From NCBI GenBank assembly GCA_001599295.1, contig BCGN01000007.1, forward strand, positions 919,791 through 983,790: a stretch of DNA of 64,000 nt, in the 5' to 3' direction. The DNA comes from Sporopachydermia quercuum. Lineage: Eukaryota; Ascomycota; Sporopachydermiomycetes; Sporopachydermiales; Sporopachydermiaceae. The notes beneath the pieces were generated by a model. That model did no database searches, was not told the origin of the DNA, and worked only from the letters and a program-made list of their open reading frames with translations. The translations under genes were made by a program, and so were the position numbers. The first letter of the stretch is position 1. Every line of letters starts with the position of its first letter. Positions 1 through 64,000 of the stretch are shown in pieces.

Positions 1-87
1 TTAGCTGTCACTAAAAGTTTAGTGTTACTCCATAATGCTTTTTCAGTAGAAGTTGATTTGCCAGAAAGACCAGTTGTAGGCCGATAA
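1..87 (+). CDS. 3' end of an unidentified protein-coding gene
   Basis: Frame 1 is open from the first base to a TAA at 85-87 and encodes 28 residues ending LPERPVVGR. The composition (mixed hydrophobic and charged, no low complexity) looks like a real protein tail, and the sequence after the stop becomes AT-rich and stop-dense. It could equally be the last exon of a spliced gene. I do not recognise the family from so short a piece, and a chance open frame of this length cannot be excluded. Confidence 0.45.
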   Translation, partial: LAVTKSLVLLHNAFSVEVDLPERPVVGR

Positions 88-1052
88 TTGAACAACAAGT
101 AAAGTTTAGATGCGAAACATGTAGATGAGTAAAAGAGTAGCTTAGTAGCATCAGCGAGTGGCTAGTGAGCGTTTAGTAAAGGTTGCTGTCAGTTTGATCC
201 TTCTTTATGCAATGAGCCGTTTGAGTTACTGAATGATTGAAAGGAGTGATGGACTTTCAGCTAAAATAAAGAGCAATTTGGAACTAGTTTCAGTATAAGT
301 GATCTGTCGATGACTAGCTCAATTGGGTATTCAATTTGCTTCAACAAGAATAGGAGAGTTCGTTAATTGAGTTCAGGAATCTTAAATATAAGGTTAACGT
401 TTGCGTACAAGAAAGAGTTGATTTCTATCAGACATTGATTGCATAGCCTCTACAGATATCTATTCAGTCATAGTTATACAATATTCAACTGTAAAAAAAC
501 AGGAATTAACTCAAAGAATATTAAAAATGTTTATGGATATAATACAAATATTTGAAGAGAGTATACTCTCAGCTTTTTCTACTATTACAAAGTGAGAGAA
601 CAATCATAATCGTTATAATTAAAGTTGAACGTTAATACTTTTTTAAAAAGTCAATCGTGAAGTTTATTTTTGGTACCTATAGAAAATAATTGAGAAGGAC
701 ATAAAAACAAAGGTTTACATTTTAACTAAGTTTCATCGAAATACAACTTCTTTCAGAGATGAGCCACACTTGAATCTCTCTTGTGCACAGATTCTATATA
801 AGGTTGATAGGATTCAAATCAATCTTTACTCTCACAGCTAAAGTTTAACCATTAGCCTTGACCTTTCATTCTTCATATTTGATCTAGTGCAAATCGTTAG
901 TTGAGCTTCAGTGTTATGATTGACAGCCAACCCCCTGATCTAAGTTGTTATCAATGTCTTTCATTAGAAGCAAAGTGATGGCTTAAATAATCAAAAGATC
1001 TACAGGTGATTGATTCAGATAATCCCTTCTTTAAAAATTTTAAATGCCTCCT

Positions 1053-1086
1053 TTTGAGGGACATGCACTAGTGCATGTCCCTCAAA
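1053..1086. repeat. Perfect 34-bp palindrome
   Basis: The left arm TTTGAGGGACATGCACT is followed at once by its exact reverse complement, with no spacer. The centre lies between 1069 and 1070 and symmetry ends at both outer bases. A second AT-only near-palindrome (TTTAAAAATTTTAAA) lies just to the left, at about 1030-1044. Function unknown. It is far from any recognised gene. Confidence 0.9.
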
Positions 1087-2520
1087 TCATTCAAAATCAG
1101 AGCCCTTTTATCTTATTAACGTGCTGCAATTATCTTTTTTATTTCTCCTAAACTGATGTTTTATTACTTCTCTTTCTTTCTCTGTGCGTTCCATTAACTG
1201 TCAATCTTAGTTACTGTGTAGGTAAAAAGCTGTTCAGTGCCTCGGTATATTCCATATCATCAAACTAACTAATGTTAACTTCATGTTTAGTTCCAATGAT
1301 GTTTTTCGGCTTCACCAAGACCTCCTTTAGTTATGCACCAACATCATGAAAACCTTCACCTAATATACTTAACACTAGTGCTGAACTCAATTTTATCAAC
1401 TTTTTGTATTCCCCACAGAAAACACAGTGTTCCTATCCCGCTCTTAGTCCTCCCAAAGTCACCCTCAATCAAAATAGCTTGAAGATATAACAACTGTATC
1501 TGATAACTTCAAATGGAAACAAAAGGGGAAATGTTGATAAAACACTACAAACATAATAACAATAAAATCAATGACTCATATGAAGAATGATATAAATAGT
1601 GTCACCTACTAATTGGATCAAAATTAGGTGAATTGAACTAATCTGATTCGATAGCTATTATTATGAAATTACGATTGGGATTTAGAGTAATCGTAATAAT
1701 AGTTTAAACAGTTAATTCAATAATGAATTAATAAAAATACTTAGTGTAACTTGTTATTCCTTTTATTGCAGTACTAATGTTGTAAAGAATAACATAATAT
1801 TCCTCAATAAAACACATATCGAACATAAATTAGCTAATAGACATTAATTGCCAATTCCCAAGTATTACATTTTTTTGCTGCTAAGTAAGTTAATATAATA
1901 GAAAACTGTGATTACTGTTACTTGTCATAATTAATATAAAAGAATCATTTAATCTATGCAATGTATGTAATTTGTGCGACAATTGTCAGCAATACTCGAA
2001 ACAATTAGTTATAAAATATCGTAGCAATCGACTTTATAATAATTTGAATGTAATAGAAACATTATTACCCCCTCTAATATTTGCACTACAGTAATTATAA
2101 GGTATTAATTGCTTTTGGATTCTGCCATCAATTTTTCGACAATAGCTATTTCCGGTCCTTTTTTTATCTAAACAAACATCACTTATTATTATTCTCAAAA
2201 CATATATGACATATGACAATAATAGTAATAATAACAGCAATTAATGTAATAATAAATGTACTAATTAATGTCGAAACATATGACAAAAATAACAGCAGTT
2301 AACATAACCAGCATACACAGTAATTAATGCAATGTCCATCTCAAAGCAATGCAACAATTATTCTCATTCTTATTAATGTCATGTCAATTAAAGTAACAAT
2401 AATAGTACAATTCAATATTAATTATATAGAAAACTGTATAAAGAATTAACAGAAATAACAATTAGCAATAAGAAAAGAGCAACCGCGAAACCATCGACCA
2501 ACCAAATAAACTAATAAAAA

Positions 2521-2577
2521 CCACGTATAAAACCACGTATAAAACCACGTATAAAACCACGTATAAAACCACGAATA
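2521..2577. repeat. 12-bp tandem repeat, about 4.7 copies
   Basis: Four exact copies of CCACGTATAAAA occupy 2521-2568, followed by a degenerate copy. In one minus-strand frame this reads as a repeated FYTW peptide, but the surrounding frame looks non-coding. It is a simple minisatellite in intergenic DNA. Confidence 0.9.
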
Positions 2578-3371
2578 AGCCATAAAAATTAATAAAAATG
2601 AATCACCAAATATCCAAATTACCAAATACCCGAAGCCCTTAATTCCCAAATAAACCATAGAAATTTCACTCACTAAATAAGCCCATAAACACTTGCATGT
2701 TTGTTGAATCTTAATACTAAACCAGTTAAAGTAAATAACCAAATTGACGGTGAATCCAACATCTTTAAGATACCAGCTATAGAAGAACATATCTGCTCTC
2801 TTCTGTTGATGTTCTTTCAATAGCTTGATTTTTCTTAATTAGTAGCACAGTGTAAAAACATAATACTTGCATAGCAATACGAGATAGCAGCTTTCTAACA
2901 AAATGACATTATGAAAATGATGTCATAACATAATGTTACTGAATACTATGGTAGTTGCGATAGCATGTGAATGTACCAGTTACAGTATTAGATTCGTAGC
3001 AAATAATATCCTAGACTTGATTTAAACTAACTACTAGGAACACAATAAACCGTACAGTAAACGAATTAAACAGGTGATACCTATTTGTCAGAAACGATTA
3101 CCCATGTATCCTGTAGCAAACAAACAACAAGCTAGTTAGGTTATGAAGGATAGTAGTACCATACTGTACCATACAATTTGACAAGATCATAAAGGGTATC
3201 TACCTGTTCATAATTATTAATTAAGGCAGATAATCAGTAATCCATGATCGATGATAGTCATCCCACTGCCTTGCTTGTCATACTTCCATGTCAAGACGTC
3301 CTCTTCCTCAAATCTCCTAAAATTAATAGCTTCCTTCTTGTAGAACTAATTCCATTATATCCTCTCATCTA

Positions 3372-6300
3372 CTAAACATCCATTAAAAGACCAATTTTCT
3401 CAATTAAACCCATTCCGGTCATTCTAAAGGTTTGTCTAACAGTATTGAATCCTTCCTCAATAATACACAACATGTAATTGAATACTCCACGCTCATCACC
3501 ACTAAATCTCCAGTTTGCTATTAGGCCGCTGATTGAATTCAAGTCAATTGCAATATTGTTACTATTACTATTGCTAGTACTAGTACTAGTGCTACTGGAA
3601 CTGGTAGTATTCACATTACTATTGTTATTTGATAGTTCATCATTGGTAAACAGCAACTCAGTGACCAACTGAATACCCAATAAGATTGTCAAAACCCGTA
3701 ATGAATAGCGAAATAATTTCTGTTTAATCAATGATAAAGCAAAAGGATCAAGTGATAGTATAGGAACATCACCATTTGATTGTTTCCTCCCATGTCTCCT
3801 TTTACTATTCCTTCTTACTTTCCCAATCGATGAATCCCTTGTTTTATTCTTGCCTCTGCTAGTGGAGTCAGCATAAGAACTGTTCTTACTAATACCACCA
3901 TCATTATTCATACAATAAATATTCCTGATTGCTCTTTGAACTTTTCTATTAATCCTTGTTAAACCATTGTTGCATTTATCAGAACAAACAGGATGCACTT
4001 GCAGTTCATTTCCATTTCCATTTCCATTTCCACCAGTATTGTACTGTTGATGACAATATTCACAATTACATCTATAGTATTCATGTCCTTTATGTCGATA
4101 GCGGTCTTCACAATTAATACTACTGTAATATCCATCTTTATTATAATCACATCCTTGCTGTATAGATTTAATCCAGTCAGAAACCGAATTTCGTTTTGAT
4201 GGTAGTTTGAAACTGATTTCCCATTCATTGGAGACCAAATCCTGTTTTTCTTGCTGGTGTTGATGCTGATGATAATTGGTCATTGAATTGTATTGAATGA
4301 CAGTATTTTGGTATTGATTTTCTTTCCATTTGAAAAACAGCTTTCCTGCTTCATTTCTAAGCCAAGCAGCCCCTAATTCAGAAAAAATAGAACTGCATAG
4401 TGCATCGAGATCCGATTGATTGGTAGTAATGCTGTTGCTGCTGTTGATGACTGTTGACGAAGAATGTGATAGGACCACTGAATTTGAAGTGTTGATATTC
4501 TTAGTTGATACTGCAAAAGGATAGTAAGTATGAGATAGCACAGAAGCAGAGGTAGAACTAGAAGTACTAGCAGTCCTACTGGCAGTAGCAGTAGTTGCTG
4601 GGTCAATACTTCTACTAACAACATTATTATTATTCTCATTGTTATTGCCATTGAAGTTGCTGTTTATTCCATATTCATTATCACTATTGTTTACATCAAT
4701 TTTATTCTTACCAACACCTTTCTTCAAGTCTTTATCTTGAATTACTGTTTGATTAGAATCTCTTCTTTTCATGGTATCTACTATCATTTCCATCTCTTTA
4801 ATACTCTCATTAATATTTCTACCGAACATGAAAGGATTCAATTGATTTTCCTTCATTTTCTCCAACATTTCAAGCTTCAATTCCATTAGTTCAAACTCCG
4901 AAACCATATCACTTTTACTTATGATTGGAATAACAGGAACGAGTTTCTCTAGTTGTCTTATATTATCGATATCCACTTGCTTCAGTCGATGTAAAATAAT
5001 GTATAGACAGACATCAACGAGCTGGATTCCGGTTGTTCCAATTGAATTTTCAATCAACGTCTTAGCAGCTGATGTGAAGTTGTTCATAGTAGTATTATCA
5101 GTATTAGCACTATTAGCACTACTATTAATAGCACTACTACCAAGAGTATCATCACAATTAATCAGTCCAGCTGTTAACCTGAACTGCTGGTCAATATACC
5201 CAATAGTGTTCTCCAAATAATCATTAACATCAGACGAATATCCGTAGCCACATGAATCAATGAACTTGATATTCGTCTCAAGCTTACTAATATCTCCGGA
5301 GAGAATTGCTCCGGATGTATCAACAGTGGAACCATTTCTTGATACATTTACATAAGAGCTGTATAATCCAGCTGACTCATTATTATTACTGTTACTCTCG
5401 TCAAACTGTTGTTGAAATTGCTGCTGAAATTGCTGTTGGAAGTCAATCTTCGGTTTAGACGAAGCACCAAGTTCCCAGAAGGGAACAAAAGTGGTGTTTC
5501 TTGCTGCTTTACTGTTAATTGTCAAAGGAATAGGAGTCGGTTTTTCATCTAAATACACAATATCTTCACAGGTTTGAATAATGGTTTCAATCAGCTTAGT
5601 TTTCCCAATTCCTGAGTCACCAGTTACTAGGATTTTCAGTTTCCCAATACGCAAACCGTTTGTTGTGAAGTGTCTCCTTGTTGGTAGTTTCAGCCGGGGT
5701 AAAACTAATGAAAGAGGTGTCGGAGTATGATTGATAGTTGTAGAATTGATAGGAGATAGAGCACTATCATTTATAGAAGTAGCGCTATTGATAGTATTGA
5801 CAGTATCATCAATTCTCGTACAAGGATCAATACCGCTATCTCTCCTATTGATGAACTGATTTCTTGCTATATCATAATTAGCAACATCACGATTTCTCTT
5901 CTTCACAGTTATCCTTGTTCCTTTACCATCAGATTCTTTCCTAACTCCAGAGGTATCACCATTATTACTATAGGTACAATTGATATTACAAGTTGTTTTA
6001 TCCTCACCAGAGACACTTGGTGAATAAGAGCTGACAATGCTGAGAGCTTCACCATCAGTATAGCTATGATCACATTCATATTCATATTCATGTTCATATT
6101 CCTCATCTGATGTTGATGTTGACGATAGTTTAATACCATTAAGGGCATCATTATAAGCATTCAAACTATTTGGAGAGAATGAGTGGGAATTGATTGAAAC
6201 AAAAGAGCCAACAGCAGCAGAATCAGGGGTTGAGATAATACTGAACGATTGACCCAAAGGGATATTTGGGGATGATAGATATGAAGAAGAAGATGAGTTT

Positions 6301-7304
6301 GATGATGGAAAGGACGGTTGAATAACAGGAGAATTGTCGAACACAGCAGCAATAGAATGGGTGGTAGTAGTATCAGAAGAATTAGTATCATCGACATTAC
6401 CAGTACCCACAGCAATATTAGCACTTTCATCATTGGAGATATAGACAGTTGTACCACTAGAGAAATTACCAATATTACCTCTAACAGAACCCTCATCAGT
6501 AATGATGTCATTTACCTCACTACCTTCATTGTCTTTATAGTCAATAAGATTGCTAGCTTTCTCACTTGAATTACGGCCAACAGCATCATAAACAGTATCA
6601 TTATGACCATCACTTTTCAACTGTATTTCAATATCGTTAGATTCTCCCAAACTAATAGTTCCAAATTTAGTTCTATTTTTAATTGAAACTCCTACACTAT
6701 CGGCGACCTTTTTATCATCTTTAATGCTTCTAGTGTTTCCATCAATAGCAGTATCACTAATTGATCCAACAGTATTCTTACTACTATCAGCATTAGTTTT
6801 ACTGATGTTGCTGACATCTATCGACGGATGATCTAAAGCCGGATTGTGTAGCACATCAAATACTGAATAATGAGGTAAAAACAATGGAGACGCTGCAGAT
6901 GTTGACGTTGATGTTGATACTGCTGCTGCCGTTTTATTCACACGCTGCTTATTTCTTTCAAGTGGTTTTTTATTAGAACCGGTAAAAGGTTCAAATTCAG
7001 GTGTACATGATCGTAGATTAATATGATCGTTATGGCTCTTGTGTCCTTTATGACTATGACCATTGGTATGATTAGTGCTGTTATCAAACTTCTTGTGCTT
7101 GATGTTCATATTACCATTGTTATTATTAGTAATCAATGGTGATAATACGCCAGAGCCACTTGAACCCATTGAAGTTCCGGCAGAAGAAGCTGAGCCAGGT
7201 TTTGATTTATGACAATTCAAATAAGGAAAAGCGTTGTCATCACCAAGGCAGTCTTCATAAGGGTTGTTTCTTAGGAACTTATAATCAACTGGATCTCTTG
7301 ACAT
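3372..7304 (-). CDS. Septin-like GTPase-domain protein with long disordered N-terminus and hydrophobic tail
   Basis: A 1310-residue protein. Residues 1-550 are low complexity (Ser, Thr, Asn, Gly). A P-loop GDSGIGKT lies at about 562-569, a G3-like DSCGYG at about 683 (the usual Asp-x-x-Gly with an extra residue), and a G4-like SKSD at about 796-799. The text between, including YIDQQF after G3 and DVCLYIILHRLKQVDIDNI before G4, follows the septin pattern. A QQQF repeat and Asn-rich loops are inserted. A Cys/His-rich segment (about 1078-1115, CNCEYC and HPVCSDKC) could bind metal. Residues about 1200-1222 form one possible membrane span before a conserved-looking C-terminus. Known septins are 350-550 residues and lack this layout, so this is not a core CDC3/10/11/12 septin. 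The start is the first in-frame ATG. Function is unknown; a membrane-tethered, septin-related role is inference. Confidence 0.75.
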   Translation of the reverse strand: MSRDPVDYKFLRNNPYEDCLGDDNAFPYLNCHKSKPGSASSAGTSMGSSGSGVLSPLITNNNNGNMNIKHKKFDNSTNHTNGHSHKGHKSHNDHINLRSCTPEFEPFTGSNKKPLERNKQRVNKTAAAVSTSTSTSAASPLFLPHYSVFDVLHNPALDHPSIDVSNISKTNADSSKNTVGSISDTAIDGNTRSIKDDKKVADSVGVSIKNRTKFGTISLGESNDIEIQLKSDGHNDTVYDAVGRNSSEKASNLIDYKDNEGSEVNDIITDEGSVRGNIGNFSSGTTVYISNDESANIAVGTGNVDDTNSSDTTTTHSIAAVFDNSPVIQPSFPSSNSSSSSYLSSPNIPLGQSFSIISTPDSAAVGSFVSINSHSFSPNSLNAYNDALNGIKLSSTSTSDEEYEHEYEYECDHSYTDGEALSIVSSYSPSVSGEDKTTCNINCTYSNNGDTSGVRKESDGKGTRITVKKRNRDVANYDIARNQFINRRDSGIDPCTRIDDTVNTINSATSINDSALSPINSTTINHTPTPLSLVLPRLKLPTRRHFTTNGLRIGKLKILVTGDSGIGKTKLIETIIQTCEDIVYLDEKPTPIPLTINSKAARNTTFVPFWELGASSKPKIDFQQQFQQQFQQQFDESNSNNNESAGLYSSYVNVSRNGSTVDTSGAILSGDISKLETNIKFIDSCGYGYSSDVNDYLENTIGYIDQQFRLTAGLINCDDTLGSSAINSSANSANTDNTTMNNFTSAAKTLIENSIGTTGIQLVDVCLYIILHRLKQVDIDNIRQLEKLVPVIPIISKSDMVSEFELMELKLEMLEKMKENQLNPFMFGRNINESIKEMEMIVDTMKRRDSNQTVIQDKDLKKGVGKNKIDVNNSDNEYGINSNFNGNNNENNNNVVSRSIDPATTATASRTASTSSSTSASVLSHTYYPFAVSTKNINTSNSVVLSHSSSTVINSSNSITTNQSDLDALCSSIFSELGAAWLRNEAGKLFFKWKENQYQNTVIQYNSMTNYHQHQHQQEKQDLVSNEWEISFKLPSKRNSVSDWIKSIQQGCDYNKDGYYSSINCEDRYRHKGHEYYRCNCEYCHQQYNTGGNGNGNGNELQVHPVCSDKCNNGLTRINRKVQRAIRNIYCMNNDGGISKNSSYADSTSRGKNKTRDSSIGKVRRNSKRRHGRKQSNGDVPILSLDPFALSLIKQKLFRYSLRVLTILLGIQLVTELLFTNDELSNNNSNVNTTSSSSTSTSTSNSNSNNIAIDLNSISGLIANWRFSGDERGVFNYMLCIIEEGFNTVRQTFRMTGMGLIEKIGLLMDV

Positions 7305-9381
7305 TATGAAGATGAATTAAACGATTGGTTAGCAATGAAATACTTGGCCAACCATGAACAAATTGATAGTAGGACTTGTTACGGAATGTTGCGAAAGTGA
7401 GAGAGAAAATAGGAGTAAAATATGTTGATGCTTGACTGTTTGTTAATAGTGGAAAAATACCTCTTCACTGGTAAAACTTTGATCACTCCTCAAAACACTG
7501 ACAGTATCATAAATAATTATGAGAACAATGTTATCACCAGTACGGAAATTGTTGTATTGACAATATTAACGGAGCGACCAGAAAGTAGTATCAATACAAT
7601 AAAATGCTACTGCTTTTTCTTTTACTCATCTAACCTTTCAACGTTCAAAAAGTTAGAGTGAACCAGAAATCAAACTAATTCTATCCGAAATGTTCTTCAC
7701 TAGTATAACCAACAACAGTCAGGAAAAATAAAGCCTTCTTACCGATAATACCTTCCAGGGTAATAGAACCTTTTTGAGAATGCCTGCTTATGAAAAGTAA
7801 GATACTTAGTAGATAATCAACAATTCAAAACAACCAACGAACAACTCAATTCTGAATATTTGTACGTATTAATCTAGTTTATTCTAGATAATTCATAGAC
7901 CATACAAGCTGCTCTTCTGTTGATATTCTTATTCTTTTCCACCAATAAGACCAACAATAAAAACAGTTCTTGTGTTATCAATATCTGCTATTCAACAGCT
8001 ATAGCAGATACCAACAGCTACTTTGTTATTGTTCTTTCTTAATATGAGCAATTGGCAATTGGCAATCGGTAAGGCAAACACGTTTGAACACAATTCACAA
8101 TTGCAAGACCGAATGACTGCTACTTCTTGCTGTTTGATGCTTGCCAATGTTCTTCTGCTAATGTTAATATTACTAGCAATACTTCGTAATCCTTATACTT
8201 ATCTTTTCTCTATTGAAACTGCTCGTATTCTCTTTCTCTCCTGCCATGTAACAACAACACTTACAGTATACACACTATACAAACCTAATAAGAGTACCAC
8301 CCAACAAAGTGTTAACTATGAATTATCTTATGTAAATTCCGGGCACCTGTTTTATAATTACACTAGAAATAACACCTTGCAGTTTCTATACTATTTTGAA
8401 CTCTTGGAAGCGTTGTACTGTACATAATTCATGTATAAACGTGTTATAAAGCGACACGATATCGCCATTGATAAGGAAAAAGGACTCAAAACAGCAAGAA
8501 ACAGGCGATAAGGGCAAAAATAGGATAAATTGTGGATAAGGGTTTTAATTTGAATGTTGGGATGGTGGGTTATGGGACAGTAAAGGATATAAGTGATTCG
8601 GAATTTAGATGACGTGATTGGAAAAGAATGAGCCTTGTCTGAAGATGATAAGGAATAGGAGACAGGAGCTGAAACGAGAACAAGAATATGTTTTGGTTAC
8701 TTTAAAAGGTGAAGATGGTATGAATAGGGGTATTTAACCGTTTAAGTGATTTTAAAATTGAGATTTTGATGAAATTAACGGAAATAGTGGTGTTACTGAA
8801 GGGATGATTACTGCAAGAAATATACTCAAGATAGAAGAAATACTATGAATCCGAGAATACTTTATTACATAATCAGAAACGAAGTATCAGTCCTATTGTA
8901 GTTCTCTTCCAAGTTACTAATCTTATTTTTATCTCATTTACGCATCCTTTTCGCAATCAAATCAGCTTCCTCTTTAACATTTTCTCTTGTTCCAGGCTCT
9001 TAGTTTTGAACGATAGGGGATATTCCTAATGCGGTAATATTGATAACCAAAACCGCGTCTGTGTTTCATATGCAGCACTTATGCATAATTTAGAACTCTA
9101 CCCTTGTATTATTTCTGATTATGTAATCATATACCATGACATCACCCACTTTTCTACCATTATAATTTCCGATATCACCAGTCCGGAAACTATCTCCACA
9201 TACCCTCGGCTCAGTTTTCTATGTCAACATGGAAGAAAAGGAATTTATCAATAGCACCTGGTTTCTTTATACTATCAACAAGTATAACAGTCGTATGAAT
9301 AAATATTATATGACGGGCTAGCTTTATAGTGAGAGAAATAGGTGAAATTGGGTAAAATTGTGAGTTGATTGATTGTGAAAA
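7305..9381. other. Divergent intergenic region, septin-like gene / PEX10
   Basis: About 2 kb of AT-rich DNA that must hold both promoters. A 127-codon open frame from ATG 8044 on the plus strand has a hydrophobic middle but no recognisable features and is probably chance. Nothing else stands out. Confidence 0.5.
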
Positions 9382-11541
9382 ATGTCTAAGTCACCCAGTG
9401 GGAATTCGCATAGCTATACGCTGCCTTATGCTGATGCTCCTACTATAAGTAAGTAGGCCGTTGATATGACTGGATGAGATGATGAGATCAGATGAAATGC
9501 GAAGAGCGGAATGAGAATTATTTTGTTAATTGAAATGATCCATCAGAAGCGTTTTATTTGCTCCTAAACTGCTGGTAATAGCAACCATCTACGCAATTGT
9601 GGTAATTGTAATGGTATACTAACGGAATCTTTTATAGTAAGAGCTCATCAGAAAGATGGCTACTTTATGAGTTATTTAACATCGAAACTCCATGAAGCAA
9701 CAGCTGTTTTATTTGGTATGTCAGCTTTCCTAGATCTCAGTTCTTAGAGGCTATATGGATACATTCATCAGCTGTCATGATAACACATTGTTTGAGTGAT
9801 AGATAGATGTATGATAGTATCAGCACCAAAGTCACCGTCATTATGACTCTCATTTTCTACTTTTTTCCTACTTTTTCTTCTTGCTAACAATTGTAACAGG
9901 TCGTCAGTTTGCATTCACACATCAAATTGAATCTTCTGTGATCTCTAAAGCTGTGTATTTGGGTCTTACTACATTGTTAGGAGCAAGAACCTTGGGTGAA
10001 GAATACTGTGATTTGCTTTATATGAAAGAGAGCTCTAATAAAAGAAACAGAGGACTACCCACATTCATTGTAAGTGTTCTATAGCTTGAATGTGATAATG
10101 TGTGAATATGATTATGATAACTGTCCAAATGATCTCAATCGATAGTTAGGGAGCGTGTTTAAGGATCGTTAGTTAATCTCTATTGTTTTTCAAGTTGTTG
10201 CTGGTTAGGTTTAAGTGAAAATAGGGTAGAATCTCTTAGATTTCTGAATCAACAGCTCAACCACTAACACGCAACTGTCAGATTTGCTTTCGATCAAGTT
10301 CTTCTATCGTTGCTGAATTTGTTTCCCCTGAATAGCATAATGCCGAAACTGTTGAAAATAAAGCAAACAATGAATTATTTGAACAGGCATATTGGCAGTA
10401 TCAAGCTTATATTTCGTTCCTAGCTATTTGCCCTATTTGCTTGTGACTTGCTGCTGTCTTGACTCTTGGTTGAACTGGTTCCAAACTGAAGAGTATTTAC
10501 TGGCATTATTTGTTGCTAATCAGGGAGACTGTGGTGATACTTGTTCGTTGTTTAAACTGTCGATGTCATACGAGATTAATACTGGTTATAGTATTGTTTG
10601 GGCTTATTATGCTTGTTCATCATTCTTCATGCTATCATATTACACCAAACACACCTGATACATTGAACACATTTCAATTAATTTCTATTTGCTTTTCTCA
10701 TTTTTATTTGCCTCTAACATCTTTTTAGACTCGTCTGGGCTACATATTATCGTTTGCAGTGCTTCCTTACCTCTTTAAAAGGCTCACCAAGGCCATCAAA
10801 TCAAAATACCCTTCGCTGAAATCAAAACCAATATTGAAATATCTCCTCAGTGATGAAACTCCTAAAGTACTATCAACATTAAGCAATCTTCATTTAGCTG
10901 TCTTCTATTTCTTTGGCTCCTATTATGAGCTCTCCAAACGAGTGTTTAAACTGAGATATGTCTTTGGTCATACTGTTGATAATACCAATGGAGGAACTGC
11001 CCAAACGTCGGGATATGAAGCGTTGGGTCTTTTGATTGTTTTACAGACTGTGGTGGAATCAATAAAGAAGATAAAGAGCGGATATTCTAGTAACAGCAGT
11101 ATTAATAGTATTAATGAACAAGGCATCAATGGTGATAATGGTAGCATTAGGAACAGTAATGATAGTGCTAACACTGATAGTAGTTCAGCTACTTTACTTA
11201 CCGGAGTCCCTAAAAGTGCTAAAATGCATGAACTATTAGGGACGAAATTCAGGCCAGAAATTGATCTTTCCAACAGGAAAAACCTGGCCTTTATTGAAGA
11301 AGCATCAAGAAAATGCACCTTATGCTTAGAATATATGGCTGATCCAACAGCAGGGTTGTGTGGGCACGTCTTCTGTTGGAGTTGCATATGCGAATGGGTG
11401 AAAGAGCGAGTAAGTATAAGTTGGTTGTGGGCTATTAAAATGGAAGGTAATGGTGAATAATATTAACAATCTAAATAGCCTGAATGCCCTCTGTGCAGAC
11501 AGATGACCAGAGAGGAGAATTTATTACCTATAAGACAATAG
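9382..11541 (+). CDS. PEX10: Peroxisome biogenesis RING E3 ligase PEX10 (five exons)
   Basis: Predicted exons: 9382-9448, 9638-9715, 9900-10069, 10729-11409 and 11479-11541, giving 352 aa (the family is usually 320-380). Introns begin GTAAGT or GTATGT and end after a CTAAC/TTAAC branch site 8-15 nt from the AG; the frame is kept across all four. Exons 1-2 give the Pex10 signature YADAPTI then RAHQKD; exon 3 gives ARTLGEEYCDLLY; exon 4 gives LHLAVFYFFGSYYELSKR and the first part of the RING (CTLC at 301, then CGHVFCWSC). The RING is completed in exon 5 by CPLC, and the protein ends LLPIRQ as in other Pex10s. With Pex2 and Pex12 it forms the peroxisomal membrane ubiquitin-ligase channel that recycles the import receptor Pex5. 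It is convergent with HEL2, as I remember for S. cerevisiae. Confidence 0.95.
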
Positions 11542-13162
11542 GTATGTCACTATTTGCTACGGCAATAGGAAACAGGAAAAGGAAACAGAATCATAGGAGA
11601 CTGTACAAAATGCAGTTGCAGTGCTTGAAGATATTTTGAAAGGATCCACGACCTGATATGGACATTGATGGCGATAAAGTGTTGAGGGAAACAGGCGAGC
11701 TAATGCTACTGCTAGTAGTACTATTGGTTAACTGTAGTACTATTGATTAACTGCTACAGATATCAGTGAAAGCAGCATTCCATCTACCATGAGCCCTAAC
11801 TGGAAGTTCAGATGTATCTGTTTTAACGTGTAAGTGCCAAAGAAGATGCTGACGTTTCATCATCAGTGTATCAGCAATCACAGTGTATTACTTCCTTCGA
11901 TCCGTCATGGTTCATCAAGCAACCAAAAGAGTCTTTCTTTTCTCTCTCAGAACAATATTCAGTACCAGATATTTCCGTTTTATAAAGTGTATTCACTGGA
12001 AGTCATTGAACTCTGCTGACAGTAATTTAGTCGAAAAGAGGAAGACGAAGAAACACATCAATAAGTTGATGATCAGCTAGTTGTGTTTATCCGAGCTCTA
12101 CTTGTTAAATCCTACATAGATGTCCGCAATTTGGCGGCAACGTTGATTTCAGTATGATTATATGATAGAGGGTAACCTATTCTTATAATGCTAGCTGTTA
12201 GGACAGAATATGTAGGAGAAATCGTTGGTTTCGTTTGATGGCTTGGTGAGAGCTTTACCTATTCTGCCGTTGGTGTCAACACTCATAAGCATTATATTCC
12301 AACGACTTAGAGTCTCTTCCAGCCTTTCATTTATAATGAAAAACATCGAGGGAAGAAAGCAATAACATAATTAATAATTAGAAGATCAGTTTGTTTCTTT
12401 GTTTTGTTTCTAATGAAGGCTGACGGCGTGAAATAGCATACTCCTTTGTATGCTTCAGTTTTGCTGCTAATTTGCTGCTAGTCAGTATATACTTATGTAT
12501 CAGTCTGTAGACAGATGATGTACATCTTTTTCATATGTTTCAAATAATCATATGCAGTACTCAGTAGTGGCATATTTAACAGCAGGAGCATCGAATGGAG
12601 AGCGATCCAAAAGGTGATTTCGAGGGTCAAAAGCCAAGAATCACCAGTCTTTACTGGCCTATTCTTGAATGATATCATCAAATAGGTTAAGGGAACTAAC
12701 GGCCCAACGATAGCATCGGCACCAGAACTCCAGTCCTGAATACCAAAGGGATTGGTATACATAGAAGTATAACTGGAATAATGGGAAATCGGCTTAGCTT
12801 CCAAACAATCGTGCAAATCTACTGAACTTGACTTATTAAGCTTCAACTGCTGTTATCAGACTGCACTCTTTAGTCAGAAAGATGGAGGAAAGTCATAAAT
12901 AGAAATAACTAGTAAAATGCATTTTCTTTTCCTATCATTCATCGCTAGAATTAATATATAATTATTATAATTAAATTGGCATGATTATGGTAACTATGAT
13001 AATTATTACATTAAATGCTCGTGATCTCACTATCAGATAGTTCCCAGGTCTCCTACTACAGTGAACAGGCACCCGGACCGATTTCGCTGTGCCAGTTCTT
13101 TTCTTGTTTCTCGGCCGTTCTTATTCGGTTCACAATCACCACCCGGAAATGTATTAAAGGCA
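11542..13162. other. Convergent intergenic region, PEX10 / HEL2
   Basis: An unusually long gap (1.6 kb) between two 3' ends. A 117-codon minus-strand frame at 12493-12846 starts at TTG, not ATG, and has no family resemblance, so I do not call it a gene. The last 120 bases (from about 13040) already show the CpG-rich composition of HEL2; the rest is AT-rich. Confidence 0.5.
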
Positions 13163-15463
13163 CTAAATGCCCATATGCAATAGAATCTGTTTCTTCTGCT
13201 TTCTTTTCTTCTTTCCGTCGTTTCCCGTTCCACTATCGTTTCCGCTTTCAGTTCCGTTATCATCTCCGGCTCCGGTTGATTTGACCCACGGATTTCCTGC
13301 TGTTACAACCGGCTGCTTCACCACCGGCTGATACTTCTTGGTTTTCGCCAGAACAGGGAAGTCCGTATCAGATAACGAAGCCGAGGCCGACGGCCGGGTT
13401 TGATAGGCATAACCAGCTAATGAATTCAGGGAGGTTGTCGATGATGCAGTGGAAGAAGTAGAGGATCTGATATTGGACAAACTGCCGTAGCTGCCATAGC
13501 TGTTATTACTACTACTGCTAGCAGTATTAATGGTAGGATTAGCGCTAATGGTTCTACCCTTAGCGCTACCAACTGTCGACCAGTTGGATTTACTAGCGTT
13601 TGAAGCAGGTGTTTTCGTCGTTAAAGGTGCAGCTATCTTAATGGATTTCACTGGTTTCACGGCAGAAATCACACTTCTGGTATTCTTGCTTCCGCTTCCG
13701 CTTGATCTTAATGCAGGAAAATCAGCATCTCCAAGCCGAGCTTTCCCTGCTCTACCCGTAACAGGATTTATACTGCTGCTTCCGCTCTTATTACTCTGAG
13801 CGCGTCCTAATGACTGTAGAGAAGGAGCTGAAGAAGCAGCCGGGCCAGTTTTCTTCAAAGCAGGGAAATCATTCATACTAGGGACTCTGACACTGCCAGA
13901 AGTACCATAGGAGACTCTAGGAACACCTACATTTGTACCAGAAGAAGATCTGGATAAAGACGGGAACATTTCGGCAGCAGTAGTGGAAGAAGCCATCGAG
14001 ATCCGCATGATTTCATCAGAAATATCCTGCCTTTTGCTTGAACTCTGCGCGTATATTTCGCAGAGATCATGTAATAGTAATTCGATATCGGCTTCTTTGC
14101 TAGTAAATAATTGCCTATATTGGTCGACCAATTGCCGAGCTGTGGCTTTGCCGGCTTTGAAATCGGCATTGATTTTAGTGAATTCCTGGAAAGGAACTGT
14201 GGCGTAGTGTAGATAATGCTTGGCCCTTTCGTTCAACCTTCTTTGCCGAGTTTCCAGAGTATTAGCCTCCATTTCAGAGTTTAGATCCGTCAGCGAGTTA
14301 TTCACGGAAGACATATCCATAGTAGAAAGCCGAGATCGGAATCTTCCCGAGTTTGCACCAGAATGGTTATCCGATCCGAAACCTGGCATATCCGTGGCAG
14401 CCACAGTGAGTAATTTGCTAGACATTCCGTGTTCCGTTACCCGATGAGCTTGTAAATCAAACTCTGTCTCAAACACGACAAATTTCTTATCCAAACACGA
14501 TTGCGCAGTACAAGCAAAATGTTTTGACTTAAAATGCTGGAATAACTCGTCATAATCTCGGTAAAAATTCTTAATACCCTGGTTCCGCTCCCGAGCGCAG
14601 ATATGACATTTCTCATGTCGATCCCGCATATGCACATATAATTCATCATCAGAATAGAACATGGAATCGCAAAAGGGACACGTCGGATGTCCTGGGAACC
14701 CTTCGGAATCCCCGCGGACCTGATGGATATTCAATTGCTTACCATTATACAGTTTGAGCTCCCGAGGAAATGAATGCTTGAACTTGGCACATAGTAAACA
14801 GTACATTTTATAATGAACTTTCTTCACGTGTTTGCTGAGATCCTGAAAAGTGGAGAAAATCTTGCCGCAGCTTTGGAAAGGACATTTGTTTTCTAATAGT
14901 TGAAAAGTAGCATCGTAAGCGTTGTGGGAGCTGAAATCTATTCCGTACTCATCGTCCCGAACGGCAAATTCCTCGGGATAGAAATCCGAGTATTGTTTAT
15001 CCGTGCCGAGCTTGACGTCAAAAATGACCACCCGTTCGTTTTCGGTCCGGCAAATAAGACAGTTCTTTTTCTTATAAAGAGCTCTCATGCGAAAAGTGCA
15101 GGTGTGGCATGTCATATGGTTGCATTGTGAGATGGCGCAGTATTTCAGTTTGCTGACGCAAATAATACAAGTTTCATCGGATGTATCTACATCGGCTAAC
15201 GGTACGGCAGTAGATGCAGATGTGGATGTAAGTTCGGTTCGTTCGGCTGTAGATTCGGAACCAGAACCAGAATTTCCGTTCATATCCGAGTTCGCCTTGC
15301 TGTCGGATTGTCTATCTGAAGATCTTCCGTTAGGCACGCCATGTTTAGACTTGTTGTTGTTGCCGTTCCGTTTGTTCCGAGATTGGGATTTTCCCCGTGA
15401 GTCGGAAGCAGTAGGGGAAGCAGTAGAATTGTCGGCAACAATATTTGTAGAAAAATCAGCCAT
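13163..15463 (-). CDS. HEL2: RING/C2H2 ubiquitin ligase HEL2 (ZNF598 family)
   Basis: A 766-residue protein. The RING finger starts at about residue 99 (CIIC, CNHMTCHTC, CLIC), after a Ser/Asn-rich N-terminus. C2H2-type fingers follow in the order typical of Hel2/ZNF598: CPFQSCGKIF...HVKKVH, CLLC, CPFCDSMF...HMRDRH and CHICARER. The C-terminal half is Ser/Gly/Thr-rich with repeated short (D/N)FPAL-type motifs (NDFPALK, ADFPALR, TDFPVLA), and the protein ends KKRKQKKQILLHMGI. Hel2 senses collided ribosomes and ubiquitinates uS10, triggering ribosome quality control and no-go decay. I chose ATG 15463 (MADFST); an in-frame ATG at 15535 would add 24 residues. The gene is rich in CpG-containing codons compared with PEX10 next door. 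Confidence 0.95.
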   Translation of the reverse strand: MADFSTNIVADNSTASPTASDSRGKSQSRNKRNGNNNKSKHGVPNGRSSDRQSDSKANSDMNGNSGSGSESTAERTELTSTSASTAVPLADVDTSDETCIICVSKLKYCAISQCNHMTCHTCTFRMRALYKKKNCLICRTENERVVIFDVKLGTDKQYSDFYPEEFAVRDDEYGIDFSSHNAYDATFQLLENKCPFQSCGKIFSTFQDLSKHVKKVHYKMYCLLCAKFKHSFPRELKLYNGKQLNIHQVRGDSEGFPGHPTCPFCDSMFYSDDELYVHMRDRHEKCHICARERNQGIKNFYRDYDELFQHFKSKHFACTAQSCLDKKFVVFETEFDLQAHRVTEHGMSSKLLTVAATDMPGFGSDNHSGANSGRFRSRLSTMDMSSVNNSLTDLNSEMEANTLETRQRRLNERAKHYLHYATVPFQEFTKINADFKAGKATARQLVDQYRQLFTSKEADIELLLHDLCEIYAQSSSKRQDISDEIMRISMASSTTAAEMFPSLSRSSSGTNVGVPRVSYGTSGSVRVPSMNDFPALKKTGPAASSAPSLQSLGRAQSNKSGSSSINPVTGRAGKARLGDADFPALRSSGSGSKNTRSVISAVKPVKSIKIAAPLTTKTPASNASKSNWSTVGSAKGRTISANPTINTASSSSNNSYGSYGSLSNIRSSTSSTASSTTSLNSLAGYAYQTRPSASASLSDTDFPVLAKTKKYQPVVKQPVVTAGNPWVKSTGAGDDNGTESGNDSGTGNDGKKKRKQKKQILLHMGI

Positions 15464-16351
15464 TTTACTTTGCAGGACAATTTCGTAATAATTTCGTGTT
15501 TGTACAGAATTTTCTTTTCTTAATAGGAAAGTCATAAGACACAGACACGAAAAACTATATAGCGAGAAAACGTAAAATAGCGCACAGTGCGTCTAATTGC
15601 TGTCTACTACTTATAAGCAAGATATGTTTTCTACTATTATGTTAGCGAAAAGACAGAATCATGTTTATGTATTGCCAAAAAGCTCGTTGAAGATCCAGGC
15701 AAATGAAAATTCACTGACTAAAAAAAAAAAGATTGTGTTTTGATGAAACAAAATAACGGAAATGATAATTGAGAACTTGCAATGTGTGGGTAAGTCTGGA
15801 GATGAAATGAAGGACTGATACACAGGGTTTGATACATGATTAAGAAAGAATTCTACATAATAAAATAAACTTACTCTAAATGATAACATATTTTTGCAAT
15901 TGAGGATTTTCTGTAAGAATTTCTACCCTCATTCAGTGTATCTCTTCTTTTCCGTCTCCTCTCTGCTTTCGTCATTTATCTTACTTTTAATCTCCGTTTT
16001 CTTTTATTACGGAAATGATAGAAACGTTTTTGTCACATGTTTCCATATTGGGTATTTACAACCTTCAATCAACCCAAAATAGTCCGCCTTGCCAGATGGA
16101 AATCGGAAACAATATGCAACTCAATAATAATCTCCGCCCCTCCTAACATAGTGTCCGAGATTTCCTGTATTATCTCCATTATTCCGTATTGTCTTTCTCG
16201 CACTTAAATCAAGTCTTCCTCGGCATTCACTCCGTCTTTATTTCTCGGATATTCTTTATAAATTCGGAAATTTTCACTATTGACCATAATTCTCAGACTT
16301 GATTAATCTAGTTTCAAAATATTGTAGCTTTTTCCTTGATTGTCACCTAAA
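15464..16351. other. Divergent intergenic region, HEL2 / GEP4
   Basis: About 0.9 kb serving as promoter for both genes. It contains a poly-A run at about 15721-15730, a weak box C/D-like element at 15734-15824, and a CpG-richer stretch at about 15900-16280. Confidence 0.5.
15734..15824 (+). ncRNA. Possible orphan box C/D snoRNA (weak)
   Basis: A C box TGATGA (15741-15746) and a D box CTGA (15815-15818) about 70 nt apart are flanked by TGTGT on the left and ACACA on the right, able to form a 5-bp terminal stem. I found no guide match to rRNA upstream of the D box, so this may be chance. Compare the much stronger candidate in the GEP4 intron. Confidence 0.25.
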
Positions 16352-18095
16352 ATGAACGTAAGTGCAACAGTCAATGTCTTTAGACTGCTGTTCAATCCTT
16401 CATTGGCCATTCCTCATTTAACGGTATCATCGTTTGATAAAATCCCAATTCCTGTGACAATTCCTGCTCACCTGAATAAGGGAATTAATGGCGATTATGC
16501 GAATGAAAAGGATGAGTTGCGAATTACTAGAAATATCAAGGTATTGGTCTTAGATAAGGATAACTGTTTTGCATATCCACATGATGACAAAGTGTGGCCA
16601 GCTTATGAGGTATGTACTGATTGATTGGAGAAAAAGGAAGAATAGTAAATGGTATAAACTGGAATGCCCAAGAGGAAATGACGCAAAAAATCATAAGTCA
16701 GGGAATATTAGTAGGAATGTGGGGAATTGGAATGTATGAATTGTATGAAATGATGGAACCAAAATGGTAGAATCAAAGAGATAGCAGGGACAACCATTAT
16801 TTGATATGATCTTGTACTATTGCAAAGCAGTTCTTAGTACTGTGGCTATTATTGTTATTATTACTTTTATTGCTGCAAGTATTAATATGCTTATGTTTAC
16901 TATTCCTAATAGCTCTTACTGTAATTGCTATCACTCGGTTAATTCTGTCATTTGATAATGACAGAATTGAATTCAAATTTTAGGCAAATTGCTATAAAAT
17001 CTAGCAGCAGCGAGTATTCTGTTTATTAGAAAATATTTTGACATCACGATATCAAATGATATTGTAGCTGAAGGCAAGTCATCATATTTCAATAAAGAGA
17101 GTCATTCAACTCCAAGAAGCATGAAATCATTCTGAAAATAGACATGATAAATGGTTGATGGCAGGAATTCAACAACCAGATTAGTTTTAGAAGACTGGCG
17201 ATAAATGAATGGTACTATTTGAATTATAGTAATAAGAACTGCCGATATTGATGATAGCAATATATAATAAAAGAGCAAACCATAGGGGTTGAGAGGGAAT
17301 GATGTTTCCTTTGGTATCGAAATAGCAAATCACTGTTTTTGATATGCTCTGAAATATTGGGACTTCTGTTGATTGTACTGGCTTTGTTTTACTGTTGATG
17401 TTATCATTGATTATCGCTTTCTTGTTGCTTTGTCGTTCTTTCTATAGTCATTCTGGCGGAAGTTGTTCATTTGCACAATCAATGTATTATTTCCATTATT
17501 TCCATTATTTTCTCCGAGTTTTTGTTATAGTATCCTCACTTGCGCTTATTATGTCCGCTTTGTGGTTCATGCTATCCGATATTTGCTCCATCTTCTCCGG
17601 TTTATCTTGTATCTACCAGGTTCTTCTTATCTTTCTTAGCCCTCTTACCCCTCGTTACTAACACTCTTTTAGTCCTACTTCTCATCCCTGAAATCTCATT
17701 ATACCCCGCAAAGACTCCTCATTGTTTCAAACTCAGCAGGAACAAATGACGACCCAAACCATTCCCAAGCATTAGCACTGGAGCAATCAACAGGCATTCC
17801 TGTTCTGAGGCACTCGACAAAAAAACCCGGCTGTTATAAAGACATAATTGAATATTTTAAAACTCGGGGTATGATTGAAGATGCCAGTGAAATAGGCATA
17901 ATTGGAGATCGGTTATTTACGGATGTGTTGATGGCTAATATGATGGGTGCATGGAGCATTTGGGTTCGGGACGGAGTTAAAGTTTCAGAGAGTTTGATAT
18001 GTAAGTTTGAGCGGTCCTATGCGGGCTGGTGGAGTTCGCGAGGGGTCAAGGCTCCGGTTCCGGTTTCCGGAAGTTCCGGTTCGCGAAGAACATAA
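16352..18095 (+). CDS. GEP4: Mitochondrial phosphatidylglycerophosphatase GEP4 (two exons)
   Basis: Exon 1 is 16352-16609 and exon 2 is 17673-18095, giving 226 aa. The intron of 1063 nt starts GTATGT and ends TTACTAACACTCTTTTAG; the phase-0 join reads WPAYE|SYFSSLK. Family motifs are present: VLDKDN (HAD nucleophile motif), VSNSAG, the KPGC lysine motif, and GDRLFTDVLMANMMG. Gep4 dephosphorylates phosphatidylglycerophosphate to phosphatidylglycerol, the cardiolipin precursor, in the mitochondrial inner membrane. S. cerevisiae Gep4 is about 185 aa; homology runs to about CKFERSY and a tail rich in Gly, Ser, Pro and Arg follows. The intron probably carries a box C/D snoRNA. The gene is convergent with TRA1. 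Confidence 0.94.
17242..17360 (+). ncRNA. Candidate intronic box C/D snoRNA targeting the 5' end of 25S rRNA
   Basis: Lies inside the GEP4 intron, same strand. The C box TGATGA (17249-17254) and D box CTGA (17349-17352) are closed by a 7-bp terminal stem (CCGATAT 17242-17248 with ATATTGG 17354-17360, one G-U pair). Internal boxes look like D' TTGA (17289-17292) and C' TGATGT (17300-17305). The 10 nt directly against the D box, TTGATATGCT (17339-17348), are exactly complementary to AGCATATCAA, the conserved 5'-end segment of fungal 25S rRNA where the standard D1/D2 forward primer anneals. By the D+5 rule the target is the first U of GCAUAUC. I found no match for the D' guide. Being intronic would explain why this intron is so long. 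Confidence 0.7.
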
Positions 18096-19660
18096 ACTGT
18101 GCCGGAACAGAACGGAGCAGAGCGGAAATTGGAGTAATGGCTTGGTAAAGGTTCTTCTAAGGTTGACTTCCGCAGTGTTTGTGAGATTTGGACAAATGCG
18201 GGATATAAGTCGATAAACGGATAAACGGCTCTAATTGTGTGCCGAAATGCACTGGAAGGCGATGTAATTAAAATTAATTTGCTCCGAACAGTAGAGTTCC
18301 TGATATCGGATATCATACTTATGATGGAATGACAACACCGAGACAAAGCGGAAATAACATAGGGACTCTAAGCCGAGGATTTTCCCTTTTTAAGGTTGAT
18401 TTACTCAAAAAGGAATATTACCGAGATATCGACAAAAGAGTTTTCCTTAAATGAAACAAATTTCAGATTATTGTAGGGTTTTTCTGCGATCATTCTCCGA
18501 TTGTTCTCCGGTTAATCCTAACCGGGATTAGTAACGATGAAGGTCATGATGAAGGTCGATCTGAAAAAGATTCATTCTCACAGAACTGGAAAATATGGAA
18601 AACTCACTTCTTTATTCCTAAACAATTGCCTTGGAAGGTCTTTGAAAGCGGCTACTGTTAATTCAACTCCATCATTGCATTATATATCCTATAAGCTTAT
18701 GGTTATATAACTATTCTATAAATGGAGCATTTATCAACTACATAACTTACGATGAATCCGACGATAATGCCACAATAGATTGCATTNATCATTGCAATCA
18801 AGCAGTCAAATACCAAACGAATAAAACACTTTACAATAATTAATGGCCAATTAGATATTTACACATTCACATATTTACATTTTACATATTACATCTTACA
18901 TACTGTTGTATATCTAATTATCAAATTATCAATAGTATTTGTTATTTGCTACAATTAATGAACAGTATTCGTTCAATTGTTACTTTATGTTTTGTTGCTC
19001 GTGGCACCATTTACTTACATTAATGACATTAATTATTACAACGAAGTACATTACACACCAATCACATATATGAATACCACAATAAGTAATTATTGTCACT
19101 CACATTAATTAGCCCGAATCACAAATTACACTAACTAGCTACATTAATTAGTTTTTGCATAGCATTTATAAAACAATACAATACAATTATTCTAATAAAT
19201 ACAGTTTAAATATAATAAAATAAAATAATAGCATGAAACAAACGATAAATAAGAAATAAATAATAACATGAATGACATAAGTAACAATGCATTTTAGTGT
19301 CAATTCTTAATACTAAGAACAAACAAAACAATCATAGAAATAAGCAGAAATTCAATCAAATCTCATCAGTAATCTAATATTTCCTTCCTTCCTCTTATTT
19401 GTTGGCATAAATGATTTTTGCTGCAACGATAATCCTATCCTCATTAACATAAATAGCATAAATTGACGATAATTGACTATAACAAGCGTGGGCAACTATC
19501 AGCATGAACGCAACAAGTATTATCAGAGAATAAAACCACTTTTATGTTGATTATCAAATGCATAAAACGGCAAATTATAACCAGTTAAATGAAAGAAAAA
19601 ACAACCATTTCCAAGATTATATGTACCTTCTCAGAAATATTGAACGTTTTCTTTCCTATC
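18096..19660. other. Convergent intergenic region, GEP4 / TRA1
   Basis: Two parts: 18096 to about 18570 is CpG-rich like GEP4 exon 2, while 18600-19660 is strongly AT-rich with TTAAT/ACATT-type runs. No gene or RNA recognised. Confidence 0.5.
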
Positions 19661-22600
19661 CTACAAAAATGGCATCCACAACGCATCGGCCATTGCCAAA
19701 TTGCGGGAATTCGTAGCTTGGGAGATTAACTCCAAAACGGTTTGATTGGCAACATTTCCATTACCGCTGCTCACATGACCAACTGCTGAAACCTTCTTGA
19801 GGACCAAATCACAGTTAATTCTCACCAATTCTCTCAACTGCGCGTCTTGGGCACTTGCTCTATGGGTTTGCGTAAACCAGGAGATTATTTCGTCCCGGAT
19901 AAATAAGCTGAGGAACTGCTCGATTTCAAATTCCGGAGGAGATAAGCATCTTCCTAAGGTGAACATGAAAACGGAGAAGATACCTTGCATTCCCGAAGTG
20001 CCCATTAAGGTTTGCAGGTTAGGAGTTAACCGGAACGGTACAGGTTCCATGTTGGTAAAAACAGGGGGTCCGTTCCGAGCTTGGGCGGAAATGCACGGCA
20101 GCATATCCGAGACCCAGCAGTCACCTGATTTCTCGTCAATATGGATTTTCAAAGGATGCCGAGCCACAATGGATAATAAAAACGTGGCGAAGGCAACTGT
20201 GGCGTACTGAGACGTGAATTGTTTTCGGAATAGCCAGAAATCTTCAAAACTGCGGAAACGATCCATGAAATAGTCCCGAACTGTAGTTTGAGGTACAAGC
20301 AACGCCTGAATAGCGGAAAGGATCTCGACTCGGATGCTTGCCACGTCTGGTTTCGGTAATCTAGGGTCAAATGCAGCCCGGAGCTTTTCAACCGACATCA
20401 CAAACGGCTCATCTCGGTCCCGATTAGTAGCTCGGCACCGGTCTTCGTATATATTCTGCAGAGTAGTGAAATCAGGCGAATCCGAGACAACCCGGATATG
20501 CGGAGACAGCGGAATAGCAATCGGTACACTAAACTGTAAGTTTCGCTTCCGAGACTCGCACTGAGTGTCCAGCGTGTCGTTAAACACTCGGAACAGCTGC
20601 AAAACGCGTTCTTCTCGTCGGCAATGCCGAGCTGCGGGAAACTGAACTGCCAGTGGATGAATTGAACCGTCGTGGCCCCGAATGGTAAGCCGTTTGTAAC
20701 AGGCGTTAGGTCCTCGCACAAGCCCAACTTGAGGCATAAACCGCTCAATCTTAATAAAATGGGCATTAGTGTCCTTGTTGAGTAAGTACTGGCCTGGGAC
20801 CTCGATATCCTCGAATTTCTGATGATGGAATTCCGACAAATGCGGGCATAGACTTTCCAGATTCAGTTTATGGTTCCGACGGTCCAACCGAGCCTCTAAC
20901 TTGCTGCGCCACACCCGAAGTTTCCGGGTATACATTTCCAACCTGGGCTTCGGCTTCAGCAAATCCTCTTCAAACGCTGTTTTCAGATGCTTCGGAAGCA
21001 CTGTGTCGGCAAACCGCATCACATTCGCTTCCGTTGCCGCCGGTAACACCGAATCTTCGCGAGGATTTGGCGACCGGCTCGTATAATGAATAGCATCATT
21101 AAGCAAAGCCACCACAAGCCGGTACGCGTCTTCGTCGGAAGAGCATTTGAACCTTAAGCTTATTTGGTCCACCATTGACTCTAAAGAGAGAGCTAAGAGC
21201 GGGAAAGCCGTTTTAAGTATACCCATAATTTCCTCCACGTATTCCCACGGTTGTCTTGATGCCGAATTGGGGTTATTACCCGTCGTACTCTGGCCGGACT
21301 GCGGTTGGGTCTGGGTTAGCGATTGCGGAGACGATGCGGGGCCCGAATTTCCTGGGTTATTTCCGGAGTTATTGTTTCCGGAGTTGGCATTTCCGGAATT
21401 ACCCGCTCCCGAATTGGCATTATTGGCCCGCTGCTGTGCCACATTCAGCGCCTGGCGTTGAATCACAGCGTAATCCTCTTTAGTTGTCCGCAATTGGAAA
21501 TGCAGAGCCTGTGGATATGCCTTGGCTATCCGAATTAGGACATGCCGCACCAGCCGGGCCTCTTTATGCGACAATGACGTCAACAGCTGCGGAATAAACG
21601 TCGTCCAATACCAAACGGGAGTTTCCCCGCGGAAAGACTCAAAAGCATAGGCTAACGATCCCTTTGCGTCATCCAAGGAGATGAACCATAGAATACGGCT
21701 TAGCAGTCGGCGTGTTTTGCCGCTTTTGTACAGTCCGGCCGCTTGCAAATAGCAAGAAATGGCCGAATTACCCGCTGCGTAGTCATTAGGGTTTTCCTTG
21801 AACCGTTTGTCGTTAAAAAAGCCCCACTCGGCCCAGGCTTTAGCCAAATTGAGATCGATTTGTACTGCGGTGGCAAAAGCTTGGTTAGCTTCGTCTGGCT
21901 GGCCCAATTTTGCAAGAAACATACCCTTTAGGGTGAAAAACTCCGCCTTTTGGGGCGCAGCAAAATACACTAAATTGGTATTGCTAATAACGTCCAATCC
22001 GGTGTGTAACTCAGCCGCATTATTATAGTGGCATTCTGCCTGTTCTCGGAGCTTTAAAAACGCCTCCTGGATTTCTATGTTGGGTAAAGTGTAGATTTTC
22101 GTCAGTTGCGCCACACACACTTCGGGCATTCCGTGCTTCCGCGCCACATGGGCAAACCGGTTGATTACCCAGGCAATTTCATGATACCCGCGGAACGCAT
22201 GCGAGTTATTAGCCGCGGCTCCTCCGGCTCCGTTGCCTGATCCAGCTCCACCGGCGCCATTTCCTGCTCCGCCGGCCCCGCCGGCTTGTAAAGCGGGGAT
22301 AAACTGCATGTAAACCTTATTCACGACGCCAAACGCATGCTGCCGCCATGTGACCAAATCGTTCCACAAATTTATGTCCTCGTACAAATTAGGCAACCGT
22401 TCCCGCCACGCTTGAAGTACCCGTTTCAGCTCTTGCGATTTCGCCTCCAGATTAGTCGCGGTTGTAGTTCCCAATGTAGTATAAACTTGCGAAGCCTCCA
22501 TAAACTCCACATACTGCTGAAACACGTGCAGCAAAGGCACATGAGCCTGCATCATCCGGGCAGGGAGAACCTGCCATTTCCGCAGCGCAAGCTGAATACC

Positions 22601-25600
22601 TTCGTCACAATGCTTAGAAAGTTCCTGCAAGGTGTCCTTATGCTGTGCATATCCTTGCAGACATAGGAAAGTCTCAAACGTCTGTCGTCTCGGCGTCGGA
22701 ACGTCCATTACGGTTTTAACTGACTGTTCCAGCGGCTCGCGGTCCGCGTTCCAGTCCGCAACGCGCCATCCGCATTCCAAAAGCAGGTCGGTGAAACCTT
22801 CGTGCTTGGCAAGCTCGGTTAAAATGTCCCAATGTTGAAGCTTTTCCGCGCATAGAATCCAGGAGTCTTCCCAAAGGGAATACTCGGCCTGCGAGAAGGG
22901 TAAAATGCCCGAGCGGCCTTTGATTTGTGCCGCTTCGTACTGTTGCAGGGCTTTATCGTATAAGCCGATTTGTTCAAAGGCGAGGGCGGAAGCTGTTTCG
23001 GCATACTTTGCACGGCTGCGCCACAGGCCATAAAACATGTCGGTTTCCTCTAAAGTGGCGTAGATATTGATTGTGGCGTCGAGGGTGCCTTCGTGGATGC
23101 GAGGGTTTTCTGATTTGGGATGCAAAAGTTGCGTTTCCAGCAAGTTAAGCGCGGGGTAATAGGCGTTAAAGGCGCAGCCCAGAAGTTTAATTACCTGCGG
23201 GGGCAGCTGCAGGTTGTTGCAGGCTGCTGCCGCCTCTAATAAGGTTTGGATGACGTTGGGCCGCCGCTCAGATTGCCTATTATGGTAATCTTTGCACAGG
23301 AGCGCCACCAAATGTTTGGTAAACTCTAGTTCGTCTCGGGTGGGGATTGTGGCGTACGCCACGGGGAAAAACTCAATCCAGGCGTAATGGGCCATTTTAG
23401 GTTGGATGAAATGAAGCTGGGCCAACGGATGGAGGAGATTAAGCGGGGTAATGTTTTTTATTTGGGCAATAAAGTCCCGCTGGCGGGAAATAAGGTCCAA
23501 AAGCGGAGTTTTGTTATCTAAATCTTCCATTTTCACATCCTGGTCGGAATTGGGACCCTGATTGGGAAAGTCTGCTGCCGAAACGGGCTTATATTCTTCT
23601 CCATCAGGTTTCTGGCTTCTAGTTTCAGTTACAGCCTCGCTTATTTCGCCTAGTGCGGGGAACTTGCCCTCTTTGTCCCGAACATAAATTCCTCCACTTT
23701 CGTCCAAGCTGCCGTACATCAAATAAACGGCCTGGGAAATCCAATACGAATCGGCTAAATATTCCCAATTCTGCTCTTTAACCACATACATTAACCGGAC
23801 CGAGATCTCCCGCTCTAAACTGTCCGAAAAGATCCGCATAAGCCGGTCCCGCATATGGAAATCACCGCTCCTCGTCGCCACTAAAAATGCATGTTCCAAC
23901 CGGACAGTTAGCTCCGTTCGGGCCAGTGTTTCGTCCTCAAAGATGTCCACAATTAACCGGAAGAAGTCCTTTGTAAGCGCGCTTTCTTGCCTTAATTCGA
24001 ACACCAGCATTTTGGACAAAAGCGCCACTTTTTCCTTATTTGTAGGAAACGGTTCCGTTTTGGAGAAAACCCAGGACCGGACAAGCGCGAGTATTTTGCT
24101 TAAAAGGGTAATGTCTACCGACCGGTCGAGTAATTGTCCAATTAGGGTAAGGAAGATGCGCCTTTGGTCGCCGAGATGAGAGATTCGGACCGCTCCGAGG
24201 TGAAGAATGCCGAGCATTAGTTTCACTACTGTTTGCGGATCCAGTTCCGGAACCGGAACTGTTACCGTGGCGGAGGCAGACGCAGACGCGGCACCGGAAG
24301 GGTTGCCTAAACCAGCTCCAGAAGAAGCCACAGTCGCCAAACTAGCCCCCGAACTCGATCGAGAAACATTGCCCGCGGCTGCTGCTGCCGGACCCGAGTT
24401 AGTACCGTTAGCCGAGCCATTTTGGCCCGAATTGGCGTTTGTACTGCTATGAGCAGCTGCTGCGCCTCCTCCGGTACTGGCTCCGCCTCCGTTAGCTGTG
24501 GCGCCAGCGATATGCTCTTTCCCCAAGCGGCCAAACGCCCGCATCAAATGGGGAAATAAGCTGTCTAAAGTATGTGGCTTGTACTTCACTAGAGTGTGGC
24601 ACAGTGCCACTCCGGCCGCCATCCCATCTGGGGTGGCCAGAAACTCAATAATAACGGTAACTATACTTTGGAGGAAGGTTTTAACTTCGTCAGGCTGATC
24701 TTCCTCTTTAGGACACTCAGTTATAATTGAGTTAAGTATTATGTCTAGAATAGGCTGCAGGGCGTCTTGGATTTCCGCATTAGGCGATTTCAGGCACTTT
24801 TCCGTCAACCTTCCTAATTGGTCCATATTATCAATTACCCAATCTGGCGATTTCCATTCCAATGCCGCATCCAGCACTGCAAGGGCGTTTAAACAGTACG
24901 GAATAGTGCTAAGATTGGAGATGTCCGGAAGCACTAAAAAGCGGTCGAAAAAGCTCAGTTTTATTACCACTTCGGGCCAAAGCTTAGGGGCTAAAAGCTC
25001 AGATAAAATTTTAAGCGCACGGGAGCATAATTCCGAATCAGGCAGTTTCTGGCCAGAAACGCATATAAATCGAATCAAAAAGGTAATGCAGCCTTCTCTT
25101 TGGTTTAACGGCACGGAATAAGTTTCCTGTTTAGTCTTGGCGGGGGTTGATTTGTCGGTTTCCCCATCGGTCATTTCAACGTCTCCGGCATTGGAGTTTA
25201 TTGTTTCCGGTTTCAGTAGAGAGTCAAGAGAATCATTGCCGTTTCCAGCGCCTGAATCAGTCGCCGAAGCGGAAGTGTCGTTCTTAGTGTCTTTGGGTGA
25301 ATTCGCGGCTAGCTTGCCGGTTCCAGCTTCCACTTTGAGTTCTTTCTCTGTCTCCTTTCCCGTTTCTGCTCCCTTTTCCGCTGCTGCGGCAGCCTCNGCT
25401 TCCGCCTCGGCTCGTCTTTCCCATTTCAGAATCAGCTCGGCAAAATCTATGGCCAACGTCTGATTGTCGGCATGGGCATTAGCAGCGGCAGTCAATTTAG
25501 TCATCGCGGCAACTATATTTGGAATAAAATGATCCCGCGCCTCAAAAAACAAATCGGGATGTCGAACAATAAACTGATGCACGCTCATTACCTGTGTGAC

Positions 25601-28600
25601 ACTAAACCCGTCTTCGGAAAGGACCCGTCTCGGCCATTTTACCCAAAGTGGCGAATTTATCCGCTGGGGAAGGACCGCGGCTAAATTGTCCAACGCTTGC
25701 CGCACTAAGTACCGCGTGTCCATCTGAAACGTTCTTAGAAGGGCAACATAAACCTGGGTAACTATCTTAGACGGGGTATCATAAGCCTTAATGAATAAGG
25801 TTATGACCAAATAGGCGGAAAGCTTAGTGATTGAGTCTTCGAGCTTAATATAGTTCCAGCCGAACTTTATGATGTCTTTGCGCATTTCGGTTACTATATT
25901 TGGGCCGAACTGCATGATAATAGCCGTCATTTGCAGTAACTCTAATCTGAAACGGTCTAAAGGCCCACCGGATTCGGAAGCAATTGGGCTTGAATTGGCG
26001 GAAGAAGCGAGACAAGGTTTCCAGACTTTATTATGGACTAAATCCAGCCAAATTGGGGAGTTATTGCCTAACCGGGACAGATTGCCGGCGGAGAGTCCCT
26101 CAATAAGTAATAATGGGTTAATGATATGCTTGTATATGTAGTGTTTGCATTCCGTGCAGCAAACTTTATTGCTGGTGAAACTTAAACATTTTTCCAGAAC
26201 TGTATCTTGGAATTCGGATTGTGGCGCGGTGACAATGGCGTTCCAGATAAAGTTCTCCACGGCGGGGGCCACGGCGATGTCCAAAAAGGAGAGTTTGTTG
26301 ACCAAATCGAGTAATGCGGTTAAATCCTGAGGTGCAGTAGTGAAATAGTCCACGTACAAATCCTGAAGTTTATTCAAACTTTGCTCTAGTTGAAATCTTC
26401 CTGGGGAGGAAAGTGGCGCAGTGCTTTCTTTAGTAACCATTTCCTGCATAAGACTGCATAGAAACTCTAAACTCTGTTTCCGTTTTGAGGTGAATTTTCC
26501 CGATTCGGCGCCAAAATGCACCAAAACGGATAAAATATCGACACAATTGGCAAACCTTGTCACGCTTTTGTCTCCACTCAATACTTTATCCATTTCCGGC
26601 AATGTTTCCTCAACATAGCTCCGAAGCCGGGGACATAGCGGCGAACTTAGGAAGTAGCTAAACCTTGTTCCCATTTCTCGGTCAGACAGCCTATTTAGGA
26701 AATATTGACCTGCCTCTTTGGGAAACTGGTTTAAATACTTCGCCACAGGTTCCCGAAAGGGGGAATCCGTCTTGCGCCTCAAATGAGCCTCCAGAAACAT
26801 TAAGGTTTTCATAATCTCGTCCAAAAAGGTAAATGCTGCTTTAGGAAGCAAATGAAACACCTGCAGGATCGCCACAATTATCTGAATCGTCGGCTGATGG
26901 TCCAAAGCTTCCGAGCTAAGTTCGGCGAGTTCTGCCGGTTGAGCCCAAGCTTTTAGATGGTCCAAAAGCTTCCGGCCAATCTCAACCTTAAAATAACTAA
27001 TAAGTAACTCTAAAAGCCGGGCTAAGCCTTCCAACCCTGATACAGTTAATTTTGTGTGATCCGAAAGATGCATTAACATGGGCCTAAGTCCGTTTTGTAA
27101 GAGTTCTTTCGGGAGCTTTGTGTTCAAGGCCAATACCGTTTGTAGCCCTTTATGTGCGGCATCGATTACCTCTTTGGACCGAGCCGATAAGGTTTTGAAA
27201 AACACGGCTAGAATCCGGATTCGGATTTGACCGTTTTGGGCTCCTGCAAATTCCGGTTTAGTCAGCGCAAGCGCCAAAAGCCGGATACACACAACTCGAA
27301 GCTGCACTAGTTGTTCCGCGGTTCGGTGTTCCAGAACCCGAGATGCAGATGTCAGCGACTCGTCGTCGGCATCCACTAAAGCAACTGCCTCCAGCAATAG
27401 CCGCGTTAATTCTTCCGAAAAGGTTAGAAACGTGTTGTCTAAACCTAAAATATACGTAACCGCGTCTATTGAGCCGATTTGCATTGGGAAGGGAAGCGCG
27501 CGTAATGGTTTGCCAAAAATGGGGGCTAAAAGCACGTTTTTGCATGGGTGAACTAAAGCCGAAATCGATTTGCCGGTTTTTTCGCTTAAAACTGCTAAAG
27601 CCGCCTGCGCCACATCTCGGACGGCGCTGTTAGCGTTGCCAAGGTCGTACACAAGCGTAGAGCTGAGCCCCAAAAAGGGTCTTGACGCCACATCCGTTTC
27701 GAGCGAATTACACTGGGCTAAAATGTACAAAATGGTGTCTTTAGCCGAGGTTTTAACCGTTTGCGGAGCTTCCGGGGGCAAATCTCGGAGCACAAATATC
27801 ATAGCCCGGGTCAGTTCAATTTGCCTACCCGAGAAATAGCTGGCGGTGATCCCCAAATCCCGAACCATTAAACTTACACCCGCACATCCTCCGGCTTTAT
27901 TGTAGTATTCTTCCTCATAGCACGCGTGCAGAAACGTGTCTAACACCGATCGAAGATACGGCGAGGTTAGAGTTTGCCCCGCCGTGGGGTAAATCACACT
28001 TAAAGTCCGGAATAGTGTTTGCAGCGCGCGTTTACCGGCGTCCTGTACATCCGAAAGGTAAAAGCCGAGTGCGTAGGAAATAGCAGAGAGATAAGGTTCG
28101 TCGGAAAGAAAGACGGCGCCTTCGGAATCGGAGACGGCAAAGGGTCTTTCCCGTCGGCGTTTCTCCACGGCTAAACGACCTAAAGAGAATAGCGCAATGT
28201 ATTCTGCGAACCGGTCGATAAGGTTGAGAGCTTCCGTTTTAAGGTCAGGAAGCGAGGTTGCAAAAAACAAGGTTTCAAATAGCCGGCGGGCTAACTTTTC
28301 CCGCATTTGGACTTTGGCCGGATCGATGATCTTAACCGCGGCTAGTGGTTTTTCTCCCCCCAGTCGTTTTTCGCCTAAAGTCGTCACTGCAGCAGAAACT
28401 CGGTGCGAAAAGTCGTCTGGGATCGGCTCCGCGTCTATAAACAGTAATAATAGCCGGGACAGGTATTTAAAGGCACTAATTCGGTATTCCGAACTAACAC
28501 GGGAATCCTCAAGCACAGAAATCGCTCCGGAAACTCCCGATGAGACCGAAAAAGTAACCGGAGCCGCGGCTCCAATCACTCGCATTGTAGCCTTAACCGA

Positions 28601-31600
28601 CTGGTCTAATTCATCCTCAGTAACTAAATCATGCGGAGGACGCATAAACTTCCGGTTCCGGCCCCCTAATTTGCCTAATATCCGGAATGTAGTGTGGCTG
28701 TGGCCGTGATTGTACGGTAACGGCTTTAAATGACGCCACAGCGCCTTCATAATCTCTTCCAAAACGGGTTCCATTATAGGGTCTAGGTACTCGGCGGTAA
28801 GGTTATCGACGCATAATTCGAGGGTGCGTAAGCCTTGGGAAACCAGTTCCGGATTGCCGTTTAGAGCATACACTAAGGGACGCATCAATTGGGACAGATG
28901 GGGTACTAAAAGGGATAGTCTAACCGGAATAGTTAGGCATAATTCAACGTAAATGTCCTTTTCCACCTGTTTCCGAGCCGTGTTTAATAGCCGGTTAAGA
29001 GACTCTAAAAGGACTTGCAACAACGGCAATATTTCCTTATAGAGAGCTTCGAAGCGGCCACCTCCAATCGAGCGGAAGAGAGTCCNAATTAGGAAGAAAT
29101 AAACCAAGGGCTCTCTTGCCGAAGTAGCTAATTTAAGCGAGTGTAAAATTAGCTTGTTCATATGGGGCAAAAGCATTTTCTCATTAGCGGCGGGGAATAA
29201 ATTAACCGACATGAAGGCGAGTTTAAATAGCTTCAATAGGATAGAAGATCTAGCCGAGTCTAATTCGCCTAAAAGAGGAAGTTTTTCCCGAAGAAACGAA
29301 AGCAAAATTCCAGAAAAATTTGCCGAGGAATGTTCGTTCGTTAGGAAAAACTGGGGTACGTGTAAAAGCGAAGGGTTGTCGAATAAAGCCGAGTAGAAAA
29401 ACGGCATTTCGTGCTGGACGATTTCGTTGAATGTGGCGGGATCTAAATGGGTGCAAACGGCAGCAAAAGTGTCCATTAGTTCTTTTTCCTCTTTTGTTGT
29501 GATGGCCGTAGGAGGAGGTGGAGGCGGAGTCGAGGTTGTGTTTGTACTAAGGTTCCCGTTCCGTGTCTCACTTCCGATTCCGGTGTTAGTGCTATTAGGA
29601 ACAATATGGCCTTCGGCTGCTGCCTGAGAAAAGAACCTTAACCCCAAAAGACCCTCCCGGAAGAAAGTTCGAAAGATGATAACTTCCTCATACGAGAAAA
29701 TCCGGGCGAAATCCTGCCAATTGTGTCCTGAGGGTCCCGAGGGCACGTGACCAGGGGCCGGAGGATTCGAGGCTTTAATCCCGAACGTGATAGTCTTTAG
29801 AAAGCTTAAAATAGTGCGGAAAAGATACCTTGCTTCATGAAGAGAGTCTGTGGTAGGGTCTGGCGATAATTTTATTGGCATTTCTTTATAAATATCAAAT
29901 TTATCTGGAAGGGTCGGAGAAGGACTCTGATGGGAGTTACCCTCTTTCCCTCTATTTTCTTTATCTTCAGAGCTGTCCCCTTTTGTCACGTGATCAAGTT
30001 TATTCCTCGCCTCTTCAGTGAATACGTCATCTTTATGTAGAACATTATTAGAGTCCATTTTCTCCCCTAAAACTCCCCTGTGGATTTCGGGCCGACGAGT
30101 TATCTTATAGCTTTGCTTCACTTTCTGATCCTCTAATACTCGTTTCTGGGCTTTCACGTGGCTTCTCACTACATTTTCATACGTTCCATTCAGCATCTTT
30201 AACCGTTNAATGTAGGCATCAACTATCATCATCACCAGCTTCCGAGCTTCGGCTTTATTAGGAGCTCGGGTGATCCGCTCCACCAAATTCAACAGGATTT
30301 TGGCACTCATTATTTGTACAGTCTGAGCTAAAGTTGGATCCAGCATGTTTTTGCAGTACAGTTTAATAGTACGGAACACTTGAGCCTCGGTTAACTGGAA
30401 TCTGACATGATGAATAAAGTCAGCCAACGTAGAAAATGCAAGAGGCCGTAATGTTTCATAAGCGGTTAAACCATCGCCAACAAGAACTCGCTCGTTGAAT
30501 AAAAGATCTATTTTAGGAACAAATCTGTCTCTGAAGTCTGTTGATAGAATATGTCGTGTGGCATGAAGGAGCTCTTTCCTCGCTGAGGACATTTCGCAAG
30601 GACAATCCTGTAGTAATCTGCAAATCAAGTCCGGAATGAGTTCCTGGTAGTTATTTTCCTTCAGGACAGCCCCCGCGTAGTTTCTGATGAAGACGTAAGC
30701 TAGAAAAGAGGCTGCTTTCACTTGTCCAAGGATGAACTCACCATACGCGGCTCTATTTTTTATCTGGGGAGCCACTTGAGACGTATAAAGCTCTCCGCGA
30801 GCTTCTGCCGCAGCNCGGGCTTCTGCTTGAGGTNCCGCTTGTAATGACAGAATATCAATGATATGGGGGATAAATTTAGGTAAAGTGGTCTCCACCAGGT
30901 TTTTATATGAAGAATACAAGCTTACCATTATGATAGGACATTCTGAGAGTGTTTTAAAAGAAGCCATGGCATGAGGTAGCTGTTTTGAAGGTGAATCATT
31001 TGATAAATCAGTCAATTGAGGTGACATAGGCTTAGGCGATAGAAAAGAATTGACAGGAGTGTTGCCAGCAGATATTTGGTTATTGCCAGAAAATGTTTCA
31101 TGAACAACTTGAGGCATAACCCTGTAAATCTCCGTTATAGTGTCAATAAAGCTATGAACTGAGTCCATCAGCATATCCTTATAAGCCTTATGGAAACTAA
31201 CAACAATCTTCATAATAAGCACTCCATTATCTTCATTTTCAGTCTTTAGAATCGTTTGTAGAGGTACTAATATCTCTTTGCAATAAGGACGGAAAGCATC
31301 AGTTAACTGAAGTCGGTGAATTATCTCTAAGATATAATTTCTTGCTCGATGTTCGTTTGAAGCTGATGAGAAGCTTACGGGGATTTGAGACAATTGGTTC
31401 ACCAATGGTGAGACCATTACTTTAAGAAAATGATCGTATTCTGAAGGAGCAAAGAAAGATTCGATGACATCGCAGAGTTCTCCTAAGCAGGAGATTTTCA
31501 CTTTGAGGTCTATGACTGTTAGTATCAGTTGATGCCAAGGGATAAAAAAGGGTATGAAAATGGTAGATGAATAAGAGAAAAAGACAGGAAACAACAACAA

Positions 31601-31810
31601 TATAGACAGCAATTGATAGAATAGAATTGCCAGTGTCGGACTCATTGCTACTATGTTTATGTTTTTATATTATTGCTATTATGTTCATAGATCATTTCCT
31701 TTCACTTAATCTGTATCTGCCACGATCATATAAACAACTTATCTGTGATACTTACCATCTTCTTGTAATTTAGCAGCAAAAACTTCTGCTTGAACTGGAA
31801 CTCCTGACAT
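19661..31810 (-). CDS. TRA1: SAGA/NuA4 scaffold TRA1 (PIKK-family pseudokinase, two exons)
   Basis: Exon 1 is 31756-31810 (55 nt, MSGVPVQAEVFAAKLQED) and exon 2 is 19661-31509. The intron of 246 nt (31510-31755) starts GTAAG and ends TACTAACAGTCATAG; the join restores the Tra1-like start (ED|DLKVKISCLGELCDVIESF). The product is about 3967 aa, against about 3744 in S. cerevisiae. Order: long HEAT-repeat solenoid, FAT region (about 2700-3500), PI3K-like domain (about 3600-3900) without normal catalytic motifs, and a FATC tail ending LWMPFL. Extra length comes from low-complexity inserts: Ala/Glu/Lys-rich near 25.2-25.4 kb, Ala/Gly/Ser-rich near 24.2-24.5 kb, Gly/Ala-rich near 22.2-22.3 kb and Asn/Gly/Ser-rich near 21.2-21.45 kb. 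Tra1 binds transcription activators and recruits both acetyltransferase complexes. Most of the gene is CpG-rich, but the 5' part above about 29.85 kb is AT-rich. Four single N bases lie inside. Confidence 0.96.
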
Positions 31811-33584
31811 TTTTCACTGTGGACTTTTATTCCTGTGATATTCTAGTGTTGGATTCAATACTGTACAACGTGAATGAATGTGTATGCTAATAAGCTGCGA
31901 ATGCAATGTATATATTTTTTACGAGAATTACTGGTTTAGGGGTTCTGGGTTTCTAACTTCTGAATCTATAACGTCGAAATTCTGTGTATCAATTGTAGCT
32001 GAATCGTACTGGTGCCTCCTGATCAACAGCCAGTTTCGTGTTCCTGGTTTCTGTTGCTGCTTCTGATTTCTGATTTCTGATTTCTCCTTCTGATTGCTCA
32101 GATGCTTGCAATAACAACAACTCGTGCGCAATTACGGTGATTATAAGGCATCCACGTTGCTAGCACGTAAATAACGAAAATCTGCTGCAATTGAACTTCC
32201 AGCTGCTGTAACAACAACTAGAAGAAACAGAATTGAGAACTGAACTAGAATCAAATCAATCAACTACCCAACGGCTTTTTATGNAATCAAATAGGCAATT
32301 CAATCAATCAACTCAACTTTTGCTTCTCTCCTTCTTCTTTGTTCTATTTGTTGTATAGCTTGATTCCTATACTTTTTTATCCTCCAATGTTCAAATAGTT
32401 CTTTCATTATAAGAAAAGGAAACTTTTCACTAGGAGATTTGTTGATGGTGAGAAAGGAAGTGTCTTAAGACAGGGGTGTGTATTTGGGAAAAACAATGAA
32501 ATGAAAAATGTGGGCGATCAGTTTGGCAGTTTTGCTGACGTAAGCAAATGGATGGGGTATGTTGGAGATAGAGAATAACGGAAATGATAGGAAGGAGATA
32601 GAAATGGGCAATTGATAATATATGACAATAAGTGATTTAAATATATGTTCAAATATATATATCAAGTGTGAATACATGCATTCTGCAAATGAAAAAAGAT
32701 AGCTACTTTAGTTGTTTCTGATGCTTTATTCTTGTGTCTGAGGTTTGCTGGATTGTGGGAGCTTGGAGTAGAAACTGAGANGTGAGGAAGCTGGGAATGG
32801 AGAATTTGGAGAATGAAGTGTAGAGTTCTGGTAGTAGATAGAGTTGAGAATAATGAACGCCTAACTTGATTTTTTTGTTATTCGTTTCTCAAAACTAAGC
32901 AGATTGCGGCNGCTGCTTGTTCAGAGTGGTTTATAGCTTGATTATCATTAGTAGAAACAAAGAAACAGAAGGCTGATTATATAGAGAAAGGATATGCTTC
33001 AATTGGCGATTCAACGAAAATGATCCTTTAGCTGACAATCATTGGCCCGGCTAGTTATTTTGGGCACTCTATTAAACTAACCTTTACCTAACTCAGGTTA
33101 CTACTAAAGAATGCTAGTATATATCAAGCAGTTACTATTCTATGGCTGGTTTTTACTGAAAGCCATTGTCAGTTTCCATCATCCATGAAGAATACTAATA
33201 CATATCGCTATACTGCATAAAAAATGAGGTCTGAGCAAGGCCAATTAAATTTTCTACTGATATTTTCATGGTAAATTAATAGTCATTGTTTTGCTTCCAA
33301 TAATCATTCATTATTCCTTTGAATTTCCTCTAGTATTTTCTGTTTTAGCGTAATTAGTCTTTCTTTATAGTTTATTTAGCGAAACTTTAATACTCCAATC
33401 AGGAAGGTATAAGTAACTATTGTGAACTTAACTCTAAACTTATAAGGCTTAACATCATAGAAATCAAATATAACTTTCTTCNACACTATTCACAATATGG
33501 AACTACTAAATAAGTTACTAATAACCAAGCCAGAAAAGAAAAGAAAAATCATATCGTCATAAATAACAGATTCCTCTCTAGGCT
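31811..33584. other. Intergenic region upstream of TRA1
   Basis: About 1.8 kb between the TRA1 start and the GH17 3' end. It holds a short tandem repeat at 32061-32085 (unit TGATTTC, three copies), several single N bases, and no recognisable gene. Confidence 0.5.
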
Positions 33585-34583
33585 TTATTCATAACCATTT
33601 TTAATTTCCTCTAAAGTATCAACAGAGCCAAATGATTGTTCAATTCCCTGAGGACCTGGATTCTTCCAATAGTCATCAAAAGCAGTAAAAAGCACTACTT
33701 CTCCACCAGTTTTATATAAAATATCAGTCAGAACACGTTTCTGGTTCTCTTTCGTTGGATTATGGAGGCCAAATTTGTTACCGGAATGAGGATAACCTGT
33801 CTCCACTACAAATACTTGTTTCCCAGGGCATATGCCTTGTATCATATTGATTTGATTAATAACGAACAGCCCACAATGATCAATAGAAACTTCAGGAGCA
33901 AAATAGGGATGTGAATTTATACCAATAAAGTCAACTGCATCATTTTGGCATATTTCTGGGAACCATTCAATTGCTACTGGTGGCTCTGCCGTGCCAATAG
34001 GTCCCGAATACCCAGCGTCATTAAGCTTATGTTTAACCTCATCAATTTTATTTAATAGCTCATAGGAATTAACATACCCAAGGAAAATAGCCTCGTTTCC
34101 AACCATTATATTTTCAATCAAATGCCACCAGGTTTTTCCATTGCTGTCAGAACCATCCATTTGCCATATAAAATAATCTACTTGATGGTTCACTTGATCA
34201 ATGCCTCCACCTGGGATCCAGAATCCCATTAACAGTTTAATATCTTTTTCTTCAAATGTACCACGCATAAAACTAAGACAATCACAGTCATTAGCATACA
34301 ATCGTATTTTCTTGATTCCTAAATTAGTAAAAGCATCTAAATCTTTGGATATTTGGAAACCTGATTTGCAAGTACCTTCATTGTTGAAAGGTGAATATGT
34401 GATTCCTGTAGGCATAGGAATATCTGTGATTGATACAACAGCTAGAGGAGAAGGACTATGGTTAATGAGAAGATGAAGGATATGTGTTATTGAAGATATT
34501 ACAATGAGTTATAATTGCTTTGAAGTGTACATACATTTAACCGCTAAGAAGAGCAAAAGCGGTATTTGAAACGCAGCTAGCAT
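33585..34583 (-). CDS. GH17 cell-wall glucanase/glucanosyltransferase, SCW4/10/11-like (two exons)
   Basis: Exon 1 is 34535-34583 and exon 2 is 33585-34441, giving 301 aa. The intron of 93 nt starts GTATGT and ends with an ATTAAC branch site and pyrimidine tract before TAG. The split Ser codon links a signal peptide (MLAAFQIPLLLFLAVK) to VVSITDIPMPTGITYSPFN. GH17 hallmarks: ITYSPFNNEGTCKS, the probable acid/base Glu at about 133 (VGNEA), the nucleophile Glu at about 230 (VVETGYP), and LFTAFDDYWKNPGPQG. The family acts on beta-1,3-glucan in the cell wall. Compared with SCW4/10/11 it lacks the long Ser/Thr-rich N-terminal region, so only the catalytic module is secreted. Without the intron it would be read as a 276-residue protein with no signal peptide. 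Confidence 0.88.
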
Positions 34584-35453
34584 GCTTGATCCAGCGAGTA
34601 GTTTTTGGTGCAAGTCGTGGATTAGAAACAATTAGAAGTTAAGACAATTATAATTGATCTGACTATTTATTCCATAGTGATTTTAAATAATAATACAACT
34701 GACATTAATAAATAGTAAATAGTTATAATAAGTACAATGAATGTTCATTGGATTAATTGCTTAAGGCTTGACAGCTGAGTATATATAGTATCCTCTTTCA
34801 TTACGTTGACCTTTGAGAGATCTCAACTGATAGATCAAATAATCATTGACGGCATCGATTGAGAAGAATCAAAATAAGNGTTGGTTTGTTTCTTTGTTCC
34901 TATTTGTTTCATAGTATTCGTGGTTAACTATTGGATCTCAACGGAGAGTTGTTAGTAGTTAGAATGACCAGTATGTGGTTGTCGAGGAGGAATTAGAATA
35001 AAGGTCCATTGCCTTGGAGTTTCTTCGATTCAATCTAAGACCTAGTTTAGTTTGGGAGTTTGATTAAGGTTAGAAAACAGAAGGAAGTTACTGTGGAGTC
35101 CAAATAAACCTGTTTACTACTGAAATGAAAAGATATCTTCTTAATTTTTTCGAAAGCAGCATTTAGAGCTTATTATATTGCTTTGTAGTATCAACTCTAT
35201 TAAAAAGTATAGCGTGTATTTTCTTATTTCTTTCCGTCAACTTGGTGAGTAGTTCCCATAGCTTTTTAAAGATAGATCTTGGTTCTTATTAAGGTTATAA
35301 GCCTTATGTTTAAGTTTGTTAAACTATTATTAAGTTTATCTTTTGACAAACCTTATATTCGAATCAAATATCAGGCACATTTTGTTCTTTATTACATTTT
35401 GATTGAAAAGCAAACAGTAGCTACTATATAAAAGATTATTTGCAAATAAACTC
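34584..35453. other. Intergenic region upstream of the GH17 gene
   Basis: About 0.9 kb of AT-rich DNA between two minus-strand genes. It must contain the GH17 promoter; TATATA near 34780 is a possible TATA element. Nothing else seen. Confidence 0.45.
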
Positions 35454-37147
35454 CTAGCATGTCTGTTGTTTGAGAGTCCCCATATCATGTACTCGTTTCG
35501 ACTGTGTTGCAACAATTAACTCTCCCAACTGTTCATCAATCGTTATATTCTCTTTGTTCGATCCAACAGATACTGTTCTCTTTGACAAATTGATAGATTT
35601 TTCATTTTCAGTACCAAGTTCGGTATCAATAATGTTCTTGATATCATTCTTAGTGTCTTCTTTGGTATCTTTCTCATTTGGCTTGGTATTCACATAAGCT
35701 TCATTATAATTTCCTGGAGACCGTTCCTCTAATCTCTTTGAACTTCCATTTCTCTCTACAACATCTTTTTCCCTACTACTATTTCCTTCTCTGAAATAAT
35801 ATTTTTCCTGCTTACTGTTCCTATTAGGCATCATCCATTGAGTATCCAGTATCTCATCTTCCCAATCGCAGTCTGCTTGTTGTTTAATTGCTGTAGAGCA
35901 TTTGGTAGTCAATCCAAGTATTCTAATCAAATCATCGTAAAGTTCATCATCAAGTCTATCATTCCTGTATAAATTAGTAACTGACGATAATTGATGTTCC
36001 AACATTGTCATATGTAAAACATCTATTGATTCAATTACTTTTTCCAGTAATGGTAAAGCTTTTGTAAAGGAGTCTCCTTCAGAGTCTAGTTCTAACACTT
36101 TGTCATGAAGCTGCTTGATTCTCTTCATATTGTTGACATAGTCCCAATTGTAATTGGACCTTGCGAAGTTAAATGTCTGGAATTTCCATGGGTTAGCAAT
36201 CAGGCCGTTAAAAGGCTATGAATGGTCTTTGTTAATACATAATAATTATCACTAAGCTGTAGCTTATAATACAACATATCTTGAAAAAGATATGAGACAA
36301 TGCCATACAGTTTATAGGGTTTTGGTATTCATACGTTCATCTCGTAACCAGAACTTCTATTGAAATTCTGATTAGCGTTCCGTGCTTTGTAAAACCTGCT
36401 TGTCAATGGTATATCAAGAGCATAGTTCATATGGGTATCTCTATTGCCGTCTTCATTTTGTTTCAACTTATACATATAATCATCATAATCATCATTATGA
36501 GAGAAATTGTTGATTTCATCAAGCCCTTGTATATCTTGGTCGGTTAATACTTTTGAAGCCTCATTGAATACTTGATTGTCTGAATCCACGTAGATATGAT
36601 CTGTGTTGAAATTGTGTCTCTGATTCCTACGCTCTTTGGTGGGACTTCCTTGACTGTTCAAACTGCTTCTTGGAGATCTAAAAGCATTGACAGCAGTAAA
36701 ACCTCTTCCAAGTTCTGTGCTCTCGGAAGTTGCTGCTTTGCTATTCCTTATATATGCACTGGTATAAGAGCCTTTGTTAGGGCTTCTAAGAGCACTTTCA
36801 TCAACATGGACATTTCCAGCGGTGCTGTCATTGGTATCAGTATTCTGGTAAAACAGTTCTGTTAAAGGGTTCGCTACATAGTTTTCTCTAGACGTTTTCT
36901 TACTCCCGTCGTCCCTGCTTGTTGTTAGATTAAGAGACTTGTAACCAGAAGTAAGGCTAGACAATTTAGGGCTTTGACTATCAGATCTCCCAGACGGTTT
37001 CACCCGCAAGGAGAATGAAGATTGCTTCTCCTTTGAGTTGGCTCTTTTCTTTGAAGAAACAGTATGTTGGGCATAATGGGGATCCTTTGAAGGAGTAAAA
37101 GGGTATTGAGAGTGTTTAGCGGTATTTGTATTGGTATGAGAAGACAT
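35454..37147 (-). CDS. Unknown two-exon protein with CDK-type sites and helical C-terminal half
   Basis: Exon 1 is 36335-37147 (271 codons) and exon 2 is 35454-36215, giving 524 aa. The 119-nt intron (36216-36334) starts GTATGA, a variant of the usual GTATGT, and ends with TATTAAC 17 nt before TAG; both sides are phase 0 (YEMN|PFNGLIANPWKFQTFNF). Reading the two frames as separate genes would lose the aromatic-rich segment PWKFQTFNFARSNYNWDYV. The N-terminal half is Ser/Thr/Asn-rich with CDK consensus sites TPSK (18), SPNK (122) and SPTK (168). After the aromatic segment comes a helix-forming region (MKRIKQLHDKVLELD through IRILGLTTKC), then a charged tail. I do not recognise the family; a cell-cycle-regulated structural protein is a guess. 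It shares a promoter region with ArgRS. Confidence 0.65.
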
Positions 37148-37899
37148 TATGTTTTGGTTCAGATGGGTATTGCATGCTTTTAGTGCGACTGGCAGTGATC
37201 CACCTTCGTGAAGCGAAAGGGGTTAGAAGATTAGACACGACATCAACAACATTGAAGAACTGGAACCATCTGGTTGACAATAATAGGTATTGTTGTTGGG
37301 ATAAGGAAGAAAGAAGATAATAACAAAATCAATCAGAGAAAAAAGATAAGTTTTTGGTACAAAAGAACTGATTGTAAATAGTTTCCGATATATGACGAAC
37401 TAGAAATTCCGGAGACGATACAGAATGTCAGCAAAAATGTCACATTACTGAAGGAATGGGTGCTATTCTCCATAAGTAATAATAATTGTGAGTCAATGTT
37501 AATGAGTTCTATTGTATATTTAAGTTACATATTATTCAAATATTAGCTTACTACTGCTTGCCCTTTTTGATATTAGTAACTGTTATCTGCTCGATTGTCC
37601 TCCTCTCCAATGGCCGAAGCATGTATATACCATGCAACTTTCATGCATGTCAGGTCCAATTTTTACTAATCTCTATCTTCAGCTGACAATTGTCACCTCA
37701 AGACGTTGTCCTCTATACTAATGTAAAAAAAAATTGAAATTTTATCAAAAATAAATCTCAGCAACTCTTATTTGCTATCAATAGAAGCAATGTTTCTTTT
37801 TTACTCTATCGGCTTCATTATCAACTTTTGATACTAATCAAAGTCTACATTATCCGCTATCTATCTCATACGGTAGGAAGCTTTAAGTAAAGTCTGTTG
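37148..37899. other. Divergent intergenic region, unknown gene / ArgRS
   Basis: About 0.75 kb of AT-rich DNA with promoters for both genes. It includes an inverted CATGCA-type stretch near 37620-37650 (CATGTATATACCATGCAACTTTCATGCATG). No gene seen. Confidence 0.45.
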
Positions 37900-39930
37900 A
37901 TGCTTAAGCTGTATAGTAATAATAAGATANGGTCGTCAATAGTGAAAACTATTCATCAACATACCGTTAATAGTAATAAGCCTATTCAACCTATCTTCAG
38001 AAACTTTTCCACTACTTTTGTCAGCAAAGCGTATAAAACTCAACGAGAGAAATTAACAGGACCGTCAAAACATATAATCATGGCATCTGTCGAAGAACTG
38101 AACCAAAAGCTGAAAGCTTTGAACATCAAAAAGGATTTACCTTTATTCGAAGGAGCTAATCCCGCAATGAACCCTGTTGATATTTTCCGTTGCTATATCA
38201 CAGAAGAACTTGCCAGAGTTTCAGGAGTTTCTACTGATTTGATTTATCCTGCTTTGGAATGGACTAATACTCCTGAACGTGGTGATTTGGTGATCCCAGT
38301 CCCAAGACTCCGTGTTAAGGGTGAAAAGCCAGATGTCTTAGCAGCCAAATGGGCAGAAGAATTAGACAAAGGTGAATACTTAGATAAAGTTGAAGCCAAA
38401 GGAGCTTTTATTCAATTTTTCTTCTCTCCAAAGTTGTTATTCCGTCTAATCGTTAAGGACGTTTTGACTAGAAAGGAAAAGTATGGCTCATCAAACATTG
38501 GTGGGGGAAAGAAAGTAATTGTTGAATTCAGTTCACCTAACATTGCCAAGCCTTTTCACGCTGGTCATTTGAGAAGTACAATAATTGGTGGTTTCATCTC
38601 CAGTTTGTATGAGAATCTTGGTTGGGAAGTGGTCAGGATGAATTATTTGGGTGATTGGGGTAAGCAATTTGGTTTATTGGCTGTTGCATTTGACCGATAC
38701 GGTAAGGAAGAAGAGTTAAAATCAAACCCTATCAGGCACTTGTTCGATATTTACGTTAAAATCAATGTTGATGTTACCAATGAGAAAGAAGCTGCTGCTG
38801 CTAAAGGTGAAGATTATGATACTATTCCTGATACTACCAATGCTAAGGCTAGAGCTTATTTCAAACGAATGGAAGATGGGGATGAAAAAGCCTTGGAATT
38901 GTGGAAAAAATTCAGAGAGTTATCTATTGAAAAGTATAAGGAAACTTACGGTAGATTGAACATCAACTATGATGTTTACTCTGGTGAATCACAAGTTTCT
39001 CCTGAGACAATGAAAAAAGCGACTGAGATTTTCCATGAGAAAGGTCTCGTTCACGAAGATAGAGGAGCTTTATTGATTGATTTAACCAAATACAACAAAA
39101 AGTTGGGTAAAACTCTCGTTCAGAAAAGTGATGGAACTTCACTGTATCTTACACGTGACGTAGGTGCTGCTATGGACAGATATGAGAAATATAAGTTTGA
39201 TAAGATGATTTATGTCATTGCTGCTCAACAAGATTTACATACTGCTCAATTTTTCAAGATTTTAGACCTCATGGGATTTGAATGGGCAAAGAATTTGGTT
39301 CATGTTAACTTTGGTATGGTTCTTGGTATGTCGACAAGAAAAGGAACTGTTGTTTTCTTGGATGACATTTTGAACTCTACCAGAGATGAAATGCATGAAG
39401 TTATGAAGAAGAATGAGAATAAATATGCACAAATTGAGAAGCCTGATGAAGTTGCAGATTTGGTTGGAATTTCAGCAGTGATGATTCAAGATATGCAAGC
39501 CAAGAGAGTCAATAATTATCAATTCAACTGGAGCAGAATGACTTCATTTGAAGGTGACACAGGCCCTTATCTTCAATACGCTCATAGTAGATTAAGATCA
39601 GTTGAAAGAAATGCAACTGGCATTTCTGAGGAGGATCTTCTTGATGCTGATTTGTCTTTGTTGACAGAACCTGCTGCAGTCAACTTAATCAGAGTGCTGG
39701 CTCAGTATCCTGATGCTTTGCTCACTGCTTACAAGAATAACGAGCCTTCAGCAATTGTTACATATTTGTTCAAGCTTACGCACATTGTTTCGTCATGTTA
39801 CGACATTTTATGGGTTGCTGGTCAAACTGAGGAATTGGCTACTGCTAGATTGGCCCTTTACTCCTCCGCTAGACAGGTCCTGTATAATGGTATGATATTA
39901 CTTGGGTTAACTCCTGTTGATAGAATGTGA
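37900..39930 (+). CDS. Arginyl-tRNA synthetase, probably both mitochondrial and cytosolic
   Basis: A 676-residue class I aminoacyl-tRNA synthetase that charges tRNA-Arg. The HIGH motif is HAGH (about residue 220, SSPNIAKPFHAGHLRSTIIGG) and the KMSK region is MSTRKGT (about 478). The ArgRS N-terminal domain, DWGKQFG, and the anticodon-binding C-terminus (GPYLQYAHSRLRS, ending LGLTPVDRM) are all present. The first ATG (37900) gives about 60 residues rich in Arg, Lys, Ser and Thr with a cleavage-like RNFSTTF, typical of a mitochondrial presequence. A second in-frame ATG at 38080 (MASVEELNQKL) matches the usual cytosolic start. S. cerevisiae uses two genes (YDR341C and MSR1); here one gene may serve both. 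An N at 37930 masks one residue. It lies upstream of FCF1 in tandem. Confidence 0.95.
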   Translation: MLKLYSNNKIXSSIVKTIHQHTVNSNKPIQPIFRNFSTTFVSKAYKTQREKLTGPSKHIIMASVEELNQKLKALNIKKDLPLFEGANPAMNPVDIFRCYITEELARVSGVSTDLIYPALEWTNTPERGDLVIPVPRLRVKGEKPDVLAAKWAEELDKGEYLDKVEAKGAFIQFFFSPKLLFRLIVKDVLTRKEKYGSSNIGGGKKVIVEFSSPNIAKPFHAGHLRSTIIGGFISSLYENLGWEVVRMNYLGDWGKQFGLLAVAFDRYGKEEELKSNPIRHLFDIYVKINVDVTNEKEAAAAKGEDYDTIPDTTNAKARAYFKRMEDGDEKALELWKKFRELSIEKYKETYGRLNINYDVYSGESQVSPETMKKATEIFHEKGLVHEDRGALLIDLTKYNKKLGKTLVQKSDGTSLYLTRDVGAAMDRYEKYKFDKMIYVIAAQQDLHTAQFFKILDLMGFEWAKNLVHVNFGMVLGMSTRKGTVVFLDDILNSTRDEMHEVMKKNENKYAQIEKPDEVADLVGISAVMIQDMQAKRVNNYQFNWSRMTSFEGDTGPYLQYAHSRLRSVERNATGISEEDLLDADLSLLTEPAAVNLIRVLAQYPDALLTAYKNNEPSAIVTYLFKLTHIVSSCYDILWVAGQTEELATARLALYSSARQVLYNGMILLGLTPVDRM

Positions 39931-40952
39931 ATTGATGGTTGATGATAACGTCAGGTAAGCTATTATGACATTTTCGTTCTACAAATGTTTGTTTATTGTC
40001 AACTTTATTTTTCTGTTAGAATATAGTGAATAAAAAATGGATTTACATAAGGAGATTGATGGTAGAGATGAAGAAAATTAGTACGAGCATTATTGGTTGT
40101 TTGGCTAGAAGTCACTCCTTTACAGATGTCACCATAACAGAGATTATCGACGTAGTTCTTCACTCAGAAATTGATTACAACGGGAGTAATCATGAACAAT
40201 CCGTTATATTCCTTACATTGTTCCAACCAAGTGTTTTACGTTCGTTCAAACTAAATAATAAAAAGTATCGTACTATTCAAGTTTTTATAAATGATTCATA
40301 TTTTTCATTTTCATATGTCCTCAGTTTCTATGAGACATAAGTTTGTCACGTAATGTANTGCGTAAGTTTTCTTAGTTGAAACAAATGGCAATGAAATAAC
40401 TGGAAAATGATTTACGATTATTAGTTAAACAGGCTTATTCTCTCCATCTAGAAGATTTGCCGAAGGAAATGATTTGAAACAATCAATAATATAGACTACA
40501 GTGACAATAGTGGTCTTTCTTTTCGTTTATTCTTCTTCGTGTCCCTGTTGTTTACATCCACTCATGAGGGTCTAAAGTCCCTAGTCATGTAACAAGTCAC
40601 GTTATTTGCACGTAGTGAGATCCATTGTCATTTTTTATGTTAACCAAAAATTTTCAGTTATTACGAGCAGAATAACTTGCCCTTAATTTTATTAGTTGTT
40701 ATTATTTATACATTTGACAGAGGAAGGAAAACTAATTGGATTTTCATCAAAATTATCGGATGTATTTATAGGGCTGTTGTTTGTTTTCTCAATATTTTTC
40801 TCTTCAGGTGTTAGAGCACTCAAACAAAATCCGTAGTAACAACATCATTTCATCTTTGCTCAAAATAGTTCAATTATCGGCATTATTTTATCATCTACTT
40901 GTCGAAGGCCATCGATCAATCAAATATTGAGCATATCGGGAATACAAACATC
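39931..40952. other. Intergenic region, ArgRS / FCF1
   Basis: About 1 kb containing the FCF1 promoter, with an RRPE-like element at 40646-40656. A plus-strand frame at 40026-40340 begins with GTG and has no family features, so I leave it out. Confidence 0.5.
40646..40656. promoter_or_regulatory. RRPE-like ribosome-biogenesis element upstream of FCF1
   Basis: AAAAATTTTCA, reverse complement TGAAAATTTTT, fits the yeast RRPE motif bound by Stb3 at rRNA-processing genes. It lies about 300 bp before the FCF1 start. No good PAC motif was seen beside it. AT-rich DNA makes chance matches likely. Confidence 0.35.
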
Positions 40953-41686
40953 ATGGGAAAAGCTAAGAAGACAAGAAAGTTTGCTCAAGTCAAAAGAGTT
41001 ATAAGTAAAAATGACGCTAGACTGTATGTACATTAGATTACTTCAAACTATGAGCATAAACGCCAATAGATTGTTAAGATTAGAACTAACATATTCGATA
41101 GGAAGGCCAACCAAGATAAGGCAAAAGAAACAAAAGAAAAATCAGATCCTGAATTGGTGCGACATATGTAAGTGTAATCAGTGTTAAAGGTTGATGGTCC
41201 CATTCAATAAGACGATCAAGCAGAATATTAATACTAACACCTTGCAGACCTCAAGTTGATTCAGCATTATTCTTTCAATTCAACGAAGCCATCAAACCTC
41301 CTTATCAAGTATTGGTAGATACAAATTTCATAAATTTCAGTATTCAGAAAAAGATAGAACTTGTGAAAGGTATGATGGATGCATTATATGCTAAATGTAT
41401 TCCAATGATAACCGATTGCGTTATGGCCGAGTTGGAAAAGCTGGGTCCTAAATATAGAATTGCTTTGAAGCTGGCAAAAGATCCGAGAATAAAACGTCTG
41501 ACATGCACACACAAGGGAACATATGCCGATGATTGCTTAGTTCATAGGGTGATGACCCACAAGTGTTATATTGTTGCAACTAACGATGCTGATCTAAAAA
41601 GAAGAATACGGAAGGTTCCAGGTGTGCCTATTATGAGTGTTGGAGGCCATTCTTATGTTATAGAGCGTCTCCCGGATTTTTTCTAG
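40953..41686 (+). CDS. FCF1: SSU processome PIN-domain protein FCF1 (three exons)
   Basis: Exons 40953-41023, 41102-41167 and 41248-41686 give 191 aa, close to the family length. Introns of 78 and 80 nt start GTATGT and GTAAGT and end with ACTAAC 11 and 8 nt from the AG. The joins read DARL|KANQDK and [20 protein letters not shown]. The sequence is nearly collinear with S. cerevisiae Fcf1: [15 protein letters not shown] start, [13 protein letters not shown] (PIN-domain Asp), [37 protein letters not shown], end IERLPDFF. It acts in the nucleolus in early pre-18S rRNA cleavage. Three CTG codons (in EKLGP, LKLAKD and KRLTC) sit at invariant Leu positions, showing that CUG is leucine here. Confidence 0.97.
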
Positions 41687-42237
41687 TTGCATTTTCTTTC
41701 TTTGCATTGTATTCTATTGATTTGTTAGTTAGGGCTAGTATGATAATTTTGGGTATAGGTCTTCAATATAAGCTTTATTGCTAATTAAAACTACATATCA
41801 GGGTTTTACTAGATGTAGGACGAATCTATAACTGTTTTTTTACCTTCCCTCTACAGTTTTTATCTCCCGATATCGTAAAACACTTTTCAATGAATGAAAG
41901 ATGAATAATAGCATTAAGTATCATAATCATGCATATATATGCATAGCGCTGCAAAGGTTGTAACAACCAGGTATGCATTACTTATTACTAAACCACGTGA
42001 CGTTTCACGTGACACTTTGGCATTTTACATTTATCTATATTTCTATTTGTACNTTTTACATATATATACTATTTACTTCGCTGATTATTTACTCTCATTC
42101 TTCTCTTTCTAATTAATAAGAAGAAGAAGGAGAAGAAGGAAAGAGAGTAAGAATTCTAATATAATTCTTCATTTTTTCTTAAAATTCATATCATTTTACT
42201 GAATGATATATGATCAGACAATAAAAAAGGTATGGAA
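41687..42237. other. Intergenic region, FCF1 / tRNA-Asp
   Basis: About 0.55 kb. It contains a perfect 16-bp palindrome ATGCATATATATGCAT (41929-41944), two CACGTG sites (41994-42011) and a pyrimidine/purine foldback (about 42089-42151) just before the tRNA gene. Confidence 0.6.
41993..42012. promoter_or_regulatory. Paired CACGTG (Cbf1-type E-box) sites
   Basis: CCACGTGACGTTTCACGTGA holds two CACGTG cores at 41994-41999 and 42006-42011, 12 bp apart, roughly one helical turn, so they would lie on one face of the DNA. In yeasts this core is bound by Cbf1 and related bHLH factors. The target gene is unclear: tRNA-Asp is 225 bp to the right and the FCF1 3' end is 300 bp to the left. Confidence 0.5.
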
Positions 42238-42325
42238 TCGGCAATAGTTTAGTGGCTAGAATTTCCGCCTGTCAGAACATTCGTTCAGCGCGCGGGGGAC
42301 CGGGGTTCAATTCCCCGTTGCCGAG
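42238..42325 (+). tRNA. tRNA-Asp (GTC) with a 16-nt intron
   Basis: The acceptor stem TCGGCAA/TTGCCGA is perfect and the discriminator is G. The D-arm GTTT/GAAT is the same as in S. cerevisiae tRNA-Asp. The anticodon stem TCCGC/GCGGG flanks a loop starting CTGTC, which puts GTC at the anticodon. Eighteen bases lie between CTGTC and GCGGG; removing 16 after position 37 leaves a normal 7-nt loop and a 72-nt mature tRNA. The T-arm CGGGG-TTCAATT-CCCCG is canonical. Internal promoters are an A box (TAGTTTAGTGG) and a B box (GGTTCAATTCC). An intron in tRNA-Asp is not found in S. cerevisiae, to my knowledge. Confidence 0.95.
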
Positions 42326-42911
42326 TGTTTTTTGTTATTTATATGTTATTTTTTTTTTTTTAATTTTTTTTTTAATTTTTTTTGATTATTTATTCTTTTG
42401 TTTAGAAATTTTCGATAATTGATTATTCACTATAATTTGCAAAGAGATTTCTACTGAACAATTTCTACTGCTGATATTGGGGATTCGAGGTATTTTGTGC
42501 TCCTCCATGTAATATTCTGGCAACGGGAAGAAATCTGTCGCCGTATATAGTTCAACCGTAAGCTCATTAGAACGTAAGCAGTTCGTTCAGAAGTTGTATG
42601 TGTGTTAAACATAGCATTATATTGAAGGCATGGTGTGAAAGACGGTCGGGAACTCCGTAAAAAAAAGACTGTGTATCTAATCTAATCTAATCTACAGTAA
42701 TGCAACTAGTATCTTTAATTGTACATTTGAATTTTTAAGATCATCATGTTCATTCAACTCAACTAGTAATGCATATACAAAATCAATGAAAGAGAAGTTA
42801 TGTAAAATTAGGTTCTATTTGTTCAGTTATAATCCAATCAATATACATCAATAACTAAAACGGCCCGACAACGTCTACCCCCTTTTACCGATTTTCCAAT
42901 TGACAAAAAGT
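42326..42911. other. Intergenic region, tRNA-Asp / RPL20 3' end
   Basis: Starts with poly-T tracts (about 42350-42385); a TCTAA repeat (three to four copies) lies near 42675-42695. The middle (42500-42660) is less AT-rich but matches no RNA family I can recognise. Confidence 0.45.
42328..42333 (+). terminator. Pol III oligo-T terminator
   Basis: A run of T begins two bases after the tRNA 3' end, as expected for RNA polymerase III. Longer T tracts follow at about 42350-42385. Confidence 0.75.
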
Positions 42912-43811
42912 TTAGTAGAATGTAGAAGGTCTCTTGGCAGAGAAAACAGTCTTGCTCTTTTGAATTCTGTGAGGGAGAGGGAATTTCAAACCAGGAGCCA
43001 ACAATTGCTTGACGTATTGTCTCTTGACATCGTCGGTCTTTTCCAATTCAACAACGTTTAAGATGTGGATAGATCTAAATCTAGCTCTGTGACGGGCAGC
43101 TAAATCTTGGTACATTTGTTCAACGGCACCAACACGAGTAACATCTCTGTACTCCTTGTACATGTTGTGAGTACCGGATCTGGAATCGTAACGGATCCAG
43201 AGACCGAAGTTCTTAACCTTGGTTGGTCGGGCTTCGCTAATAACATTGACAGCAACAATTTCACCGGAGGCTCTCTTGACCTTGCTGATCTTTTGAAGGA
43301 AGTACCAGAATCTGGACTTAGCAACAACAGTGTTGGGAGCAAAAATTCTCATTCTGTAGAGCTTAGGTTCGGGAACGGTCTCGGTAGGGAGACGACGTCC
43401 GATAACTTGATATTCATTAAGACGAGACACTGGAATTATGTTAGCACTAGTTCTCATTGAAATAATATATAATTTATGACATAAAAGAGTGAAATATTGC
43501 CAATGTGATAGAATTGATAGTTGTTTACTTTTTAATTTGATAGTTTTTCAATATTCTGATAATTCTCTGCCTAGCTTATTATTCATTTACTTCCAACTGT
43601 ATTTGATATTTGGGAGGCTGAAATTTTCAAATCGTTTGAGTTTTAGTCGCAATATTGGTTGAACCCCTTTAGATCCCTCAATTGGCAGTGGTGCAACTGT
43701 TTGTTTATCTTGATTAACCGACTCCTCCTACTCGAATATTCAAACGCTTATCATCAGACACACGGCATAAAATTTCAACCCCAGTCCTTCTTCGCTGGCT
43801 AGTCACTTACT
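42912..43811 (-). CDS. RPL20: 60S ribosomal protein eL20 (RPL20), start codon split by an intron
   Basis: The main exon 42912-43429 encodes [30 protein letters not shown] through KRPSTFY, nearly collinear with yeast Rpl20. The unspliced frame would start [10 protein letters not shown], unlike any eL20. A branch site and acceptor (GCTAACATAATTCCAG) end at 43430, and the exon begins TG TCT CGT. A donor GTAAGT starts at 43810, preceded by A at 43811. Joining A|TG makes the start codon and a 172-residue protein, exactly the S. cerevisiae length. The intron is 381 nt. The protein is a large-subunit component near the 5S rRNA/P-stalk side. Codons are strongly optimised, as expected for a highly expressed gene. 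Confidence 0.92.
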
Positions 43812-44811
43812 TTTTGCTATTCTTTTCTTGGTTGTGTTAATGATACTGATTATGTCAAGATACAAAAACCTGTTCCAATAGACCAATTTGATGTCAAAGT
43901 GTAACACTTCAAAGAATAAGTCACAGCACTATATTTCACACTATCAACAGTAGGTGAGTGCTTCTCAGTTTGGTATTCTCTCCTGGTTCTGGCTCCAAAG
44001 TGTGAGTGTGCTTGGAGTTGTGCGTTCCTATGGCAAGTCTAATTTTTGAAAAGTTATTGAAAAGTAGTACCTCAAAATGGTAAATTATGTTCCTGTTTTA
44101 GCACGTGAGAAGGGTTAAACACATCACATGATTTGTTGCCCTAATAAAATNGTGGACACAACGCAAATATGAAGTCTCCTTCTGAAAATTGGGATCACGT
44201 GGTTTCAACCATATCGTTTTTAAAGCTTCCTATATTTTTTATTTGGGGGAATAGATAAGAATGAGCATTAATGCTAGTCTGAAATGCTAATTGGTACAAT
44301 GTAAAACTTCCAACTATCTCGGTTTTAAGGTACGTAAATTGCTGGTTTTCCTCTACTTCTTAAAGAGCCAAGAAATACCAAAAGAAGATTCCACAGAGAA
44401 CTGGCGAATTCCTGAAAAGTAATTTGAAAGAATAATCAGCAGAATGATGCAAAATTGGTTCTTCTGATTCTTTCTTTGGAATAGTTAATGTATATTTCTT
44501 GCATATTGCTCTTTCATATGGTAAATCCGATAGTATACGAATAAAAGGTACAGCAGGTCAGCTTTTAAGTGAGAAGGCCGCTCACAACTGATCAGGAGAA
44601 TCAAATGATATCTAAGAAAGTGTATGACTAAAGTTTGATCTTTCCTAGTCTGAAATTCTGTGAATATTTTCAATGCTTAAAGCTTGAAAGACCAATTTGA
44701 TCCGAGAAGAGTATTTTGAATAGAATGATTTCATTATAATTACAAAAAGTTAAAGTCTTCAAGAGATTACACTGAAGCTTTGAATCTTGCTTGATTGTTC
44801 ATTTTCTAGTA
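43812..44811. other. RPL20 5' region and perilipin 3' flank
   Basis: About 1 kb between two minus-strand genes. The part nearest RPL20 is the 5' UTR and promoter, with CACGTG and CCCTAA motifs at 44102-44201. No other gene seen. Confidence 0.5.
44102..44201. promoter_or_regulatory. RPL20 promoter with Cbf1-type and Tbf1-type sites
   Basis: CACGTG at 44102-44107 and 44196-44201 and a CACATG variant near 44124 flank GCCCTAA at 44138-44144, which fits the Tbf1 core RCCCTAA. The cluster lies 290-390 bp upstream of the split RPL20 start. Cbf1 plus Tbf1 control of ribosomal-protein genes is known from Candida albicans and is considered older than the Rap1 system of S. cerevisiae. Binding here is inference. 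Confidence 0.5.
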
Positions 44812-45777
44812 TTAGTTGGTAATAGTATTATCACCACCACTTGCTTCTATTTCCTCGGATATTGAGTCTGATGTTTGTTCAACGGGCTCAGTGACCAGTG
44901 TTTGAGTTCCAATGGCCCCAGAAATTACTTGATTAGCTGTTTGAACAGCCTCTTGACCCAATTTAGCACTTGTTGCTAAAGCTGCAATCGCGGGATTGGG
45001 ATGCTTCTCTCGTTCTTCAGCAAATCTCTGTTGAATTTCAGTGACTGTGTTGATAGGAGCAGATCTTATTGTAGAAACTTGTCTTGCAGCAAAAGGTCTC
45101 AATCTTCTTCTTGCAATTGCAACTAACCTCCAAGTTCGGCTGAATTCGTTGGAAAAATTATCAGTCGTCAACTGGGGTCCTTCAGGAAGATAAGAGTCCA
45201 AAAAACTCTGTAGTCGAGCATTAACTGGTCTAAAGAATGGATCGAATCTACTGCGGACAAGAGCTTTACCTTCATTATTGTAAACGGTTGAATATCCACT
45301 TCGTACTCTTGAAGCTACACTTTTTGCTGGAGAGATTATCCTTTTTTCGACAATACCTTGAACCCTTGAATTGGATTCACTGATTGTGTCTCTGACAGTT
45401 TCGATACCATCTTGAGGGTCTAATTGTTGTAGTGAGGGGAAAGATTTGTCGAGGGCGTTGAGAGCATTATCTCCAAAAGNATCTAGTCGTTTGAGAGCTG
45501 GTGTTGCTCTTTGTGCAATAGGTTCGCGATAGCGGCCTGATCGTTCACGTAGGTACATTAGTAATGGCACAGCATTTGAAGCCAACATTTGAATAACAGG
45601 AAATGATGCTCCAAGACCTACCAAAGCAGTTACAGCGGGATAAGTGGACAAATGGGCAATGAACAAAGAGGCTTTCATTCTTTCGCTCTGTGACGCAACT
45701 TGTGTTTCTTCACCGACGGGGGCAGCTTCAGGAGCCTCTGGTTCTGTCGCTTCAGGAGCTGTACTAACGTTTTCCAT
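44812..45777 (-). CDS. PLN1: Perilipin-type lipid-droplet protein (PET10/PLN1-like)
   Basis: A 321-residue protein. After a Glu/Ala/Pro-rich start comes a PAT-like region: STYPAVTALVGLGASFPVIQMLA, then the perilipin-type helix text LDxFGDNALNALDKSFPSLQQLDP (about 98-122). Next come amphipathic 11-mer-like helices (VRDTISESNSRVQGIVEKRIISPAKSVASR) and a C-terminal helical region with a Glu-rich tail. There is no true membrane span or signal peptide, as expected for a protein that binds lipid droplets through amphipathic helices. Fungal Pet10/Pln1 stabilises droplets and promotes triacylglycerol storage. One N (45480) masks a residue. Family placement rests on pattern, so an alternative helical protein is possible. 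Confidence 0.75.
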   Translation of the reverse strand: MENVSTAPEATEPEAPEAAPVGEETQVASQSERMKASLFIAHLSTYPAVTALVGLGASFPVIQMLASNAVPLLMYLRERSGRYREPIAQRATPALKRLDXFGDNALNALDKSFPSLQQLDPQDGIETVRDTISESNSRVQGIVEKRIISPAKSVASRVRSGYSTVYNNEGKALVRSRFDPFFRPVNARLQSFLDSYLPEGPQLTTDNFSNEFSRTWRLVAIARRRLRPFAARQVSTIRSAPINTVTEIQQRFAEEREKHPNPAIAALATSAKLGQEAVQTANQVISGAIGTQTLVTEPVEQTSDSISEEIEASGGDNTITN

Positions 45778-47484
45778 TATGAAAAGCTTTGGTGCTCAGT
45801 TAGTGTCATATGCGAAGTGCATTACGAGAAACATCTATGTGTTCAAACGTTTGTTAACATTCTCATTCAAAAGTATTCATACCAAGTATTTTTGTATACC
45901 TTTTTGAATGCAAAAATTACTACAATATTTTATTGTTTATTAGTTTTATTGAAGCGGTCGTTATGATGCAAGTTCTAGCTATTATCAATTACTATTATTG
46001 ACAGATCATTCGATGATGTAGAGGGAGAGGAAGAAACAAATCCGAAAGAAAGGTGATATAACTTTGTATTTAAAGGAAAGCGGTTGTTGGGATCAATATT
46101 CAACCTCAAAAGCACCTTTTGTGATCGATACAATGGGAGCGTTACATAGAGTGAATCATGTCACTGAAAACTATTGNCAGATTCACATTACTGATTTTCA
46201 TTATCAGGTATCACAACAACCGAATCATATACGGAATCCTTGTTTTTCTTTTATACATCACGAATCTTCAAAAGGAGACTGCTTTGTATTACATTCTCTT
46301 TCAGAATGTTTTCTTAGACACAGCAGTATCTGTTACTCAGCTCATCATAACAAACAATGGGTGGCTAATTTTTCATCGTTTTGTTAGTAGAGACAATCAC
46401 ATGCCAGTGGTCGTTTTGTGTTAATTTAATAAAATAAAGAGCTAATTTTGTTACCGATAGGATTCATAACAAAGACGAGAAACCATTATTGTAGCATGCT
46501 AATTAATGCTCATATATAACAGAGTAATTATCTACTACTCGCAATTATTACATTTCAATTCTTTTAACCAATCTAGAGGCTCTTCATCAAACTGGCTATC
46601 CCGTATATTCTCATATGAATCATGAATTCCTAATTCAAAATTAAACCCTAAAATTAACATGCAGGTACAATGCATAAATTAGTGACACTTTTGACCATGG
46701 TTCTGGAAGCTTACTTCAGGTGATAGATACTTCCTAATTTAGCTCTGAGGAAGACCAAATTGCCCGTTCAGGAAGCATATAAATACCCTATTCAGGGAAT
46801 AATTTCATAGAGCTAGTCGATACGAAGAAAAATCAACGATAATAATACCTTAGTTGCTTCAATCATCGATCGAAGGAAAAATAGAGAAAATATTGAAGAA
46901 GATTTAAATACTAAAAATAGTAAACCTGTATTTAACAAGTCTTTGCTATATCGCTCTGTTTAACTTGCCTGATTTATTATCCTTTTGATGGTGATGGTGT
47001 GTTGCTACTGTATGATAAGGAAGATAGAAAGTGAACTATCAATGACCCTATTATTGTTCAGGTAAGACGACACCTATTATAAAAGAACCATTACCAANGG
47101 GCTATGTCTCTGCTTAGTTAAAGAATCAAGAATTTTGCAGTTTTAAAATCGCGGTTTCTCACACAACTGAATTTCACTTCTAAATGAGAGATTGTTGCGC
47201 TGTTCAACTAACTGGAGTTTCCAATAGCCTATATTCTAGACAAAGTGTTTAGAATCATTGTGCTGGACATTACTGATTCCCACACCTTTTCAGCTTGCTA
47301 TAGACAGTTTTATCACGAACGATAATAAATTGAATTAGCAAATTGACAGTCCATTGATCCAAGCGCTCTTCATAGGGTGAATATTTGCTACGAACTTGCT
47401 TGTCTCAACCAGCACAACGACTGCATTAATATAATAGAAAAAACAAAACTGGAAAACACGTATTTAGAACGGGACTCCCCAATC
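45778..47484. other. Divergent intergenic region, perilipin / unknown gene
   Basis: About 1.7 kb. A frame at 46064-46387 starts at TTG and shows no family features. A donor-like CAG|GTAAGA at 47060 and open reading from 47347 leave room for an upstream exon of the next gene, but I could not build a join in frame. Confidence 0.4.
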
Positions 47485-49062
47485 ATGTACGCATTTACCG
47501 AAAGGCTTGTCAGTACATCACCAATATCTGATGAAACGCCTAAGAGAAATTCATTCATGACCCTTTCACCTTCTAAGTGCTGGTTCAATACAGACAAAAT
47601 AAGTCCCTCGCTATACTTCAAAGACGTATATGAGTTGGCAAAACTACAATCAATGAGTCCCATTGCATTGACCAAGTATGGATTGAATCAACAAACTAAA
47701 ATACAGAGTCCTACAAAAATAATAGACGATATCACTCAGAGTCAGAAAAGAATGAGCCCAAACGAACAACAAACAGGATACAATCAGTTGGATGAGTTTG
47801 TAGCTATGGATTCAACACCAACCGATAACAATAATAATAATAATGATGTAAGAAATATTGAAAACAAATACAACGAGTTTTCTCAATATATTTACGCTTC
47901 ATATAATGAATCAAATCTTCAACAAGGAGTGGGAAATGAATTTCTGAAACCTCCAATAACATTCACTACTGATCCAGAAGACATCGATTTTGATGATATG
48001 GAACTAGATGAGTTCATAGATTTCTATGGTGAGGAATCTTTTGCAGTAACTGGTGAAGTTGACGATATCAAAGATATTCACCAACAGCTAATGAATCTCA
48101 AGATTAAGGGACAAATCATGCATAATGAAGAAAGTCCGTATGATTTGAATGATATACTAGCTAGAGAGGACTCTGATTTGATAGATTCAATGGGTGAGAA
48201 CAAAGAAACTCAAACAAGAATAACAAGAACGAAAAACAATTCCCAGTCAACTCCTGACCAACAAACTGAATCCCAAGCCCACCATCAAACATCAGATACT
48301 TATAATAATAGTAAGAATAGTACAATAAACACAGCAGCCGATAATACACTGGCAGCGCCATTGAGAAGATCAAGTCGGCTGAATAAGCCAAAAGGGGATT
48401 TAGATGAGACAATAACAGCTTCTCCAAGAAGAATCTGTCGACCTACTAACGATATTCTACCAATAAAGCCAACTCTCAAGAAAAACGGCAAACATATAAA
48501 CGTGTTTGTTGATCCTACAAACGATCAAATCAATCTCACACTAGTTACAAAGAAAATAACTTTCCTCAATTCTGATAGTGAAATCAATAAAATACCAATA
48601 ACAAATATTTCTGAAGAGAAGGCAAATTCAGGAAGAAAAACTGCAAGAAAGAAGAAAACAATTGTTGATTATCTAGGAAGGAATAGTGTTGCGTTAGTGA
48701 TAGAGCATAATCAGAATGAAAATGGTCTAATGACTGTTGATAATAAAGAGAACAAGTCTTCGGTTCGGATTGGCTTTTATTCTAACAGTGATTTTCTGAG
48801 CTATATCAAAGAGAGGAACATTAAACTAGTACATGACGATGATGGTGATGATAATACCGAGGAAACTGGTATTGATACTGAAGCAATTGCTAAAGGGTAC
48901 AACAATATCGACGAAGATCAAGATCCAGATGAGGATCAAGAGATGAATTTCTTTGATATATCTACGAATTTGCAAGCATCAGGCACAGCTTCAAAGAAAA
49001 GAAGTACAAGGAACAAATCAACAATACGAAGAGTCAAATGGGCAGATAAATTGCAATGGTGA
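47485..49062 (+). CDS. Unknown acidic, Asn-rich protein with CDK sites and a KEN box
   Basis: A 525-residue protein from ATG 47485; the frame stays open to 47347 without another ATG, so an upstream exon may exist. Full CDK consensus sites are TPKR (18), SPSK (28), SPTK (about 75) and SPRR (about 312). A KEN motif lies at 421-423 (VDNKENKSS). Other features: an Asn run (about 116), an acidic segment (DPEDIDFDDMELDEFIDFYGEESF), basic patches (RRSSRLNKPKG, GRKTARKKK), an acidic stretch near the end, and a C-terminus RRVKWADKLQW. There are no membrane segments. I do not recognise a family. Phosphorylation and APC/C-type degradation signals suggest a nuclear cell-cycle protein, but this is inference from short motifs. 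Confidence 0.7.
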   Translation: MYAFTERLVSTSPISDETPKRNSFMTLSPSKCWFNTDKISPSLYFKDVYELAKLQSMSPIALTKYGLNQQTKIQSPTKIIDDITQSQKRMSPNEQQTGYNQLDEFVAMDSTPTDNNNNNNDVRNIENKYNEFSQYIYASYNESNLQQGVGNEFLKPPITFTTDPEDIDFDDMELDEFIDFYGEESFAVTGEVDDIKDIHQQLMNLKIKGQIMHNEESPYDLNDILAREDSDLIDSMGENKETQTRITRTKNNSQSTPDQQTESQAHHQTSDTYNNSKNSTINTAADNTLAAPLRRSSRLNKPKGDLDETITASPRRICRPTNDILPIKPTLKKNGKHINVFVDPTNDQINLTLVTKKITFLNSDSEINKIPITNISEEKANSGRKTARKKKTIVDYLGRNSVALVIEHNQNENGLMTVDNKENKSSVRIGFYSNSDFLSYIKERNIKLVHDDDGDDNTEETGIDTEAIAKGYNNIDEDQDPDEDQEMNFFDISTNLQASGTASKKRSTRNKSTIRRVKWADKLQW

Positions 49063-49184
49063 CCAAAGCGTTTTAGTAAATTCAAATTAACGATTTTATA
49101 TATATAATGAGAATCATCGCAACCAATGCAAACAAACATAATATAAAAAGAAAGTACATGAATAAACAGATCATAAACTTCGAA

Positions 49185-49350
49185 CTATTTTCCTTCGCCA
49201 TCTAATGGCCAAACTGTAGGATCCCAGGGGGTATGCTCTATAGAATTCCAGGCGATAACGTCATAGCTTGAAGGATCTTCAAGTGATTTCTCATCCTCTT
49301 CAGATAATTCAAACTCATAGACATCAAGATTTTCTTTCAATCTACTGGGA
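49185..49350 (-). CDS. C-terminal fragment of an aldo/keto reductase, cut by a sequence gap
   Basis: The last 55 codons of a minus-strand gene are visible before the run of N. The text PSRLKENLDVYEFELSEED is the classic C-terminal block of yeast GCY1/YPR1-type aldo/keto reductases, where the Ser and Arg help bind the NADPH adenosine phosphate. It continues KSLEDPSSYDVIAWNSIEHTPWDPTVWPLDGEGK. A family protein of about 300 aa needs about 735 more bases, which fits within the 880-bp gap, so the start codon is probably inside the N run. Substrate cannot be predicted. Confidence 0.8.
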
Positions 49351-50230
49351 NNNNNNNNNNNNNNNNNNNNNNNNNNNNNNNNNNNNNNNNNNNNNNNNNN
49401 NNNNNNNNNNNNNNNNNNNNNNNNNNNNNNNNNNNNNNNNNNNNNNNNNNNNNNNNNNNNNNNNNNNNNNNNNNNNNNNNNNNNNNNNNNNNNNNNNNNN
49501 NNNNNNNNNNNNNNNNNNNNNNNNNNNNNNNNNNNNNNNNNNNNNNNNNNNNNNNNNNNNNNNNNNNNNNNNNNNNNNNNNNNNNNNNNNNNNNNNNNNN
49601 NNNNNNNNNNNNNNNNNNNNNNNNNNNNNNNNNNNNNNNNNNNNNNNNNNNNNNNNNNNNNNNNNNNNNNNNNNNNNNNNNNNNNNNNNNNNNNNNNNNN
49701 NNNNNNNNNNNNNNNNNNNNNNNNNNNNNNNNNNNNNNNNNNNNNNNNNNNNNNNNNNNNNNNNNNNNNNNNNNNNNNNNNNNNNNNNNNNNNNNNNNNN
49801 NNNNNNNNNNNNNNNNNNNNNNNNNNNNNNNNNNNNNNNNNNNNNNNNNNNNNNNNNNNNNNNNNNNNNNNNNNNNNNNNNNNNNNNNNNNNNNNNNNNN
49901 NNNNNNNNNNNNNNNNNNNNNNNNNNNNNNNNNNNNNNNNNNNNNNNNNNNNNNNNNNNNNNNNNNNNNNNNNNNNNNNNNNNNNNNNNNNNNNNNNNNN
50001 NNNNNNNNNNNNNNNNNNNNNNNNNNNNNNNNNNNNNNNNNNNNNNNNNNNNNNNNNNNNNNNNNNNNNNNNNNNNNNNNNNNNNNNNNNNNNNNNNNNN
50101 NNNNNNNNNNNNNNNNNNNNNNNNNNNNNNNNNNNNNNNNNNNNNNNNNNNNNNNNNNNNNNNNNNNNNNNNNNNNNNNNNNNNNNNNNNNNNNNNNNNN
50201 NNNNNNNNNNNNNNNNNNNNNNNNNNNNNN
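49351..50230. other. Assembly gap, 880 N
   Basis: All bases are N. Open frames reported across it have no meaning. It probably covers most of the aldo/keto reductase gene and part of its promoter. Confidence 0.98.
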
Positions 50231-51480
50231 CGAAACTGAGCCAATAAGAACAATAAGTAAATCCGTCAATGATAATTATATTGTATTCTGCAATTGAGAT
50301 AATGTAGGTTAATTGTTTTCATGATGAACAATGTGAAAGAAAGAAAGGACAAATCAATTCTTATTTATGTGTTTCTCAATTGCCTTTGCCTCCGTCGTAC
50401 AAAATGAAAATTTCAATTGCATGTGACATGAACTAATATAGTGCGAACGGCTTACTTGAAGTAAAAGAAGAGAAAGAAATGAGGAATAACGAATAATAAA
50501 ATGGAATTATGACATCGCCAGAAGTTTTCCGTTTACCAAGGGGGAAAGACCTTATTTTCTGATATGTAGATCAATACTTTCTATCTTCAACTGTTACGAA
50601 AATAAGAGGAAATAAGGGAGATTAGTTTGAATTCACTTCATCTGCTCATCTCCTCTGTGCTGAAGCCTCGACCAACTTTAATAACCATATTATTCCCAAT
50701 TTGTATACCTCATTTAGGTAACAGCAGAGAAAACCTTTAAATCAGCTGAAGGAAGACTCTAAGTTTGTGGATCAAAACAAAGATTCTTTGTGAATATATA
50801 GAGAATATGAGTACATATTAATACTTATTCATGACTTTATTAGTGATACTTGACACAATATTGAAGGATTTGATAGTATATAATGATTTGAGCGTAGATT
50901 TCATCTGGCCATGAGTATAGGTATAGCACAGGAAGTAGAGATGTAATTAGAAGATAGGAAGAGATAGTCTAAGGTAGCATGATAAAGTTGGATAATATGG
51001 TATTGTGGATATTTGTATTGATTTGAATATTTGAAGGCATAATTTAGAGATAGGGATTGATAATTACTGGGTTAGAACCATTGATAATCTTTTTCAATGG
51101 GACTTCTGTCATGAGCAGTAGAATTGTGTACAGTTTGCTTGATGAATAAAAATGAGTTGAATTCAGTCCAGTTGAATAAACTTATTAAACATAGTATAAC
51201 ACCTTGAAAAAAACCTCATTTAGACTACAGCAATACAATAAAGGACCTGCAATATTCTCTATAAAGCATACTAAGCTATATTAAACCCACCTAAATATTA
51301 CTATGTATCTATATATATCGACTAAAAAATATCCTTAATACCAAGGTTTTCTTACTACCTTCAGTGTTGTTTTATTGCTTCATGAAATCCTTCATCGTCT
51401 CTTGCATCTTCGGTATTATTTTCATCTTTTAATTTAATGATTTTAACTTCATATCAGATCATCGAAGTGAAACCAAACAA
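50231..51480. other. Intergenic region between gap and DGK1
   Basis: About 1.25 kb of AT-rich sequence. The left end is probably the aldo/keto reductase promoter and the right end the DGK1 3' flank. Nothing recognisable inside. Confidence 0.45.
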
Positions 51481-52587
51481 TCACACATGAAACAACCAAA
51501 CGACTCCATAAAGAAAGAATGCACTTATAACAGGGATAGTTATATTATCATCGAAATCCCAAAGATCGATTCCTTCACTGATGGCACCAATAAAACCACA
51601 AAGAACAGTAAATATGCCAAAGTTCAGCTTTGATGTTTCTGTTGAATAAAAAATATCTCCAGGAAGATTATATTCTTCACACCTGGGTATGAAATATCCA
51701 TAGAGTAACACACATGCAAGTATACCGCAAATGAATGCAGCGATAGAACCAGCTAATGATTTACCTTTTGATATCTTTGGTGTTAAATGCCCATAAGCAC
51801 GTCCGAAGGTAGATGCTGCTGTATCAGACCACGAAAGTAATAGCAATGCCATCAGGCAGATATCTTTAGGAAAAAGAAGGAAAACAATGATCAATCCTAG
51901 TAAATACCAAATGACACCATTATACCTTGTTACTTCTTTTTCTCTCATCAATGCACCACATAGTTGGATATATAGCTTATTGATTTCTTCATTTCGAAAT
52001 CTAATGAAGTCAATAGATGTGATAGATACAAGCATAGCTATTAAAACCGGAGTAACCTGCGATAGCTTTATACCCTGAGTATAGAAATAAAGGGTAAGGA
52101 ATCCAATTGATACATGCAAGAACTTCCTTGGGATTTCGTGTTTATGAACGAATGAACTGAATCTTTTATGTGAAGGAATAGTTATTGAGTTTAACGAAAG
52201 ATTTGACATGGACTCTTTAGTTGATCTTAGTGTTGCAGCTAGTGTAGAAGCTAAAGATGCTGTTGATGAGACCCTTGAAACGTTCTTACTTTCTGTTTCT
52301 GGGCTCAGCGAATCTTTCAACAATTTACTGTAAGCCTCACCATTGCTCACACCATTTGGTTCTTTATCTAACTTTGATTTTCTTACTGATGACAATGAAG
52401 TCGAACTAGAACTAGAACTTGATATTGAGAAGGCTGAGTGAACTGTTTGTGTTGATACTGCACTATCTTGTTCAAAGTCTGAAGAGTCTACTGATTCCAC
52501 ATTATCTATCATTGATTGGATAGATGGAGCTTTCACTCTAATTGAAGGAACATTTTCATCTTGAATTGGAAGTATGTCCGTCACCAT
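51481..52587 (-). CDS. DGK1: CTP-dependent diacylglycerol kinase DGK1
   Basis: A 368-residue protein: a Ser-rich cytosolic N-terminus of about 140 residues, then a multi-span membrane domain. Family blocks include HEIPRKFLHVSIGFLTLYFY, RFRNEEINKLY, KEVTRYNGVIWYLLG, LLSWSDTAASTFGRAYGH, KGKSLAGSIAAFICG and FIGAISEGIDLWDFDDNITIPVISAFFLYG. This is the CTP-transferase fold shared with dolichol kinase and SEC59. Dgk1 phosphorylates diacylglycerol with CTP at the ER/nuclear membrane, opposing the phosphatase Pah1. S. cerevisiae Dgk1 is about 290 aa, so the N-terminus is longer here. It is adjacent to NOP58, as in S. cerevisiae, but divergently oriented. Confidence 0.95.
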   Translation of the reverse strand: MVTDILPIQDENVPSIRVKAPSIQSMIDNVESVDSSDFEQDSAVSTQTVHSAFSISSSSSSSTSLSSVRKSKLDKEPNGVSNGEAYSKLLKDSLSPETESKNVSRVSSTASLASTLAATLRSTKESMSNLSLNSITIPSHKRFSSFVHKHEIPRKFLHVSIGFLTLYFYTQGIKLSQVTPVLIAMLVSITSIDFIRFRNEEINKLYIQLCGALMREKEVTRYNGVIWYLLGLIIVFLLFPKDICLMALLLLSWSDTAASTFGRAYGHLTPKISKGKSLAGSIAAFICGILACVLLYGYFIPRCEEYNLPGDIFYSTETSKLNFGIFTVLCGFIGAISEGIDLWDFDDNITIPVISAFFLYGVVWLFHV

Positions 52588-54264
52588 GATGCTGTTCTTT
52601 ATATGATATCATATATTCTGAGATTGGAATAGATCCTAGGATATCTGAGTTGTTCTAGTATGTATATATGCAAAGTACAGCACAGTAAGATATATAAGCT
52701 CTGTATGTATGTGACTGCGGTTGATTAGTTGTCAACAATGTGAAGATAGCTGATTGCCGATTGCGTATCTACAGGTATAATTCTTAGTATGTCAGAATTC
52801 CTATTTGAACTCGCTTTCAGTGGGAAATCTTCGATGTCACCTTATCGCTGATTTATTCCTTTATGCTGTTGAGTTCTTTAATATATTTATCATGAACAGA
52901 ATGGTCGCGCTGTTTTTATAATTCAAAACGCCAGAATTATGACCCACCAGAAAATATAAACTGCTTAGCCGAGAAGACACGTATAAGCAGAATTTTTACT
53001 AAACCAAAAAGAATAAAATAAGTAACAGAACTAGCTATTGGTACAGATTTCTATTTGCTTCTCACTTGTTATTCTTTCATGTTGATTGATTTGTTCTATA
53101 GGGAAAAAAAAGGAAACCAGGAAACGTGAAAATATAGAGAGTTATGCGTACGAAGGCGGTAGCTATTTTATACCGATATTNCAGAACGAGATGTGAAGTG
53201 GCACTGTCAGTTATTTCGAAGTAAAATGGGATATGCGACTAATAGTTAGATGTTTTGAACTGGAGGATAAAATTATTGTTAGTGCTGAAATGTAAATGAA
53301 ACTTGAAATTATGAAGCTTTTAAATAAGAATCAGTTGAAAAGAGCCTCTTTAAAGTTGATTCTCGCCTTGTATCAACAGGTAATAATCAACTGCTTGTTT
53401 ATAGATTATCTAATCAGAAAAAATATAACTGGTTGATGTTACCGTACACGCTGCAAAGTTTTAACGTCTCCATTTGGTACCTATACGTAACCAATCACAT
53501 ATACAAGAATTAGTTCAATGTATTATAAAAAAAAAATCAAAAAATCAGAACACTGATTTTAAACTAAATTTTGGAAAAGAAGTTAACATAGCTCATTTTT
53601 TCAGTCACTATGAATATTTTTNTAAAAGTTCCACTCATCTTCAGCTACTAAAACCTCATCCTACCTTCAACTACTCGCTATTCGTAATCACATGCAAAAT
53701 TGGTTGCTTGTTTCTACTTCCGAGTTGAGATATTACAATTTACCAATCACATAATCAATAATTAGTTATCTCACAGTGAAAGGGCCTGGTGACCAACTGT
53801 GCTTCAAATTACTCAAAAGTTCCCACATTTACAATACTAACAATTTTTTTTCATNTCTGTTCCGGGTAACATTGAAACTATTGAAACAGGAGGAGACTCG
53901 AAGTTCTAACCTTCTGCACTCAAACGAAAAAGTTTGAAAGAGTGAAAAAAAAATTCTCTAAAGTTACTTCTTACAACAAGCCATATGGATATTTTGTTTA
54001 AACAAGAATGCGAAACTATCATCAAACCAATTTTGACTCAAGATTCATAGTGCATAGATCTGAGAAGATACATAAACATTGATTGATTGATTGATTGACT
54101 GATTTTTTGGAAAGATTAACTATTATTGTCTAACTCACCTAGGATAGCATAATTACAGAAAGGGAGGAGTCGACCAACATTTAGTGTAGAAGATTCAATT
54201 AGCGTCAGAAAATAGTTGGACAAGTTTTGGATTAAAGGTCAATCAACAAATAAAATCAATCAAA
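52588..54264. other. Divergent intergenic region, DGK1 / NOP58
   Basis: About 1.7 kb with promoters for both genes, poly-A runs near 53527 and 53946, a short ATTG repeat (about 54078-54103) and three single N bases. No gene seen. Confidence 0.45.
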
Positions 54265-55857
54265 ATGACGTTAGTTCTAACAGAAACAGCTGCAGGCTAT
54301 GCCCTGTTGAAAGCTGCTGACAAGAAGATATATAAGTCATCTACTCTAATCCAAGACTTATCAACACCAGAATCTGTTACTTCTCAATTTCGAATTCAAG
54401 CTTTCTCCAAGTTTGACTCGGCTGCTTCTGCTTTAGAAGAAACTTCATCTATCATTGAAGGTAAAGTCAGTTCCAAACTTGAATCTATGTTGAAAGAAGC
54501 TGCAGAAGCCAGCTCCAAAGAACCTACATTGGTTGTTTCTGATCCTAAGTTAGGTAACTCCATTAATAAAATTGAAGGATTAAAATTGAAGATAATATCT
54601 GACTCTAATTCATTAGATTTGTTTAGAGCAATCAGACAATATTTACCAGAGTTACTTCCTGGTTTAAAAGATCAAGATTTATCAACTATGGCTCTTGGTT
54701 TAGCACATTCATTGGGTAGACATAAATTGAAGTTTTCACCTGATAAGGTTGATACTATGATTGTTCAAGCTATTGCATTATTGGATGATTTGGATAAAGA
54801 ACTCAATACTTATGCTATGAGACTAAGAGAATGGTATGGATGGCATTTCCCTGAAATGGGTAAGATTGTCAGTGATAATCTTGCTTATGCTAAATGTATC
54901 AAGAACTTTGGTTTAAGAACCAGTGTTTCAGATAGTGATTTATCTGATATTTTACCAGAAGAGATTGAAGATGCTTTGAAAGCAGCTGCCGAAATTTCCA
55001 TGGGTACTGAAATCACTGAACTTGATTTAGATAATATTGATGCATTGGCAACACAAGTTGTTGATTTTTATGAGTATAGAGAACAATTAGCCAACTATCT
55101 TTCTGCTAGGATGCAGGCCATTGCTCCTAATGCTACTGCACTTTTAGGTGAACTTGTCGGTGCCCGATTGATTGCTCATTCTGGTTCTCTTATCTCTTTA
55201 GCCAAAGCTCCTGCGTCTACTGTTCAAATTTTAGGTGCTGAGAAGGCTTTATTCAGAGCTCTGAAAACTAAGCATGATACTCCTAAGTATGGTTTAATTT
55301 ACAACTCTAGTCTAGTCGGTCAAGCCACTGGTAAGAACAAGGGTAAGATTGCAAGAGTATTGGCTGCTAAAGCTTCCGTCTGTTTACGTTATGATGCTTT
55401 ATGCGAGGAAAGAGATGATTCTGGTGAATTAGGTTTGGAGTGCAGAGGTAAACTTGAAAGCAGGTTAAGCATGTTGGAAGGTAGAGAAATTGGTGCCAAT
55501 GCTGCTGCTAAGAAGACAGAATTTAAGAAAATCGAAGTGGTGAGCAGTAAGACTTACAATGAAGATGCTGACGGACTTGCTGATGTTTCAATGGTCTCAA
55601 AGGCTGATGACTCTGATTCAGATGATTCCGACGAAGAAACTGAAGTAAAGAAGGAGAAGAAAGGAAAGAAAGAAAAGAAGGACAAGAAGGACAAGAAAGA
55701 TAAGAAAGAAAAGAAGGAAAAGAAGAGAAAGAGAGAAGAAGACGATGAAGAAGAGGAAGAAGTAGAAGAGGAAGATAAGAAGAGTAAAAAGGAAAAGAAG
55801 AATAAGAAAGAAAAGAAGGCCAAGAAGGAGAAGAAGGAGAAGAAGCATAAGAAATAA
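54265..55857 (+). CDS. NOP58: Box C/D snoRNP core protein NOP58
   Basis: A 530-residue protein (511 in S. cerevisiae) that aligns almost end to end: [22 protein letters not shown] start, [13 protein letters not shown], a coiled-coil arm, the Nop domain ([41 protein letters not shown], then [27 protein letters not shown]), and a Lys/Glu/Asp-rich KKEKK tail from about residue 465. Nop58 is one of four core proteins of C/D snoRNPs that guide rRNA 2'-O-methylation, so it would work with the snoRNA proposed in the GEP4 intron. The tail is written in an almost pure purine coding strand (about 55640-55855). Confidence 0.98.
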
Positions 55858-57043
55858 ACATACATTGACTTAACATAAAAGCATTTTTTTTTGATTTATT
55901 TGAGGAGAACATCATTGAATATAGACTTTCTCAATTATTTCATGAAACTCACATCATTTCATGAGTCTAGCTCTAATCTAATGAGAATATATACTATATC
56001 TTATTTTTGCAATATCATATATTTCACTAGACTTTTGCTTTTGTTCACCTTAACGTTTCATTCTTATTGTTTAATCTTTACTTATCTTTCTTTTCTTCTT
56101 TCCTTTCCTTTTCTTTTCTTTCCTTTCTTCATTTCATTTCATTTCATTTATTTTTTTTTATTCTTATTCATTTGTTTTGTAATTATATCCCTTTATCATT
56201 GGTTCTGTTCTATCTAATACTGGTTACTCTTGGTTTCATGTGAATATACGTTGAAATGTTTCTAGTGATGAATAATTGGTAGTAGTTGATCCCCCAGGTA
56301 GGAAGAGACGAGAACAAAGCGCAGACAAATGCAAGCCGAAATCAGCTGTTTAAATACGTTGTTCCTTGCTTATTAAAGTATATTCATTATCCATAAAACG
56401 ATCATCCTGAATATGCGGAAACTATCCAAATTGATTGACTATATGATGTCCGGAATCTATCACAAATGACAACATACAGTAGGAATGGAAAGTTAATGAT
56501 TGACCAGCTAAAATGAGCTCTCAACACTCAAAGCAGGGTATTTTGAACTAATACCGTATATTATATTGAGTGATTAAATAAAAACGATAAAATAAAATAG
56601 GTATGAATTTTCCGTACAGTTTTGTTATTTCATACAGACTTGAATATGAAAAGCTATTCAAAAGTCTCCTCTCTTTCTAGTGAGCCACTACATAATCTCC
56701 GAAATTTGCGGTATTGTACCACGAACATCTTCTATCTTCCCATCAGCCTTATCATAACAATGGAATGTAAGACATGCCTTTATTGAAGATATCTCAATTG
56801 AAACTATTCTTAATTACACTAAAACTATCAGAAATAACCAATATAACACGGAAATGCTTTTGGTTGTTGAGCCTGCTAATTCAACCCAGTAGAATCTTGG
56901 CTCAGCACTTTCAAACAGAAGCTAGGTCATTCATACATCCATATATACCATTATCAACTCCTAGCTTATAATTGTAAAGTACATTATCTCTATGGCCAAT
57001 TTGGCCTGAGCTACAAGGATAAANACGATTTACTTTCACTACA
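55858..57043. other. Intergenic region, NOP58 / coiled-coil gene
   Basis: About 1.2 kb. Just after NOP58 comes AT-rich 3' flank and then a C/T-rich tract at about 56085-56165. The rest holds the promoter of the next gene. No other gene found. Confidence 0.5.
56085..56165. repeat. Polypyrimidine tract downstream of NOP58
   Basis: About 80 bases that are nearly all C and T on the plus strand, with irregular CTTT/CTTTC units followed by ATTTC repeats. The segment 56115-56130 is exactly complementary to 55656-55671 in the NOP58 purine-rich coding tail (16 nt). Confidence 0.75.
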
Positions 57044-58186
57044 ATGGATCAAACCATCGCAACAACGGATCTATCCAATGATATAACCATCATTGGCTCC
57101 TTGACAGGTATGCTGTCATCTAAACTGAAAGGTAATAGAAATCAACTAGATCAACTAAGAGAGCAGTTATTAGAACTAATGCCTTTGGTGAAAGAAGAGA
57201 ACAGAAAAGAAGAATCAACAAGTCCTATACAAAAATTACCAGAAGATGAAACAAAGCTACCAAATACACAGAAATTATTATTGAGCTCGCCAGCTCCAAA
57301 TAATGACATTGGCACTACCAATCATGATAATGATGAGGATTCACCTTCTGTTACCACCCAGTATCCAGAACTATCAGATGATATGTCCTATGAGGAGTTT
57401 GTTCTATACCTCGAGAATTCTAACTTGGAGTTTCAAACCCAACTACAAAGACTACAATTTATGCAAACAAAAACGCAGGAACTACTTAACAGATATCAAA
57501 ATACATTAACAACTCTTGTCACCAGTCTGAGGTCAGGTCTCATAAGCAGTAATGAAACATCTAATGTAACTACAGGTAACAGTAAAAAGGAACAGATAGA
57601 AGAAAACAGATTAAGTCAGTTGATGGAATTGGAAACACATTTAAAGCTACAGGAGCAGGCTCCGCAGTTTGATGAAAGTATTGAGGAGAAACTGAAAAGC
57701 TCTGATGAGGAGAAGCATATTCTGATACAAGATATTCAATGGGTCTTGGATAAACTGTTAATGGAGTATAAATTACCAGGAAACATATATGATCGAAAAA
57801 CAGAAATGCTATTAGGAGAAGTTGATCAGTTATGTTCCGTGATAGAAATAATAGGAAAGTATTTAGGCAAAGCTGGTGGTCTTGAAGGTAAGAACTTCAA
57901 TTCAGAGTTAGTGGCTTTGAAAGCAATTAGTAGCTCTGTTGATGATGTGAATAGTGGCGGGAGTGACGAGAAGAAGAATGGAAAAGGAAATGATAACTAT
58001 GGTGCTGATAATGAATATGGTAACGATTATGGTACTGGCAGTCAATTTGATCTTGACAACGATAGTGATGATGGGGAAAGGTATCCTAAGGTAGTAATTA
58101 CTAAGAAGACAATTGATGCTTTTGAACAGGTGACTCAGTTGATGGACCAGTTGTTTCAATTACGAGTAGGAGGATCTAATACATAA
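57044..58186 (+). CDS. Unknown coiled-coil protein
   Basis: A 380-residue, hydrophilic protein with no signal peptide or membrane span. Heptad-like stretches occur at about 20-55 (MLSSKLKGNRNQLDQLREQLLEL), 115-165 (YEEFVLYLENSNLEFQTQLQRLQFMQTKTQELLNRY) and 190-260. A Gly/Asn/Asp-rich linker (about 310-345) precedes a last helix (TIDAFEQVTQLMDQLFQLR). The layout recalls small subunits of kinetochore, tethering or spindle complexes, but I cannot assign a family. The start is the first ATG after a stop-rich upstream region. Confidence 0.7.
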   Translation: MDQTIATTDLSNDITIIGSLTGMLSSKLKGNRNQLDQLREQLLELMPLVKEENRKEESTSPIQKLPEDETKLPNTQKLLLSSPAPNNDIGTTNHDNDEDSPSVTTQYPELSDDMSYEEFVLYLENSNLEFQTQLQRLQFMQTKTQELLNRYQNTLTTLVTSLRSGLISSNETSNVTTGNSKKEQIEENRLSQLMELETHLKLQEQAPQFDESIEEKLKSSDEEKHILIQDIQWVLDKLLMEYKLPGNIYDRKTEMLLGEVDQLCSVIEIIGKYLGKAGGLEGKNFNSELVALKAISSSVDDVNSGGSDEKKNGKGNDNYGADNEYGNDYGTGSQFDLDNDSDDGERYPKVVITKKTIDAFEQVTQLMDQLFQLRVGGSNT

Positions 58187-58567
58187 AGAAAAGGAAGAAG
58201 GAAAGCAATTCAATAAAGCATTAATAGTATGTGTTTTGCTTTTGTCATAGTAGCCTTTAATGGAGATGATAACATAATAATTATGATTATATCATAAAAA
58301 ATCAGCAGATAATAGAAAGATTCTTCATACAACAACATCATAGTTACACCTTGTGTAAATCAACTACATATACTAATATGAATACCCCTACGAAATCCAT
58401 TCTCTAGTTATACTCATTATATTTATCCTACCCAAAAAGTTACTTCCCACGAAGTTAAATCTCTAATGCATGTAACTATATTCCAACAACTTCATGCATT
58501 TACCTTCTCTCCAGTTCATTTCTCTACACAATTCTCTGCCTGCTCACTACCTTCCTTACTTCTTTAC
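58187..58567. other. Convergent intergenic region
   Basis: About 380 bp of AT-rich 3' flank between the coiled-coil gene and the STB2/STB6-type gene. Nothing recognised. Confidence 0.5.
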
Positions 58568-61500
58568 TCACATGTTATCTACTCCTTCTGTATCAGATCT
58601 AATGGAGTATCCTAACGATCGAAGCAGCCACTCCTTTCCTGCTGATACAACTAGCGCCAAAGATTGAAATTGTTGAAACATTTGAACTGATGTAATAAAC
58701 GAGCCAATATTAGAACTCTGGACATCATTGATAATAGTTTTATCGATACTCGAATGTGAATTTCCAGGGNTTTTNATAATGTCATTACTTTTGATATTCT
58801 CATCAATGTTAGCACTACTTTTCATCTTAGTCTTTTCACCGGCAGGGCCTCTACACACATCTTCAACCTCACAGTTGAACTCTTTCTCTATGCAAGAGTC
58901 AAGATCTTCTTTCCTGCCAGGAAACACCATTTTCCTGTACACATCAAGCCTATTCCCCATATTTAACACTCTGGTGAAGGGATATCCAACATTAGCAAAC
59001 AAGAGAGATAACTTATTACTAATAGTATCTCTGCCGGCATTCTCAATCTTATTACCATCCTTATTACTAGAATAACCATAACTAGCAAAGAATGCTCTGC
59101 AAACAGTATCGTTCTCAACGACAGCTTGCTCTAATACCATTACTTTATTTCCAAACTCTCCAACACATGCTTCAACATCACGGACTCTATTCTTTAACAT
59201 ACGTAAATCGTATACTAATCTTGCTTCTGTTACTTCCAATTCTTTGATTTTTGATTCTAAACTCTTCATTTCTTTCACACTATCATTTAACTTCTTCTCA
59301 TCTGCCAACATTCCTTCTTCAAATATAAGAAACTGAGCCTGAATATGATTAGCTGTATGTTCATGCATTGTCATTATTTTCATGAAATCACCAGATAAGT
59401 TAGCTGAAAATTCATTAGCAAGGAATGATAGCTCAGAAAGTTTTTTAATTAGATATGCGGGAGCAGGAGAGAAAGGATAATCCCAGGTTAGAACAGCATC
59501 TTGAATGATAGAAAAGCTGCATGAACGTTGTAACAAGAAATTGGATTTTTCAATAGATTCAATAGCTGATAGATCATGATCATGCTNTAACAACGACCGT
59601 GGAGGACCTGAATTTGTTCTTCTTAATTCACAGCAAATATCTCTGTTGTACGCTTGAATTTCTTGCTTGATTATACTATCAGGATCAACAGCAACTGTAC
59701 GACGGGTAGAATGATCATTGACAGCATCTGTGGATATGTTAGAAGAATTGGCTATAATATTGCTGTTACTACTGCTAGCAGTTTTAGAATCATTACTGGC
59801 ATTAACGATGCCGTGAACCATATTACTACCCTTGCTGTTAGAACTGTTATTATTACCAGCTCTATAATGATCACCGTCAATGTAATCTAAATCATCATTA
59901 TAATCATCATAGTGTTGATTAGCCAGCCGTGTATTTCCACTCACATCACTGTTCTTTATTTTACTTCTTCTTTTACCTCGTTTACGATCATTCCTCCTGT
60001 TATTATTGATATGAATATCATCATCATTTGAATCATAATTAGACTCAGCTTCTGATAACACAACAGGGGTAGAACTAACTAAAGAACTCTGATGGTGAGT
60101 TGAACTATCATTAGAATTAACAGCAGAAGATTCTTGAAAATCAGTTGTAGATTTTAGAATTTCCTGAATTTGCTTTCCTGATCTCTTAGCTGTATCATAT
60201 AACCTTCTAATACCTCTTCCCCGCTTTTCAGGTGTTTCATTTTGCGTTGAATGGTAATATTCATTATTAATTGAGGAAGGAAAGGTACCCACCTGGGAAT
60301 GACTGCCACTGTGATTTTGATTATGATTATGATTCTGGTATTGATTATCAGTGTTGTAATTATGATTATTATCCATACCACGTAAACGACCAATAGAGGA
60401 TTTCAAATCTCCTCTTCTTTTTCCTCTAGATGGTTCGTTATTCCCACTAATGTTACCGGAAAATAGAAAGCTAGAAGAATGGGTTATATTTTGATACAAT
60501 CCTGACGCCAAATCAGCAGAGGAACTTGCTTTATGAAACTTCTGTTTATTATGATACTTTTGTTGATGGTGATGGTGATGCTTAGAAGATATATCGTTGG
60601 AATCAACAGTAGAATTATCGATGCCTGAAATTGAAGAGGATCTCGTTTTTCTGTTAGAAAATTCATTAGTATCCTTGAAATAGTTTAGACTATTCATAGA
60701 GATAGCACTGCCATTGTCTGTATGATAACGATTGTCGTAGTTGTGATTGTCACTGCTATTATTGATATTACCATTAGTAGCATTTGCATATAGATACTTC
60801 GCAGACAATGATGGTAAAGAACCAGCCGGAAACTGTCTTTGACTTTTTATTAATTGATAATCACCCTTNCCATGAAATAAAAGCTTCAAACGACTTCCAA
60901 TTACCTGTGGAATGAGCCTTTCTATATCAACGGTTTCAGAATCAGCAGCACTATGACTGACTCTTCCACTTATATCTTTAACAGCTTTCTTAATACCAAA
61001 TATATCATTTGGTCCTATGTGGCCTGATTTATTGGTAATGTAGAAAAGCTTTTCTAATGTTTCCGGAGTGAAGACGCCTGTAACTTCAATTCTAAACTGT
61101 TTCTGAAATCTGCATATGCTTTGAACAAATTCTTTAATATCCAGAGGATCTTTAGGTGCATCAACACCTGCTAAGCTCAATCGTTTCCTTAAACTGAGCG
61201 CTAGACCTATAATTGTAGCAACAGTAGTTGGTCCCATTAAACCGTCTTTCACTCTGATGGAATAATGTTTGAATCCAATTTCATTCCAAAATTCCTGGGT
61301 AGCAAGCAATGTCCTATTGCAGAGTAGTCCATCAGCATATAATCCATCAAGAAAGCCGAAATACGAGAGAAATGTCTGGATAATCAGCACTAATTCCTGT
61401 GCAGCGTAAGTTATAGGCACTTTAGAAGGATCGCTCCATAAACGGAACATTTTACGGAATTTATCCTCACTGGCATTTGATGGTGCTGATAATGTTAACC

Positions 61501-62083
61501 CAGACCGTCCACCACATGAAACTCCTCTTAGATTATGATTGACTATGAAATTTTCCCATACTGTCTCCACATCACCACTGGGTATAGACACCATGTTGAG
61601 ATTCGAAGGAAATGATGAGATATCGTGAATGAAAAGTTTACCTCTGTCAGGAACATCTTTAACTCTTGCATGGGATTTCACCAGTTCGTTGAAATACTGA
61701 GTTATAAAATCTGGCGGAGTATAGTTGACATCATCAGGAAGTTCTATGAACCCAGCAACAGTTATTTCATGGTTCTGATCACCAGTGTATGAAGCAATAA
61801 CTGAAGTATGACGTCTTTCGCATGCCCATTGTTCTATGATATAGAGATCAAATCCTGATATTAGTAGAGGTTTTGTTGATATTCTTATATGCACAGGACC
61901 TGTTGATTGATATATAGATAACTGCATAAGAGTGAGTACTTTAGGGTCGGTAATAAGAAATCTTTTGTAGTTATAAGCTCTGGAATCCTCTAAAGCTTCC
62001 TTTACAGGCGTTGGCGCTTGAGCAGCCACCTGGTTGTTTGGTTGTTTTCTCTCATTTTGCCTCANCGAAGGGAAGGATAGCAT
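58568..62083 (-). CDS. STB2/STB6-family Sin3-binding-type protein
   Basis: A 1171-residue protein. The N-terminal 400 residues are well ordered and match the fungal Stb2/Stb6 pattern: RFLITDPKVLTLMQLSIYQSTGPVHIRISTKPLLISGFDLYIIEQWACERRH, then a region with a peptidoglycan-binding-like helical part (GLMGPTTVATIIGLALSLRKRL, FRIEVTGVFTPETLEKLFYI). The middle (about 430-830) is low complexity (Asn, Ser, His) with an HHHHHQQ run. A coiled coil lies at about 905-985 (KKLNDSVKEMKSLESKIKELEVTEARLVYDLRML). S. cerevisiae Stb2 and Stb6 were found as Sin3 binders; their role is poorly defined. Several N bases mask residues, including one near the start. The start is the first in-frame ATG. Confidence 0.75.
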   Translation of the reverse strand: MLSFPSXRQNERKQPNNQVAAQAPTPVKEALEDSRAYNYKRFLITDPKVLTLMQLSIYQSTGPVHIRISTKPLLISGFDLYIIEQWACERRHTSVIASYTGDQNHEITVAGFIELPDDVNYTPPDFITQYFNELVKSHARVKDVPDRGKLFIHDISSFPSNLNMVSIPSGDVETVWENFIVNHNLRGVSCGGRSGLTLSAPSNASEDKFRKMFRLWSDPSKVPITYAAQELVLIIQTFLSYFGFLDGLYADGLLCNRTLLATQEFWNEIGFKHYSIRVKDGLMGPTTVATIIGLALSLRKRLSLAGVDAPKDPLDIKEFVQSICRFQKQFRIEVTGVFTPETLEKLFYITNKSGHIGPNDIFGIKKAVKDISGRVSHSAADSETVDIERLIPQVIGSRLKLLFHXKGDYQLIKSQRQFPAGSLPSLSAKYLYANATNGNINNSSDNHNYDNRYHTDNGSAISMNSLNYFKDTNEFSNRKTRSSSISGIDNSTVDSNDISSKHHHHHQQKYHNKQKFHKASSSADLASGLYQNITHSSSFLFSGNISGNNEPSRGKRRGDLKSSIGRLRGMDNNHNYNTDNQYQNHNHNQNHSGSHSQVGTFPSSINNEYYHSTQNETPEKRGRGIRRLYDTAKRSGKQIQEILKSTTDFQESSAVNSNDSSTHHQSSLVSSTPVVLSEAESNYDSNDDDIHINNNRRNDRKRGKRRSKIKNSDVSGNTRLANQHYDDYNDDLDYIDGDHYRAGNNNSSNSKGSNMVHGIVNASNDSKTASSSNSNIIANSSNISTDAVNDHSTRRTVAVDPDSIIKQEIQAYNRDICCELRRTNSGPPRSLLXHDHDLSAIESIEKSNFLLQRSCSFSIIQDAVLTWDYPFSPAPAYLIKKLSELSFLANEFSANLSGDFMKIMTMHEHTANHIQAQFLIFEEGMLADEKKLNDSVKEMKSLESKIKELEVTEARLVYDLRMLKNRVRDVEACVGEFGNKVMVLEQAVVENDTVCRAFFASYGYSSNKDGNKIENAGRDTISNKLSLLFANVGYPFTRVLNMGNRLDVYRKMVFPGRKEDLDSCIEKEFNCEVEDVCRGPAGEKTKMKSSANIDENIKSNDIXKXPGNSHSSIDKTIINDVQSSNIGSFITSVQMFQQFQSLALVVSAGKEWLLRSLGYSIRSDTEGVDNM

Positions 62084-63342
62084 TGTGAATTTAAATGGTT
62101 TTGGATTCAGAACAACAAGGAATTCAATTTCCTTGCTGATAAGTTGTATAAGGCCAGTTGAACCCTGTAAAACGCATAGAAGCGTTGATAAGGATCTGAG
62201 ATAATAATGTAGATAGAAAGATCTAAGGTAGCACTGTTCTTATTTTCAAAATGGTCATCCGTAAATATATAACAGCGGATAATACGGATTCCGCAGAAAT
62301 ACAAAGGTGATTTTATTTTTGCAATCAACTCCTCAGCTTTCATATGCTTGATTGTAATTATATCAGCGAATGAAGCTGAATGAACTTGATTTCACTTAGA
62401 CATGGCTGTGTAGAAGAAGCGCTGATATGTTGGGATGATTACGATTATGCAAGTGAATGTGTCAGTATGCAGATAGAAATAAGGTTTGAGAGAGGACAGA
62501 TTATTCTTTTCGGAATCTGAAAAGAACAGAGAACGAGGTAAAGTGATGAATGTGTTGTTTCGATTTTAAGAAAAGTATAAGCCATAATTTGTTGCTTTCT
62601 ATAATAGATTGAGAGTAAGTGTTTAATTTTTTTCTTGTGAAATTAACCTTGTCAGTCTAAGGAGTTTAATAATGGAAGGTAAACTAATCTATTGTGAGTA
62701 GTATGAATAAAAGTTAAGAAAGACGATAAGAAAGCCAAAAATGGGTTCCGAACTTAAAGCTATAATCTCCGGAATTGTGCGTGAAATACCAGATTCTGCA
62801 GCACATGGTTCATTCAGAACAACGAAGTCAGTTTATTACTTTATTTAGATGATGTTACAAGAAAATTGCAAGCAACTTGATACAGCATTTTAGCCTCTGA
62901 AATTTAAAGCATTTTACCCCATAATTCAGACTAAAGCTTCCATAACCACTACCTTCTATCCTTTTGTACCATCATCAAGATTTCTCATGATTCTCGCTTA
63001 AGCTGAAACTTCCCTAGCAGATTATTAATCTTACATCTCTCTTCCATATATAAATATTACGTGATTATTAATTACTCATCATATCTCACTTCATGTTTTC
63101 CTATCTTAGATCACGTGCTATATTATTCATAAAAATTTTTGTTAAGCAGAGAATCTTTAAAAAGAATAGGAAATGTATGAAAACTCAGCCATAAAGAAAG
63201 ATAACAATCAACATTATTTAGTATATTTATATTTGTATCTGTTCTCGCAGCTAGAAGTAACTACCAGTGTGTTANCTTGATACTGGAAGTTGTCATCAAC
63301 ACTCAACGTAGTAGTAAGAAAACTGTTATGAACTAGCTTACG
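62084..63342. other. Divergent intergenic region, STB2/STB6-type gene / RPA43
   Basis: About 1.25 kb with promoters for both genes. A TCACGTG core near 63111-63117 and ACGTGAT near 63060 could be bHLH sites for RPA43. No gene seen. Confidence 0.45.
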
Positions 63343-64000
63343 ATGTCGACAATAATTATTTCGAAGAAACGGAGCACAGATGGGGATGTGATACAGCAAT
63401 CCAACAAAAGATTGAAAGCCGCCGGGATAAGAGTGACAAAACTCAAGGATAGTTTGCCATTGAATAAAAGGAAAATGAATCCTATTGATAGTGAAACAGG
63501 ATTATCACAATGTTATAAGAATGTATCGGTGTATATGTATGTGTCAGTTGCTCCTATGTANTTTACAAACCCATTACTAGGCGTGAGTGTACAACATTTA
63601 AATCCTCTTGTGATGTCATACTTCCCCGACGTGAATGGCGTTGTATTAGGATACTCTAATCTGAAGTTGGATGTTCCCAAGCCTGAAAATTCTGATTCTG
63701 TTTACGCAGTAGCGCGAATAGCCAATGCTAGCCCCTTTGCATTCACCTGGATATCAGTTGATCTACTTGCATGGGCACCTTGTGCAGGAGATATAATAGA
63801 TGGATGGATCAATCTGCAATCTCCTGGTCATATTGGCTTACTCATCAACGATACATTCAACGCCAGCGTACGAAGAGATAATATTCCCAGAGATTGGAAA
63901 TTTATAGCTAAACAAGCTGATGAGATAGCGAGCGGTGAACAATCATCAGAAGAATCGAATACTGTAAAATCGTTAGGTTGCTGGGAAGATGAAAGTGGAA
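63343..64000 (+). CDS. RPA43: RNA polymerase I subunit RPA43 (5' part, runs off the window)
   Basis: The frame opens at ATG 63343 and is still open at the window edge (219 codons seen; yeast Rpa43 is 326). Blocks shared with S. cerevisiae are NPID near the start of the conserved part, YVSVAPMxFTNPLLGVSVQHLNPLVMSYFPDVNGVVLGYSNLK, SPFAFTWISVDLLAWAPCAGDIIDGWINLQSPGHIGLLINDTFNASVRRDNIPRDW, and SLGCWEDESG, which corresponds to the yeast SLGHWVDSNG. Rpa43 with Rpa14 forms the Pol I stalk and contacts the initiation factor Rrn3. An N at 63561 masks one Tyr-type codon. No introns are needed in the visible part. Confidence 0.95.
   Translation, partial: MSTIIISKKRSTDGDVIQQSNKRLKAAGIRVTKLKDSLPLNKRKMNPIDSETGLSQCYKNVSVYMYVSVAPMXFTNPLLGVSVQHLNPLVMSYFPDVNGVVLGYSNLKLDVPKPENSDSVYAVARIANASPFAFTWISVDLLAWAPCAGDIIDGWINLQSPGHIGLLINDTFNASVRRDNIPRDWKFIAKQADEIASGEQSSEESNTVKSLGCWEDESG

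Follow-up and report, generated by a model that had tools for sequence, protein, structure and literature searches.

The 1063-nt intron of the GEP4 gene in the yeast Sporopachydermia quercuum contains a short segment with the anatomy of a box C/D snoRNA. The best reading of this anatomy, to which we assign a probability of about 0.6 from the sequence, is an intron-encoded snoRNA that would guide 2′-O-methylation of U44 in 25S rRNA. That the segment encodes a box C/D snoRNA of some kind, which is the sum of three readings considered below, appears likely. It is probably a known kind of RNA, in which the new elements would be the GEP4 host and the U44 target. GEP4, which encodes a mitochondrial PGP phosphatase, would be an unusual snoRNA host, being neither a ribosomal nor a translation gene. 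If the candidate is real, a fungal guide would be added in a 25S segment that is known for its methylations in plants, the hosting of snoRNAs in a yeast would extend outside translation genes, and the long GEP4 intron would have one reason for its persistence.

How might such an RNA be produced, and how might it act? We propose that the GEP4 intron would be spliced and debranched, and that exonucleases would then trim it back to a stable RNA, protected within a snoRNP by Snu13, Nop56, Nop58 and fibrillarin. The guide adjoining box D would pair with positions 40–49 of 25S in the pre-rRNA, placing U44 opposite the fifth nucleotide upstream of box D, where its 2′-OH would be methylated by fibrillarin.

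Host intron and anatomy of the candidate

The window, that is, the whole stretch of DNA analysed here, comprises 64,000 nt of contig BCGN01000007.1 and belongs to an assembly of 16.4 Mb in 12 contigs, which was searched genome-wide. The host gene was identified from its joined exons, which match PF09419 (4.9e-68). The nearest relatives of the GEP4 protein are those of budding yeasts; among the matches listed, the identities are 53–60% for named Wickerhamomyces proteins and 57–60% for the three top-scoring ones. The protein of a TRA1 region is also nearest to budding yeasts, with 49% identity for the best of the 120 matches listed. The length of the GEP4 intron agrees with the preliminary description of this DNA, and the intron has GTATGT, TACTAAC and AG motifs (Table 1). 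A repeat origin of the intron was considered and rejected, in that a whole-genome DNA search returned a single match, the intron itself. The purine content of the intron is 0.69 in its first 100 nt and 0.25 in its last 63 nt, which form a pyrimidine-rich 3′ end. Upstream of the candidate, the same intron also contains a perfect hairpin at window positions 16941–16968, in which 12 bp (AATTCTGTCATT/AATGACAGAATT) enclose a loop of 4 nt.

For the intron as a whole, the folding energy is −257.4 kcal/mol. This corresponds to a z-score of −1.5 relative to global shuffles, of which 5 of 60 were at least as stable, and to −2.8 relative to shuffles in 60-nt blocks, of which 1 of 60 was at least as stable. 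These fold statistics do not settle the question of whether the intron is retained for the sake of an RNA.

Table 1. Positions in the window of the GEP4 gene and of the elements of the candidate RNA.
Feature	Position	Strand	Basis or remark
GEP4 exon 1	16352..16609	+	ORF; spliced protein matches PF09419 and GEP4 proteins
GEP4 intron, 1063 nt	16610..17672	+	GTATGT at 16610, TACTAAC at 17656-17662, AG ending at 17672
Candidate box C/D snoRNA, about 119 nt	17242..17360	+	Boxes, stem and fold; ends placed by the stem
Closing stem, 5′ arm, CCGAUAU	17242..17248	+	Pairs with 3′ arm; not in canonical kink-turn register
Box C, UUGAUGA	17248..17254	+	UGAUGA core exact at 17249; first base off consensus RUGAUGA
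Possible box D′, UUGA	17289..17292	+	Sequence motif
Possible box C′, AUGAUGU	17299..17305	+	Overlaps a predicted hairpin in part
Possible extra pairing with 25S 51–56, past bulged U50	17333..17338	+	Pairing of the whole region not significant
Putative guide, UUGAUAUGCU	17339..17348	+	10 Watson–Crick pairs with 25S 40–49; A17344 faces U44 (D+5)
Box D, CUGA	17349..17352	+	Exact motif
Closing stem, 3′ arm, AUAUUGG	17354..17360	+	Pairs with 5′ arm
GEP4 exon 2 and stop	17673..18095	+	ORF; PF09419 match of the spliced protein

A C box, a D box and plausible D′ and C′ boxes had been reported in this intron, and all four motifs are present in the place then indicated. The candidate has both of the boxes that a box C/D snoRNA requires, with the first base of box C off the consensus. 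The possible D′ box is followed by the possible C′ box, which is the right order; both are short, degenerate motifs. The RNA from 17242 to 17364 folds at −28.4 kcal/mol (z = −2.12), and 8 of 200 shuffles were at least as stable.

Two snoRNAs of the same genome served as controls: an snR39/59-like snoRNA in an RPL7 intron (L013 1158–1244, minus strand) and a U24-like snoRNA in an ASC1 intron (L012, about 1404–1490), the two introns being approximately 228 and 430 nt long, as judged by eye; the GEP4 intron had been described as far longer than most other introns of this DNA. Both resemble the candidate in their intron-hosted C/D layout, but they differ from it in having translation genes as hosts, in their targets, which we take to be the classical ones, and in their shorter C–D distances, the 100 nt of the candidate exceeding both the 67 nt of the RPL7 control and the 74 nt of the ASC1 control. 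With respect to the closing stem, the preliminary description stands in part: a 7-bp stem is there, with one G–U pair, but it does not keep the canonical kink-turn register. Given the geometry of the kink-turn, the first five positions of this register are paired at positions 1 and 3 in the candidate, compared with four of five in the RPL7 control and one of five in the ASC1 control. The kink-turn includes a 3-nt loop (PMC5689011). The 7-bp stem of the candidate may act as an external stem.

Complementarity to the 5′ segment of 25S rRNA

The 10 nt adjoining box D had been described as exactly complementary to the 5′ segment of fungal 25S rRNA, and they are indeed a perfect complement of AGCAUAUCAA, which corresponds to positions 40–49 of 25S in our reference, the rDNA contig L005. 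Because the guide lies opposite these positions, D+5 falls on U44 in the numbering of L005, and this nucleotide is the first U of GCAUAUC, the methylation site predicted earlier. A box C/D guide is expected to present approximately 10 nt or more of target complementarity directly upstream of D or D′; at box D, the candidate presents 10 Watson–Crick pairs, and U44 is a plausible target of such a guide. The duplex is short, A+U-rich and weak, with a computed energy of −11.5 kcal/mol, compared with −15.0 kcal/mol for the corresponding 10 nt of the RPL7 control, upstream of its D box, paired with their own complement.

The target rRNA was read from L005, the sequence of which we take to be yeast-like, and consisted of 18S, ITS, 5.8S and 25S 1–360 (2318 nt in total). 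This contig, which contains 18S, 5.8S, the start of 25S and 5S, matches Rfam eukaryotic rRNA families; its record is that of a bacterium, Planomonospora parontospora, presumably as a result of contamination. Eukaryotic rDNA is also found at positions 1–2500 of L004, which is filed under an uncultured Coleofasciculus MAG and is presumably another contamination. Searches of the S. quercuum assembly for its own rDNA, with an exact 25S pattern and with an 18S pattern allowing two mismatches, gave 0 matches each. We infer that the same 25S segment is found in this species.

We scanned these rRNA sequences for guide matches of at least 9 nt starting 0–2 nt from the D box. When G–U pairs were excluded, the 25S 40–49 match and its own sub-match were the sole matches in 18S, ITS, 5.8S and 25S 1–360. 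When G–U pairs were allowed, the same D-box guide had longer matches elsewhere, namely 12 nt with four G–U pairs in ITS2 and 11 nt with three G–U pairs in 18S. The possible D′ guide, upstream of 17289, had no match of at least 9 nt in the same rRNA sequences. Two further D-like positions were tried and set aside: position 17333 had no match of at least 9 nt in the rRNA used, and position 17299 had a 10-nt match with one G–U pair at the 5.8S/ITS2 border, together with its sub-match.

Coincidence and other readings

How often might such an arrangement arise by coincidence? We defined a C/D pair as an exact UGAUGA followed by CUGA at a distance of 45–130 nt, with a stem of at least 7 bp starting 0–2 nt from the boxes. 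When 5000 sequences were simulated from the GEP4 intron with an order-1 Markov model, 0.68% contained a pair of this kind. For the window, the mean over 100 Markov sequences was 0.13 such pairs per strand, and the window itself has one on each strand. For a random 10-mer with the composition of the intron, the probability of a match to the 2318 nt of rRNA is 0.0029, or approximately 0.0066 when scaled to 5354 nt; the rough chance of 0.5% given in the preliminary description is close to this computed value of about 0.66%. Among all 10-mers of the window, 0.29% match the rRNA, as do 4 of the 540 (0.74%) that adjoin CTGA, and among these four sites in the window a C box lies 45–130 nt upstream for the candidate only.

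The genome-wide distribution of the guide was considered in the same way. The sequence TTGATATGCTNTGA is found twice in the 16.4-Mb genome and once together with CTGA, at the candidate. The pattern TTGATATG followed by CTGA within 0–2 nt is found at 22 places, compared with five for the reversed pattern, and all 22 were examined for a TGATG motif 20–160 nt upstream. At the candidate, the C box lies at 100 nt, the stem has 7 bp and the longest open frame is 84 aa. The motif occurs at five other places: at 26 nt in L018 (stem 2, 310-aa open frame), at 105 nt (stem 1) and 82 nt (stem 3) in L020, at 138 nt (stem 2) and 34 nt (stem 5) in L022, at 157 nt (stem 7) and 52 nt (stem 3) in L031, which has a 520-aa frame, and at 140 and 78 nt (both stems 3) in L032, which has a 700-aa frame. 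A C box within range, a stem of 7 bp and the absence of a long open frame coincide at the candidate alone (1 of 22), and this pattern search, with its 22 places checked, revealed no second guide of the same kind in the genome.

A product of these rates, which is our own estimate, amounts to 0.4 coincidences over the genome and 0.002 over both strands of the window. Because of the former value, it is the location in an intron that carries the argument, and within this single intron the same product is approximately 5e-5. We regard it as unlikely, although deserving of serious attention, that the intron is merely long and that boxes, stem and 10-nt rRNA match coincide in it by chance. The expectation over the genome and over the window would allow such a coincidence, and both the stem register and box C of the candidate are imperfect. 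Moreover, the other C/D pair of the window, also closed by 7 bp and located at positions 51950–51855 on the minus strand, lies within a 375-aa open frame and is probably due to chance, so that box-and-stem pairs can evidently arise without a snoRNA. These considerations are countered by the low rate within the intron, by the rRNA match that touches the D box exactly and by the full context, which is found at only one of the 22 places genome-wide.

Two alternatives retain a real C/D snoRNA. In one, the RNA would pair with 25S 40–49 but leave it unmethylated, serving as a placeholder or a folding chaperone, as reported for S. cerevisiae snR190. That RNA is perfectly complementary to a segment of 25S domain I which, in the mature subunit, is base-paired with 5.8S, and it does not direct methylation of the site predicted for it (PMC8536666). 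Such a role is improbable for the candidate, the guide of which directly adjoins an exact D box with the spacing of a methylation guide; when the whole region was aligned with 25S 1–360, the extended pairing, which we rejected as evidence, was no better than that of shuffled sequences, 57 of 300 being at least as strong. In the other, the true target would lie in the rest of 25S or in an snRNA, or there would be none, and the U44 match would be incidental. The rRNA comparison covered positions 1–360 of 25S, G–U-containing matches of the guide exist in ITS2 and 18S, and orphan C/D RNAs occur in a table of N. crassa C/D RNAs (PMC2780460), but a perfect 10-nt match in the D-box position has a chance of only about 0.7%, and we consider this alternative very improbable.

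Known guides, hosts and Rfam

If the candidate guides methylation of U44, its closest counterparts in function would be Arabidopsis SnoR120 and SnoR16, which are guides for the same 25S 5′ segment. SnoR120 differs in its site, in that plant U44 is presumably the second U of GCAUAUC, whereas the site predicted for the candidate is the first, which lies two nucleotides from it. In the plant sequence as we take it to be, the letters of C40, U44 and U48 fit, and the predicted yeast site would correspond, in our presumed alignment, to plant U42. Table 2 of PMC11542601 gives the 25S methylations Cm40 in tobacco and Um44 and Um48 in three plants, with Um46 of an alga placed in the Um48 row, and U42 is absent from the plant sites that it lists. 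The same rows contain no yeast entry; because the yeast column is confined to sites shared with plants, the table cannot decide whether U44 is methylated in S. cerevisiae (PMC11542601). In Arabidopsis, U44 has been assigned to SnoR120 and U48 to SnoR16 (PMC8053127). We tentatively suggest, as a possibility that we hold with some reserve, that a budding-yeast lineage independently gained methylation of this plant-methylated segment, two nucleotides from a plant site, by means of an intronic guide in a mitochondrial-lipid gene, which would link the two transcripts.

Among yeasts, S. pombe snR107 and S. cerevisiae snR190 are likewise C/D RNAs that pair with 25S; snR107 is intronic, with a long non-coding RNA as its host, and snR190 pairs with domain I (PMC8536666), as the candidate would. 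They differ from the candidate in their predicted or shown sites, G2483 and G2395 rather than U44. The table of N. crassa C/D RNAs contains seven entries with 10-nt matches and no 26S target before position 356 (PMC2780460). RPL7 and NOG2 are conserved snoRNA hosts among fungal introns (PMC8476143), and the main text of that study does not contain the term GEP4. Predicted guides may lack activity in cells, a point made mostly for H/ACA guides (PMC8522698). In those portions of the literature that were searched, no fungal guide for 25S U44 is named; 'The fungal snoRNAome' (PMC5824354) could describe one.

The candidate has no match in Rfam at gathering scores. At E ≤ 10, no C/D family is found at its place, where a Listeria sRNA family overlaps it (E 2.4), and weak scores of C/D families occur elsewhere in the window. 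The scores of the RPL7 control, 30.1 and 36.6, fall below the cut-offs of 55 and 70, and the ASC1 control is not reported at E ≤ 1; the silence of Rfam on the candidate therefore has little force. As these two controls suggest, even snoRNAs of classical type can escape the Rfam cut-offs in this lineage. A search of the genome with the SNORD24 family found nothing, and it is uninformative because the family was silent in all 14 of 14 control genomes as well. At gathering scores, Rfam recognises a single feature of the window, a tRNA gene at positions 42238–42325.
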